This document shows positions 1-64,000 of a DNA stretch of 64,000 nt, piece after piece. Every line of letters begins with the position of its first letter. The stretch's first letter is position 1. The position numbers and the translations under genes are program-made. The notes beneath the pieces are model-generated. The model saw only the letters and a list, made by a program, of their open reading frames with translations. It made no database searches and was not told the origin of the DNA. The stretch comes from Xanthomonas rydalmerensis (GTDB lineage: Bacteria > Pseudomonadota > Gammaproteobacteria > Xanthomonadales > Xanthomonadaceae). The DNA is taken from contig NZ_CP126170.1 of assembly GCF_033170385.1 (NCBI RefSeq), forward strand, positions 644,001-708,000, written 5' to 3'.

Positions 1-264
1 ATCGCCAACGACTTCATGGCGCAGTTCCAGAGCGACATCCTGGATGTGCCGGTGCTGCGCCCGGAAGTGGCCGAGACCACGGCGTTGGGGGCGGCCTACC
101 TGGCTGGCCTGGCCACCGGCTTCTGGAAGAACCGTGCCGAGATCGCCCAGCAGTGGGCGGTGGACCGCCGTTTCGAGCCGGACATGCCGGCCGAGCGCCG
201 CGAAGCCCTGTACGCCGGCTGGCAGCAGGCGGTGGAGGCGACGATGGGGTTCCGGGTTCGCTGA
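1..264 (+). CDS. glpK: Glycerol kinase, C-terminal end (partial)
   Basis: Glycerol kinase makes sn-glycerol 3-phosphate from glycerol and ATP in the cytoplasm. Only the last 87 codons are present; the gene runs off the left edge, open from base 1 to TGA at 262-264. The visible part holds the conserved C-terminal FGGY-kinase block ([20 protein letters not shown], then [12 protein letters not shown]), which shapes the ATP site in this family. A palindromic repeat follows 30 bp after the stop, so it is probably the last gene of its transcript. The family assignment is firm; the rest of the gene cannot be judged. Confidence 0.93.
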
Positions 265-293
265 GGCGGGCGCCTGGCGCGACACGTGCATTT

Positions 294-360
294 GTAGGAG
301 CGGCTTCAGCCGCGACCGGGCGTTCCTGAGGTGCATGGTCGCGGCTGAAGCCGCTCCTAC
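294..360. repeat. Palindromic REP-like repeat, paired arms
   Basis: Two inverted arms (GTAGGAGCGGCTTCAGCCGC at the left, its complement at the right) are separated by a short variable centre. It is the first of about ten copies of this family in the window. Such pairs form strong hairpins and commonly sit after stop codons; this one follows glpK. Confidence 0.9.
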
Positions 361-442
361 ACAAGAAATTTCGTTGACGTGCCTTGTCGCCGCGTCCGTC
401 GAAAGCGGCGAATGCCGGCCGCGCACGAAACGCGTAGGAATT

Positions 443-467
443 GTAGGAGCGGCTTCAGCCGCGACAG
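443..467. repeat. Single arm of the REP-like repeat
   Basis: One arm only (GTAGGAGCGGCTTCAGCCGC and a few further bases), with no matching inverted arm nearby. Apart from this and the copy at 294-360, I see no gene or clear signal in 265-575. Confidence 0.8.
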
Positions 468-575
468 GGCTTTCCCATGAAAGCCCAGCCCGCACTGGTA
501 CAGCCGAAATTGCGCAACACCCACGCCAGTGGCGCTTGCCGCAATCCAGCGACGTCAATCGTGACTTGCAGGTGC

Positions 576-794
576 CTAGACGTACTGCGTCGGCCCACGC
601 GGGCCCGGCACCGGGGAATCCACGCCGCCGACCGGGTCCTGGATCGGCGGGATGGTCGGATCGGTCGGCTTGTCGGGGATCGGGTCGATCGGGCGGTCCG
701 GGGTCGGATCCACGCCGGGGTTCGGTACCTGGCCCGGCACCTCGTTCGGTGGCTGCTGCGGATCCTGGCCGGGATTGGGACTCTGCATATGCAT
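576..794 (-). CDS. Small proline/aspartate-rich hypothetical protein
   Basis: A 72-residue protein of unknown function. The start at 794 is chosen because AAGGAG lies 6 bases upstream on the minus strand; the frame stays open further upstream but looks non-coding there. The sequence has no signal peptide or membrane segment. It is dominated by a degenerate Pro-Asp repeat, with units such as DPTPDRP, IDPIPDKP and TDPTIPP between residues 29 and 50, suggesting an extended, disordered, acidic chain. It stands alone between glpK and a rightward HAD gene. I do not recognise a named family. Confidence 0.6.
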   Translation of the reverse strand: MHMQSPNPGQDPQQPPNEVPGQVPNPGVDPTPDRPIDPIPDKPTDPTIPPIQDPVGGVDSPVPGPRGPTQYV

Positions 795-948
795 GGGCGT
801 CTCCTTGCGATGAGTCGCCAGCGTGCGTGCTGCGCCGACGCGTGCGGGTGAAGCGCAGGGCAACGGCGGATGAAGGGCGGGCCAATCCGCGCGCCCGATG
901 GTCGCGGTAGGCAACGCACGCCGCTGGCGGAGACTCCGGCGCTCCGGC

Positions 949-1665
949 ATGCTGATGCCGATGCACCGCTACGACCTGGTCATCTTCGACTTCGACGGCA
1001 CCCTGGCCGACTCCTTCCCCTGGTTCCTGGCGACCATCAACGGCGTTGCCGACGAATTCGGCTTCCGCCGCTTCGACGTCGAGCGGCTGGAGGAAATCCG
1101 CAGCCTGAGCGCGCGCGAACTGATGGCACGCAGCGGCCTGCGCTGGTGGCGGGTGCCGGCGGTGGCGCGGCGCATGCGCACCCTGATGAGCGAACAGATC
1201 GAGCGCATCGCGCTGTTCGATGGCGTGGCCGACCTGCTCGCGCAGTTGGCGCAGGCCGGCGTGCAGCTGGCGCTGGTCACGTCCAACAGCCGCGCCAACG
1301 TCGAGCGCGTGCTCGGTCCCACGCTGCTCGCGCAGTTCCGCGACGTGCGCTGCGGTGCGGCGGTGCTGGGCAAGCGGCGCAAACTGCGCGCCAGCCTGCG
1401 CGCCTGCGGCGTTCCCGCCGCGCGGGCGCTGTGCGTGGGCGACGAGATCCGCGACGCCGAGGCCGCGCGGCAGGCCGGCATCGCCTTCGCCGGCGTCGCC
1501 TGGGGCTACACCTTGCCGGCCGCCTTGCAACCGCAGACGCCGCTGCCCTTGCTGCAGCGGCCGGACGCGCTGTCGGCGCTGGTGCTTGGTCCTGGCGTCT
1601 GTGCGCTGCCCGCGGCGCAGGCGGAAGCGGACAGCGCCTGCGCGGCCGTGGGCGGCGACGCATGA
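949..1665 (+). CDS. HAD-superfamily hydrolase (phosphoglycolate phosphatase-like)
   Basis: A 238-residue cytoplasmic phosphatase of HAD subfamily IA. Motif I is FDFDGTLADS near the N terminus (nucleophile and acid/base Asp), motif II is the VTSNS segment, the conserved Lys lies in GKRRK, and motif IV is VGDEIRDAEAA. The helical cap between motifs I and II fits small phosphorylated substrates such as phosphoglycolate, but the substrate cannot be read from sequence. Starts at 949, 955 and 961 are all in frame; 949 is used because GGCGGAGA lies upstream. Its stop overlaps the next start (ATGA), so the two genes are probably cotranslated. Confidence 0.82.
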   Translation: MLMPMHRYDLVIFDFDGTLADSFPWFLATINGVADEFGFRRFDVERLEEIRSLSARELMARSGLRWWRVPAVARRMRTLMSEQIERIALFDGVADLLAQLAQAGVQLALVTSNSRANVERVLGPTLLAQFRDVRCGAAVLGKRRKLRASLRACGVPAARALCVGDEIRDAEAARQAGIAFAGVAWGYTLPAALQPQTPLPLLQRPDALSALVLGPGVCALPAAQAEADSACAAVGGDA

Positions 1666-2154
1666 CGTGGCTGCCCTACGCGATCTGCGCGTTGATCGCG
1701 ATCGTCTTCCTGGGCAGCGCCGCGATGCTGATCCGAGCCTTGTATCGCATGGGGCGCAGCCAGGTGACGGACCTTGTATCGCATGGGGCGCAGCCAGGTG
1801 ACGGACCTGCTGGATGCCTCGTTCCGCGAGCAGGCGTTTCCGGGCGAGCATGGACCGCTGCACGGCGGCGACCTGACCGTGGTCAAGAAATCCAAGCAGA
1901 ACATCGAAAGCAGCTACGGCCATGTGTATTCGATCGCGCCGGATGCCGCGCTGCACACGGCCGATGCGTTCTGGTACTGCGTCGGGCCGGGGCCGTGCTG
2001 GTTCCTGGCCATTCCGGTGGTGACGTCCGGCTTCGGCCAGGCGCAGGTGCGTTGGATCGTGCGGCCGATGACCGAGGGACGCATGCGCGCGGCACTGCAG
2101 TTCGATCGCAAGGCGACCCGGCTGGCATTCGGCGAGCGGCCGGTCGTGCGCTGA
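1662..2154 (+). pseudogene. Membrane-anchored hypothetical protein, frameshifted by a tandem duplication
   Basis: The first frame starts at ATG 1662, overlapping the HAD stop, and encodes a membrane anchor (LPYAICALIAIVFLGSAAML) followed by RALYRMGRSQVTDL. It then shifts out of frame inside a perfect 34-bp tandem duplication. The rest of the protein continues in another frame from about 1774 to TGA at 2154, repeating YRMGRSQVTDL before LDASFREQ. Removing one 34-bp unit restores a continuous 152-residue protein, so this is a broken or switchable copy of an intact gene. The C-terminal part (residues from DASFREQ to GERPVVR) has no motif I recognise. Read-through by internal start at TTG 1774 is possible but unsupported. 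Confidence 0.75.
1738..1808. repeat. Perfect 34-bp tandem duplication
   Basis: Bases 1738-1771 are repeated exactly at 1772-1805, and the match continues three bases to 1808. The unit begins CCTTGTATCGCATGG and ends CAGGTGACGGA. Because 34 is not a multiple of three, it shifts the reading frame of the gene it lies in. Confidence 0.95.
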
Positions 2155-2449
2155 GTTCGCGGACCAGCGCAGTGGGCGAGGCGCCGCTGCGCGAAACGAC
2201 CGGTCGGCATCGCTGTCGCCCCGTCCGACATCGGTCGGGCGCGCCGCGGCGGCATGCGCCGCTGGCGGGCTGCGGAGTCAGCGGTGCTCCCCTGGTGCGA
2301 TCCGTGACGGCTGCGCAGCGCGATCGGCAGCCGCGGCATCGCGGCCCTCAGCGCGCCGGCGCTGGGTCAGTGAGGCGACGCCATTGTGCCTTCGCCGCTG
2401 CTCGCGGGCCGCCGGCCGGGCGCTGCGCAAGCGATTGCTGCGCTGCAGG

Positions 2450-2477
2450 TTGATTGTTCACTTGTGATTGCTATATT
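2450..2477 (+). promoter_or_regulatory. Candidate sigma-70 promoter for the L-fucose operon
   Basis: TTGATT (2450-2455) and TATATT (2472-2477) are separated by 16 bp in an AT-rich island of the otherwise GC-rich gap 2155-2645. The spacer holds TCAC-TT-GTGA (2458-2467), a short inverted repeat that could be a regulator site. It lies about 170 bp before the first fucose gene. I see no gene elsewhere in this gap. Confidence 0.45.
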
Positions 2478-2645
2478 CATAGGCGAACAGTCGCGGCGCC
2501 CGTTGCCATCCTGGGCGTGCATGCTGCGGCCTTAACTCATCGCGCCCGATCCCGGGCAGAGGCGTGCCATGCGCAACCCCAGCAGCTACCGTCCCTCGCG
2601 CGTCCGTGGGCGATCCGCTGTGGCTGTCATGCCGGGAGTGCGCGC

Positions 2646-3677
2646 ATGGCGCTGAACGCTGCCGCCGCCGACGCCTTGGCGCCGCGCCCGCTGGGCACCA
2701 GCGGCGTGCACCTGTCCACGCTGGGCTTCGGTGCCGCGCCGATCGGCAATCTGTACGCCGAGGTGGACGACACGGTGGCGCTGGCCGCGGTGGCCGACGC
2801 CTATGCCGCCGGCATCCGCCATTTCGATACCGCGCCGTACTACGGCTATGGGCTGAGCGAGCAGCGCCTGGGGCAGGGCCTGCGTGGGCTGCCGCGCGCC
2901 AGCTACACGCTCTCGACCAAGGTCGGGCGCTGCGTCTACGACGATGCCGCGGCGGCGCCGGGGCGCGAGGGCTTCGCCGTGGCCGGGCGCCGCGCCGAGT
3001 TCGACTACAGCCGCGACGGCGTGCTGCGTGCGTTCGAGAGCAGCCTGCAGCGGCTCGGCACCGATCACATCGACGTGCTGCTGCTGCACGACATCGGCCG
3101 CCTGACCCACGCCGAGCGCCATCCGGCGATGCTGCGGCAGGCGCTGGACGAGGCCTTGCCGACGATGGCCGCGCTCAAGGCGCAGGGCGCGTGCCGGGCG
3201 ATCGGCATCGGTGTCAACGAGGAAGACGTAGCGGTGGAACTGATGCCGCTGTTCCCGCTCGATTGCGTGATGCTCGCCGGCCGCTACACCCTGCTCGAAC
3301 AGCATGCCGCGCAGCGGATCATGGCGCAGGCGCTGCAGCGGCAGGTCGGCATCCTGGTCGCCGGGCCGTACAGCTCCGGCCTGCTGAGCGACGCGCGCGG
3401 GCCGGGCGATACCTACAACTACGCGCCGGTGGATCCGGCCACGCTGCAGCACGCGCAGCGCCTGTTCGCGGCCTGCGCGGCGCACGGTGTCGACGTGGGC
3501 GCGGCGGCGCTGCAGTTTCCGCTGGCCCATCCGGCGGTGAGCACGGTGGTCGCCGGCATGCGCACGCCGGCGGAAGTGGCCAGCGCCGCCACACGTCTGC
3601 GCGCGTCGATTCCCGCTGCGTTGTGGCAACAGCTGCGCGACGACGGCCTGCTGCGCGCGCCGGTGCCGACGCCGTGA
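2646..3677 (+). CDS. Aldo/keto reductase, likely L-fucose dehydrogenase
   Basis: A 343-residue aldo-keto reductase of the pyridoxal / D-threo-aldose 1-dehydrogenase type, expected to oxidise L-fucose at C1 to L-fuconolactone with NAD(P). The catalytic tetrad is visible: Asp61 and Tyr66 in FDTAPYYGYG, Lys92 in STKVGR and His148 in LLLHDIG. The cofactor end is TVVAGMRTPAEV. ATG 2646 is preferred over longer frames because GGGAG lies just upstream and the fold begins soon after. It is first in a tightly packed operon, and its stop overlaps the GTG of the lactonase gene. The substrate is inferred from that company. Confidence 0.85.
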   Translation: MALNAAAADALAPRPLGTSGVHLSTLGFGAAPIGNLYAEVDDTVALAAVADAYAAGIRHFDTAPYYGYGLSEQRLGQGLRGLPRASYTLSTKVGRCVYDDAAAAPGREGFAVAGRRAEFDYSRDGVLRAFESSLQRLGTDHIDVLLLHDIGRLTHAERHPAMLRQALDEALPTMAALKAQGACRAIGIGVNEEDVAVELMPLFPLDCVMLAGRYTLLEQHAAQRIMAQALQRQVGILVAGPYSSGLLSDARGPGDTYNYAPVDPATLQHAQRLFAACAAHGVDVGAAALQFPLAHPAVSTVVAGMRTPAEVASAATRLRASIPAALWQQLRDDGLLRAPVPTP

Positions 3678-4555
3678 ACGCGATCGACGCCCATGTGCAT
3701 TTCTGGCGCCTGGCGCGTGGCGACTACACCTGGCTGACGCCGGAGCTGGGCGTGCTGTACCGCGACTACCTGCCCGAGGACCTGGCCGCGACGCTGGACG
3801 CGCACGGCGTGACCGCGCTGGTGGCGGTGCAGGCGGCGCAAAGCGAGGCGGAAACGCGCTATTTGCTGCAGCTGGCGCGCGCCGAGCCGCGTATCGCTGG
3901 CGTGGTCGGCTGGGTGGATTTCGAGGCGGCCGACGTCGCCGCGCGCATCGCCGCGCTGTGCGCAGAAGGCGCAGGCCTGCTCAAGGGGCTGCGGCCGATG
4001 GTGCAGGATCTGGCCGATCCGCAGTGGCTGGCGCGGCCGCAGCTGGACGCGGCCTTCGATGCGCTGCTGCAGCACGACCTGGCTTTCGACGCGCTGGTGC
4101 GGCCGCTGCACCTGCCGGCGCTGCTGGCGCGGTTGCAGCGTCATCCGCAGTTGCGTGTGGTGCTGGATCACGCCGGCAAGCCGGCCATCGGCGCTGCCGG
4201 CTTCCAGGCCTGGGCCGACGGCCTCGCGCACCTGGCGCAGCACCCCAACGTGGTGTGCAAGCTGTCCGGCCTGCTCACCGAACTGCCGGCCGACGCCGCC
4301 ATCGACGATCCCGCGCTTGCCCCCTATGTGGTGCACCTGTTCGCCTGTTTCGGCGCGCAGCGGCTGCTGTGGGGCAGCGACTGGCCGGTGCTCACCCAGC
4401 GTGCCGACTACGCCGCCTGGATGGCGCTGGCGCAGGCCTGGGTCGCGCAGCACGCCGCCGGCGCCGCCGAGGCGGTGTTCGCCGGCAATGCGCGGCGCGT
4501 CTATCGCCTGTCCGATCCGATTGCTTTCCCCCCGACCTGGAGTCCCGACCCATGA
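3674..4555 (+). CDS. Amidohydrolase family L-fuconolactonase
   Basis: A 293-residue amidohydrolase-2 (TIM-barrel) lactonase, expected to open L-fuconolactone to L-fuconate. The metal-binding His-x-His is at residues 7 and 9 (IDAHVHFW), a conserved His is in VLDHAGKP, and the C-terminal Asp is in GSDWPVL (Asp236). The start is GTG at 3674, four bases overlapping the upstream stop (GTGA), a strong sign of translational coupling. The position between the dehydrogenase and the later fuconate enzymes matches the known Xanthomonas non-phosphorylated fucose route. Confidence 0.87.
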   Translation: MNAIDAHVHFWRLARGDYTWLTPELGVLYRDYLPEDLAATLDAHGVTALVAVQAAQSEAETRYLLQLARAEPRIAGVVGWVDFEAADVAARIAALCAEGAGLLKGLRPMVQDLADPQWLARPQLDAAFDALLQHDLAFDALVRPLHLPALLARLQRHPQLRVVLDHAGKPAIGAAGFQAWADGLAHLAQHPNVVCKLSGLLTELPADAAIDDPALAPYVVHLFACFGAQRLLWGSDWPVLTQRADYAAWMALAQAWVAQHAAGAAEAVFAGNARRVYRLSDPIAFPPTWSPDP

Positions 4556-4586
4556 CCACGTTCGCGTCCGTTTCCGGGAGCCGCGC

Positions 4587-5333
4587 ATGAGCGGCCGTCT
4601 GCAAGGCAAGCGCTGCCTGATCACCGCCGCCGGCGCCGGCATCGGCCGCGAGAGCGCACTGGCCTGCGCGCGCGAAGGCGCGCAGGTGCTGGCCACCGAC
4701 ATCGACGCCGCCGCGCTGCAGGCCCTGGCCGCCGAGTCCGATGGCATCGCCACGCAAACCCTGGATGTCACCGATGCCGCCGCGATCCAGGCGCTGGTGG
4801 CGGCGCAGCCGACCTTCGACGTGCTGTTCAACTGCGCCGGCTACGTGCACCAGGGCAGCATCCTCGACTGCGACACGCCGGCCTGGAAGCGCTCGTTTGC
4901 GATCAACGTCGATGCGATGTACTACCTGTGCCAGGCGGTGCTGCCGGGCATGCTCGCGCAGGGCCGCGGCAGCATCGTCAACATGTCCTCGGTGGCGTCC
5001 AGCATCAAGGGCGTGCCCAACCGCTTCGCCTACGGCGTGACCAAGGCGGCGGTGATCGGCCTGAGCAAGGCCATCGCCGCCGACTACGTGGCCAAGGGCA
5101 TCCGCTGCAACGCGATCTGCCCCGGCACGATCAAGACGCCGTCGCTAGGCGAGCGGGTCAAGGCGCTAGGCGGCGACGAGCAGGCGGTGTGGAAGAGCTT
5201 CACCGACCGCCAGCCGATGGGCCGCCTCGGCGACCCGCGCGAGATCGCGCAGCTGGTGGTGTACCTGGCCTCGGACGAATCCTCGTTCACCACCGGCCAG
5301 ACCCACATCATCGACGGTGGCTGGTCGAACTGA
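4587..5333 (+). CDS. SDR, 2-keto-3-deoxy-L-fuconate dehydrogenase
   Basis: A 248-residue classical short-chain dehydrogenase. It has the glycine-rich cofactor motif near residues 13-20 (AAGAGIG), an acidic residue at the end of the second strand (ATDIDA) favouring NAD, and the catalytic SVASS serines, Tyr149 and Lys153 (YGVTK). It ends in the typical TGQTHIIDGGWSN. In this pathway it oxidises 2-keto-3-deoxy-L-fuconate to the 2,4-diketo acid. ATG 4587 follows GGGAG and lies 31 bp after the lactonase. The family is certain; the substrate rests on operon context. Confidence 0.87.
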   Translation: MSGRLQGKRCLITAAGAGIGRESALACAREGAQVLATDIDAAALQALAAESDGIATQTLDVTDAAAIQALVAAQPTFDVLFNCAGYVHQGSILDCDTPAWKRSFAINVDAMYYLCQAVLPGMLAQGRGSIVNMSSVASSIKGVPNRFAYGVTKAAVIGLSKAIAADYVAKGIRCNAICPGTIKTPSLGERVKALGGDEQAVWKSFTDRQPMGRLGDPREIAQLVVYLASDESSFTTGQTHIIDGGWSN

Positions 5334-5367
5334 CCGCGCCATCCCCTTTTCGACAGAGGATTTCCCC

Positions 5368-6225
5368 ATGAAACTGCTGCGTTACGGCGAACCCGGCCAC
5401 GAACGCCCGGCCCTGCTCGATGCCGACGGCCACCTGCGCGATCTCTCGGCGGTGATCGACGACGTCGCCGGCGAGCACCTCACCGCCGCTGGCCTGGCCC
5501 GGCTGCGCGCGCTCGATCCGGCCACGCTGCCGCAGGTGGACGGCGAGGTGCGCTATGGCGCGGCCGTGGGCCGCGTCGGCAAGTTCATCTGTGTCGGGCT
5601 CAATTACGCCGACCACGCCGCCGAGTCGGGCATGGCGGTGCCGGAGATGCCGGTGCTGTTCATGAAGGCCACCAGCGCGATCAGCGGCCCCAACGACACG
5701 GTGACGATCCCGCGCGGTTCGCTCAAGACCGACTGGGAAGTGGAACTGGGCGTGGTGATCGGCGATACCGCGCGCGACGTGTCGGTGGAGGACGCGCTGT
5801 CGCACGTCGCCGGCTATGCGGTGATCAACGATCTGTCCGAGCGCGCGTTCCAGCTCGAGCACGGCGGGCAGTGGGTGAAGGGCAAGAGCTGCGACGGCTT
5901 CGGCCCGATCGGCCCATGGCTGGTCACCGCCGACGAGGTGCCGGATCCGCAGAACCTGTCGATGTGGCTGGAGGTCAATGGCCATCGCTACCAGAACGGC
6001 AGCACCCGCACGATGGTGTTCGGCGTGGCCGAGCTGGTCAGCCACATCAGCCGCTACATGACCCTGCTGCCGGGCGACGTGATCAGCACCGGCACGCCGC
6101 CGGGCGTGGGCCTGGGGCAGAAGCCGCAGGTGTACCTGAAGCCGGGCGACGTGATGCGGCTGGGCATCGAAGGCCTGGGCGAGCAACGCCAGGCCGTCGT
6201 CGCGCATCCGCGCGACGCGCAGTAG
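5368..6225 (+). CDS. FAH-family 2,4-diketo-3-deoxy-L-fuconate hydrolase
   Basis: A 285-residue fumarylacetoacetate-hydrolase-fold enzyme expected to cleave the diketo acid to pyruvate and L-lactate. The fold's signature is seen in KFICVGLNYADHA, then metal ligands Glu124 and Glu126 (DWEVELGVVIG) and Asp155 (INDLSERAFQ), and GDVISTGTPPGVG near the end. It lies 34 bp after the dehydrogenase with GAGGA ahead of ATG 5368. A hairpin-repeat pair of 270 bp separates it from the dehydratase gene, so the operon may be partly attenuated there. Confidence 0.87.
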   Translation: MKLLRYGEPGHERPALLDADGHLRDLSAVIDDVAGEHLTAAGLARLRALDPATLPQVDGEVRYGAAVGRVGKFICVGLNYADHAAESGMAVPEMPVLFMKATSAISGPNDTVTIPRGSLKTDWEVELGVVIGDTARDVSVEDALSHVAGYAVINDLSERAFQLEHGGQWVKGKSCDGFGPIGPWLVTADEVPDPQNLSMWLEVNGHRYQNGSTRTMVFGVAELVSHISRYMTLLPGDVISTGTPPGVGLGQKPQVYLKPGDVMRLGIEGLGEQRQAVVAHPRDAQ

Positions 6226-6247
6226 CTGCACGACGCGAGAGAAAAAG

Positions 6248-6440
6248 CCCCTCTCCCTCCGGGAGAGGGGTTGGGGTGAGGGTAGGGGCGAAGCCACCTC
6301 GCCATGCATCCCGGTGTGGCTTTCGCTCGCGCGTGAGCGGTCCCGCTGCTTGCTCCTAGCTTCGTTCTTGTTTTGCTGGGGCGGCTGCAGTCGTGCACCA
6401 CCGCACCCTCACCCCAACCCCTCTCCCGGGGGGAGAGGGG
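6248..6440. repeat. Inverted pair of CCCCTCTCCC hairpin repeats
   Basis: A copy at 6248-6283 (hairpin followed by TTGGGGTGAGGGT) and an inverted copy at 6405-6440 face each other across about 120 bp without a gene. Both arms form GC-rich hairpins within the fucose operon, between the hydrolase and the dehydratase. Confidence 0.88.
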
Positions 6441-6495
6441 CTGCTCCATCGTTGTTTTGCCTGTTCCTCTCACCGCTTCATCGACCAGGATCCCC

Positions 6496-7815
6496 ATGAG
6501 CAAAATCGTCGCGCTCGAGACCTTCGACGTCCGTTTCCCCACCTCGCGCGAACTGGACGGTTCCGATGCGATGAATCCGGATCCGGATTATTCGGCCGCC
6601 TATCTGCGCCTGCGCACCGATGCCGACGATGGTCTCGCCGGCTACGGCCTGGCCTTCACCATCGGCCGCGGCAACGATGTGCAGAGCGCGGCGGTGGCGG
6701 CACTGGCGCACCACGTGGTCGGCCGCGACGTGGAGACGGTGATCGGCGATCTGGGCGGTTTCGCGCGCAGCCTCACCGACGACTCGCAACTGCGCTGGCT
6801 GGGCCCGGAAAAGGGTGTGATGCACATGGCCATCGGCGCCGTGGTCAACGCCGCCTGGGACATGGCCGCGCGCCGCGCCGGCAAGCCGCTGTGGCGCTTC
6901 ATCGCCGAGCTGTCGCCGGAGCAACTGGTGGACGCGATCGACTTCCGCTACCTCAGCGACGCGCTGACCCCGGACGAGGCGCTGGCCATGTTGCGCGACT
7001 CCGAACCGCTGCGCGCCGAGCGCATCCAGACCCTGCTCGACCAGGGCTATCCGGCCTACACCACCTCGCCCGGCTGGCTCGGCTATTCCGACGAGAAGCT
7101 GGTGCGCCTGGCCAAGGAAGCGGTGGCCGACGGCTTTCGCACGATCAAGCTCAAGGTCGGCGCCAACGTGGAGGACGACATCCGCCGTTGCCGCCTGGCG
7201 CGCGCAGCGATCGGCCCGGACATCGCCATGGCGGTGGACGCCAACCAGCGCTGGGACGTGGGCCCGGCGATCGCCTGGATGCGCCGGCTGGCCGAGTTCG
7301 GCATCGCCTGGATCGAGGAGCCGACCAGCCCCGACGATGTGCTCGGCCATGCCGCGATCCGCCGCGGCATCGCGCCGGTGCCGGTCTCCACCGGCGAGCA
7401 CACCCAGAACCGCGTGGTGTTCAAGCAGTTGCTGCAGGCCGGCGCGGTGGACCTGATCCAGATCGATGCCGCGCGCGTGGGCGGCGTCAACGAGAACCTG
7501 GCGATCCTGCTGCTGGCGGCCAAGTTCGGCGTGCGCGTGTTCCCGCATGCCGGCGGCGTGGGCCTGTGCGAACTGGTGCAGCACCTGGCGATGGCCGATT
7601 TCGTCGCCATCACCGGCAAGATGGAAGACCGCGCGATCGAGTTCGTCGACCACCTGCACCAGCACTTCGTCGACCCCGTGCGGATCGTGCACGGCCGCTA
7701 CCTGGCGCCGACGGCGCCGGGCTTCTCGGCCGAGATGCATGCCACTTCGGTCAGCGAGTTCCTGTATCCGGATGGCCCGTTCTGGAGTGCGGATCTGGCG
7801 GCGCAGGGCGCCTGA
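6496..7815 (+). CDS. L-fuconate dehydratase, enolase superfamily
   Basis: A 439-residue enolase-superfamily dehydratase that removes water from L-fuconate to give 2-keto-3-deoxy-L-fuconate. The active site is complete: Lys218 and Lys220 (KLKVG), metal ligands Asp248 (VDANQRW), Glu274 ([10 protein letters not shown]) and Glu301 (STGEHTQNR), and the general acid/base His in FPHAGGVG. These agree in spacing with the characterised Xanthomonas campestris enzyme. The start ATG 6496 begins [15 protein letters not shown]. An IS110 element lies 77 bp after its stop, separating it from the mutarotase and permease genes. Confidence 0.93.
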
Positions 7816-7870
7816 GTTTTGCGGTGTAGGTGCGTTTCCGCTGACGGAAGCGCACCGGCTGCGTTGAAGC

Positions 7871-7892
7871 GGTCGCGGCTGAAGCCGCTCCT
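7871..7892 (+). repeat. REP-like arm that is the target of IS110 copy 1
   Basis: The arm reads GGCTGAAGCCGCTCCT at its end and stops exactly where the insertion sequence begins. An intact copy would continue AC, and AC is found at 9125-9126 just beyond the element. The element therefore split the repeat after CCT. Confidence 0.85.
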
Positions 7893-8135
7893 TGTATCTG
7901 GACCTGGCGCCCCTAAACAGGCGTCATGTCTTCCGACTGATCATCGGAGGAGGTGTGGGAAGTCCAGTCGCTCCTGAAGCTTCGAGCTTGCATCGTAGAT
8001 CGGCTCCCCTCTCCACATGCTGGCCCTTGGGTGTCCGAACGGTATCCAGAGTCCGCCCCCGGCGTGAACTCGCATCGACAAGGCAGGACCGGGCACAGCG
8101 CCGATCATGACCCTGACACGATGGAGGAATCGCGT
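7893..8135 (+). ncRNA. Candidate bridge RNA region of IS110 copy 1
   Basis: In the IS110 group a noncoding RNA from the 5' end pairs with target and donor DNA. Here GTCGCTCCT (7967-7975) could pair along the left target GCCGCTCCT with one G-U. GTAG at 7995-7998 complements the right target CTAC. ACGGTATC (8039-8046) matches the element's right end, and ACAAG (8078-8082) complements its left junction CTTGT. The order (left target, right target, left donor, right donor) fits a two-loop bridge RNA. RNA ends and fold are not determined; this is inference. Confidence 0.55.
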
Positions 8136-9107
8136 ATGTCTCCCGTCATCGGCATCGACGTCGCCAAGCGCAGTTTCGATGTGGCCAGCGAGCTGACCAA
8201 TGGCAAGCACCGTACCAAGGCCAAGTTGTCCAACGATGCCAAGGGCTTCCAGGCCCTGCAGGCATGGCTGCAGACGCATGCGCAGCCCGAGAGCTGGATC
8301 GCCATGGAGGCCACTGGCACCTACCACCAGGCACTGGCCGAGTTCCTCCACGCACGAGGCTATCGGGTGTGCGTGCTCAACCCGGCGCAGACGGCCGCGT
8401 ATGCACGCAGCCAGCTCAGCCGGGTCAAGACCGATCGCAGCGATGCCAAGCTGATCGCTAGCTATGCCCTGCGTCACCGCGAGCAGTTACGCCGTTGGCA
8501 CCCTGATCCGCCGGCGCTCAAGCAGCTCAAGGCACTGGTGCGCCGGCGCCAGGACTTGCAACAGATGCTGCAGATGGAGCGCAACCGGCTGGACGTCGCT
8601 CCGGCCCAGGTGAAGGACTCGATCCAGGTCCATCTGGCCGATCTGCAACATCACATCGCCCAGATCGAGCAGGCCATCGATGACCATATCGACCAGGATC
8701 CGACCTTGCGGGGGCAGCGCGAGTTACTGGTGAGCATCCAGGGCATCGCCGACACCAGTGCGGCCTTGATGCTGGCTGAGCTTGGCGATGTGAGGCGCTT
8801 TGCCGATGCCTCGGCGCTGACCGCCTTCGCCGGCCTGAATCCGTGCCTGCAGGAGTCGGGCGACCGCAAAGGCCATGTCTGCATCTCGCGCACCGGCTCG
8901 CCCCGCCTGCGCGCGGGCCTGTTCATGCCGGCCCTGGTGGCCATGACCCACAACCCGGTCATCCGGGCGCTGAAACAGCGGCTAAGCGAACGCGGCAAAG
9001 CCGGCAAGCAGATCGTGTGCGCCGCCATGCGCAAGCTCCTGCACCTCGCCTATGGCGTCCTCAAATCGGGCACCGCGTTCGACCCGAAAAGGAGCCTTGC
9101 CTGCTAG
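8136..9107 (+). CDS. IS110-family transposase (recombinase), copy 1
   Basis: A 323-residue IS110 recombinase. The N-terminal RuvC-like DEDD domain has Asp8 (GIDVAK), Glu58 (AMEATGTYH), Asp100 and Asp103 (KTDRSDAK). A coiled-coil-like middle (about 130-200) leads to the C-terminal Transposase_20 domain (SIQGIADTSAALMLAELGD, then TAFAGLNP and SGDRKG), which supplies the catalytic serine in this family. ATG 8136 is chosen because GGAGG lies 8 bases upstream; the frame is open further 5' through the noncoding end. It appears intact and differs from copy 2 at three residues. Confidence 0.95.
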   Translation: MSPVIGIDVAKRSFDVASELTNGKHRTKAKLSNDAKGFQALQAWLQTHAQPESWIAMEATGTYHQALAEFLHARGYRVCVLNPAQTAAYARSQLSRVKTDRSDAKLIASYALRHREQLRRWHPDPPALKQLKALVRRRQDLQQMLQMERNRLDVAPAQVKDSIQVHLADLQHHIAQIEQAIDDHIDQDPTLRGQRELLVSIQGIADTSAALMLAELGDVRRFADASALTAFAGLNPCLQESGDRKGHVCISRTGSPRLRAGLFMPALVAMTHNPVIRALKQRLSERGKAGKQIVCAAMRKLLHLAYGVLKSGTAFDPKRSLAC

Positions 9108-9156
9108 GGGGTAAGACGGTATCTACGTGTGCGATCCGCGCTGCGCCGGCGCTCTC

Positions 9157-9179
9157 GTAGGAGCGGCTTCAGCCGCGAC
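9157..9179. repeat. Single REP-like arm beside IS110 copy 1
   Basis: GTAGGAGCGGCTTCAGCCGC plus three bases, about 30 bp right of the insertion sequence. Its inverted partner may be the arm at 7871-7892, with the IS now between the two. Confidence 0.7.
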
Positions 9180-9244
9180 GAGCGAAGCCGACCAACCCAC
9201 CGGCCGCAGCAGCCGTCGGGACGGACGTCCCTCTCGCAAACGCC

Positions 9245-9619
9245 TCAGCCCGTGCTCTTGCGCTCCTGTTCCGCCAACGCCGCCTGCAACGAAAAGATCT
9301 GCAGCGCCTCGCGCCATTTCTCGCCGGGCGCCGACCCGGGCAAGGGTTTCTGGAAGCGCCACATCAGCGCTTCCCAGGCCCGCACGCGCGGGTTGGCCGC
9401 GTCGGCGGCGGCCTTGGCTGCGGGCGAATAGTCCTCGTCCACTTCCATCAGCATCACCAGGCGGTCGCCGCAGCGGTGGATGTCCAGCTCGCGGATACCG
9501 GCGGCACGCAGCGAGGCGACGATCTCCGGCCAGACGGTGTCGGGACGGTGCCAGCGTTCGTATTCGGCGATCAGCGCCGGGTCGTCGTGCAGGTCCAGCA
9601 GGTAGCAGTGGCGCGGCAT
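9245..9619 (-). CDS. L-fucose mutarotase (COG3254, RhaM-like fold)
   Basis: A 124-residue member of the L-rhamnose mutarotase-like family, which interconverts sugar anomers. Conserved features are YLLDLHDDPALIAEYERWH at the N terminus, IRELDIHRCGDRLVMLMEVD in the middle and RAWEALMWRFQKPLP near the end. It starts 3 bp after the fucP stop on the same strand, so the two are surely cotranscribed. With fucP and the fucose enzymes alongside, L-fucose is the likely substrate, delivering the anomer used by the dehydrogenase. The IS110 element separates it from the enzyme operon, with which it converges. Confidence 0.85.
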   Translation of the reverse strand: MPRHCYLLDLHDDPALIAEYERWHRPDTVWPEIVASLRAAGIRELDIHRCGDRLVMLMEVDEDYSPAAKAAADAANPRVRAWEALMWRFQKPLPGSAPGEKWREALQIFSLQAALAEQERKSTG

Positions 9620-9622
9620 GGC

Positions 9623-10930
9623 TCAGGCTCCGCGGGCAGAGGGGAGGGACGCCACGCGGTGTCGCGCCGCATGCAGCGCGAAACCGAGGATCACCGCGAA
9701 GCCGAGCGCCGGCACCGTGATCGCCCAGTGGATGCCGGCATGGTCGGACACCGCACCCATCACCGCGGTCAGCGCGGCGCCGCCGATGATCGCCATGACG
9801 ATCAGCGAGGCGCCCAGCTTGCGCGCGTCGTCGTCCAGCCCGTCCAGGCCCAGGGCGAAGATGGTCGGGAACATCACCGACATGAACAGGCTGCTGGCGA
9901 CCAGTGCATACAGGCCGATCCAGCCCGGTAGCGCCACCGCCACCGCGCACAGCAGCAGGTTGAGCAGGGCGAACACGCCGAGCAGCCGCGCTGGCGGCAG
10001 GAAGCGCAGCAGCGCGGTGCCGATGAAGCGGCCGGCCATGAACAGCACCAGCGAGACGGTGAGGAAATCGGCGGCGGTCTTCTCCGGAGTGCCGGGCACG
10101 CCGTCCTGCAGATAGCGGATCAGGTAGCTCCAGATGCCGACCTGGGCGCCGACGTAGAAGAACTGCGCGATCACCGCGAACACGAAGCGGCGGTTGCGCC
10201 GCAACTGGCCGAAGCCGCCGGCGTGGGCGCCGTCGCCCCCGGCGCGGGTGGCCGGGAAGCGGGTCAGCCCGATCAGCAGCGCCCACAGCAGCACCACCGC
10301 GCCGATGATCAGATACGGCGTCTGCACCGCCAGCGACTCGGCAGAGAAAAAGGCCTCGCGCGCGGCCGGCGCCATCGCGGCCAGTTCCTGCGGGGTGTGC
10401 TCCACGCCGGACAGGATGAAGTGCTGGCCGACCAGAATGCCGGTGATCGAGCCCAGCGGATTGAACGCCTGCGCCAGGTTCAGCCGCCGCGCCGCGCCCT
10501 CGGCAGGGCCGAGCACGGTGACCAGCGGGTTGGCGGTGGTTTCCAGGAACGCCAGGCCGCTGGCGATGACGAACAGCGCCAGCAGGAACAGCCAGTAGGT
10601 GTGCACCTGCGCGGCGGGGTAGAACAGGAACGCGCCGACCGCGTACAGCAGCAGGCCCAGCACCACCGCGGCCTTGTAGCTGTAGCGGCGCATGAACATC
10701 GCCGCCGGGATCGCAAACACGAAGTAGCCCAGGTAGAACGCGCTCTGCACCAGCCCGGCCTGCAGGTCGGTCAGTTCGAACGCTTTCTTGAACTGCTTGA
10801 TCAGGATGTCGTTGAGGTTGTTCGCCATGCCCCACAGAAAGAACAGGCTGACGATCAGGACCAACGGCGCGAGCGCGGTCCGGGTGAGACTGGCGGGCGC
10901 CGGCGTGGCGCGTTCGCTGCTGTAGTGCAT
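9623..10930 (-). CDS. fucP: L-fucose:H+ symporter, MFS
   Basis: A 435-residue inner-membrane transporter of the FucP branch of the major facilitator superfamily, with about twelve hydrophobic spans. Typical signatures are FFLWGMANNLNDILIKQFKKAF after span 1 and GLVQSAFYLGYFVFAIPAAMFMRR around spans 2-3, including the acidic residue after span 1 used for proton and sugar coupling in FucP. It is first in a leftward pair with the mutarotase, and divergent from the IclR gene across a short AT-rich region holding a 12-bp-arm palindrome, a likely control site. Confidence 0.92.
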   Translation of the reverse strand: MHYSSERATPAPASLTRTALAPLVLIVSLFFLWGMANNLNDILIKQFKKAFELTDLQAGLVQSAFYLGYFVFAIPAAMFMRRYSYKAAVVLGLLLYAVGAFLFYPAAQVHTYWLFLLALFVIASGLAFLETTANPLVTVLGPAEGAARRLNLAQAFNPLGSITGILVGQHFILSGVEHTPQELAAMAPAAREAFFSAESLAVQTPYLIIGAVVLLWALLIGLTRFPATRAGGDGAHAGGFGQLRRNRRFVFAVIAQFFYVGAQVGIWSYLIRYLQDGVPGTPEKTAADFLTVSLVLFMAGRFIGTALLRFLPPARLLGVFALLNLLLCAVAVALPGWIGLYALVASSLFMSVMFPTIFALGLDGLDDDARKLGASLIVMAIIGGAALTAVMGAVSDHAGIHWAITVPALGFAVILGFALHAARHRVASLPSARGA

Positions 10931-11002
10931 TGCCGCCTACCCCTCCCAAGGTGTGCCGCGTCGCGTTCGGATTGTCGGCGGAGCGTACTGCGCCGGCGAG
11001 TG

Positions 11003-11039
11003 CCATGCAAATATAAAATTTGAGTTCATATTTGCATGG
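11003..11039. promoter_or_regulatory. Palindromic operator candidate between fucP and iclR
   Basis: Left arm CCATGCAAATAT (11003-11014) and right arm ATATTTGCATGG (11028-11039) are exact inverted repeats of 12 bp around a 13-bp AT-rich spacer. It sits 73 bp before fucP and 100 bp before the IclR gene, in the most AT-rich stretch of the locus. It is probably the binding site of the IclR regulator, overlapping the divergent promoters. Confidence 0.65.
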
Positions 11040-11138
11040 TGCAGCCGCCGACCGAAGCAGCGCAGGCGCCAGCGGTGCGAGCCGGTGCGGCGTCCCTGTA
11101 CCCTAGTCCTCTTCACCAGCTACCGGGTCCTCGACGGA

Positions 11139-11891
11139 ATGACCACCCCTTTGCCCAAGTACCGTGCGCCCGCCCTGGACAAGGGACTGGACATCCTGGA
11201 GCTGCTGGCGCGCGATGCGCGGCCGATGAGCATGGGCGAGATCTCGCAGGGCATCGGCCGTTCGCGCGGCGAGATCTTCCGCATGCTGCAGGTGCTGGAA
11301 GAGCGCGGCTACCTGACCCGGGCCGCGGGCGAGGGCGGCTACACGCTGACCAATCGCCTGTTCATGCTCGGCATGCAGCAGCCGCGGGTGCAGAACGTCA
11401 CCGAAGTGGCGCTGCCGGTGATGCGCGCGCTGGCCGACGCGATCCGCCAGCCCTGCCACCTGGTGGCGCCATCGGACGACCAGATCGTGGTCATCGCGCA
11501 GATGGACGTGCCCAGCGACCTGGGATTGGTGGTGCGTCCCGGCCACCGCCGTCCGTTCGCGCACTCCACCTCCGGCCTGGTGCTGTTCGCGTTCCAGCCG
11601 GCCGACGCGCAGGCGCAGTTGCTGCAACGCCTGGACGCCAGCGAGGTGGCGTACGACCGCGCCGCGTTCCTGGCCGCGGCGCAGGAGGTACACGCCCTGG
11701 GCTACAGCATCCATCCCAGCGAGGCGGTGGTCGGGGTGATCGACCTGACCGCACCGATCCTGCAGCACGGCATCGCCCGCTACACCCTGACCGTGCCCTT
11801 CATCGAACGCCGCCCGCAACCGATCGACGCGCAGGCGGCGATGCGCGCGGTCTGCGATGCCGCGGCGCAGATCAGTGCGGCGTTGGCGTAG
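11139..11891 (+). CDS. IclR-family regulator of the L-fucose genes
   Basis: A 250-residue IclR-type repressor/activator. The winged helix-turn-helix occupies about residues 10-75 (LDKGLDILELLARDARPMS, then IGRSRGEIFRMLQVLEERGY). The ligand domain follows, with the family's conserved C-terminal segment AAQEVHALGYSIHPSEAVVGV. ATG 11139 is preferred over longer frames because the DNA-binding domain starts directly after it. Divergence from fucP and closeness to the fucose enzymes make it the likely sensor of a fucose-pathway intermediate. Integron-type cassettes begin about 160 bp after its stop. Confidence 0.87.
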   Translation: MTTPLPKYRAPALDKGLDILELLARDARPMSMGEISQGIGRSRGEIFRMLQVLEERGYLTRAAGEGGYTLTNRLFMLGMQQPRVQNVTEVALPVMRALADAIRQPCHLVAPSDDQIVVIAQMDVPSDLGLVVRPGHRRPFAHSTSGLVLFAFQPADAQAQLLQRLDASEVAYDRAAFLAAAQEVHALGYSIHPSEAVVGVIDLTAPILQHGIARYTLTVPFIERRPQPIDAQAAMRAVCDAAAQISAALA

Positions 11892-12053
11892 TTACCGTGG
11901 CCCTGGCGAGTCCGGGGCTGGGATGCCATGGCGGCGTGCAAGAAGCAAGTGGAGCTCGTAAGCACCGCGATCGCGATCCGTGGCATGCTCAACGCTCGGT
12001 GGCGCTGCTGGGGAGCATGGTCCATGCGTTGACATATCCTTGCACTGCAGCCC

Positions 12054-12109
12054 AGGCATTCATTCAAGCCGACGCCACGACGCGGCGCGGCTTAACTCAG
12101 GCGTTATGC
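12054..12109 (+). other. attC-like site A, left edge of the cassette array
   Basis: It shares CATTCAAGCCGACGCC and GCGGCTTAACTCAGGC with the attC site at 12801-12860 and ends in GTTATGC, close to the GTTRRRY crossover core. The opposite core (RYYYAAC) is degenerate here (CCAGGC). It may be a decayed attC or the junction with the chromosome. Between 11892 and 12053 I see no gene. Confidence 0.6.
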
Positions 12110-12184
12110 TGCGAAGAAACATTCTTGGGGAGAGGGATAAAAGAGCAAATCTTCAGCAGAGCCGTTGAGTCCGGTGGGAAGCTA

Positions 12185-12508
12185 ATGGTACGCAGTGCGC
12201 TCAATCCAATACTTTGGCTATGCGCAATCATCACTGTGCCAACACTCGTCGCAGGAGCAATTCACCCAAATCTTCCCAAATGGGTGGTTGCTATAGGCTG
12301 TTCCCCCGTCGTAATCGCACTCATAGGATTTCTTTTTCTATTGTTTTTTGACAGAGATAAGCTTCAGTCTGAGGAGTTTCAAATTAAAAAGCGGACAATT
12401 GAGCTTGCTCAGCAGAAGGGCGACACAAGTCCCGTCCAAATCAGCCTGGACGCAGTCATAAGCAACCCAGAACTTCTGCCCCGTGGCTCAGATGGAGAAC
12501 CACAATGA
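12185..12508 (+). CDS. Cassette-borne small membrane protein
   Basis: A 107-residue hypothetical protein with two membrane segments, about residues 8-26 (ILWLCAIITVPTLVAGAI) and 34-55 (VVAIGCSPVVIALIGFLFLL). A polar, probably cytoplasmic tail follows (FDRDKLQSEEFQIKKRTIEL...). ATG 12185 follows a purine-rich GGTGGGAAG. It is the first gene of a two-gene cassette bounded by attC-like sites; its stop overlaps the next start (ATGA). Base composition is far lower in GC than the flanking chromosome, a sign of transfer. I recognise no family. Confidence 0.7.
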   Translation: MVRSALNPILWLCAIITVPTLVAGAIHPNLPKWVVAIGCSPVVIALIGFLFLLFFDRDKLQSEEFQIKKRTIELAQQKGDTSPVQISLDAVISNPELLPRGSDGEPQ

Positions 12509-12795
12509 GCCGCGCTTATCTCTTCATTTATGACGCTACCGTAGGCACAAGAGATGAAGTTAAGAATGCTCTCAACAGCGTTCCGCTCATCACGCACTGG
12601 CGATACGACATCCCAAACTGCTTCTATGTGGTTTCAGATGGATCCGCACAAGAGCTTTACGATCAATTCGTGTCAGTCAATGGAACAAAGGGGCGCTTCA
12701 TGTTCATTGAAGCAAGTCCTAATCGGCAAGGACAAATGCTTCCTGACACATGGCACTTACTAACCCACAAAACTTACAAGCCAAAGAGCAAGTAG
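12505..12795 (+). CDS. Cassette-borne 96-residue protein, Cas2/SinR-like appearance
   Basis: A small soluble protein translated from an ATGA overlap with the preceding membrane-protein gene. The N terminus SRAYLFIYDATVGTRDEVKNAL and the later HWRYDIPNCFYVVSD and GRFMFIEAS resemble the short ferredoxin-like proteins annotated as SinR family, which share the Cas2/VapD fold; this is a tentative likeness from memory. It ends in a basic tail (KTYKPKSK) just before the attC site. Low GC content matches its neighbour. With a membrane partner in one cassette, it could be a toxin-antitoxin or defence pair, but nothing proves it. Confidence 0.68.
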   Translation: MSRAYLFIYDATVGTRDEVKNALNSVPLITHWRYDIPNCFYVVSDGSAQELYDQFVSVNGTKGRFMFIEASPNRQGQMLPDTWHLLTHKTYKPKSK

Positions 12796-12800
12796 TCGCA

Positions 12801-12860
12801 ACATAACAATTCATTCAAGCCGATGCCGCTTCGCCGCGCGGCTTAATTCAGGCGTTAGGC
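12801..12860 (+). other. attC recombination site B
   Basis: A 60-bp site. The left core is ACATAAC and the right core GTTAGGC (exact GTTRRRY). The inner arms TTCAAGCCG and CGGCTTAATT are imperfectly complementary with a GC-rich centre, so the single strand folds as an attC hairpin. It closes the two-gene cassette and opens the next one. Confidence 0.85.
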
Positions 12861-12883
12861 AGCACGGAGACAACGAGGCTATC

Positions 12884-13168
12884 GTGGACCATAAGAAACA
12901 AATTCACGTTCACATCCAAGCGGCTGCCGATGAGCTCCTCGCCTTTGTGCGTAGCTGTGAGGCGGACTACGTCGAACGATGGGTTCCCACGGTTCACGTC
13001 AAAGACGCCCTCGAGCTCAACTTTGTCGCTACGCCGCAGCAAGGGCGGCAGTACGGTCCGAAGGGCTGGTTGTTCGCCATCCTCGCCAGGGTGCTCGAAG
13101 ATCAAGGCGTTCTCGAGCACGAGAAGGTTGGTAACCGTTCCTACTGCAGATCAAGGGCTGCTGCCTAA
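12884..13168 (+). CDS. Cassette-borne hypothetical protein
   Basis: A 94-residue protein starting at GTG 12884, 24 bp after the attC core, and ending with TAA inside the left core of the next attC (13163-13169). This is the compact layout typical of integron cassettes. It has no signal peptide or membrane span. The middle (YVERWVPTVHVKDALELNFVA) and GPKGWLFAILARVLEDQGVL look like a folded soluble domain. A leftward frame over the same bases is less cassette-like and lacks a ribosome site. Function is unknown. Confidence 0.65.
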   Translation: MDHKKQIHVHIQAAADELLAFVRSCEADYVERWVPTVHVKDALELNFVATPQQGRQYGPKGWLFAILARVLEDQGVLEHEKVGNRSYCRSRAAA

Positions 13169-13221
13169 CAATCGATCCAAGCCGGCGCCACTGCGTGGCG
13201 CGGTTTGATGCAGTGATAGGC
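13163..13221 (+). other. attC recombination site C, right edge of the array
   Basis: The left core GCCTAAC is a perfect RYYYAAC match and the inner arms CCAAGCCGGCGCC and GGCGCGGTTTGATG pair imperfectly. The right core is GATAGGC, one base from GTTRRRY. This slightly decayed site is the last of the array. Confidence 0.8.
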
Positions 13222-13533
13222 TGCCTGAGCCGTCTGCGACGTGCAGCGCTCGAGAGACGTTCCCCCTGACGTGCCGCCGCTCGTCCGTCGACCATGCGAA
13301 GCATCCCTTGTGCCGTTGTTCTCGCCGCGCGCGCCCAGCACGCGGCAAGGTCGCGCATGCCCGCGCCTGCGCTGCATGCCTAACTGTGCGCCACACCGCT
13401 GGAATGTGCGCCCATGGTGCGCGTGACTCGATCCCCAGCCTGATCACGCACTCGCCGCTTGCGGGCGCAAAGCGTTGACCATCGCGCCAGCGCTGCGCAG
13501 CCTGCAGGGAACACGGCGACACGGACACACGGC
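13222..13533. other. Intergenic stretch without recognised features
   Basis: GC-rich sequence between the last attC site and the redoxin gene. I see no convincing gene, repeat or integrase here; a promoter for the redoxin gene would be expected near its right end. Confidence 0.5.
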
Positions 13534-14121
13534 ATGGCACGGCGGTTTCCCTGGAGTTGGTTGGCGCTGTTGGCGGCCTGCGCGTTGGTGCTGGTGCTGG
13601 CCTGGCAGAACCGCGGTCTGCGCGAGGAACGGCGCTGGTTCGTCACCCGCACCACCGAGCCGTATCTGGGCATGTACGTGCCGCGCATTGCCGTCACCAC
13701 GTTGGACGGCGCGCCGCTGACGCTGGGTGAGCCGGCGGCCGAGCGCCAGGTGCTGTTCTTCTTCACCACCACCTGCCCGTACTGCAAGCGCTCCGCACCG
13801 CAGATGGTGCAGGCGGCGCAGCATCTGGCCGCGCAGCAGTCCGACGTGCAGGTGCTGGGGGTATGCCAGTGCAGCCCCGCACAGGCGCAGCGCTACGCCG
13901 CCGAGCACGGCTTCACGTTTCCGGTGACCACGCTGACCGACCGCCGCGCGCTGATGCTGTTCCGCGCGCGCAACGTGCCGACGCTGCTGGCGCTGGACCA
14001 CGAGGGGCGCGTGCGCTACGCGCGCGTCGGCGTCTTCGAGACCACGGAGCGGATGCAGGACCTGATGGCCGCAGTGCGCCGCACGGATGCGCCGCCGGCC
14101 TTGGCAACCATCGAGGAGTAA
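13534..14121 (+). CDS. Membrane-anchored thioredoxin-fold protein (TlpA/redoxin type)
   Basis: A 195-residue protein with an N-terminal membrane anchor (residues 7-24, WSWLALLAACALVLVLAW). A periplasmic thioredoxin fold follows, starting about residue 50 (MYVPRIAVTTLDGAPLTLG), with the active site CPYC at 81-84 (FFFTTTCPYCKRS) and the cis-Pro loop NVPTLLALD. It probably reduces or isomerises exported thiols. ATG 13534 gives the proper anchor; the longer frame adds an unlikely extension. The next gene, 3 bp downstream, encodes an exported six-cysteine peptide, which may be its substrate or partner. Confidence 0.82.
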   Translation: MARRFPWSWLALLAACALVLVLAWQNRGLREERRWFVTRTTEPYLGMYVPRIAVTTLDGAPLTLGEPAAERQVLFFFTTTCPYCKRSAPQMVQAAQHLAAQQSDVQVLGVCQCSPAQAQRYAAEHGFTFPVTTLTDRRALMLFRARNVPTLLALDHEGRVRYARVGVFETTERMQDLMAAVRRTDAPPALATIEE

Positions 14122-14124
14122 GCC

Positions 14125-14340
14125 ATGAAACAGCGTTGGACAGCGTTACGCAACGGGATGCTTGCGGCCGTGTTCCTGGCCAGCATGGGCTTCGGCGCGG
14201 TGCAGGCGACCGCCGGCGACGGCATCGAGAAGGAGGCGGCCTGCAGCGCTTGGGCCTGCCAGCAGGAGTGCGCGCCGTTCGGCGGCGAGCTGGGGCCGGG
14301 CGGGCCCGGAAAGCCGTTGGTCTGCTACTGCTGCGGCTGA
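14125..14340 (+). CDS. Small exported six-cysteine peptide
   Basis: A 71-residue protein with a Sec-type signal (basic MKQRWTALR, then GMLAAVFLASMGFGA, likely cut after AVQATA near residue 30). The mature part of about 41 residues carries six cysteines (40, 45, 49, 67, 69, 70) split by a glycine/proline loop (GGELGPGGPGKP). The spacing C-x4-C-x3-C and a terminal CYCC suggest disulfides or a metal/cluster site. It lies 3 bp after the redoxin gene and is followed by a strong hairpin, so the two form a unit. I know no named family. Confidence 0.75.
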   Translation: MKQRWTALRNGMLAAVFLASMGFGAVQATAGDGIEKEAACSAWACQQECAPFGGELGPGGPGKPLVCYCCG

Positions 14341-14343
14341 GCA

Positions 14344-14379
14344 ATGCCGGAGCCGGTCGCGTCAGGCCGGCTCCGGCAT
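14344..14379 (+). terminator. Strong hairpin after the cysteine-peptide gene
   Basis: ATGCCGGAGCCGG and its exact complement (13-bp stem, 10-base loop) begin 4 bases after the stop codon. No T-tract follows, so it may end or stabilise the transcript rather than act as a classical intrinsic terminator. Confidence 0.6.
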
Positions 14380-14571
14380 CGGGGATGCGATGGCGGCGCT
14401 CACGGAGCGCAGCGAGCATCCGCCGCGTTGCGCTCCGTCATCACCCGGCCAGCCTGCAAGGCGCTCCTGGTGCGCGCGATCGCGCACTGCGTCACGACCA
14501 GCCGCCGACGATTCACGCAGGTTTGCGCGGCGGCTGGGCATGGTGGAACGCAGACCAACCAGGAGCGTTCC

Positions 14572-15174
14572 ATGACCTCACCTTTTCACCCCGTCCGCCT
14601 GTCACTGCTTGCAGCCCTCACCGCCATCGCGCTGAGCGGTTGCGGCAAGCCCGGCGACCAGGCCTCGCGTACTGCACCGGCCACCTCGCCGGAGCCCACC
14701 GCCGCGCCGGTCGGCGGCGAAAGCGGTCGCGCACCGATCGGCGGGGACGCTTCGGCCAAGGCGATGCTGCAGGTGCTGGAGGGCAACGTGGTGGCGCTGT
14801 CGAAGCAGGCGCTGGCGCGCAACGTCAGCAAGACCGTGGCCGACTTCGCCCGCGAGACCATCGCCGTGCATCACGACGCCGACCCGGCCACGGCCGGCAA
14901 GGGCGGCCCCGGCGATGCCGAGAAGATCGCCGCGCAGGTGGCCAAGGGCCGCGCGCAGTTGCAGGCGCTGGGCGACGAGAAGGACAACTCCGCCTACATG
15001 AATGCCTACGCGGCGGCCGTGGTGCGGCAGTACTCCGACGCGCTGTCGGTGATCGATGCCGAACTGGTGCCGGCGGCCAAGGAAGACGCCACACGCCAGG
15101 AACTGCAGCAGGCGCGCAAGCGCATCGCCGAGCAACTGGAGCGCGCGCAGGCGCTGGCCTCGGCCCGCTACTGA
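14572..15174 (+). CDS. DUF4142-like lipoprotein
   Basis: A 200-residue exported protein with a lipoprotein signal: lipobox LSGC with Cys24 after a hydrophobic stretch (LSLLAALTAIA). After a Pro/Ala-rich linker, the mature part is almost all helix (from KAMLQVLEGNVVALSKQALA to ERAQALASARY) with a conserved-looking ETIAVHHDAD segment. This resembles the ferritin-like four-helix DUF4142 family, often seen in stress-associated lipoproteins. ATG 14572 follows AGGAG. It stands alone, followed by a hairpin repeat. Function is unknown; the family call is moderate. Confidence 0.68.
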   Translation: MTSPFHPVRLSLLAALTAIALSGCGKPGDQASRTAPATSPEPTAAPVGGESGRAPIGGDASAKAMLQVLEGNVVALSKQALARNVSKTVADFARETIAVHHDADPATAGKGGPGDAEKIAAQVAKGRAQLQALGDEKDNSAYMNAYAAAVVRQYSDALSVIDAELVPAAKEDATRQELQQARKRIAEQLERAQALASARY

Positions 15175-15180
15175 GCGCAT

Positions 15181-15298
15181 CGCCCCTCTCCCGTTGGGGC
15201 GACAGGGTGCGGCCTGCGCGCCACTGGCGCGCGCACCCTGGAGCGCCCGCGCCGCAAGCGCGGGCCGGGGCGCGGGGCGGGGGTTGGGGTGAGGGTGC
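15181..15298. repeat. Expanded CCCCTCTCCC hairpin repeat
   Basis: Begins CCCCTCTCCCGTTGGGG and ends GGGTTGGGGTGAGGGT, as in the other copies. The centre is expanded with further palindromes (GGTGCGGCCTGCGCGCC... and GCGCCCGCGCCGCAAGCGCGG). It lies between the DUF4142 and pirin genes, which converge. Confidence 0.75.
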
Positions 15299-15347
15299 GG
15301 CGCGAAGCGACGCGCAGCGTTGGGGCCTCGGGAATCGGTGACACGCC

Positions 15348-16418
15348 CTAGCCGTTGGCGGCGACCGCGTGCGGCGCCGGCCGCTCCTCGCGCCCATCCG
15401 GATGTCGCGCGAAGCGGGTCGGGTCGCTGCCGTGCACCGGCGCCTCGTCCTGCCATGGCCAGCCGCCGAACTGGGTGCGGCGATAGTCGGCCATGGCCTG
15501 GGCGATCTCGGCCTGGGTATTCATCACGAACGGACCGTGTTGCGCCACCGGTTCGGCGATCGGTCGGCCTTGCAGCACCAGGAACTCGCTCGCCTCGCCG
15601 TCGCCACTGACCAACTCGACCGCCTGATCGGCGTGCAACTCAATCGCCGCGTGGCGGGTCACCGGGCGTCCGCCCACCGTCACCGCTGTGCCCTTGAAGA
15701 AATACAGACTGCGGCGCGTGCCGCGGCCTTGCGCGGCGGGCAGGATCCAGCGTGCGCCGGGTGCCATGCGGATCGTCCAGATGGCCACATCGGCATCGTC
15801 CTGCGCGGCCCACGAATCCGGTGGCGGCGCGAGCGGGCCGCCGGCGCTGCCGGGCGCGGCGTCGACCGGACCGATGCGACCGGCCACGCAGGCCACCTCG
15901 GTGGTGCGGCCGGCGTCGTCGGTGGCAGTGAAGCGCGGCAGGTCTTCCGACCAGAACATGGTGAAGTGCGGCGCGGCCAGCTTGTTGCGCGCCGGCAGGT
16001 TGAGCCAGATCTGGAACAGTTCCAGCGGGTTGGGCGCCGCCGTGTCCAGCAGCGGGAACATCTCCGAATGGACGATGCCCGCGCCGGCCGTCACCCATTG
16101 CACGTCGCCGGCGCCGAAGCGCGCCGCCGCACCGAGCGAGTCGGCATGGTCGATCAGGCCCTTGCGCACGATGGTCACGGTCTCGAAGCCGCGGTGCGGA
16201 TGACCGGGAAAGCCGGGAATCTCCTCGCCGTGATACATGCTCCAGCCGTCCTTGCGGCTGAAGTCCTGGCCGATGGCGCGGCCGTGCAGGGACGCCGCCG
16301 GCCCCATCGCGCCGTTGCCGGCGGGGTAGGCATCGTCGTGGTAGACGCAGAACAGGAACGGGTCGATCGTGTCCCAAGGGAAGCCAAGCGGCTTGATCTG
16401 GACGATGGGGTCGGTCAT
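15348..16418 (-). CDS. Pirin-family protein
   Basis: A 356-residue bicupin of the pirin family. The N-terminal cupin contains the metal-binding pattern GHPHRGFETVTIV and later HSEMFPL with QWVTAGAGIVHSE; the second half carries a Pirin_C-type cupin (VELVSGDGEASEFLVLQGRPI). Members are Fe-binding proteins, some with quercetinase activity and others regulatory, so the reaction is undefined. The start at 16418 (MTDPIVQIKPLGFPWDTID) follows AAGGA; a longer frame to 16463 is less likely. It faces away from the sigma-factor gene. About 260 residues would be usual; this copy is longer, with inserts in the middle. Confidence 0.85.
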   Translation of the reverse strand: MTDPIVQIKPLGFPWDTIDPFLFCVYHDDAYPAGNGAMGPAASLHGRAIGQDFSRKDGWSMYHGEEIPGFPGHPHRGFETVTIVRKGLIDHADSLGAAARFGAGDVQWVTAGAGIVHSEMFPLLDTAAPNPLELFQIWLNLPARNKLAAPHFTMFWSEDLPRFTATDDAGRTTEVACVAGRIGPVDAAPGSAGGPLAPPPDSWAAQDDADVAIWTIRMAPGARWILPAAQGRGTRRSLYFFKGTAVTVGGRPVTRHAAIELHADQAVELVSGDGEASEFLVLQGRPIAEPVAQHGPFVMNTQAEIAQAMADYRRTQFGGWPWQDEAPVHGSDPTRFARHPDGREERPAPHAVAANG

Positions 16419-16770
16419 GGAAAGATCCTTCGTGCGAACGCCGCCCGAGGATGGACGCGGCAATCTTCACGATATGGGGCGGTGCCGAGGGAACGGAAGG
16501 CCGGTCCGAAGGACATCCTGTCCCGCACGGGAAACGCTGGGATGCGCCGCCGCCGCGTCCATGGCGATGGCGCAGGCGCGGTGACCGGCCGCGTCGCATG
16601 CGCCGATCCAGCGAACCCGGCAGTCGGTGCGTGAACTGAATGCTTGCTGGGGCGCAACCGCTCCTCTGTGCCCGCACGACCCATGCGTCATCGGACTGTC
16701 ATCGCCGGCGACCAGCATCGCGCCTTTCCGAATCGCCGGCTGCCGATGGCGCCGGCACTGCGAGTGGCTG

Positions 16771-17286
16771 GTGCGTTCCGAACCCCTGCCGGCGTTGTCG
16801 CGGCTGTTCCTGCAATGGCGGCCGTCGCTGAGCCGCTACTTCCGCAAGCGCCGCGCCGAGGCATGGGATGCCGACGACCTGTTGCAGGAAGTGTGGCTGC
16901 GCCTGCAGCGCAGCGAGGCGCACGCGCCGGAGATCGCCAATCCCGAAGCCTACCTGTTCACCATCGCCGCCAACCTGATGCGCGAGCACGCGCTGCTGCA
17001 CCAGCGCAGCAGCCAGCGCGACACCTGCCTGGACGACGTGCTGGACCGGCTGGCGGTGCCGTGCGAGGCCGATGCGCAGGTGCATCGCGCGCAGCGCCGG
17101 CAGCGCCTGGCCGAGCTGATGGCGCGGCTGCCGCCCAAGTGCCGCGCGGCGATGACGCTGCGCTACCGCGACGAACTGGGCTACCAGGAGATCGCCGAGC
17201 AACTGCAGATCTCCAGCCACATGGTCAAGAAGTACATCATCAAGGGCCTGGCGGTATGCCGGCAGGGCATGGCGCGCTATGCGTGA
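16771..17286 (+). CDS. FecI-like ECF sigma factor
   Basis: A 171-residue ECF sigma factor of the iron/TonB-signalling type. Region 2 is LFLQWRPSLSRYFRKRRAEAWDADDLLQEVWLR, and region 4 is LAELMARLPPKCRAAMTLRYRDELGYQEIAEQLQIS with its DNA-contacting helix SSHMVKKYIIKGLA. GTG 16771 gives the usual length; an upstream ATG at 16627 would add 48 residues unlike the family. Its last bases overlap the fecR start. It should be released by the adjacent FecR when the receptor is occupied, and then transcribe the receptor operon. Confidence 0.87.
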   Translation: MRSEPLPALSRLFLQWRPSLSRYFRKRRAEAWDADDLLQEVWLRLQRSEAHAPEIANPEAYLFTIAANLMREHALLHQRSSQRDTCLDDVLDRLAVPCEADAQVHRAQRRQRLAELMARLPPKCRAAMTLRYRDELGYQEIAEQLQISSHMVKKYIIKGLAVCRQGMARYA

Positions 17287-18361
17287 GGAGTCGCAGCGCA
17301 GCGCCGAGGCGGCCGCGGACTGGTACCTGGCGCAGCGCGAGACCACGTTGTCGCCGGCGCGGCAGGCCGAGTTCCTGGCCTGGTTGCGGCAATCGCCGGC
17401 GCACGTGGCCGCCTATTTCGACATCGCGCGTCTGCATGGCGACCTGCCGTCCGCGGCGCAGGCGCAGCAGGCCAGCAGTGCGCAGCTACGCGCGCATGCC
17501 TTGCGCAGCGGGGCGGTGGTGGTGCCGTTGCGCCCGGATGTGGATGCAATGCCGATGGCGCGCAATCCGCGTCGTGTCGCGCCACGGCGCAGGCGCTGGC
17601 CATTAGCGGTGGCGGCCCTTCTGGCGCTGGCCGCTGCCGGCCTGGCGTTGCGCCTGAGCGCGCCAACGCCGGTACCGGCGACCGTATACGCCGCGCCGGC
17701 AGACGCGGCGCGCAGCGTCGCGCTGGACGATGGCAGCGTGGTGCACCTGGACCGCGGTGGCGCGATCGCGGTGCGCTACGGCACGCAGCGCCGCGACATC
17801 GCCCTGCTGCGCGGCAAGGCGGTGTTCGACCTGGGCCACGATCCCGGGCGGCCGTTGCGGGTCAGCGTCGGGACGCTGGTGCTGCGCGATGTCGGCACCG
17901 TGTTCGGGGTCGACCCGCAGGCCGGCGGTGCACGGGTCACCGTGTTGCAGGGACGGGTGCAGGTGTCGAGCGATACCCCGGCATGGTGGCGCCGCAGCGA
18001 CCTGCCGTCGGAAGGACCGACGCTGGCGGACCTGGGCAGCGGCCAGCAGGCGCGGGTGGATGCGCAGGGCCGCGTGCTGGCGCGGCACGACCACGCCGAC
18101 ATCGCCGACGCCACCGCCTGGCTGCCGGCGCAGGTCGGCGTGCAGGATCGCAGCCTGGGCGACGTGGCGCGGCTGTTCAACGCCTACACCACCCAGCCGC
18201 TGCACATCGCCGATCCGGCGCTGGCGGCGCGGCGGGTCAGCGGCGTGTTCCACCTGCGCGATCCGGAGGCCTTCGTCGCGTATCTGGGCAGCCTGCCGGA
18301 CGTGCAGGTACAGCGCGATGCGCACGCGGTGACCATCCGCCGCGCGCCGGCACCGCTGTAA
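17279..18361 (+). CDS. FecR-family anti-sigma factor
   Basis: A 360-residue inner-membrane regulator. The cytoplasmic DUF4880-type domain (residues 8-60, AADWYLAQRETTLSPARQAEFLAWL) binds the sigma factor. A single membrane span lies near residues 103-122 (WPLAVAALLALAAAGLALRL). The periplasmic FecR domain (RSVALDDGSVVHLDRGGAIAVRY) and C-terminal DUF4974-like part (WLPAQVGVQDRSLGDVARLFNAYT) contact the receptor's signalling domain. The start ATG overlaps the sigma gene by 8 bp. It forms a standard sigma/anti-sigma/receptor triad with its neighbours. Confidence 0.9.
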   Translation: MREESQRSAEAAADWYLAQRETTLSPARQAEFLAWLRQSPAHVAAYFDIARLHGDLPSAAQAQQASSAQLRAHALRSGAVVVPLRPDVDAMPMARNPRRVAPRRRRWPLAVAALLALAAAGLALRLSAPTPVPATVYAAPADAARSVALDDGSVVHLDRGGAIAVRYGTQRRDIALLRGKAVFDLGHDPGRPLRVSVGTLVLRDVGTVFGVDPQAGGARVTVLQGRVQVSSDTPAWWRRSDLPSEGPTLADLGSGQQARVDAQGRVLARHDHADIADATAWLPAQVGVQDRSLGDVARLFNAYTTQPLHIADPALAARRVSGVFHLRDPEAFVAYLGSLPDVQVQRDAHAVTIRRAPAPL

Positions 18362-18475
18362 GAAAAAATTCACGAAATCGACGGTAGCCGCACGGCGCAC
18401 CGGGGCACTCCTAGGAAGCATGGCCGTCGCGCAGTACGCGCGGGCCCGCCCTTCCTCCCCTCCGGTGTGATCGTC

Positions 18476-20980
18476 ATGCGCAAGCCTCTCGTCGTCTCCA
18501 TCGCCCTGCTGCTCGGCAGTGCGTCCTCGCTGCCGGCCTGGTCGGCGCCCGCCGTCACCGCGTCGGCCATCGCGCCCATGCCGTTGGCGCAGGCGCTGGA
18601 CCAGTTCGCGCGCAGCAGCGGCCTGCAATTGATGTACGACCCGGCGCTGGCCACGGGGCTGCGCAGCAGCGGCGCGCCGGCCGGCCTGGCGCCGCCGCAG
18701 CAACTGCATGCGCTGCTCGCCGGCACCGGCCTGGACTACCGCATGTTGACGCCCGGCTCGGTCGCCATCGTGCGCAGCAGCGTCGCCACCGCTGCGCCGG
18801 CCGCCGCGCCGCGGGCGCCACGCAGCGCTGCCCCGGCGCGCGCCGAGGCCGACGGCGAGCACGACGGCCCGCGTGAACTGGCGCCGATCAACGTCACCGC
18901 CAACAGTGTCGACACACTGGCGCCCAGCGCCGCGCCGCTGGAGGCGAGCCAGCCAACCTCGGTGATCGACGAGCGCTTCATCCGCGACGGCCTGCGCCTG
19001 AATTCGAACTACGACGACATCATCAAGTACGCGCCCAGCGTGGTCACCACCTCGCCGGAAGGCCCGGGCCTGGGCAAGAACGAAGGCATCAGCATTCGCG
19101 GCTTCCAGGATGGCCAGTTCAACATCACCTTCGACGGCATCCCGTTCGGCGATGCCAGCGATCTGCACCACACCACCTCGGCCTACTTCAACAACCACGT
19201 GCTCGGCCAGGCCGAGATCGACCGCGGCCCCGGCGGCGGCGCCACCATCGGCAACGCCACCTTCGGCGGCACCCTGGCGCTGCGCACGCGCAACCCCAGC
19301 GAGGTGGACGGCGTCACCGTGTACGGCACCGGCGGCAGCTGGAACACCTGGGCCGGCGGCGTCAGCGCCGACGAGCACATCGGCAACACGCGCCTGTTCG
19401 TCGACCTATCCAAGGAGGCCAGCGATACCTACCTCAAAGGCACCGACGATCGCCGCGAGCATGCCTTCCTCAAGACCGTCAGCGACCTCGGCGAGGCCAC
19501 CACGCTGACCTTCGTCAGCAGCTACAACCAGGAGCACCAGAACACCGTGCAGGGCGCCACCCGCGCGCAGATCGCGCAGCACGGCTGGCGCTACGGCCTG
19601 GGCGACGATCCGACGCTGCAGAACTACACCGGCTACAACGCCGCCGCCTACTACTCCAGCTTCACCTACCTGGGCCTGAGCACGCGCCTGGGCGCCTGGG
19701 ACCTGGACAACAAGGTCTACTACAACAGCTTCGACCATACCGCGGCCAAGACCAGCATCCCCACCAGCGAGAGCGCCGCCGACAACGGCGTGACCTTCTA
19801 CGGCGCGACCGGCAAGAAGCTGTCCAAGGCCGCCAAGGACGTGCCGGGCAAGCTCTCGGACAACGACTTCCGCGCCTTCGGCGACGTGCTGCGGCTGGCG
19901 CGCGATCTCGGCCCGGGCCAACTGCAGACCGGCGTGTGGGTGGAGCGCAACCTCGACGAGCGCCAGCAGTTGCCGGTGGACATGAGCACCGGCGCGGCCA
20001 GCGGCACCAAGTACGGGCCGCTGTACAACTACAAGCTGCACGACCGCACCGACACCTTGCAGCCGTACCTGCAGTACGACTGGAAACTCAGCGACAGCCT
20101 CACCCTCAGTCCGGGCCTGCGCTACGCGCGCGTGCAACGTCAGCTCGATGCCGAGGTCAACAAGAGCACGCCGCCGGCGCCTGCGCACAGCGAGGCCAGC
20201 TACGACGCCACGCTGCCGTCGCTGAGCCTGCACCAGGCCTTCAACGAGCACTGGAGCGGCTACGTGCAGGCTGCGCGCGGCTTCCTGGCGCCGCCGATCG
20301 ACGTGATCGAACTCAACGGCACCCGTGGCCTGCGTCCGGAACTGACCAGCAACTACCAGCTCGGCACCAGCTATGCCGCGCGCGGCCTGACCTTCGGCGC
20401 CGACGTCTACTACATCGACTTCAGCAACTACATCAGCCAGACCCTGGTCACGACCGACAACGGCACCGAGAGCGCCTTCGTCAACGGCGGCGGCGCGGTG
20501 TACCGCGGCGCCGAGGCAGAGGCCACCTACGCGCTCACGCCGGTCCTGAGCCTGTACGCCAACGCCAGCTACAACGAGGCCACCTACAAGCACAGCAGCA
20601 CCCAGGTGGCCGGCACGCCGCGGGTGACCGCAGCGCTGGGCCTGCTGTACAACAGCGGCACCGGCTACTTCGGCTCGCTGATGGAAAAGGTGGTGGGCGC
20701 GCAGTACGGCGTGGACAACACCACCACGCCCAGCGGTGCCACGGTGTTCGGCAACGACCAGCGTCTGGGCGGCTACGCCAGCCTGGACGCGGCGCTGGGT
20801 TACCGCAGCACGCACGGGCCCTACGGTCTCAAGGGATACTCGATCAGCATGGACGTCAACAACCTGCTGAACCGGCATGCGCTGATCGGCTACGCCGGCA
20901 CCCGCTCCTCCGACAACCAGCCGCTGTACTTCGGCCTGGCCGGGCGCGGCGTGTTCCTCGACCTGTCGCTGAAGTTCTGA
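18476..20980 (+). CDS. TonB-dependent receptor with signalling (STN) domain
   Basis: An 834-residue outer-membrane receptor. After a signal peptide (to about residue 25) comes a secretin/TonB N-terminal signalling domain (PLAQALDQFARSSGLQLMYD to SVAIVRS, about 35-100). An Ala-rich linker, the plug (TSVIDERFIRDGLRLNSNYDDIIKYAPSV..., ISIRGFQDGQFNITFDGIPF) and a 22-strand-type barrel follow, ending FLDLSLKF. The STN domain links it to FecR and the sigma factor upstream. The phosphatase gene follows after 8 bp, so the imported ligand may be a phosphate ester or its metal complex. The ligand is otherwise unknown. Confidence 0.9.
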   Translation: MRKPLVVSIALLLGSASSLPAWSAPAVTASAIAPMPLAQALDQFARSSGLQLMYDPALATGLRSSGAPAGLAPPQQLHALLAGTGLDYRMLTPGSVAIVRSSVATAAPAAAPRAPRSAAPARAEADGEHDGPRELAPINVTANSVDTLAPSAAPLEASQPTSVIDERFIRDGLRLNSNYDDIIKYAPSVVTTSPEGPGLGKNEGISIRGFQDGQFNITFDGIPFGDASDLHHTTSAYFNNHVLGQAEIDRGPGGGATIGNATFGGTLALRTRNPSEVDGVTVYGTGGSWNTWAGGVSADEHIGNTRLFVDLSKEASDTYLKGTDDRREHAFLKTVSDLGEATTLTFVSSYNQEHQNTVQGATRAQIAQHGWRYGLGDDPTLQNYTGYNAAAYYSSFTYLGLSTRLGAWDLDNKVYYNSFDHTAAKTSIPTSESAADNGVTFYGATGKKLSKAAKDVPGKLSDNDFRAFGDVLRLARDLGPGQLQTGVWVERNLDERQQLPVDMSTGAASGTKYGPLYNYKLHDRTDTLQPYLQYDWKLSDSLTLSPGLRYARVQRQLDAEVNKSTPPAPAHSEASYDATLPSLSLHQAFNEHWSGYVQAARGFLAPPIDVIELNGTRGLRPELTSNYQLGTSYAARGLTFGADVYYIDFSNYISQTLVTTDNGTESAFVNGGGAVYRGAEAEATYALTPVLSLYANASYNEATYKHSSTQVAGTPRVTAALGLLYNSGTGYFGSLMEKVVGAQYGVDNTTTPSGATVFGNDQRLGGYASLDAALGYRSTHGPYGLKGYSISMDVNNLLNRHALIGYAGTRSSDNQPLYFGLAGRGVFLDLSLKF

Positions 20981-20988
20981 GGCCCGCC

Positions 20989-22299
20989 ATGTTCGCTTCC
21001 CGATTCGCACGCGTGCGCAGCGCATGGCGCCTGGCCGCGTTGCTATGCGTCGCCAGCGTCGCCTGGCCGGCGGCCGCATCGCCCAAGGCGGATGCGGCAT
21101 CGACCGCCGCGGAGGTGCGCCTGACGATCGTGGTGATGCGCCACGGCGTGCGCGCACCGACGCAATCGCCACAGGACCTGGCCAAGTACGCCGCACAGCC
21201 CTGGCCGCAATGGCCGGTGGCACCGGGCCAACTCACGGCGCACGGCGCCGCCGGCATGCAGGCGCTGGGCGCGCGCTACCGGCAGCGCTGGCTGACCACG
21301 GCGGCGCTGGCGCCGGACTGCGCCGCGTCCGGCGCACTGGTGATCGCCGACAGCACGCCGCGCAACCACGACAGCGCGGCCGCCTTCACCGAAGGCCTGC
21401 TGCAGGGCTGTCGGGCGCACTACCTGGCGTTGCCGACGACGCAGAACAACCCGCTGTTCCATTTCGGCAAGGACGAGGACAAGGACGACGATGCGCCCGC
21501 GGCACCGCTGCACCTGGACGCGGCCACCCGCAGCCGCCTGCGCGCGTTGCAGCGGGTGCTGTCCGGCTGCGCCGCCCCGACCTGCGCCGCGCAGGAGACG
21601 CAGCGCCTGGACGATCCGCAGCGGCTGCAGGATCCAGCGCAGGCGGCCAAGGCGTTGAAGACCGCCGGCAGCCTGGCCGAGAACCTGATGCTGGAATACG
21701 CGCAGGGCCTACCGTTGCCGCAGGTGGCCTGGGGACGCGCCGATGCCGCGGCGCTGCAGCGGCTGATCGGTCTGCACAATGCCTCCTTCGGCTACAGCAA
21801 GCGTGCGCTGCCGGCGGCACGCGCCGGCGGCTCCAACCTGCTCGCGCACCTGCTGGCGACGCTGCAGGCGGCGGCCGGGCAAGCGCCGGCGGTGGCGGCG
21901 CTGGCGCCGGCGGACACGCGTGCGCTGGTGCTGCTGGGGCACGACACCAATTTGGCGCACCTGGCCGGCTTGTTCGGCATCGATCCGCTGGTGCACGGTC
22001 AGCCGGACGCGTATCCGCCCGGCGGCGCGCTGCTGCTGGAACTGGTGCGGCAGGACGGCCACGACTTCCTGCAACTGCGCAGCGTGGTGCCGACGTTGCA
22101 GGCGCTGCGTGCCAACCGCTTCGATGGCCGCGGCCTGCGCGAGCGGCGCTGGCCGTTGCCCGGCTGCGGCCAGCGCCTGCGCTGCCCGCTGGCGATTGCC
22201 TTGCCGGCGTTGCAGGCGCGGCTGGATCCGCAGCGGGTCGAGGCTGCGGTGCCGCCGATGACCGAGTGGCCGGCACAGGCGGCGCCGGTGGGCGATTAG
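20989..22299 (+). CDS. Histidine acid phosphatase, AppA/phytase-like
   Basis: A 436-residue exported phosphatase of the histidine acid phosphatase clan. The signal peptide is RSAWRLAALLCVASVAWPAAA. The catalytic RHGVRAP motif is at 51-57 (nucleophile His52) and the proton-donor motif His318-Asp319 is in GHDTN. The surrounding GHDTNLAHLAGLFGID resembles E. coli AppA phytase. It should release phosphate from phytate or sugar phosphates in the periplasm or outside. It lies 8 bp after a signalling TonB receptor and probably shares its transcript. An acidic insert (FGKDEDKDDDAP) is unusual. Confidence 0.87.
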   Translation: MFASRFARVRSAWRLAALLCVASVAWPAAASPKADAASTAAEVRLTIVVMRHGVRAPTQSPQDLAKYAAQPWPQWPVAPGQLTAHGAAGMQALGARYRQRWLTTAALAPDCAASGALVIADSTPRNHDSAAAFTEGLLQGCRAHYLALPTTQNNPLFHFGKDEDKDDDAPAAPLHLDAATRSRLRALQRVLSGCAAPTCAAQETQRLDDPQRLQDPAQAAKALKTAGSLAENLMLEYAQGLPLPQVAWGRADAAALQRLIGLHNASFGYSKRALPAARAGGSNLLAHLLATLQAAAGQAPAVAALAPADTRALVLLGHDTNLAHLAGLFGIDPLVHGQPDAYPPGGALLLELVRQDGHDFLQLRSVVPTLQALRANRFDGRGLRERRWPLPGCGQRLRCPLAIALPALQARLDPQRVEAAVPPMTEWPAQAAPVGD

Positions 22300-22311
22300 C
22301 TTGGCGGCACC

Positions 22312-22379
22312 GTAGGAGCGGCTTCAGCCGCGACCGGGCGTTCCTACGTCGTGCCTGTCGCGGCTGAAGCCGCTCCTAC
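22312..22379. repeat. REP-like repeat, paired arms
   Basis: Two complete inverted arms with a short centre (GGGCGTTCCTACGTCGTGCC), 12 bp after the phosphatase stop, where it probably ends the sigma-receptor-phosphatase transcript. The rest of the gap 22380-22505 holds nothing further that I can recognise. Confidence 0.88.
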
Positions 22380-22505
22380 GCGTGCCACCGGGTCCGGCGT
22401 GAACACCGCCCGCCGTCACGGACCACTCAGCGCGGAAGGTCGATCATCGCGGTTCCCCCACGCGCCTGCGCCTGCGTGCGCCGCGCTCCTTGCCAGGACC
22501 CCGCC

Positions 22506-23525
22506 ATGTCCCCGACCCACGCCGCCGCGCTGCCCGACACCATGACCGCGATCGAGATCCGCCAGCCCGGTGCGCCCGAGGTCTTGGTGCCGGTGCGCGT
22601 GCCGCTGCCGCACCCCGGGCGCGGCGAACTGCTGGTGCGGGTGGCCGCGGCCGGCGTCAACCGCCCCGACGTGATGCAGCGCCAGGGCAGCTATCCGCCG
22701 CCGCCGGGTGCCTCGCCGTTGCCGGGGCTGGAGTTCGCCGGCGAGGTGGTTGGCCTGGGCGATGGGGTGGAACGCTACCGGCTGGGCGACCAGGTCTGCG
22801 CGCTGGTCGCCGGCGGCGGCTATGCCGAGTACGCGGTGGTGCACGAGCGCAATGCCCTGCCGGTGCCGGCGGCGCTGAGCCTGACCGAGGCCGCGGCGGT
22901 GCCGGAAACCTTCTTCACCGTGTGGACCAACGTGTTCCAGCGCGGCCGCCTGCAGTCCGGCGAGACCCTGCTGGTGCACGGCGGCACCTCCGGTATCGGC
23001 AGCGTCGCCACGCTGCTGGGGCGGGCCTTCGGCGCACGGGTGATCAGCACCGTCGGCTCGGCCGACAAGCGCGCGGCCAGCCTGGCGCTGGGCGCGGAGG
23101 CGGCGATCCTGTACCGCGAGGAGGACTTCGTCGCCGAGACGATGCGCCTGACCGAGGGCCGCGGCGCCGATGTGATCGTGGACCTGATCGGCGGCGACTA
23201 CCTGGCGCGCAACTACCAGGCCGCGGCGCTGGACGGGCGCATCGTGCAGATCGGCATCCAGCAGGGCAAGGTGCGCGAGCTGGACCTGATGCCGCTGCTG
23301 GCCAAGCGGCTGACCCACACCGGCTCGACCCTGCGCCCGCGTTCGGTGATGGAAAAGGCGGCGATCGCGCGCGAGCTGGAGCAGCAGGTGTGGCCGCTGC
23401 TGGCGCAGGGCCGGATCAAGCCGCAGGTGGACCGCTGCTTCCCGCTGCAGGAGGCGGCGCAGGCGCATGCGCTGATGGAGTCCAGCGCGCATATCGGCAA
23501 GATCGTGCTGACGACGGCGCAGTGA
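22506..23525 (+). CDS. NAD(P)H quinone oxidoreductase, zinc-free MDR family
   Basis: A 339-residue medium-chain reductase of the quinone oxidoreductase/PIG3 group. The catalytic domain begins MTAIEIRQPGAPEVLVPV and includes GVNRPDVMQRQGSYPPPPGASPLPGLEFAGEV, the usual signature without zinc cysteines. The nucleotide domain has the glycine-rich HGGTSGIGSVATLLGRAFGARVISTVGS. It reduces quinones or alkenals with NADPH in the cytoplasm. ATG 22506 follows AGGA; ATG 22542 is the alternative and would remove 12 residues. It stands alone between two REP repeats. Confidence 0.88.
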   Translation: MSPTHAAALPDTMTAIEIRQPGAPEVLVPVRVPLPHPGRGELLVRVAAAGVNRPDVMQRQGSYPPPPGASPLPGLEFAGEVVGLGDGVERYRLGDQVCALVAGGGYAEYAVVHERNALPVPAALSLTEAAAVPETFFTVWTNVFQRGRLQSGETLLVHGGTSGIGSVATLLGRAFGARVISTVGSADKRAASLALGAEAAILYREEDFVAETMRLTEGRGADVIVDLIGGDYLARNYQAAALDGRIVQIGIQQGKVRELDLMPLLAKRLTHTGSTLRPRSVMEKAAIARELEQQVWPLLAQGRIKPQVDRCFPLQEAAQAHALMESSAHIGKIVLTTAQ

Positions 23526-23560
23526 ACCCGGGCATCGGTCGCGGCGACCCGCCTGCCATC

Positions 23561-23626
23561 GTAGGAGCGGCTTCAGCCTCGACGGGCGTTACCGGGAACG
23601 TTCATCGCGGCTGAAGCCGCTCCTAC
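23561..23626. repeat. REP-like repeat, paired arms
   Basis: Both arms are present (one reads GGCTTCAGCCTCGAC, a one-base variant), 36 bp after the oxidoreductase stop. No gene is evident between it and the channel gene start at 23811. Confidence 0.85.
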
Positions 23627-23810
23627 GCCAGGCTTCCGTCGTGATGAGCGGCGCGCTTCGGTTGCGACAGGCGGCCGGCAGGCACCCTTGCGCCCAGGCG
23701 ACACGCGTGCCCGCACCAGTCGCCGCGCCCACCCCTGGCCCGGTTCAACCACCGCGCCGTATAGTGCGCCGCACGCGCGGTGGTCCGCGCTTGCCCGTGC
23801 CGGTCCCTGC

Positions 23811-26237
23811 GTGCGCCTGCTGCCCCGTTCCGCGTCCTCGTCGTCCCTGTTGCGTTGGGTCCTGCTGCTGTTGTGGTTGTGCGCGGCGGTGGCTTCGGCC
23901 CAGCCGCAGGACACCGACGATGCGCCGCCGGATCCGCAGACCCTGCTGGACAACGCCGCCAAGTCGCTGAAGGATGCGCGCGGCAAGGAAGTGGATGCGG
24001 GCAACCAGACCGCCTTCCAGGACCTGGTCGCGCAGGTCTCCGATGCCGCCAGCGATGCGCAGACCGCGGTGGACGCCCTTGCGCCGCAGCTGGCGCAGGT
24101 GGAGGCACGCCTGCAACAACTCGGCCCGGCCGCCACCGGCGACTCGCCCGACATCACCGCGCAACGCAAGGCGCTGACCAAACAGCGCGACAGCCTGGAC
24201 TCGGGGGTCAAGCGCGGCAAGCTGATGGTGGTGGAAGCACGGCAACTGGCCGACGAGATCGAACGCGTGCGCGCCGAGCATTTCAGCCAGGAGCTGTCGC
24301 TGCGCTCGCCCTCGCCGCTGTCGCCGGCGCTGTGGAAGCAGATCGCCGACGACTTTCCCGACGACCAGGCCAAGCTGCTGGCGCTGTACACCCTCGGCAT
24401 GCAGTCGCTGCAGGACGCGATCGCCGAGCATGGCAGCGGCGCGCTCGGTTTCGGCATCGCCATCGCGGTGATCCTGCTATTCCCGCTGCGCTACCTGCTG
24501 CGCTGGCTGGGCAAGCGCTATGCAGTGTCGCGCGCGCCGGGCAGCCGCCTGCGCCGGTCGGGCCTGGCGATCTGGTTCCTGCTGCTGGGCACGTTGACCC
24601 CGGGCCTGGCCGCGCTGGCCCTGGCCGAAGCGCTGCGCAGCATCGATGCGGTGCCGGAGCGCCTGGACGCAGTGCTCAACGGCTTCGTGGTGGTCAGCTT
24701 CGCCGCGGCGTTCATGGGTTCGCTCGGCGCCAGCGTGCTGCTGCCGAACCAGCCGAGCTGGCGGCTGTTCCCGATCGACGATGCCACCGCGCGGCGCCTG
24801 CGCAAGTACACCTGGGCCACCGCGGCGCTGGCCTGGCTCAGCAGCATGCTGCTGGTGATCAACCAGGCCGCGCGCACCAGCGATTCGGCCACCGTCGCCG
24901 CCGATGGGGTGATCGCGCTGGTCTACGGCGTGCTGATCCTGGCCACCCTGACCAGTCTGTCGCGGCTGCGCCGGCGCCAGTACGCCGAAGCGGCGGAGCA
25001 GGCCCTGGCCAACGCGCAACCGCCGCCGCCCGGCCAGCACGGCGGCGCCCTGGCGCTGATCGGCGTGCTGGTCAAGGTCGCCGTGGTGGTGGCGCTGCTG
25101 GCGGCGCTGCTGGGCTATCTGCACCTGGGCCTGTTCATCACCCGGCAGATCATCTGGATCACCATGATCGTCGGTGCGGTGCGGCTGCTGATGACCTTCG
25201 CCGACGACTTCGCGCTGTGGCTGTTCGCCAGCGAAGGCCGCATCGGCCGCGCCGCCAATGGCGCCTTCGGAGTGCGCTCGAGCAGGCTGGAGCAGGCCGG
25301 GGTGCTGACCTCGGCGCTGCTGCGGGTGGTGCTGCTGCTGATCGGCATCGGCGCGCTGCTGATGCCGTTCGGCACCAACGTCTCGATCGTTTCGGACTGG
25401 TTCTCGCTGCTGTCCGACGGCATCCGCGTCAGCGACAAGGTGGTGCTGTACCCGGGCGCGATCGTCCGCTCGGTGCTGGTGTTGCTGCTCGGCCTGGGCG
25501 TCATGCAGTACCTGCATCGCTGGCTGACCCAGACCTATCTGCCCAAGACCGAACTGGACGACGGCTCGCGCAATTCGATCAGCACGGTGGCGCGCTATGT
25601 CGGCATCATCCTGGCGGCGTTGTGGGCGCTGGCCGCGCTGGGCATCGGCCTGGAGCGGATCGCGCTGGTGGTCAGCGCGCTGTCGGTCGGTATCGGCTTC
25701 GGCCTGCAGTCGATCACCCAGAACTTCGTGTCCGGCCTGATCCTGCTCGCCGAGCGCCCGGTCAAGATCGGCGACTGGATCAAGATCGGCGACCAGGAGG
25801 GCGACGTGCGCCGCATCAGCGTGCGCGCCACCGAGATCCAGGTCGGCGATCGCTCCACCCTGATCGTGCCGAACTCCGAGCTGATCACCAAGACCCTGCG
25901 CAACATGACCCTGGCCGGGCCGCTGGGCCGGGTGCAGATCCAGTTCGCGGTGTCGCTGGGCACCGACGTGACCAAGCTGCGCGCGCTGCTGCTGGAGCTG
26001 TACGCGGCGCATCCGGGCGTGCTGGACGACCCGGCGCCGTCGGTGTTCATCGACTCCATCGCCAACGGCCACGTCACCCTCAACAGCTTCGCCTACGTGG
26101 CCTCGCCGCGGCTCACCTACGGCACCCGCAGCGAACTGTTCTTCGCCCTGCTGGAGCGCCTGGCCGAGGAAGGCATCGCCCTGGAGTCGCCGCAGGAAGT
26201 GAAGCTGTTGCGTGAGCCGCGGGAGCGCCGGGATTAG
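23811..26237 (+). CDS. MscS-family mechanosensitive channel with large periplasmic domain
   Basis: An 808-residue inner-membrane channel. GTG 23811 gives a signal peptide (SSLLRWVLLLLWLCAAVASA) followed by a helical periplasmic region (about 35-200, LLDNAAKSLKDARGKEVDAGN..., DUF3772-like). About ten membrane spans come before the pore-lining segment with the MscS signature VSALSVGIGFGLQSITQNFVSGLILLAERPVKIGDWIKIG. The C-terminal cytoplasmic beta domain ends in LREPRERRD. It opens under hypo-osmotic stress to release solutes; the N-terminal extension is as in MscK/YbiO relatives. The start is uncertain by some 40 codons. Confidence 0.88.
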   Translation: MRLLPRSASSSSLLRWVLLLLWLCAAVASAQPQDTDDAPPDPQTLLDNAAKSLKDARGKEVDAGNQTAFQDLVAQVSDAASDAQTAVDALAPQLAQVEARLQQLGPAATGDSPDITAQRKALTKQRDSLDSGVKRGKLMVVEARQLADEIERVRAEHFSQELSLRSPSPLSPALWKQIADDFPDDQAKLLALYTLGMQSLQDAIAEHGSGALGFGIAIAVILLFPLRYLLRWLGKRYAVSRAPGSRLRRSGLAIWFLLLGTLTPGLAALALAEALRSIDAVPERLDAVLNGFVVVSFAAAFMGSLGASVLLPNQPSWRLFPIDDATARRLRKYTWATAALAWLSSMLLVINQAARTSDSATVAADGVIALVYGVLILATLTSLSRLRRRQYAEAAEQALANAQPPPPGQHGGALALIGVLVKVAVVVALLAALLGYLHLGLFITRQIIWITMIVGAVRLLMTFADDFALWLFASEGRIGRAANGAFGVRSSRLEQAGVLTSALLRVVLLLIGIGALLMPFGTNVSIVSDWFSLLSDGIRVSDKVVLYPGAIVRSVLVLLLGLGVMQYLHRWLTQTYLPKTELDDGSRNSISTVARYVGIILAALWALAALGIGLERIALVVSALSVGIGFGLQSITQNFVSGLILLAERPVKIGDWIKIGDQEGDVRRISVRATEIQVGDRSTLIVPNSELITKTLRNMTLAGPLGRVQIQFAVSLGTDVTKLRALLLELYAAHPGVLDDPAPSVFIDSIANGHVTLNSFAYVASPRLTYGTRSELFFALLERLAEEGIALESPQEVKLLREPRERRD

Positions 26238-26356
26238 GGATTGGGGATTCGGGATTGGTAAAGCGCCAAGCGGCTTTGGCCGCCAGCTGCCGGCGCTGCA
26301 GGTCGCGTCTGAGCCGCTCCTACGAATCCCCAATCCCGACTCCCCAATCCCGGCCT
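26238..26356. repeat. GGGATTGGGGATTCGGG inverted repeats
   Basis: A GGGATTGGGGATTCGGG block right after the channel stop and its inverted form (CCCCAATCCCGACTCCCC) before the UbiB-kinase stop, with a partial REP arm (GAGCCGCTCCTAC) between. The hairpin separates two convergent genes. Confidence 0.8.
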
Positions 26357-28048
26357 TTAGCGCCTACCGCGCTCCTCGCGGGCGCGGATGCGCCGGTCGA
26401 ACAGCACCGCGCTGACCACGATGCCCAGGCCCAGCACCACGCCGAGCAGGAACAGCACCATCGCGATCGCCGGGTAGCCGAACAGCTTGGTGCCGGTGTC
26501 GATGCGCATCATCTGCGTGGAGGCCAGGATCAGCGCGGCGGTGACGATGCCTGCGGCGACGCGGTTGGCGATCTTCTGCAGGCTTTCCATCAGTCGCGAT
26601 TCCTCCAGGCCGGCCACGCGCACCTGCAGGCGGTTCTCCGCGGCCAGGGTGAGGATGTCCGAGAGCCGGCGCGGGCCTTCGCGCAGCAGCGCCTGCAGTT
26701 CCATCGCCTCGCTGGCCAGGTTGGCCGCCGACAGCGATTTCTTCAACCGCGCGCGCATCACGTGCTGCAACTGGTCCTCGACCACCACGCGCGTGTCCAG
26801 ATGCGGCGACAGCGCGCGGCATACCGCTTCCAGGTTCAGCAGGGTCTTGCCGAGCAGGCTCAGTTCGGGCGGCGTGCGCAGCCCGTAAGTGGTGGCGATG
26901 CGCACCAGGTCCAGCACCACCCGGCCTTCGGACATGGCGTCGTGCGCCGCGTAGCGGGCGATCATCTGCCCGGTCTCGCGCTGGTAGCGCTCCTCGTCGA
27001 AGTCCTCCAGGCGCGTGCTCAGCGCGATGGTCTCCTCGGCCACTTCCTCGCCGCGGCCGTCGACCGCCGCGAACAGCAACTTGAGCAGGCGCTCGCGCAG
27101 CTTCGGCGGCACGTGCGCGACCATGCCCAGGTCGAAGATCGCCAGGCGCCCGTCGGCGAGCACGCGCAGGTTGCCCGGATGCGGGTCGGCGTGGATCTCG
27201 CCGTGCACGAACATCTGGTCCAGGTAGCCGCGCACCAGTGCCGCGGCCAGGTCGTCCATCGGCTGCTCGGTGCGACGCAGCCCGGAGATCTTGTCCACGC
27301 GCACGCCTTCGGCCAGCTGCATGGTCAGCACGCGGCGGCTGCACAGGTCCCACACCGGCTGCGGCACCCACAGCTGCGGGAACGGCCGCAGGTGCTCGCC
27401 GAAGCGCGCCAGGTTCTCGGCTTCGGCCTCGTAGTTCAGTTCGGCCAGCAGCGCCTTGCCGAACTCGGCCAGCCAGTCGGCGAAGCGGATGCGCCGGCCC
27501 AGCCCGGTGAGCTTGTCGGCGGCGTTGGCGAAGCTGCGCAGCACCTCAAGGTCCGAGCGCACCTGCGCGGCGACCTCGGGCTTCTGCACCTTGATCGCCA
27601 CCGGGGTGCCGTCGCGCAGCGCGGCGCGGTGCACCTGCGCCAGCGAGGCGCTGCCCAGGGGGGTGTCGTCGAAGGCGGAGAAGGCCTTGTTGATGCCGAC
27701 GCCGAGTTCGGCCTCGACGATCTCGCGGATGCGCTCGCTCGGAATCGGCGCGGTGTTCTCCTGCATCCGCTCCAGGGCGGTGGCGAACTCCGGCGGCACC
27801 ACGTCCGGGCGCGTGGACAGCATCTGCCCGAGCTTGACGAAGGTCGGGCCCAGCGCTTCCAGGTCGGTGACGAACTGTTCCGGCGTGCCTTCCGGCGGCA
27901 GCTCGTGCTCGCCCTGGGCGGTCTCCATGTCCATGCCGGAAAACACCCCGGAGCTGCGGTAGCGCAGCAGCAGGCGCAGGATCTGGGTACGGCGGCTGAG
28001 GCCGCCGATCACGTGCGGGGTGTCGGCCGCGTCGGGCGTCGCGCTCAA
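26357..28048 (-). CDS. UbiB/ADCK-family atypical kinase
   Basis: A 563-residue membrane-bound protein of the UbiB/COQ8/AarF family, required for ubiquinone synthesis in characterised members. Hallmarks are the KxGQ motif (FVKLGQMLSTRPDVVPPEF), the ALGSASLAQVHRA nucleotide loop (here PLGSASLAQVHRA), the conserved VAIKVQKP lysine, HADPHPGN catalytic loop and IFDLGMVA (DFG-like). Two C-terminal membrane spans follow (IVTAALILASTQMM and PAIAMVLFLLGVVLGLGIVVSA). TTG 28048 is chosen because GGAG lies upstream and the family length fits; longer frames look non-coding. Confidence 0.87.
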   Translation of the reverse strand: MSATPDAADTPHVIGGLSRRTQILRLLLRYRSSGVFSGMDMETAQGEHELPPEGTPEQFVTDLEALGPTFVKLGQMLSTRPDVVPPEFATALERMQENTAPIPSERIREIVEAELGVGINKAFSAFDDTPLGSASLAQVHRAALRDGTPVAIKVQKPEVAAQVRSDLEVLRSFANAADKLTGLGRRIRFADWLAEFGKALLAELNYEAEAENLARFGEHLRPFPQLWVPQPVWDLCSRRVLTMQLAEGVRVDKISGLRRTEQPMDDLAAALVRGYLDQMFVHGEIHADPHPGNLRVLADGRLAIFDLGMVAHVPPKLRERLLKLLFAAVDGRGEEVAEETIALSTRLEDFDEERYQRETGQMIARYAAHDAMSEGRVVLDLVRIATTYGLRTPPELSLLGKTLLNLEAVCRALSPHLDTRVVVEDQLQHVMRARLKKSLSAANLASEAMELQALLREGPRRLSDILTLAAENRLQVRVAGLEESRLMESLQKIANRVAAGIVTAALILASTQMMRIDTGTKLFGYPAIAMVLFLLGVVLGLGIVVSAVLFDRRIRAREERGRR

Positions 28049-28471
28049 GGTGGGCTCCGGGCAAGGGTAGGCGCGGTCGAGTGTGGCGATGGCCGGGTCG
28101 TTGCGCGGTGAATCCCGCCGCGCGCGTCGGCTGGGCGCCGCTGCCGGGAGGTGCCTGCATTCGCTGCCGGGAAGGGGGCGATGGTCGCTGTCACACGACA
28201 GGCGCGATCCCGGCCTTGCGCATGGTCTGCCGCCGTCGGCGCTATCCCCGGCGCTTGCGATGGCGTCCTCGTCATGGTGATGCGTCGTATCCTGCCGCGT
28301 TGCGATAGCGAGGATCGGAAGCGGAATGCGGTGGAGTGAACAGGCGATATCGCGCGGAGCGCGTCGCTGCTTCCGCTTGCGGCGCGGCCAGCGGTGCGAT
28401 GCGCCGGAGACCGCACCGCCCGACGGCGCGATGCGCGCACAGGCACGCGGTGTCGGCATGGCTGCCGCCCG
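28049..28471. other. Intergenic stretch, no gene recognised
   Basis: Divergent gap between the UbiB-like kinase and a small membrane-protein gene. Promoters for both are expected, but I cannot pick one with confidence; no repeat of the window's families occurs here. Confidence 0.5.
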
Positions 28472-28612
28472 ATGAGCCGACGTCGGCTCGCGCTGCTGGT
28501 GGCGGTGGTGATCCTGGCGCTACTGGTCATGGTCTTGCTGGGCGACGACGGTGCCGGCGTCGCCACCGAGGTGCGCAACGCCCTGCGCGCCTTCGCGCGT
28601 GCCTTGTTCTGA
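28472..28612 (+). CDS. Small single-span membrane protein
   Basis: A 46-residue protein: basic start MSRRR, one hydrophobic span (LALLVAVVILALLVMVLLG) and a short amphipathic tail (ATEVRNALRAFARALF). The size and layout fit a small membrane regulator or structural peptide. No strong ribosome site is visible, and the frame could be fortuitous given the GC content, so support is modest. It precedes the XAC2610-like gene by 85 bp. Confidence 0.42.
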   Translation: MSRRRLALLVAVVILALLVMVLLGDDGAGVATEVRNALRAFARALF

Positions 28613-28697
28613 CGTCGCAGGCGGTCGGCCGCCTCTGTTCCAGTGCCACGGCCGGGCTTATTCTGGGAGCTCGCTGTCACCTGCCAGGAGCGCTGCC

Positions 28698-29846
28698 ATG
28701 CCCGTCGTCGTTTTCCCTGCCGTCCGCCGTGCCGCGGTCCTCGTAGCGTGCGCGCTGCTGGCCGTGCTGCTGTCGGCGAACGCGACCGCCGCGGCCGCGC
28801 TCCAGCGCTATGCCGGCGAGGATTTCGATGCCAAGGCCTTTGCTGCCAGCAAGCGCCGCAGCTACGAGCTGCAGGACTTTTCCGACCGCTACCGCGCGAC
28901 GCTGGAGGTCGAGGACAACGACGAGGTGTTCCGGCCCGGAATCGTGCGCGTGTTCGCCCGCGGCAACGCCACGCCGCTGCTCGAAGTGGCCTCGCCAGAG
29001 TTGGTGGTGGACACCGATGCCAAGGGCACCAAGGTCAAGGCCAACGTGCATGAGTTGCCGTACGGCGAGCAGAGCGTGCTGATCTACGACGATTTCAACT
29101 TCGACGGCATCAAGGACCTGGCGGTGATGGACGGCCAGAACAGCTGCTATCACGGCCCGTCCTACCAGGTGTATCTGGGGACCGCCGATGGCTTCGAGGC
29201 CAGTCCCGGCTTCACCGAGCTGGCGCAGAGCAACTGTGGCCTGTTCCAGGTGGATGCCGAGGCGCGTGAGATCCACACCATGACCAAGGACGGCTGCTGC
29301 TGGCACCAGTACGCGACGTACTCGATCCGCGATGGCGCGCCGCTGCTGGAGAGCGAAACGGTCTTTGACGCGCGCGGCGACGGGCCGGGACTGGAGCAGG
29401 AGACGGTGTATCGCGACCGTGGCGGCAAGCGCGTGCCCGACATGCACTACGTGTGGGACGAGGAAGGCGAGACTGCGGTGGGCCAGCGCAAGATCCTGCT
29501 CGAGTTCCGCCTGGCGCCGGCCGGAAAGCGCATCGTGGTGTTCGCCAACGTCGGCGATGGCGCCAGCAGCAAGCCGTTCTATGCCGCGATCGGCGCGCAG
29601 CAGCGGGTGGACCTTTTGTATCCGGATGCCGAACGCGAGGCGATGGACTACGACGCGGACCGGCACGTGCTCAGCTTCGAGCGTGGCGACACTACCTACC
29701 GCATCGTCGGCAATGCGCAGGGGGTGCCGCAGCGCATGGAGGTGGTGGTGCGCGGCAAGGTGCAGCCGCTGACGCTTCAGCCCGGCTCGGTGCGCGGCTC
29801 GCTGCAGGCGGTGGCGAAGGTGCTGGAGGCTGCGTCGGCGGAGTAG
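28698..29846 (+). CDS. Secreted XAC2610-like protein with calcium-loop motif
   Basis: A 382-residue exported protein: signal peptide (AAVLVACALLAVLLSANATAAAA) followed by a beta-rich body. Residues around 130-165 hold an EF-hand-like loop, YDDFNFDGIKDLAVMDGQN, then CYHGPSYQVYLG, the signature of XAC2610-related proteins (periplasmic/outer-membrane proteins of Xanthomonas, some acting as lysozyme inhibitors). The C-terminal half (about 200-380) is unlike the short family members and may be a second domain. ATG 28698 follows AGGAGCGCTGCC. Role in this organism is unproven. Confidence 0.72.
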   Translation: MPVVVFPAVRRAAVLVACALLAVLLSANATAAAALQRYAGEDFDAKAFAASKRRSYELQDFSDRYRATLEVEDNDEVFRPGIVRVFARGNATPLLEVASPELVVDTDAKGTKVKANVHELPYGEQSVLIYDDFNFDGIKDLAVMDGQNSCYHGPSYQVYLGTADGFEASPGFTELAQSNCGLFQVDAEAREIHTMTKDGCCWHQYATYSIRDGAPLLESETVFDARGDGPGLEQETVYRDRGGKRVPDMHYVWDEEGETAVGQRKILLEFRLAPAGKRIVVFANVGDGASSKPFYAAIGAQQRVDLLYPDAEREAMDYDADRHVLSFERGDTTYRIVGNAQGVPQRMEVVVRGKVQPLTLQPGSVRGSLQAVAKVLEAASAE

Positions 29847-29896
29847 CGGGCCGCGGGTCGTGGTGCCGAAGGGCGCTGGCGATCCGGGCTACACGG

Positions 29897-29920
29897 GTCG
29901 GGACTGAAGTCCCTCCCACA
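29897..29920. repeat. GTCGGGACTGAAG repeat (second palindromic family)
   Basis: GTCGGGACTGAAGTCCCTCC followed by CACA. Related copies occur near 47.93, 48.08 and 48.24 kb. It lies between the XAC2610-like gene and IS110 copy 2. Confidence 0.7.
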
Positions 29921-29980
29921 GTGCACCCGGTCAGCCCATTGCAGCCCCGATGGCGCCATCTGTAGATACCGTCTTACCCC

Positions 29981-30952
29981 CTAGCAGGCAAGGCCCCTTT
30001 TCGGGTCGAACGCGGTGCCCGATTTGAGGACGCCATAGGCGAGGTGCAGGAGCTTGCGCATGGCGGCGCACACGATCTGCTTGCCGGCTTTGCCGCGTTC
30101 GCTTAGCCGCTGTTTCAGCGCCCGGATGACCGGATTGTGGGTCATGGCCACCAGGGCCGGCATGAACAGGCCAGCGCGCAGGCGGGGCGAGCCGGTGCGC
30201 GAGATGCAGACATGGCCTTTGCGGTCGCCCGACTCCTGCAGGCACGGATTCAGGCCGGCGAAGGCGGTCACCGCCGAGGCATCGGCAAAGCGCCTCACAT
30301 CGCCAAGCTCAGCCAGCATCAAGGCCGCACTGGTGTCGGCGATGCCCTGGATGCTCACCAGTAACTCGCGCTGCCCCCGCAAGGTCGGATCCTGGTCGAT
30401 ATGGTCATCGATGGCCTGCTCGATCTGGGCGATGTGATGTTGCAGATCGGCCAGATGGACCTGGATCGAGTCCTTCACCTGGGCCGGAGCGACGTCCAGC
30501 CGGTTGCGCTCCATCTGCAGCATCTGTTGCAAGTCCTGGCGCCGGCGCACCAGTGCCTTGAGTTGCTTGAGCGCCGGCGGATCAGGGTGCCAACGGCGTA
30601 ACTGCTCGCGGTGACGCAGGGCATAGCTGGCGATCAGCTTGGCATCGCTGCGATCGGTCTTGACCCGGCTGAGCTGGCTGCGTGCATACGCGGCCGTCTG
30701 CGCCGGGTTGAGCACGCACACCCGATAGCCTCGTGCGTGGAGGAACTCGGCCAGTGCCTGGTGGTAGGTGCCAGTGGCCTCCATGGCGATCCAGCTATCG
30801 GGCTGCGCATGGGTCTGCAGCCATGCCTGCAGGGCCTGGAAGCCCTTGGCATCGTTGGACAACTTGGCCTTGGTACGGTGCTTGCCATTGGTCAGCTCGC
30901 TGGCCACATCGAAACTGCGCTTGGCGACGTCGATGCCGATGACGGGAGACAT
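29981..30952 (-). CDS. IS110-family transposase, copy 2
   Basis: A 323-residue recombinase identical to copy 1 except for Asp for Glu at position 52, Val for Leu in ASAVTAFAG and Gly for Ser near the C terminus (PKRGLAC). The DEDD residues (Asp8, Glu58, Asp100, Asp103) and the C-terminal catalytic block are intact, so it may be active. Start placed at the same ATG as in copy 1 (GGAGG upstream). Confidence 0.95.
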   Translation of the reverse strand: MSPVIGIDVAKRSFDVASELTNGKHRTKAKLSNDAKGFQALQAWLQTHAQPDSWIAMEATGTYHQALAEFLHARGYRVCVLNPAQTAAYARSQLSRVKTDRSDAKLIASYALRHREQLRRWHPDPPALKQLKALVRRRQDLQQMLQMERNRLDVAPAQVKDSIQVHLADLQHHIAQIEQAIDDHIDQDPTLRGQRELLVSIQGIADTSAALMLAELGDVRRFADASAVTAFAGLNPCLQESGDRKGHVCISRTGSPRLRAGLFMPALVAMTHNPVIRALKQRLSERGKAGKQIVCAAMRKLLHLAYGVLKSGTAFDPKRGLAC

Positions 30953-31195
30953 ACGCGATTCCTCCATCGTGTCAGGGTCATGATCGGCGCTGTGCCCGGT
31001 CCTGCCTTGTCGATGCGAGTTCACGCCGGGGGCGGACTCTGGATACCGTTCGGACACCCAAGGGCCAGCATGTGGAGAGGGGAGCCGATCTACGATGCAA
31101 GCTCTAAGCTTCAGGAGCGACTGGACTTCCCACACCTCCTCCGATGATCAGTCGGAAGACATGACGCCTGTTTAAGGGCGCCAGGTCCAGATACA
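30953..31195 (-). ncRNA. Candidate bridge RNA region of IS110 copy 2
   Basis: Holds the same guide-like segments as copy 1 on the minus strand: GTCGCTCCT (its GCTCCT part at 31113-31118), GTAG, ACGGTATC and ACAAG in that order. Sequence conservation of these segments between copies fits a functional RNA, though the copies are too similar overall for this to be a strong test. Confidence 0.5.
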
Positions 31196-31259
31196 AGGAG
31201 CGGCTTCAGCCGCGACAGGCTTCACCGGGAACGCACGTCGCGGCTGAAGCCGCTCCTAC
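31196..31259. repeat. REP-like repeat interrupted by IS110 copy 2
   Basis: Paired arms; the left arm lacks its first two bases because the insertion sequence begins there. The missing GT lies on the far side of the element at 29962-29963. Confidence 0.88.
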
Positions 31260-31343
31260 AAAGGCTGCAGCCGGCGATGGTCCTTGAACTGCATGCGAAT
31301 CTGCGTGCGTGTGCGGTGATGACGCCACGCATGTGGGGTTCGT

Positions 31344-31369
31344 CGTAGGAGCGGCTTCAGCCGCGAAAG
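31344..31369. repeat. Single REP-like arm
   Basis: GTAGGAGCGGCTTCAGCCGC followed by GAAAGC, with no partner arm. No gene is visible between 31260 and 31444. Confidence 0.75.
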
Positions 31370-31444
31370 CCGTTCCCGACGATGCCTGCTGCCCTCGTTA
31401 CCCATACCTGCCTTGCGCCGCGTTGGCCGACCCGACCGGTCGCT

Positions 31445-33070
31445 TCACCCCCACGCCGCGAACGCCCGCGCCACCGCTTCGGCGCCGGGGTCGATCACGC
31501 CACACAGTGCGTCCGCGGGCACCGCGGCAGCGCGGCCGGCGCCAGCGCGCGTGAGGTGTGCGGTGGCATCGGCGCCAGCACGTGCGGCGCGCGCGGCGGC
31601 GCCCACGCCGGCGCCCTGCGCCAGGGCGTCCAGCGCCGGCAGCAGCGCGTCTAGCAGGGTGCGGTCGCCGCGTTGCGCGCCGCCGTAGTGCTGCATTCGT
31701 GCCACGCCGGCCTGCAGGGCCTGCACCCAGTCGCGGCCGTCCGCCAGTGCGCCGGCGGCGGTGGTGAACAGGATCGACAGCAGCACGCCGCTGGAACCGC
31801 CCATGCTGTGTTCGATCGTCGCCGCCAGGCCGCGCGCCAGTGCGGCGTCATCGCCGGTCGCCAGCGCATCGGTGTCCAATGCCTGCTGCAGGGCGCGCGC
31901 GCCGGCGGCGAAGGTGCTGCCGGCGTCGCCATCGCCGCTGCGCGCGTCCAGCGCGTCCAGCTCCGCCTGCGCGGCGATCAGCGCCTGCGCCACGCGGGCC
32001 AGTGCTGCGGCGCACTGCGCGTCGCGCGCGCCATGGCGGTGGCTGTCGTCGCGCTTCAGCACCGGAGCAAAGGTCTGCGCCGCGTGCGGCACGCGCACGC
32101 CGGGCCAGCCCAGGGTCTGCACCGGCGCCTGCAGCGCGGCCAGCACGTCGGCATCGGCCGGCGCCAGAGTGATCGAGAAACCGTGCATGTCCATCGAGGT
32201 CATCAGCGCCGCCGGCAGCGGCATCAGCGCGATGCGGTCGACGCCGATGCGCTGCAGCGCCAGCCGCGTCAGCACGCCCAGTTCCTGCGTCGAGCAGCCG
32301 CCGAGGTCGTTGAGCATCAGCACCAGCGGCGCGTCGGCACCGAGGCGGGCATCGGCCTGTGCCAGCAGCGGGTCCAGGACCAGCGCCAGCGCCTCTTCCA
32401 CCGCGCCCGGCTGTACCGGCCGCGCACCCGGCTCGTTGTGGATGCCCAGCCCCAGTTCCGGTGCGCGACGGCCCACGTGCTGGCCGGGCACGCTGCAACT
32501 GGACAACGCCATGCCCAGCGACAGCAGGCGGTCGGCGAAGGCCTGGCCGCGCTGCGCCAGTTCGGCCAGCGGCATGCCCCCGCGCGCCAGGTGGCCCACG
32601 TACTTGTGCACCAGCACCGTGCCGGCGATGCCGCGCGGCTGCGCGGCGTCGGGCAGGGCGATGTCGTCGGCGACCAGCACGCTGGCCACGTCGATGCCCT
32701 CGGCGCGGGCGCGCTCGGCGGCCAGGCCGAAATTGAGCCGGTCGCCGGTGTAGTTCTTGATCACCAGCAGCACGCCGAGCGCGTCGGCGCAGGCGCGGAT
32801 CGCCGCCAGCACCGCCTCCACGCCGGGCGAGGCGAACAGGTCGCCGGCGATGGCGCCGCTGAGCATGCCCGGGCCGACGAAGCCGGCATGCGCCGGCTCG
32901 TGCCCGGCACCGCCGCCGGACAGCACCGCGACCTGGCGCGGATCGCGCGCGGCCTGCAGCACGATGCGGGTGCCGCTGTCGGCCTCAGACAGCAGCAGCG
33001 GTTGCAGCATGGCCGCGGCCGCGAGCACGTCGTCGACGATGGCGCGGGGCGCGGTGAGGAACTGGTCCAT
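31445..33070 (-). CDS. dak: Dihydroxyacetone kinase, fused DhaK-DhaL
   Basis: A 541-residue ATP-dependent dihydroxyacetone kinase. The N-terminal DhaK domain (residues 1-330) has the substrate signature VLSGGGAGHEPAHAGFVG and LGIHNEPGARP. The C-terminal DhaL domain (about 345-541) has the Mg-ATP motif DARSGDGDAGSTF and SMGGSSGVLLSILF. The fusion phosphorylates dihydroxyacetone (and sometimes glyceraldehyde) in the cytoplasm, a step related to glycerol use. ATG 33070 follows AAGGAG. It is not linked to other glycerol genes here. Confidence 0.92.
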   Translation of the reverse strand: MDQFLTAPRAIVDDVLAAAAMLQPLLLSEADSGTRIVLQAARDPRQVAVLSGGGAGHEPAHAGFVGPGMLSGAIAGDLFASPGVEAVLAAIRACADALGVLLVIKNYTGDRLNFGLAAERARAEGIDVASVLVADDIALPDAAQPRGIAGTVLVHKYVGHLARGGMPLAELAQRGQAFADRLLSLGMALSSCSVPGQHVGRRAPELGLGIHNEPGARPVQPGAVEEALALVLDPLLAQADARLGADAPLVLMLNDLGGCSTQELGVLTRLALQRIGVDRIALMPLPAALMTSMDMHGFSITLAPADADVLAALQAPVQTLGWPGVRVPHAAQTFAPVLKRDDSHRHGARDAQCAAALARVAQALIAAQAELDALDARSGDGDAGSTFAAGARALQQALDTDALATGDDAALARGLAATIEHSMGGSSGVLLSILFTTAAGALADGRDWVQALQAGVARMQHYGGAQRGDRTLLDALLPALDALAQGAGVGAAARAARAGADATAHLTRAGAGRAAAVPADALCGVIDPGAEAVARAFAAWG

Positions 33071-33192
33071 GGCGTCTCCTTGGCGGTGCGGGGCTGGGCC
33101 GCAGGGTAGCCGAGTGCGGGTGATGCCGTGGCGCGCGGCGCCGCCACGCGATCTCGGTGAGAATGGCGCCGACCTTCCCAACAGGAACGCGC

Positions 33193-33939
33193 ATGGCTCG
33201 CACCAGCCTGTTCACCTTGCTTGGTGCGCTGGCGTCCGCGCTGGACGAGACTGCGCGCCGGGCCCCGGCACAGGCGCGGGCGGTGGCCGCGGCGCCGATC
33301 GGGCGCGCCTGGTGGCTACTGGGCAAGGCGTTCGGGCGCGCGCTGTTGGGCAAGCTGGCGCTGGTGCCGGCGTTGCTGGCGCTCTACGCCATGCTGCCGC
33401 CACTCTCGGTGTTCGGGACGCACGACAACGTCACGGATCGGCTGACGCTGGGGCTGTTGTGCTTGTGCGGGCTGTACCAGAGCTACGAAAGCCTGGAGTG
33501 GCTGGCGCGCTCCTGGCGCCGCCCGGCGGCCGATCCTGGTGCCGAAGACGACGCCCGGATCGCCGGGCTGCTCAAGGGCGCGATGCGGACCGATGTCGTC
33601 GTGTCGATCCAGTGCATCGTCGTGACCAGCCTGGTGCTGTCCATGCTGCCGTTTGCGTTTTCCGCGCTCGGCGTGGCGCTGATGGCCGTTGCGCTGGCAC
33701 TGGCCATGTACACACCGGTCGCCGCGCTCGTCCTGCTCGCCGACCTGGGCCTGCGCGTGCACGGTGCGCGCGGTCGCGTCGCGGCGCTCGGGCGCGTCCT
33801 GTTGGCGCTGGCGCCGCGGCTGTTGCGTGGCCTGTCGCTGCTCGCTTTGGTTGTGTCGCTCGTGCTCGGCGCGGCGTCGGCGATCGGCGCGACACACGCA
33901 TTGATCTTCCCGTCCTCGCCGGAAGGCCTCATCAAGTAG
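33193..33939 (+). CDS. Shortened DUF808-family membrane protein
   Basis: A 248-residue inner-membrane protein that resembles the next gene product at its N terminus (MARTSLFTLLGALASALDE against [19 protein letters not shown]) and in later blocks (LLGKLALVPALLALYAMLPPLSVF; LLKGAMRTDVVVSIQCIVV; VLLADLGLRVHGARGRVAALGRVLLALAPRLLRGL). It is 50 residues shorter, lacking the loop with the paired lysines and the last spans. About six spans remain. ATG 33193 follows AGGA. The two genes look like an old tandem duplication in which this copy has diverged. Function of the family is unknown. Confidence 0.8.
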   Translation: MARTSLFTLLGALASALDETARRAPAQARAVAAAPIGRAWWLLGKAFGRALLGKLALVPALLALYAMLPPLSVFGTHDNVTDRLTLGLLCLCGLYQSYESLEWLARSWRRPAADPGAEDDARIAGLLKGAMRTDVVVSIQCIVVTSLVLSMLPFAFSALGVALMAVALALAMYTPVAALVLLADLGLRVHGARGRVAALGRVLLALAPRLLRGLSLLALVVSLVLGAASAIGATHALIFPSSPEGLIK

Positions 33940-34068
33940 CGTTACGTCAGGTTGTGCAGCGCGCGGGGCCGGTAATGGGATACACCCGGGCGGAGACCGA
34001 TGCGGCCGGCAGCCCACCGCGTGCCGGAATCGGCGAGAATCGCCGCTCATCCCGAATGGAATCCCCGC

Positions 34069-34965
<897 letters not shown>

Positions 34966-35042
34966 GGATTGGAGATTGGGGATTCGTAACAGCTGGCCAA
35001 GCGCGCCGCTCTGCCAATCCCCAATCCCGACTCCCGAATCCC
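34966..35042. repeat. GGGATTGGAGATTGGGG inverted repeats
   Basis: The block GGGATTGGAGATTGGGGATT directly after the DUF808 stop faces CCAATCCCCAATCCCGACTC before the cyclase stop. A hairpin-forming pair of the same family as at 26238 and 40313, between convergent genes. Confidence 0.8.
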
Positions 35043-35060
35043 GCGCCGGCCACGCCGGCG

Positions 35061-36665
35061 CTAATCGGCCGAAACCACCCGGTTCTTGCCGGCCTTCTTG
35101 GCCTCGTACAGCGCACGGTCGGCGCGGCGGATCAGCGCGTCCTGCGCTTCGCCGGGCTGGCGCAGGGCGACGCCGGCGCTGAAGCTGACGAACACGCGCT
35201 GGTCCTCGTGCACCACCGCGCGCTGGGCCAGGGCGCGCTGCACCCGGGTCACCGCCGCGCTGGCCTCGAAGATCGTGCAGTCCGGCATCAGCAGCAGGAA
35301 TTCCTCGCCGCCGAAGCGGGCGATGGCGTCGCTGGCGCGCAACGTGGTGCGTGCCACTTCCACCACGTGGCGCAGCGCGCTGTCGCCGCCGGGGTGGCCG
35401 TAGGTCGCGTTGAGCTGGCGGAAATCGTCCAGGTCCAGCATCGCCACGCACAACGGCTGCGCGCTGCGCTCGGTGCGCACCAGTTCGCGCGCGAACAGGT
35501 CCTCCAGGCCGCGGCGGTTGAGCGCGCCGGTGAGCTGGTCGACGCGCACCAGGCCGCTGACGTCCTGCAGTTCCTGCTCCAGGCGCAGGATGCGCTGTTC
35601 GGCCGCGTCCACTTCCTGGCGCGCGGCGATCAGGTGGTCGCGCGCGCGCAGCGCCTGCTCCTGCACGTGGCCGGTGTCCTGCAGCACTTCCTGCAGCAGG
35701 CGGTTGAGGTCGGCGATGCTGCGCGCGTCGCGGATGGTCTGCGAGTAGTCGGCGATGCGGTCGTGGAATTCGCCGGTGCTGGCGGCCATGCCGTCCAGGT
35801 CCGCGACGAAGGTCAGCATCAGCTCCTTCATGGCGTTCTTGGACTCGGCGATGCCCTGCTTGAGCAGCCCCTGCTTGTAGATCACCTCGCGCAGGCTGCC
35901 GCGTGCCTCCTCGATCGAGTAGCGGTCCAGCGGCCCGGCGATCAGGTCGCGCACCACCGCGATCTGGCCCTGCAGCCAACTGGTGTCTTCGAGCAGTTCG
36001 CCGACATTCTCCAGCAGCAGGTCGAACAGGCTCAGCAACAGCGCCTGTTGCTCCTGGCCGTCGTTGGCGCGCAACGCGATCTGGTGGCACAACTCGCGTA
36101 CCTGCTGCGCCACCGGTTCCAGCGGTTGCCCGGGGCGCCACTGGCGCAGCGCCTCGCCGCTGGCCTCGGCCTCGCCGGCCAGCTCGGGCAGGGTGTGCAG
36201 CAGCGCCGCCAGCGCGCCGGCCACGGTCTGCCGCAGCAGGTCGCGCAGGCGCTCGCTGTCGCTGGGCCCGGCCAGCGGGTCTTCGATGTCGATGGTGCGA
36301 ATGTACTTGTCGATCAGCTGGCGCAGCGCGCGGCCATAGCTGGGCCAGTCGCCGCTGCTCGCTGCCGATTGCAGGCGCCGGCCCATGTCGCCCAGTTCGC
36401 CATGCAACGAGGCCATGCCATCGGCGAAGGCGCCGAGCAGGCCTTGCGGCTCGTGCGCCTGCTGGAACAGGCGGATCAGCGCGGCGGTGGCGGCGGCCGG
36501 GTCGGTTGCGCCCGCCACAGGCGCCATCGCGTGGCCGTGCTTGTGCCCATGGCCATGCGCGCGCGCCGGCAGCGTCGCGGCCGCCGTCGACGCCGGCTCG
36601 CGCCGACGTGGCGACAGCAGTTTGCGCAGTCCGCTGATGGGCGGCTCGTCGCGTTGGTCCGACAT
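35061..36665 (-). CDS. GGDEF diguanylate cyclase with long helical N terminus
   Basis: A 534-residue cytoplasmic protein making c-di-GMP. The C-terminal GGDEF domain (last 165 residues) has DQLTGALNRRGLEDLF, the active site GGEEF and, five residues before it, the allosteric RASD inhibitory site, so it is probably active and feedback-controlled. The first 350 residues are helical with coiled-coil character and no recognised sensor; a His-rich HGHGHKHGHA segment lies near residue 34. Start at 36665 is preferred (GGAG upstream); ATG 36782 would add 39 residues in the same frame. Confidence 0.85.
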   Translation of the reverse strand: MSDQRDEPPISGLRKLLSPRRREPASTAAATLPARAHGHGHKHGHAMAPVAGATDPAAATAALIRLFQQAHEPQGLLGAFADGMASLHGELGDMGRRLQSAASSGDWPSYGRALRQLIDKYIRTIDIEDPLAGPSDSERLRDLLRQTVAGALAALLHTLPELAGEAEASGEALRQWRPGQPLEPVAQQVRELCHQIALRANDGQEQQALLLSLFDLLLENVGELLEDTSWLQGQIAVVRDLIAGPLDRYSIEEARGSLREVIYKQGLLKQGIAESKNAMKELMLTFVADLDGMAASTGEFHDRIADYSQTIRDARSIADLNRLLQEVLQDTGHVQEQALRARDHLIAARQEVDAAEQRILRLEQELQDVSGLVRVDQLTGALNRRGLEDLFARELVRTERSAQPLCVAMLDLDDFRQLNATYGHPGGDSALRHVVEVARTTLRASDAIARFGGEEFLLLMPDCTIFEASAAVTRVQRALAQRAVVHEDQRVFVSFSAGVALRQPGEAQDALIRRADRALYEAKKAGKNRVVSAD

Positions 36666-36785
36666 GCCGGCCGGCTCCTCCCCAGTCAATGCGCCGCCCA
36701 TGCTGGCGCTCAGGCTCTGGATATCGGCGCCGGCGGCGCGCGCTTGAGCGGGCGGGTGGTGGGTCTGTGAAGAAGACTCCATTGC

Positions 36786-37012
36786 GGTCGTACCCTCACC
36801 CCCAGCCCCTCTCCCGGGGGGAGAGGGGAGTATGTGCTCAGGCGGCGTGGTCGCCCGTCCCTTCTCCCTTCGGGAGAAGGTGCCCCGAAGGGGCGGATGA
36901 GGGTCGGGTGGCTAGGGAGGCGTCTGGGGAAGAGGTTCCCTAGCTGTCGCACCCTCACCCCCGGCCCCTCCCCCGAAAAGGGGGCCGTGGTCCCGGAGGG
37001 AGAGGGGAGCAA
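36786..37012. repeat. Cluster of hairpin repeats
   Basis: Three GC-rich palindromes in a row: CCCTCACCCCCAGCCCCTCT... from about 36792, CCCTTCTCCCTTCGGGAGAAGG with GGTGCCCCGAAGGGGCGGATG around 36860-36905, and CCCTCACCCCCGGCCCCTCC... from about 36952. They fill the divergent gap between the cyclase and the ParB-like gene; no gene is seen there. Confidence 0.8.
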
Positions 37013-37142
37013 GCCTGGCTTGCCGAAAGATCGCCGCGTGTCCGGACGCCGTGCAAGACGCGCACGGCACTGGCACTCTGGCGGCTGCGCCTACCGCAGC
37101 GTCGACAGCGCTACACGCCCCCCACCTCCACCGAGACCGAGC

Positions 37143-37769
37143 ATGGCCGATTCCCGCGAACCGCTGCTGCACCCTGTCCCGATCCTGTCCTTGCGCCCGA
37201 CGCAGATGACCGTGGGCATGCGCGAGGTGAAGGAGAAGCGCAAGCGCTGGCGCGCACACGCCTCCAGGCACAAGCAGGCCGAGCTGCTCGGCAAGCACAT
37301 GATCCCGGTGGTGCTGGGGCCGGACGGCAAGTACTACGTGGTGGACCATCACCACCTGGCGCGGGCGCTGCACGACGAAGGGGTGAAGGACATCCTGGTC
37401 ACGGTGATCGCCGACCTCAGCGTCGTCGACAAGGCCGCGCTGTGGAGCGTGCTGGATCATCGCCGCTGGGCCTATCCCTACGACGCAAAGGGCGAGCGCC
37501 GCCCGTTCAAGGACATGCCGACGTCGATCGCCGACCTGAAGGACGATCCCTACCGCAGCCTCGCCGGCGAGGTGCGCCGTGCGGGCGGCTATGCCAAGGA
37601 CACCACCCCGTTCAGCGAATTCCTGTGGGCCGACCTGTTCCGCCGCCGGTTGCGGCGCCGCGACATCAAGGACGACTTCGCACGCGCCATGGAGACCGCG
37701 CTCGCGCTCGCCAAGAGCAGGGAGGCGAGCTACTTGCCCGGCTGGTGCGGGCCGTCGTCCGACGACTGA
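37143..37769 (+). CDS. ParB-like nuclease-fold protein (ParBc_2 type)
   Basis: A 208-residue protein with the ParB/sulfiredoxin-like domain of the ParBc_2 group. It starts LHPVPILSLRPTQMTVGMREVKEKRKRW, then IPVVLGPDGKYYVVDHHHLARALHDEG, the conserved DxHH motif, and a C-terminal helical part (TPFSEFLWADLFRRRLRRRDI). No parA partner and no centromere-like repeats are nearby, so chromosome partition is unlikely; stand-alone members are uncharacterised. ATG 37143 is the natural start. Its 3' end overlaps the mgtC-like gene on the other strand by 40 bp. Confidence 0.8.
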   Translation: MADSREPLLHPVPILSLRPTQMTVGMREVKEKRKRWRAHASRHKQAELLGKHMIPVVLGPDGKYYVVDHHHLARALHDEGVKDILVTVIADLSVVDKAALWSVLDHRRWAYPYDAKGERRPFKDMPTSIADLKDDPYRSLAGEVRRAGGYAKDTTPFSEFLWADLFRRRLRRRDIKDDFARAMETALALAKSREASYLPGWCGPSSDD

Positions 37770-38230
37770 TCGGTGGCCGCGGCATGGTGCGGCTTGCCGC
37801 CCAGGAGCCCGTGCAAGGCGCGTTCGACGCGGCCGCCAACCAACAGGATGACGAAGGCGATGGCCAGGGACACGGCCACGATCTGCCACTGGCCGGCGCC
37901 GCACATGATGCCGATGCAGGCGGTGAGCCAGACGCAGGCGGCGCTGGTCAGGCCATGCACCCGGACGTGTTTCTGGGCGTGATAGATGACGCCGGCACCG
38001 AGGAAGCCGATGCCGGTCAGGATGCCCTGGATGACGCGGCTGCCGGCGTCGGTGAAGCCGCCCTTGCCGAGCGGGTCGGCCAGCAGCACCACCATCGCGG
38101 TGGCCAGGCCGACCAGTCCCAGCGTGCGGATCCCGATCGGTTTGCCGTGCAGGTCGCGGTTCAACCCGATCGCCGCGCCGGCGAGGGCGGCGCTTCCCAG
38201 GCGCACGGCGATGTCGGACAGCTCGATCAA
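37730..38230 (-). CDS. MgtC/SapB-family membrane protein
   Basis: A 166-residue inner-membrane protein of the MgtC/SapB family, with about four spans. The conserved N-terminal block is LGSAALAGAAIGLNRDLHGKPIGIRTLGLVGLATAMVVLL, followed by RVIQGILTGIGFLGAGVIYH and GLTSAACVWLTACIGIMCGAG. Relatives aid growth in low magnesium or inside hosts, some by restraining the F1Fo ATPase. It lacks the C-terminal ACT-like domain of Salmonella MgtC and is of the short SapB type. Tail overlaps the ParB-like gene tail-to-tail. Confidence 0.87.
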   Translation of the reverse strand: MIELSDIAVRLGSAALAGAAIGLNRDLHGKPIGIRTLGLVGLATAMVVLLADPLGKGGFTDAGSRVIQGILTGIGFLGAGVIYHAQKHVRVHGLTSAACVWLTACIGIMCGAGQWQIVAVSLAIAFVILLVGGRVERALHGLLGGKPHHAAATDQSSDDGPHQPGK

Positions 38231-38321
38231 GGCAGGTCTCCTGGTGGATGTGGCGCCGTGGGCGGCCGGCCCATCATAGGAAACCCGGCCGCGCGCATGT
38301 CGTGTGTGCCGTGGGTCGGCT

Positions 38322-39248
38322 TCAGAGCGCGGCGCGGACCTCGTCCAGGCTCGGTGGGTTGGCGCCGGCGCGAGTGCAGTTGATTGCCGCGGCGGCCACG
38401 CAGAACTGCAGCAGGCGCTCCAGCGCGGCCGGCTCGCTGCCCAGCGCCGCCAGCGCGGCCGGGTCGGGCAACTGCTGCAGCAGCGCCGCCTGGAAGCTGT
38501 CGCCGGCGCCGACCGTATCGGCCACCTGCACCACGCGGCCGCGCACGCGCGCCTCGCTGTCGCCGCGCCAGGCCACCGCGCCGTCGCCGCCCAGGGTCAT
38601 CACCACCAGCGACGGCCCCTGCTGCAGCCAGCTGCGGGCGATGGCGAACGGATCCTGCTGCGGATACAGCAACTCGATGTCTTCCTGGCTGACCTTGACC
38701 ACGTGCGCCAGCGCGATCCAGCGCGCCAGCCGCGCGCGCCATACCGCCATGTCCGGTTCCACCGTCGGCCGCACGTTCGGGTCCAGCGAGATCAGCCGCT
38801 GCCCGCGCTCGCGCTCGGCCAGCGCCTGGAAGGTGCTGGCGGTGGTCTCGGCGACCAGCGTGTAGGAGCCGAAATGCAGGCCGCCGACGCGCGCGTCCAG
38901 CGTCGGCAGGTCGGACTCGGTCAGTGCGCGGTCGGCGCAGCCGGTGCCGTAGAACGCGTAATTGGGCACGCCGTCGCCGTCGAGCGCGACCATCACCAGG
39001 GTGGTCGCCTCGCGTTTGTCGATGCAGTAGTCCAGGGCCACGCCTTCGCGTTCGAGGGTGGTGCGCAACTGGCGGCCGAGCGGGTCGGTGGACAGGCCGG
39101 TGAACAGCGCCGACGGCGCACCCAGGCGGGCCAGGCCGATCGCCACGTTGAACGGCGAACCGCCCTGGCGCGCGGTCATCCCGACCGAGGTGCCGGCGTA
39201 GCCGTCGATGAAGATGTCGTACAAGGCCTCTCCGCACACCACGAACAT
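38322..39248 (-). CDS. PfkB-family sugar kinase, fructokinase-like
   Basis: A 308-residue ribokinase/PfkB-fold kinase. It has the N-terminal VVCGEALYDIFID and GGSPFNVAIGLARLG, central DPNVRPT, and the ATP/catalytic motif VADTVGAGDSFQAALL (base Asp in GAGD). These fit fructokinases, which make fructose 6-phosphate, but the exact sugar is not certain. ATG 39248 follows GAGGAG. No transporter gene is adjacent; the stop is 91 bp before the mgtC-like start on the same strand, so the two could be cotranscribed. Confidence 0.86.
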   Translation of the reverse strand: MFVVCGEALYDIFIDGYAGTSVGMTARQGGSPFNVAIGLARLGAPSALFTGLSTDPLGRQLRTTLEREGVALDYCIDKREATTLVMVALDGDGVPNYAFYGTGCADRALTESDLPTLDARVGGLHFGSYTLVAETTASTFQALAERERGQRLISLDPNVRPTVEPDMAVWRARLARWIALAHVVKVSQEDIELLYPQQDPFAIARSWLQQGPSLVVMTLGGDGAVAWRGDSEARVRGRVVQVADTVGAGDSFQAALLQQLPDPAALAALGSEPAALERLLQFCVAAAAINCTRAGANPPSLDEVRAAL

Positions 39249-39463
39249 CGAACCGCTCCTCGTCAGGTTGCAGCGCGCCGGCCGGCGCGATGGGGCGGCT
39301 ATTGTGGCGTACCTGCTGCGGCGCGGCGACCGTGCGGGAGCGGGCTGCTGGGCTGCCGTGTAGGGTGGCCGCCTGGATGGCGCTCGTACGTCATTTAGGG
39401 AGGAAGCCTGACTGGCGGCCGTACCCTTATCTAGGGAGGATGCCTGGCTTGCGGCCGTACCCT

Positions 39464-39560
39464 CATCCGCCCCTTCGGGGCACCTTCTCCCGAGGGGAGA
39501 AGGAACAGCCGCGCGCCATAGCCCCTCTCCCCCCGGGAGAGGGGTTGGGGTGAGGGTAGG
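39464..39560. repeat. Two hairpin repeats in opposite orientation
   Basis: ACCCTCATCCGCCCCTTCGG... (39464-39506 region) and CCCCTCTCCCCCCGGGAGAG followed by GGGTTGGGGTGAGGGT (to about 39560). They lie in the gap 39249-39670 between a leftward kinase and a rightward oxidoreductase gene; short direct repeats of TAGGGAGGA(A/T)GCCTG also occur near 39398 and 39433. Confidence 0.78.
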
Positions 39561-39670
39561 GCGCGCAGCGCCTCGTTGACCCATGCCCGCCACACAAGCA
39601 CCCCGACAGTACCTTCCCGCTCCGCCTGCGATAGTCGGAACTTCCCCCGCCTGTCTCCAAGGACATCCGC

Positions 39671-40303
39671 ATGAAGATCCTGCTCGCCGGCGCCACCGGC
39701 CTGGTCGGCGGCCACGCGCTGACCCAGTTGCTGGCCGACCCGGCCTGCAGCGCAGTGATCGCACCGACCCGGCGCGCGCTGGAACTGGACCATCCCAAGC
39801 TGCACAACCCGGTGCTCGACTTCGACGCGCTGCCGGCGCAGGCGTCGTGGTGGCAGGTGCAGGCGGCGATCTGCGCGCTCGGCACCACGATGCGCCAGGC
39901 CGGTTCCCGCGAGGCGTTCCGTCGGGTCGATCACGACTACCCGCTGGCGATCGCGCGGCTGCTCCGCCAGCACGGCGCCGAGGCGTTCGCGCTCAACTCG
40001 GCGCTGAGAGCGGATCCGCAGTCCTGGGCGTTCTACAACCGGGTCAAGGGCGATCTGGAAAACGACCTGCGCGCGCTCGACTATCCATCGTTGACCCTGG
40101 TACGTCCCGGGCTGATCGGCGGCGAGCGTGCGCAACGGCGCCGCGGTGAACACGCGGCCAGCGTGGTGCTGCGGGCGCTCGGGCCGCTGCTGCCGCGGCG
40201 CTACCGGATCAATCCGGCCGAACGCATCGCCGCGGCACTGGTCGCGGCCGTGCTGCAGCCGCGACCGGGTGTGCAGGTGATCGATGCGGCGCAGTTGGTT
40301 TAG
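39671..40303 (+). CDS. NAD(P)H-binding Rossmann protein (HTATIP2-like)
   Basis: A 210-residue NAD(P)-binding protein of the atypical/extended SDR group. It begins MKILLAGATGLVGGHALTQLL (TGxxGxxG motif at residues 8-14) and has conserved YNRVKGDLENDLRAL (Tyr/Lys pair) and LTLVRPGLIGGER, which recall HTATIP2/YwnB-type oxidoreductases. Probably a cytoplasmic reductase of unknown substrate. ATG 39671 follows AAGGA. A GGGATTGGGG repeat follows the stop. Confidence 0.8.
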   Translation: MKILLAGATGLVGGHALTQLLADPACSAVIAPTRRALELDHPKLHNPVLDFDALPAQASWWQVQAAICALGTTMRQAGSREAFRRVDHDYPLAIARLLRQHGAEAFALNSALRADPQSWAFYNRVKGDLENDLRALDYPSLTLVRPGLIGGERAQRRRGEHAASVVLRALGPLLPRRYRINPAERIAAALVAAVLQPRPGVQVIDAAQLV

Positions 40304-40312
40304 GAGCCGGGA

Positions 40313-40339
40313 TTGGGGAGTGGGGATTCGGGATTGGAG
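40313..40339. repeat. GGGATTGGGGAGTGGGG repeat
   Basis: A further copy of the GGGATTGGGG/ATTCGGG family, 10 bp after the oxidoreductase stop, without a clear inverted partner. Confidence 0.75.
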
Positions 40340-40509
40340 AGCGTGCGCGAGTCCGCGGCATTGCGTGTGCGATAGCGACAGCACGGCCGTGGAGCGGTCG
40401 TCTGCGGCGCGACGCCGGCGCCAGGTCGCATCACTACTGCATCGCGTGCAGCCCACGCTCGTCGCCACGCGCTCGCGCGCACTGGCCGTGGCCGCACACG
40501 CGACCCGCC

Positions 40510-41271
40510 TCAGGCGCCCAGCGACTGCCCGCCGTCCACCGCCAGCACCTGGCCGGTGATCCAGCGCGCCTGCGGCGAGGCCAGGAACAGCGCTGCGTTG
40601 GCGACGTCGTCGATCGCGCCGAAGGCGCCGAACGGAATGCTGGCGCGGATCTGCCGGTACAGCTCGGGCTGCTGCTGGCGGCGTTGCTCCCACAGCCCGC
40701 CGGGAAACTCGATGGACCCGGGCGCGATCGCATTGACCCGGATCCGCTCGCGCGCCAGCTGCGTCGCCAGTGTCGTCGTGTAGTAGTTCAGTGCCGCCTT
40801 CGCTGCCGAGTACGCCGGCACCCGCGGCGTCGGCCGCAGGCCGTTGATCGAGCTGATGTTGAGGATGCAGCCACGGCCGCTGCCGCGCAGATGCGGCAGC
40901 GCGGCGCGGTTGCAGCGCACCGCGGCCATCAGGTCGATGTCGAAGCCGGCCTGCCAGCTCGCATCGTCGTCGCCATGGCCGTAGCCGGAGGCGTTGTTGA
41001 TCATCACGTCGATGCCGCCGAGCGCGTCGGCGGCCTGCGCCACCCAGCCCGCGATCTGCGCGGCGTCGGCCAGGTCGCAGCACTGTGACGCGACCAGGTG
41101 GCCGTGGCGCTGCAACTGCGCGGCGGCGTCGGCCAGCGGCGCGGGACTGCGTGCGCAGATCGCCACCGCCGCGCCGTGCCGGGCAAAGGCGTCGGCGATG
41201 GCAAGGCCGATGCCGCGGCTGGCGCCGGCGACGAGCACGCGGTATCCCGCGAAGGCGGACGGATCGGTCAT
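40510..41271 (-). CDS. Short-chain dehydrogenase/reductase
   Basis: A 253-residue classical SDR with cofactor motif AGASRGIG near residue 15, followed by ICARS at the second strand (Arg, suggesting NADPH). The NNASG motif, active-site ISSINGLRPTPRVPAYSAAKAALNYY (Ser, Tyr and Lys) and C-terminal ITGQVLAVDGGQSLGA complete it. The reaction is not predictable. ATG 41271 follows AGGAG. It diverges from the DUF6172-like gene. Confidence 0.86.
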   Translation of the reverse strand: MTDPSAFAGYRVLVAGASRGIGLAIADAFARHGAAVAICARSPAPLADAAAQLQRHGHLVASQCCDLADAAQIAGWVAQAADALGGIDVMINNASGYGHGDDDASWQAGFDIDLMAAVRCNRAALPHLRGSGRGCILNISSINGLRPTPRVPAYSAAKAALNYYTTTLATQLARERIRVNAIAPGSIEFPGGLWEQRRQQQPELYRQIRASIPFGAFGAIDDVANAALFLASPQARWITGQVLAVDGGQSLGA

Positions 41272-41432
41272 CGGTGGCTCCTGCGTGGCCGTGGGGCGTG
41301 TGCCGATTATCCGCGCAATCCGCAGCACGCGGCCGCTTCTGGCACCATGGCGGCCGTCGCACGCGCCGCCATGGTGCGCCCGCCGCGCCGCCGCCTTGCG
41401 ATGGCCGCATTCCCTTTCCAGGATTTCCCGCA

Positions 41433-41762
41433 GTGAAGAAGACCTACCGGCTCCGCATCGAAGGCAAGCATCCCGACCGCCTGCTCGACGCCGCCAAGCA
41501 CGACATCCGCAAGTACATCCGCCGCGAGCGCCGCAAGACCCTGCCGGCCGGCGCCGACTACTGGGATTTCGACACCCTGTTCGGCACCGAAGAAGCCACC
41601 GCCGCGGCGCTGCCGCCGGCCGAACTGCTGCGTGCGGTCGACGCGCTGGTCGCCGCCGGCGGCGATCAGTTCTACGTGGAAATCCGCAGCCGCGCGTGCA
41701 CGCGGCCGCCGCGGGCCACGGGCGGCCAGGACGAGCGCGAGCACGATCCGTTCGAGGACTGA
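41433..41762 (+). CDS. Small DUF6172-like protein
   Basis: A 109-residue cytoplasmic protein beginning at GTG 41433 (VKKTYRLRIEGKHPDRLLDAAKHDIRKYIRRERRKTLP), then GADYWDFDTLFGTEEA. The dense basic helix (IRKYIRRERRK) followed by WDFD matches the conserved start of the DUF6172 proteins as I recall them. Role unknown. AGGA lies upstream of the GTG. The stop lies 45 bp from the helicase stop on the other strand. Confidence 0.72.
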   Translation: MKKTYRLRIEGKHPDRLLDAAKHDIRKYIRRERRKTLPAGADYWDFDTLFGTEEATAAALPPAELLRAVDALVAAGGDQFYVEIRSRACTRPPRATGGQDEREHDPFED

Positions 41763-41807
41763 GCGTGACTCGGCGCGCCCGCAGCGCCGGGACCCACGCG
41801 GCGCAGC

Positions 41808-43094
41808 TCAGCCGCTCGCGGGCGGCTCCCCGTCCTGCGCACGCGCCGCGCGCAGCCGGTCCTTCTTGCTCGGTCGCTTGCCCTTGATGCCACCGGTGGA
41901 GGCGGCCGCCTCGGTGGCCGGCGTGGCGGCCGGGGGCGGCGCCGGCGTCGGCTCGAAACCGGGAATGCGTTCGCGCGGCACGCGTACGCCCTGGCGTTTC
42001 TCGATCAGGCGCAGATGCGCCGCGCTGGCAGCGTCGACGAAGCTGAGCGCCTGGCCCTCGGCGCCGGCGCGCGCGCTGCGGCCGATGCGGTGGGTGTAGT
42101 CCGCGGTGGAACGTGGCAGGTCGTAGTTCACCACCACCGGCAGCGCGGCGATGTCGATGCCGCGCGCTGCCAGGTCCGTGGTCACCAGCACCCGCAGCTG
42201 CTGCTGGCGGAATGCGTCCAGGGTGCGCTGGCGCCGGCCCTGGGCCAACTCGCCATGCAGCGGCTGCGCGGCGATGCCGGCCTTGGCCAGCGCCGTGGCA
42301 ACCCGTTCGGCATCGCGCCGGCTGGCCACGAACACCAGCGCCCGCGGCCATGCTTCCTGTTCCAGGAGATGCTGCAGCAATGCCAGGCGACGGCCGTCGT
42401 CGACCTCGATCGCGCGCTGGCGCAGCGTCGCCGGAATCGGCGCGGCGTCGGCGTTTTCGCCGATCCGCCGCGGCGCGCGCAGCAGGCGCGTGGCCAGCGC
42501 GGCGATCGGTGCCGGCATGGTGGCGGAGAACAGCAGGGTCTGTCGCGTCGGCGGCAGCAGCTGCAGCAGCCGCTCCAGTTCGGCGCCGAAGCCCAGGTCG
42601 AGCAGGCGATCGGCCTCGTCCAGCACCAGGTGCGCCACCGCGTCCAGTTGCAGCGCGCGCTGCTCCAGCAGGTCCAGCAGGCGCCCGGGCGTGGCCACCA
42701 CCACATCGGCGCCGCCGCGCAGCGCCAGCATCTGCGGATTGATCGAGACGCCGCCGACCGCCACCACCACCCGGGGCCGCCGCGGCAGTTCCAGGCCGAG
42801 TGCGACGAAGGTGTCGGCGACCTGCACCGCCAGTTCGCGGGTCGGTACCAGCACCAGTACGCGGGTGGAACGCGCCGGCCTGGCCGCCTGCGCGCAGGCC
42901 TGCAGCAGCGGCAGGGCGAACGCCGCGGTCTTGCCGGAGCCGGTCTGCGCCATGGCCAGCAGGTCGTGGCCGGTGATGACCAGCGGCACCGCCTGTTGCT
43001 GGATCGGCGTGGGCGTCTGCCAGCCGGCACGCGCGAGCGCAGCGGCGAAGGCGGGAAACAGCGCGGGCGACAGACCGAGGGAAGCGAACGGCAT
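41808..43094 (-). CDS. DEAD-box RNA helicase, RhlE-like
   Basis: A 428-residue ATP-dependent RNA helicase. In order: Q motif (FASLGLSPALFPAFAAALARAGWQTPTPIQQQAVP), Walker A AQTGSGKT, PTRELAVQV, GG and TPGRLLDLL, DEAD box LDEADRLLDLGF, SAT (FSATMP), then the second domain with LVTTDLAARGIDI and HRIGRSARAGAEG. A basic C-terminal tail (GGIKGKRPSKKDRLRAARAQ) probably binds RNA. It fits the RhlE group used in ribosome assembly and cold adaptation. Start at 43094 (MPFASLGL). Confidence 0.92.
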   Translation of the reverse strand: MPFASLGLSPALFPAFAAALARAGWQTPTPIQQQAVPLVITGHDLLAMAQTGSGKTAAFALPLLQACAQAARPARSTRVLVLVPTRELAVQVADTFVALGLELPRRPRVVVAVGGVSINPQMLALRGGADVVVATPGRLLDLLEQRALQLDAVAHLVLDEADRLLDLGFGAELERLLQLLPPTRQTLLFSATMPAPIAALATRLLRAPRRIGENADAAPIPATLRQRAIEVDDGRRLALLQHLLEQEAWPRALVFVASRRDAERVATALAKAGIAAQPLHGELAQGRRQRTLDAFRQQQLRVLVTTDLAARGIDIAALPVVVNYDLPRSTADYTHRIGRSARAGAEGQALSFVDAASAAHLRLIEKRQGVRVPRERIPGFEPTPAPPPAATPATEAAASTGGIKGKRPSKKDRLRAARAQDGEPPASG

Positions 43095-43174
43095 GGGGAG
43101 ACGGGCAGCGAGGCCATGCGGGTCACGGCGGGCGTGCAGTATCGCCGACCGCGCGCGGACTGGCGAAGGCGCGC

Positions 43175-45151
43175 TCAGTGCGGCAGGTCGGTCGCCCGCT
43201 CGGCGGCACGCGCCGCCGCCCGCGCGTAGCGCCGCTTCGCCAGCCAGCCGTCGCCTTGCAGGGTCTGCCGTAGCGCCAGGGTGTCGGCATCGTCCGGCAC
43301 CAGCCGGCAGGCCGCCTCGCACCAGCGCACCGCACGGTCGAAGTCCTGCCAGGCTGGATTGGAGGTCGTGCCGTGGAAGTGGCCGAGGCCGCGCATGGCC
43401 TCCACCCAGCCGGCATGCGCGAACCGGGTGAGCACGCCCAGGACGCGCTCGATCCGCGCCGGGTCGTCGTCTTGGTGGGCGAGGAAGTGGCGCAGGCCGT
43501 GCAGACAGGCGTTGGCGCGGCGGCTTGCGCGTTCGGACAGCGTCGGCAGCGCCGCGGTGGCTTCCAGGCAGGCGATCTCGCAGTCGTTGGAGAGGCGCAC
43601 CAGTTCATCCGGTGCCAGCCCGGCGATACCGCCTTGTTCGATGCCGCGGTCGTACACCACGCTGAGGTTGTACGCGGCCCGCGGAAATCCGTGTTCGGCC
43701 GCACGCCGGTACCAGTGAATCGCCAGCGTCGGGTCGTAGCTGTCCTCATCCTCGAAATAGCGATAGCCCAGGGCGAACTGCATTTCCGGATAGCCGAGCT
43801 CGGCGCCGCAGCGGGCCATGTGTTGCAGTGGACCGTGCTGCACCTGCTCGTCGAAGGCGTAGTAGACGTCGTTGAACGGGCACACCTCTTCCGGCGCGGG
43901 CAACGGTGCAAGCGTGGCGGCGTGCCGGTACCACGCCTCGGCGATGGCCGAATCGCGCTGCACGCCTCCCCAGCCGGTATCGCACAGCAGGCCGTAGAGC
44001 ACGGCCGCATGCGCCGTCTGCGCGCAGCTGCGCGCGGCCAGCGCGCCCAACCAGTCGGCCTGCAGCTGTCCGCTCTGCACCGCGGCATGCAACGCCCGCA
44101 GCAGTTGGTGATCGTCCAGGCGCAACGGCGCCGGCAACGCGGCGACGGCCGCCAGATGGGGAACGGCCTGGTCCGGCCGTTCGGCGAAGCTGTACAGCTC
44201 CGCCAACTGCAGATGCACCTGCGCACGGTCACCGTCGTCGTGCGTGCGGTGCAACAAGGCATGCCCTTGTTGCACCGCCTGCGCGACCGCCTCGGCGTCG
44301 TCGGTCTCGATGCTGTCCACGTCGATCGCGTCGAGCCAGGCGACCAGGCGCAGACGGTGGCGTTCGCCTTGGTCGAGGCGGGCGGCCAGGGGCCCTTCGG
44401 CCAGCGCCAGGATCTCTTCGCGGCTGCCGCCCCAGCGTGGGGTCTGCAGCGTGGCGTAGGACAGCAAGGCTGCCAGTCCATGGCCGCTGTGGCCCAGGGT
44501 CAGCGACAGCCAGAACCACGCCGGCGGCACGGGGTCGCTGGTGTCTGGCCTCCCGTCCGGCGTGTGCAGTGGCGCGGGCAGCACGGCGGGCAGGCCCAGG
44601 GACGCGATGTCACTCGCGTCCGCCGCATCGAATGTGGCGTTGTCGCTGGGATGCACGCCCTCGCACCGCCAGTGCGTCAACCAGTCCGGCTCGCCGAAGG
44701 CCTGCACGCTGCGGGTGAGCAGCGTGCCGAGGATCCACGGCAGCGGAAACCGCACCATCAACTGCAGCGCGTCTGCAAACAAGCGCCACTGCGCGAGGCG
44801 CACCGCCCGCCACTGCGTTTCGTCGACGCCGTCGGCCCAACCGGTGCCGCGCGCCTGCAGCGCCCGTCGCTCCCAGAAGGCGCAGCGCAGGAGCCGCGGT
44901 GCCAGGCTGTCCGGAGACTGTCGCTGCCATGCGTCCAGCACGGCTGCTAGCGCAGCGGGACGGGTGGCCGCCAGTGCACCGGTCTCATCCACGACCCGCG
45001 CGTACAGCCTCGCCTCGCCGGCTGCGTCAGCGGCGGCGAGCAGCGTCCGCAACTGCGCGTCCACCGCGTCGAATCGCTGGGCGAGCAGGTCGTGTTGGAA
45101 CGGGGTCAGATCGGCGCGCGCGGCTTGCGCGACGGACATGGCGGGATGCAT
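43175..45151 (-). CDS. Large helical protein with Sel1/TPR-type repeats
   Basis: A 658-residue, mostly helical cytoplasmic protein. The C-terminal half has Sel1-like units (ALGYRYFEDEDSYDPTLAIHWYRRAAEHGFPRAAYNLSVVYDRG; AMRGLGHFHGTTSNPAWQDFDRAVRWCEAACRL). The N-terminal half contains a DUF4034-like segment (SLAPRLLRCAFWERRALQARGTGWAD). These modules bind proteins; no enzyme motif is seen. The start at 45151 (MHPAMSVAQ) or 45139 are both possible. It reads toward, and probably separately from, the helicase gene. Confidence 0.75.
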   Translation of the reverse strand: MHPAMSVAQAARADLTPFQHDLLAQRFDAVDAQLRTLLAAADAAGEARLYARVVDETGALAATRPAALAAVLDAWQRQSPDSLAPRLLRCAFWERRALQARGTGWADGVDETQWRAVRLAQWRLFADALQLMVRFPLPWILGTLLTRSVQAFGEPDWLTHWRCEGVHPSDNATFDAADASDIASLGLPAVLPAPLHTPDGRPDTSDPVPPAWFWLSLTLGHSGHGLAALLSYATLQTPRWGGSREEILALAEGPLAARLDQGERHRLRLVAWLDAIDVDSIETDDAEAVAQAVQQGHALLHRTHDDGDRAQVHLQLAELYSFAERPDQAVPHLAAVAALPAPLRLDDHQLLRALHAAVQSGQLQADWLGALAARSCAQTAHAAVLYGLLCDTGWGGVQRDSAIAEAWYRHAATLAPLPAPEEVCPFNDVYYAFDEQVQHGPLQHMARCGAELGYPEMQFALGYRYFEDEDSYDPTLAIHWYRRAAEHGFPRAAYNLSVVYDRGIEQGGIAGLAPDELVRLSNDCEIACLEATAALPTLSERASRRANACLHGLRHFLAHQDDDPARIERVLGVLTRFAHAGWVEAMRGLGHFHGTTSNPAWQDFDRAVRWCEAACRLVPDDADTLALRQTLQGDGWLAKRRYARAAARAAERATDLPH

Positions 45152-45853
45152 GGGACGTCTCGGATCGGAAGGAAAGTGATAAGCGGATGCGCTGCCGTCG
45201 CGGCGCAAACGGGCTGCCCACGCGGGTGACGCAGGCATGCCGTATCGCCACGGCGGATCGCATCGGCAGCGCGCCGATGGCGGCACGGCTCGGTCCGGTC
45301 CCCGCGCGCGTGGCGGCGCAGGTGCAGAGCACTATGCGCTCGCAGACGGCGCCGTCGTTGCGCGCCGAGGATCCGCTTGCGCGCAGGCGCCGCGCCTTCC
45401 GCGGCGGTGGCTGGCGGTGAATGCGGCATTGGGCGCAGGGAAGGGAAGACGAAAACGGGCACGGAACAGGCGGGCCTCGCCGTCTGCCGTCGCGGATCGC
45501 ACGCGCGGCGTCGCAATGCAGACGGCCGGCATGCGGACATGGGGCGTCGAGTGGGGCGCGCAGTATAGGGCAGCGCCGTTAGCGCACCGTCGTGGGCATG
45601 GCGTCATCGCCGTGATCATGCGGGCGCGGCCCATGCGCCGATCGCTGCCGCTTCCGCGGGTGCATGCCGCGCCGTGCGGACAACAGTTGCGAACGTGCGT
45701 GCCCCGTGTCGGTGCTGCGCGCGGCACTCGCGTGATCATCACCGACACCGTGCCGTCGGCAGCGCGGGTCGGCGCAACGCACGGCCTTGTGGATCTCCAT
45801 CGCCGCGAGCCCGGCCATCGCTGTCGATGGCCGAGCCCGCAGGACTGCTGGGG
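45152..45853. other. Long gap without a recognised gene
   Basis: About 700 bp between the starts and stops of two leftward genes. Frames open here are typical GC-rich artefacts with no ribosome site or family likeness. No repeat of the window's known families was found. Confidence 0.5.
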
Positions 45854-47674
<1,821 letters not shown>

Positions 47675-47925
47675 TCACAGCATGACGCCTGAAACCTGGA
47701 CGTCGACCTGCGTGCGATGCGATGCCGCTCCGTGCAGCGAGCCCGTCGCGGTACGTTCGAACGCGTGCTGGGAGAGCGGTGTCGGCCGCGACGTGCCGTG
47801 CACGAATCGCTCGATGGATCGGACAGCGATTGTCGGAGACCGTAGCAATACAGGGATGGGTTTAGGCGGCCCCCGAGCCATCCACGCTAGAAGAACTTGA
47901 ACCCCGACATCTTTCCGCTCGTCGC

Positions 47926-48335
47926 GTCGGGACTGAAGGCCCTCCCACACTGGTGGTGCATCTGCTGCTCCATGTGCAGTATGCGCATTACCTGCTGTCA
48001 GGCAGGTCGCCTGATATGCACCGAATGCACGCCGAAGCGATCGGCAACGCAACCCCACTCACTTAGCACCCGGTCATTGCACTGTGGGAGGGGCTTCAGC
48101 CCCGACGCGCTGTGCTGGAGTTGCTCATCGGCTATCGCCCCGCGATGTGTAGAAGACCGCAGAAAGTACGCGCGCCTCCACGTGGCGTCCGAGCCATCCG
48201 CTGCGGAAAGGCTTGAGCTGCGACGCTGTTTTGTTGATCGCGTCGGACTGAAGCCCCTCCCACATCGGTGGTGCATCTGCTGTTCCGGGCGCAGCAGATG
48301 CACCGCCTGGTGTCAGGCAGGTCGGCGGATATGCA
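47926..48335. repeat. Imperfect 95-bp direct repeats of the GTCGGGACTGAAG family
   Basis: One unit begins at about 47928 (TCGGGACTGAAGGCCCTCCC) and a second at about 48241 (TCGGACTGAAGCCCCTCCC). Both run on through GGTGGTGCATCTGCTG to TGTCAGGCAGGTCG and GATATGCA. A third palindrome (GTGGGAGGGGCTTCAGCCCC) lies at about 48082. These fill most of the 925-bp gap 47426-48350, in which I see no gene. Confidence 0.75.
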
Positions 48336-48350
48336 AGGTGGCCGTCGCGC

Positions 48351-49790
48351 TCAGGCCGGCAGCGCCAGGTCGTCGATCATCGCGCGCAGGAAGCGCGCCG
48401 CTTCGCCGCCGGTGCAGGCGCGGTGGTCGAAGCTCAGCGACAGCGGCAGGATCTTGTGCGTCTCCACGCCGCCCATCACCGGCACCAGCTGATGGCGGGC
48501 GCGGCCGGCGGCGACGATGGCCACGCACGGCGGCACCACGATCGGCGTGGCGTAGCGGCCGGCGAACATGCCGAAGTTGGACAGCGAGATGGTGTAGCCG
48601 CTCAGTTCCGAGGCCGGGATGCTGCGCGCCTCCACCTGCTGGCGCAGGCGGTTGATGCCTTCGCGCACGCCGCGCGCATCGAGCATGTCGGCGTTGCGCA
48701 GGGCGGGCACGAACAGGCCATCGTCGGTGTCCACGGCGATGCCGATGTCCACGTGCGCGTGCAGGGTGCGGGTCAGCGCCTCGCCGTCGAACCAGGCATT
48801 GAGCGCCGGCACCGCCTGGCAGGCGGCGACGATCGCGCGCACCAAGCGCCCGGTGGTGTCGTTGCCCGGCGTCCACGCGTGCAGGTCGGCATCGTCGTTG
48901 AGCGTGGTCAGCACCACCTGGCGCTGCGCCTCGGCCATCACCCGCGCCATGTTGCGGCGCACGCCCTTCAGCGGCTCGGGCTGGCCCTGCACGGCCACGC
49001 CCGGCGGCTGCGTGCGCATCGGCTTGCCGGCGGCGGAGAGCGGGGTGCGCGCGGAGGGGGCGGGTGACGTGTGGGCGTTCGTAGGAGCGGCTTCAGCCGC
49101 GACGGCAGGACGCCGTGTAGTCGCGGCGACAGCCGCCCCGGCATTCGCATCCGCCTTCGCCGACCCATCGGTCGCGGCCTGCTTGACGTCGGCCAGGGTG
49201 ACCGCGCCGTCGGCGCCGCTGGCGCGCACGCGGCCCAGGTCCACGCCCAGCTTCTTGGCCAGGGCGCGCACCGCCGGCATCGCGCGCACGCCGCCGACCG
49301 ACACGGTGCGCTCGCTGTGCACGGTGTTGGAGCTCTGCATCGCGCCGACCACGGTGCCGGCATCGTCGCGCTCGCCGGTGGCCTGTGCGTTGTCGGCGTC
49401 GTGCAGTTCGCCGCCGTCGTCGGAGGCGACCACGCGATCGTCGGCTGCGGCGGTGTCCGCGCCGGCACCCTTGCCGGATGCGGCCGGTGCCGCGCCGCCG
49501 TGGTGATGGCCGGTGTCCTGGCCTTCGGCGCGCTGCGGCAGGTTGGGGTCGGGCGCGAACTGCGCCAGCATGCTGCCGGTGACGACGATGTCGCCCGGTG
49601 CGCCGGCCAGCTTCAGCACCTTGCCGGACACCGGCGAGGGCACTTCGACCACCGCCTTGGCGGTTTCCATGGATACCAGCGGCTCGTCCAGTCGGATGGT
49701 GTCGCCTTCCTTGACGAACCACTCGACGATGGTGGCGTCGGGCAGGCCTTCGCCCAGGTCGGGCAGATTGAAATTCTTGGTTTGGCTCAT
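48351..49790 (-). CDS. bkdB: Branched-chain 2-oxoacid dehydrogenase E2 (acyltransferase)
   Basis: A 479-residue E2 subunit. One lipoyl domain (residues 4-80, lipoyl Lys45 in SMETAKAVVEVPSPVSG) is followed by a long Ala/Pro linker and a peripheral-subunit-binding domain (RAMPAVRALAKKLGVDLGRVRASGADGAVTLADV). A second linker encoded partly by a REP-like repeat leads to the catalytic domain (LKGVRRNMARVMAEAQRQVV to the end). The usual DHRxxDG active site reads DHRACTGG, so the Asp is replaced. Start at 49790 overlaps the stop of the SH3 gene (ATGA). No E3 gene is adjacent. Confidence 0.92.
   Translation of the reverse strand: MSQTKNFNLPDLGEGLPDATIVEWFVKEGDTIRLDEPLVSMETAKAVVEVPSPVSGKVLKLAGAPGDIVVTGSMLAQFAPDPNLPQRAEGQDTGHHHGGAAPAASGKGAGADTAAADDRVVASDDGGELHDADNAQATGERDDAGTVVGAMQSSNTVHSERTVSVGGVRAMPAVRALAKKLGVDLGRVRASGADGAVTLADVKQAATDGSAKADANAGAAVAATTRRPAVAAEAAPTNAHTSPAPSARTPLSAAGKPMRTQPPGVAVQGQPEPLKGVRRNMARVMAEAQRQVVLTTLNDDADLHAWTPGNDTTGRLVRAIVAACQAVPALNAWFDGEALTRTLHAHVDIGIAVDTDDGLFVPALRNADMLDARGVREGINRLRQQVEARSIPASELSGYTISLSNFGMFAGRYATPIVVPPCVAIVAAGRARHQLVPVMGGVETHKILPLSLSFDHRACTGGEAARFLRAMIDDLALPA
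49081..49139. repeat. REP-like repeat inside the E2 coding region
   Basis: A full left arm (GTAGGAGCGGCTTCAGCCGC) and a decayed right arm (GTCGCGGCGACAGCCGCC) lie within the E2 gene. They are read on the minus strand as part of the linker, including AVAAEAAPTN. The reading frame is kept throughout. Confidence 0.85.
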
Positions 49791-50137
49791 GTGGTCTCTT
49801 CCAGCAGTTCCAGGTCGCGTGCCGGCAGCCAGCCCTGCGCGCCGTCGGCGCGCTCGGCCCACCACCAGTCGCCGTATTCGTGATGCAGGACGACGGTGTC
49901 GCCCTGCGCGGCATCGAGTTCGCGTGCGTCGTAGTCGCGCAGCGCCACGGCATGGCCGTCGCCGGTCGGCTGCAGCCAGGCCAGCGGTGCCCAGCCGGCC
50001 GTGCCGGCGGCGCCGGTGATCCAGACGAACGCCGGCCACTCCTCGTCGCGCACGCCCAGCGCGACCCGCTCGCCGGCGGCGATGCGGATCGGATGCGGAT
50101 AGGCGGCGCGGTAATCGCTGATCAGACGTGCCTGCAT
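49787..50137 (-). CDS. SH3-domain protein in the BCKDH operon
   Basis: A 116-residue protein with two SH3-like halves: ARLISDYRAAYPHPIRIAAGERVALGVRDEEWPAFVWIT and VALRDYDARELDAAQGDTVVLHHEYGDWWWAERADGAQGWLPARDLELL. The second has the ALYDY-like start, acidic loop and tryptophan pair of eukaryote-like variant SH3 domains. It lies in the operon between E1 beta (1 bp gap) and E2 (ATGA overlap), so it is translated with the complex and may bind a linker or a partner. No export signal. Function is unproven. Confidence 0.8.
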   Translation of the reverse strand: MQARLISDYRAAYPHPIRIAAGERVALGVRDEEWPAFVWITGAAGTAGWAPLAWLQPTGDGHAVALRDYDARELDAAQGDTVVLHHEYGDWWWAERADGAQGWLPARDLELLEETT

Positions 50138-50138
50138 A

Positions 50139-51125
50139 TCAACCCGCGGCCATCGCCCGCTTGGCCGCGGCGACGATCTTGTCGGTGCTCGGCAGGTACT
50201 TCATCTCCAGCCGGAACAGCGGGATGTGGGTGTCGTAGCCGGTGACGCGCTGCACCGGCGCGACCAGGTCGTACATCGACTGCTCGGCCAGGCGCGCGGC
50301 GATCTCGGCGCCGAAGCCGGCGCTGCGCGGGGCTTCCTGCACGATCACGCAGCGGCCGGTGCGCGCCACCGATTCGGCGATGGTGTCGAAGTCCAGCGGA
50401 CGCAGCGTGGCCACGTCGATCACTTCGGCGCTGATGCCGTCGGCGGCGAGCCGGTCGGCGGCTTCCAGCGCTTCCTTGACCTGCGCGCCCCAGGCGACGA
50501 GGGTCACGTCGGTGCCGTCGCGCAGCACGAAGCACACGTCCAGCGGCAGCGCCTCGCCGTCGTCGGCGACCACTTCCTTGTACTGCCGGTAGATGCGCTT
50601 GGGCTCCATGTAGATCACCGGATCCGGTTCGCGGATCGCCGCCAGCAGCAGGCCGTAGGCGCGCTGCGGCGAGGACGGCAGCACCACGCGCAGGCCCGGC
50701 ACATTAGTGAAGATGGATTCGTTGGCTTCGCTGTGGTGTTCCGGCGCGCGGATGCCGCCGCCCCACGGCACGCGCAGCACCATCGGGCAGTGCAGGCGGC
50801 CGCGGGTGCGGGTGCGCAGGCGCGCGGCGTGGCAGATCAGGTGATCGACCATCGGGTAGACGAAGCCGTCGAACTGCGCCTCGGCCACCGGCTTCATGCC
50901 CTGCGCGGCGAGGCCGACGCTGAGCCCGGCGATGGTGGTCTCGTCCAGCGGGGTGTCGAGCACGCGCTGCGCGCCGAAGCGCTGCTGCAGGCCGGCGGTG
51001 GCGCGGAACACGCCGCCGTTGACGCCCACGTCCTCGCCCAGCACCAGCACCGACGGGTCGTGCTGCAGTTCCCAGGCCAGCGCCTGGGTCACCGCTTCGA
51101 TCAAGGTAATGGGCGTGCTGGTCAT
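50139..51125 (-). CDS. bkdA2: Branched-chain 2-oxoacid dehydrogenase E1 beta
   Basis: A 328-residue E1 beta subunit. It begins ITLIEAVTQALAWELQHDPSVLVLGEDVGVNGGVFRATAGLQQRFG, with RVLDTPLDETTIAGLSVGLAAQGMKPVAEAQFDGFVYP and APEHHSEANESIF, all conserved. It pairs with E1 alpha to decarboxylate 2-oxoacids with thiamine diphosphate. ATG 51125 has GGAGA 8 bases upstream. An in-frame ATG at 51218, also with GGAG upstream and overlapping the E1 alpha stop, would add 31 residues rich in Ala and Thr. Both starts are plausible. Confidence 0.92.
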   Translation of the reverse strand: MTSTPITLIEAVTQALAWELQHDPSVLVLGEDVGVNGGVFRATAGLQQRFGAQRVLDTPLDETTIAGLSVGLAAQGMKPVAEAQFDGFVYPMVDHLICHAARLRTRTRGRLHCPMVLRVPWGGGIRAPEHHSEANESIFTNVPGLRVVLPSSPQRAYGLLLAAIREPDPVIYMEPKRIYRQYKEVVADDGEALPLDVCFVLRDGTDVTLVAWGAQVKEALEAADRLAADGISAEVIDVATLRPLDFDTIAESVARTGRCVIVQEAPRSAGFGAEIAARLAEQSMYDLVAPVQRVTGYDTHIPLFRLEMKYLPSTDKIVAAAKRAMAAG

Positions 51126-51210
51126 CGGGCTGTCTCCGCGCGCGGTGGCGGCGCTGTGGGCGGTGCCGGCCGCAGGCGCGGCGGTGTGGTCGGCGAGGCG
51201 GGGGCTCAGC

Positions 51211-52299
51211 TCATCCATGGCGCTGCTCCAGGGCGATGGCCTCGGCGCGCTGTGCGAGCAGGTCCGGTGGCGGGTCGGCGTACAGGTAGTCGAACATGGC
51301 TTCCACCGGCTGCACCGGGGTCTCCAGGTAGGCGTTGAGTTCGATGTCGGCCAGGCGCGCGCATTCCTGCTTCCACGCTGCTTCCTCGTCCTCGCTCCAC
51401 AGGCCCTGCGCGCTCAGCCAGGCGCGCAGGCGCAGCAGCGGTTCGCGTTCCCAGGCCTGCTTGACCTCGGCGTCGTCGCGGTAGCGGCGCGCGTCGTCGG
51501 CGGTGGTGTGGTCGGACAGGCGGTAGGTCATGAACTCGATCACCGTGCCGCCCTGGCCGGCCAGCGCGCGCTCGCGCGCCTGGCGCATCGCCTCCAGCAC
51601 CGCGATCAGGTCGTTGCCGTCCACCTGCAGGCAGTGCAGGCCGCCGGCCAGGCCCTTCTGCGCCAGGGTCTGCGCGCCGGTCTGCGCATTGCGCGGCACC
51701 GAGATCGCCCAGCCGTTGTTGATCACGCACAGGATCAGCGGCAGTTGGTAGGCACCGGCGGAGTTCAGCGCGGCATAGAAATCGGTCTTGGACGAGCCGC
51801 CGTCGCCGCAGGTGGCCACCGCCACCTGCGCCTCGCCGCGCAGCTTGAACGCCAGCGCGGCGCCGGCGGCGTGCAGGCACTGGGTGGAGATCGGCACGCA
51901 GATCGGGAAGTCGCGGGCGGCGTCGGAATCGCGCTGGAAGTCGCTGCCGCGCTCGTCGCCGCCCCAGTACAGCAGGATCTCGCGCGGGCGCACGCCGCGC
52001 ATGAACATGGCGCCGTACTCGCGGTAGCTGGGCGCCAGCACGTCGCCGCGGCGCATCGACGCACCGATGCCGATGTGGGTGGCCTCGTGGCCCAGGCAGG
52101 AGGCGTAGGTGCCCAGCTTGCCGGTGCGCTGCAGGGCCACCGCCTTGCTGTCGAAGGTGCGCACGTAGAGCATCTGCTTGAACAGCGCCAGCAGCGTCTG
52201 CGGGTTGGCCGAATCGGCCGGAAGCGCGTCGCGGACCGGCTGGCCGCCCGCGTCGAGGTACTGCAGGAACTCAATTTCGAACTGGGCGGCGATGCTCAT
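51211..52299 (-). CDS. bkdA1: Branched-chain 2-oxoacid dehydrogenase E1 alpha
   Basis: A 362-residue E1 alpha subunit, first gene of the operon. The thiamine diphosphate motif runs from GDGGSSKTDFYAALNSAGAY to CVINNGWAIS (GDG...NN). The phosphorylation-loop region reads MTYRLSDHTTADDARRYRDDAE, and GTYASCLGHEATHIGIGASMRRGD lies near the N terminus. Start at 52299 (MSIAAQFEIEFLQYL); a TTG at 52329 would add ten residues. The operon E1 alpha, E1 beta, SH3, E2 serves branched-chain amino-acid breakdown or supply of branched acyl-CoA primers. Confidence 0.92.
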   Translation of the reverse strand: MSIAAQFEIEFLQYLDAGGQPVRDALPADSANPQTLLALFKQMLYVRTFDSKAVALQRTGKLGTYASCLGHEATHIGIGASMRRGDVLAPSYREYGAMFMRGVRPREILLYWGGDERGSDFQRDSDAARDFPICVPISTQCLHAAGAALAFKLRGEAQVAVATCGDGGSSKTDFYAALNSAGAYQLPLILCVINNGWAISVPRNAQTGAQTLAQKGLAGGLHCLQVDGNDLIAVLEAMRQARERALAGQGGTVIEFMTYRLSDHTTADDARRYRDDAEVKQAWEREPLLRLRAWLSAQGLWSEDEEAAWKQECARLADIELNAYLETPVQPVEAMFDYLYADPPPDLLAQRAEAIALEQRHG

Positions 52300-52632
52300 G
52301 GCGATGGCGCTCTCGACAACAAGTTTCAAATGATATGAGTCGGCATGTTAAGGAAGCCGTGCACAAAAGCCGTCGTGCACCGCAGCACGTGGCAATGCCG
52401 TACCGCACAAGAAAAGCGTGGTCGCGCCGCGTTGCGGATTGATGGCGTTGGGTATCGAGGATGTTGCACTGCGATGCATGCCGTTCATGTGCGCGTAGGT
52501 GTCCACCGGTGGCGGTGGTCAATGTCCGCGGTGCGCTGCGCGTGTCGGCGAGGAGACCATCGGGCAAGCACGGAAAGCGCACACGTGTACGCGCGGCGCG
52601 AGGCGCCTCCCATCGCTTTACGCCGTCATCTC

Positions 52633-52697
52633 GTAGGAGCGGCTTCAGCCGCGACGGGCTTTACCGGGAACGCCGTCGCGGCTGAAGCCGCTCCTAC
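52633..52697. repeat. REP-like repeat, paired arms
   Basis: Both arms complete, between the divergently placed 5' end of the E1 alpha gene and the 3' end of the nuclease gene. It lies next to the nuclease terminator. The rest of 52330-52632 shows no gene. Confidence 0.88.
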
Positions 52698-52738
52698 AAC
52701 AAAAACAAAAAAGGGCGTGGCCGCGAGGCCACGCCCTT
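52698..52738 (-). terminator. Intrinsic terminator of the nuclease gene
   Basis: Stem AAGGGCGTGGCC (52711-52722) pairs exactly with 52727-52738 around a GCGA loop. On the minus strand it is followed by a T-rich run (complement of AACAAAAACAAAAAA). It begins 24 bases after the nuclease stop. Confidence 0.9.
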
Positions 52739-52762
52739 CCTGGTGCACACCCGTCGCCGCGA

Positions 52763-55700
52763 TCAGCGGCCGAACAGGCGCAGCCCCTCCACGCGCGTGC
52801 TGAAGCGCGCGCTGTTGTCGCTGGGATCGGCATCGGCCGAGGTCGAGCCGGCGCTGGCGCCGATCACGATCTGGCGGTCGGCCGGCAGCGGCCGCGTCGC
52901 CAGGCTCAGGCGGAACGCGGCGCTGGCGCCCGGCGCCAGGTCGGCGCCGCTGTGGCACTGGAAGCGCGCGCTGCGCAGGCCGTGGTTCTGCCGCACGCAC
53001 TGCCAGCCGCGCGGCGGTACCAGCGCGGTCAGGGCGGACAGGGTGCTGCCGTCGATCTCCAGGCTGGCGCCCTGCACCGGCGCATTGCCGTGGTTGCGTA
53101 CGTCGATGCGGTAGTCGGCGAAGAAGGCCAGGAACGGCAGGGTGGCCGGGCCGTCGATCGACACCGCCAGGTCGCCGGCCGGACGCGCCTGCACCGCCAC
53201 CGTGGCGCTGCCGCCGTTGTCGCCGGGGTTGGGATCCTCGGTCTGCGAGGCCACCGACGCGGCCAGGCTCAGGCTGCGCCCGACCAGGGCGGTGCCGGCC
53301 GGCACCGCCACGTCGAAGCGCGGCGTGGTGCCGGCAGCGAACTGCGCGGTGCTGCAGGTCACCACGGTCTGCGCGGCCACCTCCGGCGCGGCGCAGTCCC
53401 AGCCCGGGGCGGCGGTGACGCTCGGGACCACTGCTGCATCCAGGGCGAAGGCGACCGCGGCGGCGCGCGCCGCGTCCGGACCGGCATTGGCCAGGGTGAT
53501 GCTGTAGCGGATGGTGTCGCCGGCGTAGACCGAGGCGTTGGCGGCGCTCACACGCAGGCTCAGGTCGGCGCGCTCCAGCGGCTTGAGCTTGATCAGCACC
53601 ACCGCCGGGTCGTGGTCGGACAGCCGCGCCGGCGAGTTGGCGTCGTTGCGGGCCACGGCCGGGAAGTCGGCATTGAGCCGCGCGTGGGCTTCGCTGAGGC
53701 CGGCGATCTGCGCCGAGCGCATCAGCGCGCGGTTGGCCAGGATGTGATCCAGCGACTGCACATTGCCGTCGTAGGCGTAGGAGTAGCTCTGGTCCGGCGT
53801 CGACAGCAGGGTGAGGTTGTACAGCGCCGGATCGACCAGGGTAGCGCCGTCGCCGCCGACCACGGTCTGCGCGTCGGGCGCCGGCAGGCCGGTGACGGTG
53901 CCCATCGCATCGACGTAGCCGTCGTTGAACTCGAAGGCGTTGAAATCGCCCATCACCAGCACCTGCTCGGTGGGATCGGCGGCCTGGCGCGCCTGCAGCA
54001 GGTTGGCCAGGAACACCGCCTGCGCCTGGCGCTTGGCGCGGATGCGCTGGCCGCTGGCGTCGTCGGTCTCGGCGCCGTTGAGCGAACGCTGGTGCACCTC
54101 GACCACGGTCAGCGGCAGCGCGCGGCCGTCGGCGAAATGCACCACCGCCTTCAGCAGCAGCGGCGGACGGTCGTTGAGCAGGCTGACCGTGCCGCTGGGC
54201 TCGGTCCAGGTGGCGGCCTTGCCTTCCTGGCTCACCGAAACCACTTCGACGCGGGCGATGCCGGCACCGACCTGCGCGGTCTTGACCAGGAAGCCGACGT
54301 CGATGCCGCCCACGTCGTTGCCTTCCTGCAGGTAGGCCACGTACTGCGGATCGGGCTGGCCGGCGGCCACCGCGTCGCGGTTGACGCGCTCGGCCAGGGT
54401 CTGCAGCACGCTCAGGTTCTCGATCTCCACGGTGCCGAGGATGTCGGGCGTGTTGAGGTAGTTGCGGATCGCCAGCGAGGCCTTGTTGAGGCGCGCCTGG
54501 TAGGCGGCCGCGGTCAGCACCGGTTCGCCGATCGCCGGATCGTTCTGGTCGTCGAAGAAGCGCTCCATGTTGTAGGTGGCGATGTTGACGTCGTCGGCCT
54601 GCGGCGCCGGGGCCGGCTTGGGCTGGTCGGCGCCGTCGCACTGCACGCTGGGCGCGGTTTCCGGGTAGATGGTGTAGCGGCGGAAGCTGTAGTCCAGCGG
54701 GCCGCTGACGCCGAGCACGGTGCAGCCGGCGGCCACGTCGATACGCTCGCCGCCGAGGCCGGCGCTGCCGACCGCGATCACCTGCGGGCTGGTGTTCCAG
54801 CGCGGCACGTCGGCCGGCGAGCCGGCCGGCAGTGCGTCGGGCTGCTGCACGCCGGCGGTGCGCCAGGCGCGCGGCAGGCCGGTGACCACGGCATGGAACA
54901 CGCCGTTGCTGGTCGCGCTGGCGTTGGTCTCGTTGACGTTGCCCAGGGTCGGGGTGTTGACGGTCAGGCTGGGCACGCTGACGCGCATGCCTTCCAGGCG
55001 CTCGAGCTGGTCGTAGGCGCCGTTCGGGTCGGGGAAGCGGGTGGTCAGCTCGACCGCGGCCGGCAGCGGATTGCCGGTGGACTGCAGCAGCACCGTCGGC
55101 GCGCTCAGTTCGGTCAGCGGCGGCTGGCTGGGGTCGGTGCTGGGCACGTATTCGACCACCGTGGCCTGCACCCGCACCGCATTGCCCACCGCGGCCTCGG
55201 CCGGCGGCGCGCTGCCGGTGTAGACGTAGATGCCTTCTGAGGTGAGCGGGTCGGCGTCGGCCTGGGCGTCGGGCGTCTGCAGGAAGAAGCCGGCGCTGCG
55301 CCGCGCGGTGACGATGCCGCTGGTAGCGACCACCTGGCCGACCAGCGGCGAGCGCGCGCCGCTGCCCTGGATGCTGTGGATCGGCACCAGATTGAAGTCG
55401 TCGTTGAGAATCACCCCGCTGGCGGTCAGCGTGGACGGCAGCGCGCCGCTGATCCCGCTGATGTCCAGGTAGAAGGTCTCGTCGGGTTCGTTGCTGGTGT
55501 CGCCGTTGACCAGCACGCGCACCTCGGCGCTGCTCTCGCCGGCCGGGATGGTCACCTGGGTCGCGGCCAGCGCCTGGTAGTCGCTGCCGGCGGTGGCGGT
55601 GCCGTCGCGGGTGGCGACGGTGAAGTTCACGCCGGCGCTGCCGGCCGGCTGGCTCAGCGTCACCGTGAACACGAACGCGCTGCTGCCGCTGTCGCCCTCG

Positions 55701-56344
55701 GCGCGGCTGACGTTGGCCACGCTGGCCACCGGCTGGTTGCCGCCGCCGCACAGGCTGACCGGCGCGGCGCTGTTGCGCGGGGTCGGCGCGCCGGTGGCGA
55801 AGTCGGCGTTGTTGTTGTCGCTGTCGCTGCAGCCGCCGTTGCCGCGCAGCACCGCCAGGGTGTTGCTGGGCGCGGCGGTCGGGGCGCTGCCTTCGGCGCA
55901 GCTGGCGCTGCTGCCGTAGCCGACGAAGTCGGCGTTGCCGGCCGGGCAGGCGCCGCTCAGCGCGGCGCTGCTCTTGCTCAGCGCGATCTTGCCGGCGGTG
56001 CCGCTCATGGCGATGGTGCCGGTGGCATCGGGCGTGGGCAGCGCGGCGCTGCCGCCGCTGCCGTCGGCCTGCTTGACCAGGTAGTAGCCGCCCGGCGCAA
56101 TGCTGCCGCTCAGCGTAGTGACCTGCCAACTGCTGCCGGCGGCCGAGGCGTACTGCACCGACCAGCCGGCCAGGCTCACCGCCTCGCTGCCGTTGTTGTG
56201 CAATTCGACGAAATCGCTTTTGTAGGTGGCGCCGCTGTTGCCGCCACCGCCATAGACCTGGCTGATGACCACCTGCGCCTGGGCGTACCCGGCACACCCC
56301 AACGCGCACGACAACACTGCAGCTCGAAGCAGCATGGTTCGCAT
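52763..56344 (-). CDS. Large secreted nuclease (ExeM/NucH-like) with lamin-tail domain
   Basis: A 1,193-residue secreted protein. The signal peptide is LLRAAVLSCALGCAGYAQA; a lamin-tail domain follows (about 25-150, QVVISQVYGGGGNSGATYKSDFVELHN). Next come a Calx-beta domain (about 200-310, AEGDSGSSAFVFTVTLSQPAGSAGVNF), an OB-like/ExeM middle (HSIQGSGARSPLVGQVV) and an endonuclease/exonuclease/phosphatase domain (about 580-880, NIATYNMERFF, VEIENLS, VMGDFNAFEF, LSDHDPAVV). Two DUF11/CARDB-like Ig repeats close it. It degrades extracellular DNA. ATG 56344 has GGGAG upstream. Confidence 0.9.
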   Translation of the reverse strand: MRTMLLRAAVLSCALGCAGYAQAQVVISQVYGGGGNSGATYKSDFVELHNNGSEAVSLAGWSVQYASAAGSSWQVTTLSGSIAPGGYYLVKQADGSGGSAALPTPDATGTIAMSGTAGKIALSKSSAALSGACPAGNADFVGYGSSASCAEGSAPTAAPSNTLAVLRGNGGCSDSDNNNADFATGAPTPRNSAAPVSLCGGGNQPVASVANVSRAEGDSGSSAFVFTVTLSQPAGSAGVNFTVATRDGTATAGSDYQALAATQVTIPAGESSAEVRVLVNGDTSNEPDETFYLDISGISGALPSTLTASGVILNDDFNLVPIHSIQGSGARSPLVGQVVATSGIVTARRSAGFFLQTPDAQADADPLTSEGIYVYTGSAPPAEAAVGNAVRVQATVVEYVPSTDPSQPPLTELSAPTVLLQSTGNPLPAAVELTTRFPDPNGAYDQLERLEGMRVSVPSLTVNTPTLGNVNETNASATSNGVFHAVVTGLPRAWRTAGVQQPDALPAGSPADVPRWNTSPQVIAVGSAGLGGERIDVAAGCTVLGVSGPLDYSFRRYTIYPETAPSVQCDGADQPKPAPAPQADDVNIATYNMERFFDDQNDPAIGEPVLTAAAYQARLNKASLAIRNYLNTPDILGTVEIENLSVLQTLAERVNRDAVAAGQPDPQYVAYLQEGNDVGGIDVGFLVKTAQVGAGIARVEVVSVSQEGKAATWTEPSGTVSLLNDRPPLLLKAVVHFADGRALPLTVVEVHQRSLNGAETDDASGQRIRAKRQAQAVFLANLLQARQAADPTEQVLVMGDFNAFEFNDGYVDAMGTVTGLPAPDAQTVVGGDGATLVDPALYNLTLLSTPDQSYSYAYDGNVQSLDHILANRALMRSAQIAGLSEAHARLNADFPAVARNDANSPARLSDHDPAVVLIKLKPLERADLSLRVSAANASVYAGDTIRYSITLANAGPDAARAAAVAFALDAAVVPSVTAAPGWDCAAPEVAAQTVVTCSTAQFAAGTTPRFDVAVPAGTALVGRSLSLAASVASQTEDPNPGDNGGSATVAVQARPAGDLAVSIDGPATLPFLAFFADYRIDVRNHGNAPVQGASLEIDGSTLSALTALVPPRGWQCVRQNHGLRSARFQCHSGADLAPGASAAFRLSLATRPLPADRQIVIGASAGSTSADADPSDNSARFSTRVEGLRLFGR

Positions 56345-56652
56345 GAACAAGATCTCCCCAATCCTTGAAGACGTGGACTCAAGAGTGGCTAACGAAACGT
56401 CGCGAGCAGTCGCCAGGCGGGTGCGGACGGCGCGGAGGAACCGCAGTGTGCAAGTGGCACATGAGGATTCCGAGCACCGGCCGCGCCTGCCTGGTGGCTG
56501 CGCAGTCCTTTTGTCAGCCGCTCTTACGCAGATGAACCGACGGCGCCCCCAGCGCCGCCGACGATTGTGCCGGAGTTTGACAACGGGTGCTGACCAATGT
56601 GTGACATTCGTCGCTGCGGTACCCTTGCCGGCCCGGAACGCCCCTGCCGCCC
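56345..56652. other. Divergent gap between nuclease and kynA
   Basis: About 300 bp without a gene. Promoters of both flanking genes should lie here; TTGACAACGG...TGTGACATT near 56576-56606 may be the kynA promoter region, but no confident pair of boxes can be named. Confidence 0.45.
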
Positions 56653-57564
56653 ATGCCCGTCGAACAGAACCAGCGCCCGCTTGAAGCCGGCATCCATACC
56701 GACCTGGAAGGCCGCCTCACCTATGGCGGCTATCTGCGCCTGGACCGGCTGCTGTCGGCGCAGCAACCGCTGTCGAACCCGCCGCACCACGACGAACTGC
56801 TGTTCATCGTCCAGCACCAGACCTCCGAGCTGTGGCTGAAGCTGCTGGCGCACGAGCTGGGCGCGGCGATCGCGCACCTGCAGCGCGATCAGGTCTGGCA
56901 GTGCCGCAAGGTGCTGGCGCGCAGCAAGCAGGTGCTGCGCCTGCTGACCGAGCAGTGGTCGGTGCTGGAGACCCTGACCCCGTCCGAGTACATGGGCTTT
57001 CGCGACGTGCTCGGCCCGTCCTCCGGGTTCCAGTCGCTGCAGTACCGCACCATCGAATTCATGCTCGGCAACAAGAACGCGCAGATGCTGCCGGTGTTCG
57101 ACCACGACCCGCAGGGCCAGGCGGCGCTGCAGTCGGTGCTGGAAGCGCCCAGCCTGTACGAGGAGTTCCTGCGCTACCTGGCCCGCTTCGGCCATGCGGT
57201 GCCGGCGCCGTACCACGCCCGCGACTGGCGCCAGCCGCATGTCAGCGACCCGCTGCTGCGCCCGGTGTTCGAACGCATCTACGAGAACACCGACCGCTAC
57301 TGGCGCGAGTACGCGCTGTGCGAGGACCTGGTGGATCTGGAAACCCAGTTCCAGCTGTGGCGCTTCCGCCATATGCGCACGGTGATGCGGGTGATCGGCT
57401 TCAAGCGCGGCACCGGCGGCTCCAGCGGCGTCGGCTTCCTGCAACAGGCGCTGGCGCTGACCTTCTTTCCGGAGCTGTTCGAAGTTCGCACCTCGGTGGG
57501 GCTGGAGAGCCGGGACGCGGGACTCGGGACCCGGGACCCGGGTGGGGCGTCGCAAGCTCCGTAA
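56653..57564 (+). CDS. kynA: Tryptophan 2,3-dioxygenase
   Basis: A 303-residue heme enzyme opening the indole ring of tryptophan to N-formylkynurenine. It has the conserved [13 protein letters not shown] start, [21 protein letters not shown] (distal-site His), [16 protein letters not shown] and [26 protein letters not shown] (proximal His region). Helical fold, usual length. The last 20 residues ([20 protein letters not shown]) are encoded by a GGGACTCGGGACCCGGG repeat rather than by the family's tail. Other kynurenine genes are not in the window. ATG 56653. Confidence 0.95.
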
Positions 57565-57752
57565 TGGAGCGTGCTGTCAGACGCCGCCCGGCCTTGCTGC
57601 GCTGCGTCGTCGGAGGCTTTCGTTTTTCCGTGTGGCGTGTCGTGTGGACGCTGGCTTACCGCATGCGGACATCGCCTTCTCGCCCGGAATCCCTGGTTGT
57701 CGAGGTCCCGCTTTTCCGGGTCCCGGGCCCCGGGTCCCGAGTCCCGGCTTCT
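57509..57752. repeat. Inverted GGGACTCGGGACCCGGG repeats
   Basis: One arm at 57509-57542 runs into the 3' end of kynA; the inverted arm (CCGGGCCCCGGGTCCCGAG) lies around 57713-57752, before the transporter gene. The sequence between 57565 and 57855 holds no convincing gene. Confidence 0.8.
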
Positions 57753-57855
57753 CCACGCATTTGACGCCACGCCGTCGCTCGGTGATCCTCGCCCGTTGCC
57801 CGGCCTGGCCGGACGCACCGCCCCAGCCCATCCTGAATACGCAAGGGAACACCGC

Positions 57856-59379
57856 ATGAGCGTTGACGTCGTCGCGTCGAACCACCCCGCCTCACCGCAG
57901 CCGCCGTCAGCGCAACCGCCCGAATTCAAGACCCTGCTGGGTCATCCGCGTCCCCTGTGGATGCTGTTCATGACCGAGTTCTGGGAGCGCTTCGCGTTCT
58001 ACGGCATTCGCTGGGCACTGGTGCTGTACATCGTGGCGCAGTTCCATGGCGGCCAGGGCACGGGCCAGGCCTCGGCCAGCGCGACCTACGGCGCCTACCT
58101 GGCGCTGGTGTACGCAGCGGCGATCTTCGGCGGCTACATCGCCGACCGGGTGCTCGGCTACCAGCGCTCGATCCTGGTCGGCGCCGCGGTCATGGCCGCC
58201 GGCCTGTTCCTGATCTCCGTGCCCAACCCGCAGATCTTCGAACTGGGCCTGGCCACCGTGGTGGTCGGCAACGGCCTGTTCAAACCCAATATCTCGACCA
58301 TGGTCGGCAAGCTGTACAGCGTCGCCGATCCGCGCCGCGACAGCGGGTTCACCATCTTCTACATGGGCATCAACCTGGGCGCGATGATCGCGCCGTGGCT
58401 GACCCAGCAGCTGGCCGAGAAGGTGTTCGGCACCGAAGCGATGCCGTCCTACAAGATGGTGTTCATCGCCTCGGGCATCGGCATGCTGATCAGCCTGGTG
58501 TGGTTCTGGTTCGGCCGCCGCCAGCTCAAGGGCATCGGCGCGCCGTTGCCGGGCGGTGCCGGCGGCATGCGCGTGGTCTACGTGCTGCTGGGCATGCTGG
58601 TGGCGATCCCGGCGGTGTACCTGGCGCTTGCCGCCGGCGCCGAAGTGCTGCAGTGGATCCTCAGCACCATGTTCGTGGCCCTGGCGGTCATGCTGCTGGT
58701 GGAGGGCATCCGCAACGGCAAGGTGGCGCGCGACAAGGTCATCGCGATGCTGATCATCTTCGCCTTCAACGTGCTGTTCTGGATGTTCTTCGAGCAGGCC
58801 GGCAGCTCCTTCACCTTCCTCGCCGACGAGATCGTCAACCGCCAGTTCGGCGACTGGACCTTCCCGACCGCGTGGTTCCAATCGGTCAACTCGCTGGCGA
58901 TCATCACCCTGGCGCCGCTCATCGCCTGGATCTGGGTCAAGGCCGGCCGCTTCAATCCGTCGATCTCGCGCAAGTTCGCGCTCGGCCTGATGTTCAACGG
59001 CCTGGCCTTCCTGTTGCTGATGTTCGCGCTGTCGAGCCTGGTCAACGACGCCGGCAAGATCCCGTTCTGGACGCTGTTCATGGTCTACGTCATCCAGTCG
59101 GTGGGCGAGCTGTGCCTGTCGCCGATCGGGTTGTCGATGGTGACCAAGCTGGCGCCGCTGCGGCTGGTCGGTTTCGGCATGGGCGGCTGGTTCCTGTCCA
59201 CCGGCATCGGCAACAACCTGTCCGGCATCTTCGCCAGCCATGTCAGCGGCGAAGGCGGCATGACCGTGTCTTCCGCGCTGGGCGGGTATACCTTCGGATT
59301 CTGGGCGCTGCTGGGCGCCGGCGTGGTGCTGTTCCTGATCGCGCCGTTGATCAGCAAGCTGATGCATGGTGTGAAGTGA
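57856..59379 (+). CDS. POT-family proton-coupled peptide transporter
   Basis: A 507-residue inner-membrane symporter for di- and tripeptides. The hallmark FWERFAFYGIRWALVLYI (ExxERFxYY-type motif) is in span 1, followed by GGYIADRVLGYQRSILVGA (PTR2 signature) and FTIFYMGINLGAMIAPWL. Fourteen spans are expected, with a long central loop (FGRRQLKGIGAPLPGGAGG). The C-terminal AMLIIFAFNVLFWMFFEQAG is also family-typical. ATG 57856. It probably feeds peptides to the amino-acid degradation genes around it; the thioredoxin lipoprotein gene follows after 10 bp. Confidence 0.92.
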   Translation: MSVDVVASNHPASPQPPSAQPPEFKTLLGHPRPLWMLFMTEFWERFAFYGIRWALVLYIVAQFHGGQGTGQASASATYGAYLALVYAAAIFGGYIADRVLGYQRSILVGAAVMAAGLFLISVPNPQIFELGLATVVVGNGLFKPNISTMVGKLYSVADPRRDSGFTIFYMGINLGAMIAPWLTQQLAEKVFGTEAMPSYKMVFIASGIGMLISLVWFWFGRRQLKGIGAPLPGGAGGMRVVYVLLGMLVAIPAVYLALAAGAEVLQWILSTMFVALAVMLLVEGIRNGKVARDKVIAMLIIFAFNVLFWMFFEQAGSSFTFLADEIVNRQFGDWTFPTAWFQSVNSLAIITLAPLIAWIWVKAGRFNPSISRKFALGLMFNGLAFLLLMFALSSLVNDAGKIPFWTLFMVYVIQSVGELCLSPIGLSMVTKLAPLRLVGFGMGGWFLSTGIGNNLSGIFASHVSGEGGMTVSSALGGYTFGFWALLGAGVVLFLIAPLISKLMHGVK

Positions 59380-59389
59380 GGACGTGGCA

Positions 59390-59992
59390 ATGCTGATGAA
59401 CAAGACGATGTGCGCTGCCCTGGTGGCGGTGCTGGCGCTGAGCGGTTGTGGCCAGACGGCGGCACCGCCCGATGCGCCGGCGCCGGCCAAGCCGCTGGAT
59501 ACCTCGGTGCAGAAGCCGCCGGTGGCCGATCCCAACCAGCCGGTGGCCTCGGGCAATACCCCGGCGGCCGCCGACATCGCCGCGGCCAAGGCGCTGGGCG
59601 CGCAGTTCGATCCGCAGCGCAACCCGGCCGACGACCTGGACACCGCCATGGTCGAGGCCAAGCGCGGCGGCAAGCGCATCCTGCTCGACGTGGGCAACGA
59701 GGCCTGCGACTGGTGCCACACCCTGGATACCTTCATCGAGGGCGATGCGGAACTGCGCAGCTTCCGCGACGCCAACTTCGTGTGGGTCAAGGTCAACGTC
59801 AGCGACGCCAACAAGAACGAGGCGTTCATGGCGCAGTACCCGAAGATCGTCGACTTCCCGCACCTGCTGGTGCTCGACGCCGACGGCAAGCTGCTGCATT
59901 CGCAGGTGGTCGGCGACCTGCAGAAGGACAAGGGCTACGACCGCAAGAAGTTCTCGGACTTCCTGAGGCAGTGGGCGCCGCCGAAGCCCTGA
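59390..59992 (+). CDS. Thioredoxin-fold lipoprotein
   Basis: A 200-residue exported lipoprotein: lipobox LSGC with Cys20, a Pro/Ala-rich linker, then a Thioredoxin_7-like domain (from about residue 80). The active site CDWC is at 106-109 (VGNEACDWCHTLDTFI), followed by FVWVKVNVSDANKNEAF and the cis-Pro FPHLLVLDADGK. Probably a periplasmic disulfide reductase. GAGGA lies 7 bases before ATG 59390; GTG 59384 and ATG 59396 are alternatives. The gene lies just after the peptide transporter and may be cotranscribed. Confidence 0.83.
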   Translation: MLMNKTMCAALVAVLALSGCGQTAAPPDAPAPAKPLDTSVQKPPVADPNQPVASGNTPAAADIAAAKALGAQFDPQRNPADDLDTAMVEAKRGGKRILLDVGNEACDWCHTLDTFIEGDAELRSFRDANFVWVKVNVSDANKNEAFMAQYPKIVDFPHLLVLDADGKLLHSQVVGDLQKDKGYDRKKFSDFLRQWAPPKP

Positions 59993-60014
59993 GCGGCGGC
60001 GGCGTCTGGTTTCC

Positions 60015-60082
60015 GTAGGAGCGGCTTCAGCCGCGACCGGGCGTTCCTAGGAATGCCCGGTCGCGGCTTAAGCCGCTCCTAC
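60015..60082. repeat. REP-like repeat, paired arms
   Basis: Both arms present (the right arm reads GGCTTAAGCCGCTCCTAC, a one-base variant), 23 bp after the lipoprotein stop, between convergent genes. Confidence 0.87.
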
Positions 60083-60119
60083 GGTGTTTAAAGGCCCGCC
60101 GTTCGCGGCCCCCGGCGCC

Positions 60120-60602
60120 TCAGCGCCCGGTCATGCTCGGCAGGCCCTCGGCCGCCAGGCGGTCGATCAGCCGGTTCAGCAACCGCTGCTCGTCCTCGCT
60201 GAAGGGCGCCAGCAGGCGCCGTTCGCACTCCAGCACCATCGGCGCCACCACCTGGTACACCTCCACCCCGGCCGGGGTCAGGTGCAGCACCGAGCGGCGG
60301 CGGTCGTCGCCATGGGTCTCGCGCTGGATGAAACCGCGCTCCAGCTGCCGCGCCACCGCCCGGCTCACCGCCACCTTGTCCATCGCGGTGCGCTCGGAGA
60401 CCTCACCGGCCGACAGCCCCGGGTACAGCGCCAGCACCGCCATCACCCGCCACTCGGTCACCGCCATGCCGTAGCGCTCGCCGTAGACGCGGGCGATGTT
60501 GCTGCTGATCCGGTTGGACAGCACGCTGATCCGGTACGGCAGGAACCGTTCCAGATCCAGGGAGGGCGAGTCGGGCGTGGGAGCGGGCGTGGCGATCGTC
60601 AT
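60120..60602 (-). CDS. MarR-family regulator, probable regulator of hpd
   Basis: A 160-residue MarR-type winged-helix regulator: dimer helices (RFLPYRISVLSNRISSNIARVYGERYGM) and DNA-binding part (TEWRVMAVLALYPGLSAGEVSERTAMDKVAVSRAVARQLERGFIQRETHGDDRRRSVLHLT), with the conserved wing DDRRR. It is divergent from hpd across 136 bp that hold a TTGTA-AC-TACAA palindrome, so it likely controls tyrosine breakdown in response to an aromatic acid. ATG 60602. Confidence 0.87.
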   Translation of the reverse strand: MTIATPAPTPDSPSLDLERFLPYRISVLSNRISSNIARVYGERYGMAVTEWRVMAVLALYPGLSAGEVSERTAMDKVAVSRAVARQLERGFIQRETHGDDRRRSVLHLTPAGVEVYQVVAPMVLECERRLLAPFSEDEQRLLNRLIDRLAAEGLPSMTGR

Positions 60603-60631
60603 GCTGCATTGCACCTTGCTGGTGGTTTCAC

Positions 60632-60643
60632 TTGTAACTACAA
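60632..60643. promoter_or_regulatory. Candidate MarR operator before hpd
   Basis: TTGTA and TACAA are exact inverted repeats around AC, 30 bp from the regulator start and about 96 bp before hpd. A purine-rich GGAGGATACTACGG follows and could contain a -10-like element. Confidence 0.45.
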
Positions 60644-60738
60644 CGGAGGATACTACGGCCATTCTCGCGAGTCTGGCGTCCGTCCGCACCCGAAATTTCG
60701 GCCGGCCGCCGCGACCCCCGTCCTCCAGGAGACGCGTC

Positions 60739-61851
60739 ATGAGTGCACAACCGCAACATCCGTCGCAGCCCGCCAACCTCGGCATGCAGGTCACCACCTT
60801 CGAGAACCCGATGGGCATCGACGGTTTCGAGTTCGTGGAATTCGCCGCGCCGGCCGGGCAGGGCGAGCAGTTGCACGCGTACTTCCGCAGCATGGGTTTC
60901 ACCGCGGTGCTGCGTCATCGCCAGCGCGCGATCACCGTGTACCGCCAGGGCGGGGTCAACTTTCTGGTCAACGAGGACCCGGATTCGTTCGCCGCCGATT
61001 TCGCCGCCGCGCATGGCCCCTGTGCCTGCGGCTTCGCGATCCGCTTCCAACACCCGGCCGACGAAGTGTTCGCCAAGGTGCTGGAGAACGGCGGCGAAGC
61101 CATCGCCGACAAGGCCGACACCCGCGCGGTGCCGGCACCGGTGGTCAAGGGCATCGGCGACTGCATGCTGTACCTGGTCGACCAGTACGGCGAGAAGGGC
61201 TCGGTGTATACCGAGTTCGAGCCGGTGCCCGGCGCCGACCAGCACCCGGCCGGCTTCGGCCTGACCTTCATCGACCACCTGACCCACAACCTGTACTTCG
61301 GCAACATGCAGCGCTGGTCGGATTACTACGAGCGCCTGTTCAACTTCCGCGAGATCCGCTACTTCGACATCAAGGGCGCCAAGACCGGCCTGGTGTCCAA
61401 GGCGATGACCGCGCCGGACGGCGTGGTACGCATCCCGCTCAACGAATCGTCGGATCCGAAGAGCCAGATCAACGAGTACCTGGACGCCTATCGCGGTGAA
61501 GGCATCCAGCACATCGCCTGCTTCACCGACGACATCTACGAAACGGTCGAGCGCATGCGCGCGGCCGGCGTCGCGTTCCTGGATACGCCGGACACCTATT
61601 TCGAGGTGATCGACCAGCGCATTCCCAACCACGGCGAGGACGTGGCGCGGCTGGCGCGCAACAAGATCCTGATCGACGCCGACGCGGAGACCAAGCAGCG
61701 CAAGCTGCTGCAGATATTCACCCAGAACTGCATCGGCCCGATCTTCTTCGAGATCATCCAGCGCAAGGGCAACGAAGGCTTCGGCGAAGGCAACTTCAAG
61801 GCGCTGTTCGAGAGCATCGAGCGCGACCAGATGAAGCGCGGCGTGCTTTGA
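60739..61851 (+). CDS. hpd: 4-hydroxyphenylpyruvate dioxygenase
   Basis: A 370-residue iron dioxygenase turning 4-hydroxyphenylpyruvate into homogentisate. The C-terminal half carries the iron ligands: His in LTFIDHLTHNLYFGNM, His in GIQHIACFTDDI and Glu in PIFFEIIQRKGNEGFGEGNFKALFESIE. The N-terminal half is the regulatory vicinal-oxygen-chelate fold. ATG 60739 follows CAGGAG. The next step, hmgA, lies 537 bp downstream, separated by a DUF559 gene between inverted repeats. Control by the divergent MarR gene is likely. Confidence 0.94.
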   Translation: MSAQPQHPSQPANLGMQVTTFENPMGIDGFEFVEFAAPAGQGEQLHAYFRSMGFTAVLRHRQRAITVYRQGGVNFLVNEDPDSFAADFAAAHGPCACGFAIRFQHPADEVFAKVLENGGEAIADKADTRAVPAPVVKGIGDCMLYLVDQYGEKGSVYTEFEPVPGADQHPAGFGLTFIDHLTHNLYFGNMQRWSDYYERLFNFREIRYFDIKGAKTGLVSKAMTAPDGVVRIPLNESSDPKSQINEYLDAYRGEGIQHIACFTDDIYETVERMRAAGVAFLDTPDTYFEVIDQRIPNHGEDVARLARNKILIDADAETKQRKLLQIFTQNCIGPIFFEIIQRKGNEGFGEGNFKALFESIERDQMKRGVL

Positions 61852-61929
61852 CTTCGGGTTTTGACAACAGGTTTTGACAGCGAGCGGACGCTGACAGCGC
61901 ATCGCGGAGACTTCCGACAGCCGGTGTAG

Positions 61930-62365
61930 CCCCTCTCCCGTCGGGAGAGGGGTTGGGGTGAGGGTACGGTAAAGATCATGACGATCAAGCCGCCTTTACC
62001 CACAGCCACGCTGACACACGCACGCCAGCTACGTCGCACCATGACCGATGCCGAGCGCGCACTGTGGAGGTCTCTGAGAAGTGGGCAGTTGCAAGGTTTC
62101 AAGTTCCGGCGGCAGTACCCGATCCCTCCCTACATCGCTGATTTCTGCTGTGTGTCAGCAAAGCTGATTGTCGAAATCGATGGTGCGCAACACACCGAAC
62201 CACGCGATGTCACAAGAACGCGTTGGCTCGAATCGCGAGGCTGGCGGATCGTTCGCTTCTGGAACAACGATGTGCTGCTTTCGAGAGATGCCGTGATCCA
62301 GGCGATTTGTGACGCGACCGGGGCGCCGTACCCTCACCCCAACCCCTCTCCCGGTGGGAGAGGGG
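61930..62365. repeat. Inverted hairpin repeats flanking the DUF559 gene
   Basis: Left copy 61930-61965 (CCCCTCTCCC hairpin then TTGGGGTGAGGGT) and inverted right copy 62330-62365. The right copy encodes the last residues of the DUF559 protein ([12 protein letters not shown]). Confidence 0.9.
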
Positions 62366-62370
62366 CTTGA
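61978..62370 (+). CDS. DUF559 (Vsr-like) endonuclease-fold protein
   Basis: A 130-residue protein of the DUF559 family, which has the PD-(D/E)xK fold of Vsr repair endonucleases. Conserved segments are ARQLRRTMTDAERALWRSLRSGQLQGFKFRRQYPIPPYIADFCC, LIVEIDGAQHTEPRDVTRTRWLESRGWRIVRFWNNDVL and the Asp/Glu catalytic residues in YIADFCC and VEIDG. The C-terminal [12 protein letters not shown] comes from the flanking repeat. Its GC content is lower than hpd and hmgA. Function of the family is unknown; the gene sits as an insert between two genes of one pathway. Confidence 0.85.
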   Translation: MTIKPPLPTATLTHARQLRRTMTDAERALWRSLRSGQLQGFKFRRQYPIPPYIADFCCVSAKLIVEIDGAQHTEPRDVTRTRWLESRGWRIVRFWNNDVLLSRDAVIQAICDATGAPYPHPNPSPGGRGA

Positions 62371-62388
62371 TACCCAAGGCTCAAGCAT

Positions 62389-63687
62389 ATGCATGACCAT
62401 CATCGCTACATGTCCGGCTTCGGCAACGAATTCGCCACCGAAGCGGTGCCCGGCGCGTTGCCGGTCGGGCAGAACTCGCCGCAGCGCGTGGCCCACGGCC
62501 TGTACGCCGAGCAGTTGTCGGGCACCGCGTTCACCGCGCCGCGCGGGGTCAACCGCCGCAGCTGGCTGTATCGCATCCGCCCGGCGGTACTGCATGGCGG
62601 CTTCGTCGCCTACGAGCGCGCCGGCGCGTTCCACAACGATTTCCAGCGCGGGCCGGTGCCGCCGGACCAGTTGCGCTGGAGCCCGTTGCCGCTGCCGGAA
62701 ACGCCGGTGGACTTCGTCGATGGTCTGTACGCCATGGCCGGCAACGGCTCGGCCGAAGCGCAGCACGGCGTGGCGGTGCACCTGTATGCGGCCAACGCCT
62801 CGATGCAGGGACGTTTCTTCTACAACGCCGACGCGGAAATGCTGTTGGTGCCGCAACTCGGCCAACTGCGCCTGTGCACCGAACTGGGCACGCTGGAGGT
62901 CGCGCCGCAGGAGATCGCGGTGATCCCGCGCGGCGTGCGCTTCCGCGTGGAGCTGCCCGATGGTGCTTCGCGCGGCTACGTGTGCGAGAACTTCGGTGGC
63001 CTGCTGCGGTTGCCGGACCTGGGGCCGATCGGCGCCAACGGCCTGGCCAACCCGCGCGACTTCCTCACTCCGGTGGCCGCCTACGAGGAAGACGAGGGCG
63101 AGTTCGAACTGATCGCCAAGTTCCAGGGCCACCTGTGGCGCGCGCCGATCGGGCATTCGCCGCTGGACGTGGTCGCCTGGCACGGCAACTACGCCCCGTA
63201 CAAGTACGACCTGCGCCGCTTCAACACCATCGGCTCGATCAGCTTCGATCATCCCGATCCGAGCATCTTCACCGTGCTGACCGCGCCCAGCGACACGCCC
63301 GGGACCGCCAACATGGATTTCGCGATCTTCCCGCCGCGCTGGCTGGTGGCGCAGCACACCTTCCGGCCGCCGTGGTTCCACCGCAACGTGGCCAGCGAGT
63401 TCATGGGCCTGGTGCACGGCGTCTACGATGCCAAGGCCGACGGCTTCGCCCCGGGCGGCGCGTCGCTGCACAACTGCATGAGCGGACACGGGCCGGACGC
63501 GGCCACCTTCGACAAGGCCTCGCAGGCCGACCTGTCGCGCCCGGATGTCATCGCCGACACCATGGCCTTCATGTTCGAGACGCGCGCGGTGCTGCGCCCG
63601 ACCGCGCAGGCGCTGGACGCCGCGCACCGCCAGCGCGACTACCAGCAGTGCTGGCAGGGCCTGCGCCGGCACTTCCGCGCGCCCTGA
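62389..63687 (+). CDS. hmgA: Homogentisate 1,2-dioxygenase
   Basis: A 432-residue iron dioxygenase opening the ring of homogentisate to maleylacetoacetate. It starts [31 protein letters not shown] with [11 protein letters not shown], and the C-terminal cupin holds the metal site ([18 protein letters not shown] with ligand His and Glu, and [11 protein letters not shown] with ligand His). Usual length. ATG 62389 is closest to the conserved start. Together with hpd it carries tyrosine catabolism; hydrolase and isomerase genes are not in the window. Confidence 0.94.
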
Positions 63688-63765
63688 GCACGCGCCGGCG
63701 CGGCCGCGCCGCTCAGGCTGTTGCCGTTGCCGACGCTGGCACCGTCATGGACGGCGGCGCTGCGC

Positions 63766-63999
63766 TCAGGCGGCCTCCGCCGCGGCCGTCAGCGCGCCGT
63801 GCAGCGATGCCGGCAGGATCTCCAGCACGCGCTCGCGGATGCGCTGCGCGTAGCGCTCGGAGGTCATCTCCGGCATCGTGCGTAGCACCAGCGCGATCGC
63901 GCGCAGGGTGTCGTGTTCCTCACGCGCGGCGCGCAATTGCGACTGCAGGGCAGGCGAGGCCGGATGGCGCTGCAGTTGCAGCAGGTCCAGCAGATACAT
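63766..63999 (-). CDS. Hypothetical helical protein at the right edge
   Basis: A 77-residue protein, MYLLDLLQLQRHPASPALQSQLRAAREEHDTLRAIALVLRTMPEMTSERYAQRIRERVLEILP..., almost all helical, with no membrane span or export signal. The start lies at the last bases of the window, so the protein may begin here or be longer upstream. It converges on hmgA. No family recognised. Confidence 0.5.
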   Translation of the reverse strand: MYLLDLLQLQRHPASPALQSQLRAAREEHDTLRAIALVLRTMPEMTSERYAQRIRERVLEILPASLHGALTAAAEAA

Positions 64000-64000
64000 G

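Follow-up and report, generated by a model that had tools for sequence, protein, structure and literature searches.

The noncoding left end of an IS110-group insertion element found in the window (the whole 64-kb stretch of DNA analysed here) almost certainly encodes the guides of a bridge RNA, through which the element would work in the manner of IS621. As read from the sequence, this leader holds four guide segments within a conserved two-loop fold, copies of the element choose one target and insert into it precisely, and the guides change together with their targets between relatives.

The element and its insertion site

The element occupies positions 7893–9124 of the forward strand (1,232 bp with one core CT counted), limits that are drawn from its junctions, from 14 full copies with the same ends and from the uninterrupted site in three relatives. 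A noncoding left end of 243 nt (7893–8135) is followed by the gene of a 323-residue recombinase (8136–9107, forward strand) and by a right end of 17 nt. The left junction reads GCCGCTC-CT followed by TGTATC, with the core CT at 7891–7892, and the right junction reads ACGGTAT-CT followed by AC, with the core CT at 9123–9124. On the same strand, the left part of the interrupted REP, consisting of GTCGCGGCTGAAGCCGCTC and the core CT, lies at 7872–7892, and the right core CT together with the right target AC (9125–9126, the last bases of the REP) lies at 9123–9126.

In the host genome (G000; 5.04 Mb, one contig) the element is present in 14 full copies that are 98.6–100% identical. All 14 lie in the same REP palindrome, in one orientation, splitting it at the core CT; their left flanks end in CCGCTCCT (12 copies), CTGCTCCT (one copy) or TCGCTCCT (one copy), and the right flank starts with AC in every case. 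A second full copy within the window (L009, 29964–31195, minus strand; BLAST match 31208–29962 at 99.2% over 1247 bases) likewise sits inside a REP. Two fragments also occur in this genome, L015 (G000:C1:281622-281707, 86 bases) and L016 (4748515-4748547, 33 bases), and the sole close plasmid match is found in X. sacchari (95.4% DNA identity). At the site orthologous to that of the window copy, the REP is intact in the three relatives inspected (G009, G007 and G006, with full-length matches at 83–86% identity), that of G007 differing by one base within the target, so that insertion was precise at CT. The naturally multi-copy target system suggested by the original prediction is thus real, and rests on 14 full copies rather than the two then noted, but it is not new, since REP-dwelling elements had been reported previously (PMC1525189).

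Guide segments in the leader

Four segments had been proposed to pair with target and donor, and all of them are found in the leader, on the forward strand. The left target guide GTCGCTCCT (7967–7975, core CT included), delimited by the tests of own versus foreign targets described below, departs from the usual target GCCGCTCCT at a single base; as its pairing partner would be the bottom strand, the difference amounts to a G-U wobble. The right target guide CGTAG (7994–7998) contains the GTAG segment (7995–7998), which is, according to PMC3733652, the conserved end tag of a REP superfamily to which X. campestris repeats belong. It is followed by the putative handshake bases AT (7994–8000 in all), which match the donor AT preceding the core. 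The left donor guide ACGGTATC (8039–8046) is identical to the right end of the element, and the right donor guide ACAAG (8078–8082), the complement of the left junction CTTGT, is followed by a G (8078–8083 in all) that fits the C preceding the target core. The resulting motifs, TAGAT (right guide and two bases fitting the donor) and CAAGG (right donor guide and one base fitting the target), are both invariant in 18/18 aligned leaders and agree, as expected, with the handshake bases whose role is described for the IS621 bridge RNA in PMC11208158. In the order of its guides, the strands that they would read and their coverage of the CT core, the predicted RNA agrees with the bridge RNA described for IS621 (PMC11208160), in keeping with the two-loop order originally proposed, and the second window copy carries the same predicted RNA, as had also been claimed.

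Segments as short as these might be chance matches, a possibility weighed against 20,000 dinucleotide shuffles of the leader. GTAG and ACAAG recur in 6,093 and 2,343 shuffles, respectively, and either alone is therefore weak evidence; the left target guide recurs, exactly or with a single mismatch, in 1,151, the donor guide ACGGTATC in 37, both of these jointly in three, and the four segments in order in none, so that the ordered set is not a product of chance. Since the permutation tests given below are also contrary to it, a chance origin is already refuted and its probability is negligible.

Predicted fold of the bridge RNA

A covariance model (R1) built from 18 leaders, IS621 not among them, matches positions 7905–8107 of the forward strand, which we take as the extent of the predicted bridge RNA; its score of 194.5 bits comes from a model built partly from this very sequence. 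A 5' stem-loop at 7930–7950 (helix 1, 93.6% of cells paired) precedes a predicted target-binding loop at 7957–8008, whose closing stem (7957–7964 with 8002–8008) is the weakest of the structure at 64.8% of cells paired and whose apical hairpin (7977–7989) reaches 87.8%. The predicted donor-binding loop at 8023–8094 comprises stems 8023–8026/8091–8094 and 8033–8036/8086–8089 and an apical hairpin at 8049–8071, with 100, 95.8 and 95.0% of cells paired for helices 4, 5 and 6, respectively. RNAalifold, applied to the 18 leaders, returned 31 pairs, at 17 of which one or more sequences show a compensatory change. For the 36-pair structure, both sides have changed at 22/36 pairs (12.4 in shuffles), 88.5% of cells are paired (78.7 in shuffles) and the covariation score is 0.373 (0.191 in shuffles), with 0/500 shuffles as high on any of these three measures and only 5–11 pairs changed on both sides in slid control structures, although these statistics are biased in the structure's favour, the sequences being related and the structure derived from them. 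Pair types were about as numerous as in shuffles (42 versus 39.5, reached by 81/500). Single-sequence folding was excluded from the evidence, the leader folding no better than its shuffles (z -0.52, with 54/200 folding equally well). Folding and covariance analysis of the 243-nt region, the check proposed with the original prediction, thus finds a conserved two-loop fold.

At E up to 1, model R1 gave 22 matches in 21/23 sources, with no match in L038 and L039 and a match to the donor half only in L154 and L182–L184. Within the window it matched both copies of the element and nothing else, and at the IS621 locus it matched positions 493–693, over the leader, with 30.1 bits (E 1.5e-6, E-values being rough). 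A scan of positions 7700–9300 against Rfam found no bridge RNA match, returning only a chance IRES (E 0.81).

The leader might alternatively be translated as an N-terminal extension of the recombinase starting from a GTG at 7953, to which point the frame is indeed open (384 aa). However, distinct leader lengths (241 to 248) differ by non-multiples of three, two copies in the same genome carry a one-base deletion in this region, in the profile comparison the IS621 match starts around the ATG, and the paired positions co-vary, all of which makes a coding leader extremely improbable.

Guides and targets beyond the genus

A bridge RNA reading of the leader implies that guides differ where targets differ. 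A scan of reference genomes retained 80 loci, 70 of which entered the comparison, the others being eight further Pseudomonas BN417 contigs and two partial loci, L161 and L178; loci L182–L184, with a left end only and an unrecognised right end, were excluded from target tests. In relatives that occupy other targets, GTCGCTCCT gives way to a segment fitting their own target, the outcome on which the original prediction had been staked. Specifically, the target preceding the core and its guide are TTTCCACC and TTTCCACCCT in Pseudomonas BN417, TGTCCACC and TGTCCACCCT in P. oryzihabitans, CCAGCTC and CCAGCTCCT in P. batumici, GCGCACC and GCGCACCCT in Stutzerimonas kirkiae, AAGCCGAC and AAGCCGACCT in Salinisphaera, and AGCCGCTC and AGCCGCTCCT in Coralloluteibacterium. 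In 19/19 lineages the segment that best fits the lineage's own target falls 69–78 nt upstream of the donor guide. For 11 unique targets, own matches average 9.18/10 and foreign ones 6.98, and 0/100,000 permutations reach the observed sum of 101, their maximum being as high as 99 because many pairs stay in place in some shuffles. A rule applied to all loci (75 including five genus representatives, 50 usable and 25 set aside because an end was absent or short) gave 24 unique combinations, in which own matches exceed foreign ones for the left guide (7.71 versus 6.65) and for the right guide (6.46/7 versus 5.63), with 0/20,000 permutations in each case. For the right targets CTGACCC, CTAACCC, CTGACTC and CTGACAC, found in sister lineages, the 7-nt right guides are exactly complementary and lie mostly 45–47 nt upstream of the donor guide; left-guide matches in these lineages (L139–L167, other bacteria) are weak, at 6–8/10. 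Two exceptions were noted, the right guide of P. batumici, which reads ATAG opposite CTAC, and the guide of L133, which has CG at the core. With these exceptions, guides co-vary with targets between the relatives compared.

A crude guide-picking rule, which often took the wrong CAAG or CGAG, was not relied upon. At L141 and L152 the right end directly abuts CTCGTAT, a sequence resembling that lineage's left end; these loci may represent copies in tandem or the junction of a circle.

These data also bear on whether recognition of the REP hairpin lies with the recombinase protein, leaving the leader as an untranslated region with regulatory folds only. Such recognition would suit the palindromic target; a 2006 paper put forward palindromic REPs as possible recognition sites of transposases (PMC1525189), and a regulatory role has been reported for the ISPpu9 leader (PMC8450116). 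Protein recognition is nonetheless very unlikely, since a segment at a constant position in the leader varies in step with the target and right guides complementary to targets such as CTGACCC occur in sister elements, and because one copy (L063, below) lies outside any REP, in the guide DNA of another copy. Insertion directed by the guides, as originally proposed to explain the REP location, is supported by full copies that all lie in REPs and by guides that fit their own targets.

Copies within the genus and possible tuning to host REPs

Forty further copies were taken from six genomes of the genus, with proteins 96–98% or 79–81% identical, broken or partial copies (G017, G008, G019, G005 and G013) being left unextracted. 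GTCGCTCCT is identical in 27/27 distinct genus leaders and a REP-type left flank is present in 53/54 copies; with no variation of guide or target inside the genus, the co-variation rests on other genera. The one exception, L063 (G009:C1:3587157-3588875), interrupts the left target guide of another copy, having entered that copy's leader at GTCGCTC-CT; the outer copy has its left end in a REP and its remainder missing. The simplest reading is that an element inserted into guide DNA and that tandem copies later recombined. Among the loci examined, only L063 has GTCGCTCC abutting TTGTATC outside a REP.

L014 and L068 (= L021) lie in T-type REPs. A preference of the guide's U for such REPs was not evident, 2/43 T-type and 50/2,117 C-type sites being filled (Fisher p 0.28), nor was a preference of CGTAG for CTACG over CTACA (24 observed, 19.1 expected, p 0.07). 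As for the right guide's fifth base, CTACG accounts for 127/259 of CTACG and CTACA sites together in G000, 210/321 in G009 and 120/202 in G010, all hosts of the CGTAG guide, but for only 5/17 in G011, which has that guide too, and the share of CTACA in hosts of the TGTAG guide is 370/381 in G008, 336/337 in G017 and 542/550 in G018. Except in G011 this base tracks the commonest fifth base of the host REP tail, a pattern amounting to one or two evolutionary events at most.

Four guide patterns were also counted across ten genomes, and counts in the own host stood out in 5/7 guide-host pairs. GCCGCTCCTAC occurs 321 times in G000, 130 in G209 and 84 in G216 and 1–10 times in six other genomes, CCAGCTCCTAC 103 times in G215 and 0–2 times in the other nine, and GCGCACCCTAY 34 times in G214. 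The reversed-pattern control for GCCGCTCCTAC is itself high (54 in G000, 80 in G209, 87 in G213 and 20 in G216), so genomes were compared with one another. Against tracking, the P. oryzihabitans genome holding L116 (G213) has five exact sites of its own guide's pattern still free and 95 sites of the Xanthomonas type, perhaps because the element arrived recently or has nearly exhausted its target; G217 has 12 versus 7 for the reversed pattern; and G210 has 230 GCGCACCCTAY, yet its single analysed element copy fits another target. That guides track abundant host REPs is thus only partly supported. A broader scheme is possible but still doubtful, namely that REP-dwelling IS110 elements form a natural guide-retargeting series, in which the right guide, core and handshake would be locked on the GTAG tag common to many REP families and the left guide retuned to the REP stem of the host. 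The U of the Xanthomonas guide would then read both the C and T versions, and guide DNA, being half a target, would permit self-insertion as at L063, which may limit spread.

Recombinase and proposed mechanism

The recombinase combines the Pfam domains DEDD_Tnp_IS110 and Transposase_20. A sequence profile of this protein and five relatives matches the solved recombinases of IS621 (E 3.5e-93) and ISCro4. Residues D8, E58, D100, D103 and S241 are invariant in the six aligned proteins and sit, as matched by eye, at the positions of the IS621 catalytic residues D11, E60, D102, D105 and S241 (PMC11208158), consistent with a DEDD RuvC-like and Tnp-domain recombinase with a predicted catalytic serine.

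By analogy with IS621, from which transcription, circle formation, RNA binding and catalysis are here extrapolated, the element would exit as a circle with its ends joined as GGTATC-TTGTATC (junction GGTATCTTGTATC), and the joined ends would place a weak promoter ahead of the leader. Two loops would form in the RNA, one for the target and one for the donor. The first would read the REP tail GCCGCTC-CT-AC, its left guide pairing with the bottom strand and its right guide GTAG with the top strand, and the donor loop would read the joined element ends likewise. The recombinase would then exchange strands at the common CT core, landing the element in the REP with nothing else altered. The putative circle junction would join TTGCCT-17-TATCTT. 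TTGC stands 17 nt before TATCT in 15/16 elements, a candidate circle-junction promoter that has only 8/12 consensus matches in the window copy; a sigma-70 scan of the integrated element found no promoter.

Relation to known systems

The current view of how IS110 elements work is left unchanged by this finding. Its value lies in a natural set of bridge RNAs with differing left guides and near-identical right and donor guides, several of them with many insertions, which opens mismatch tolerance, wobble pairing and guide evolution to study from existing genomes. In the host of the window copy, 272 exact target sites (GAAGCCGCTCCTAC) are still unfilled, making target choice within a genome countable.

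Insertion into REPs was reported earlier for ISPpu9, ISPpu10, ISPa11 and IS621 (PMC1525189). The closest parallel is IS621 of Escherichia coli (PMC11208160, PMC11208158), which shares the recombinase family and catalytic residues, the CT core, a REP target ending in CCTAC, a long left end, four guides in the same order and on the same strands, handshake-like bases that are invariant, and a leader matched by model R1. It differs in protein sequence (~42–43% identity, for E. coli plasmid copies) and in its REP stem, and hence in its left guide; moreover, its RNA and activity have been demonstrated, those of the present element being predicted. ISPpu10 of Pseudomonas putida, likened here by description only, has 7/7 copies in REPs (PMC1525189) and a predicted bridge RNA listed by Durrant et al. 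(PMC11208160). ISPpu9, an IS110-family element of the same species, also has 7/7 copies in REPs (PMC1525189) and a long leader of 244 nt, and its translation is reported to be under the control of two RNAs, one antisense and the other a sense RNA located downstream (PMC8450116).

The IS1111 group with its seekRNA, exemplified by ISPa11, likewise has RNA-guided DEDD transposases, and ISPa11 resides in REPs, but the IS1111 RNA lies downstream of the gene and subterminal inverted repeats are usually 11–13 bp (PMC11187229). Here, by contrast, the left end is far longer than the right (243 versus 17 nt), as in IS110 elements with bridge RNAs, and the RNA match falls in the left end, with no long right end to house a seekRNA-type guide RNA. 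Insertion at a short core (CT) shared with a specific target (the REP), and two internal loops with target and then donor guides in a conserved fold, for all the weaker closing stem of the target loop, place the element in the same group. The word Xanthomonas is absent from the main texts of PMC1525189, PMC11187229 and PMC11208160, and the element may so far be undescribed. Its kind is known: bridge RNAs date from 2024 (PMC11208160), and the element is a clear new example of that published mechanism rather than a new mechanism.
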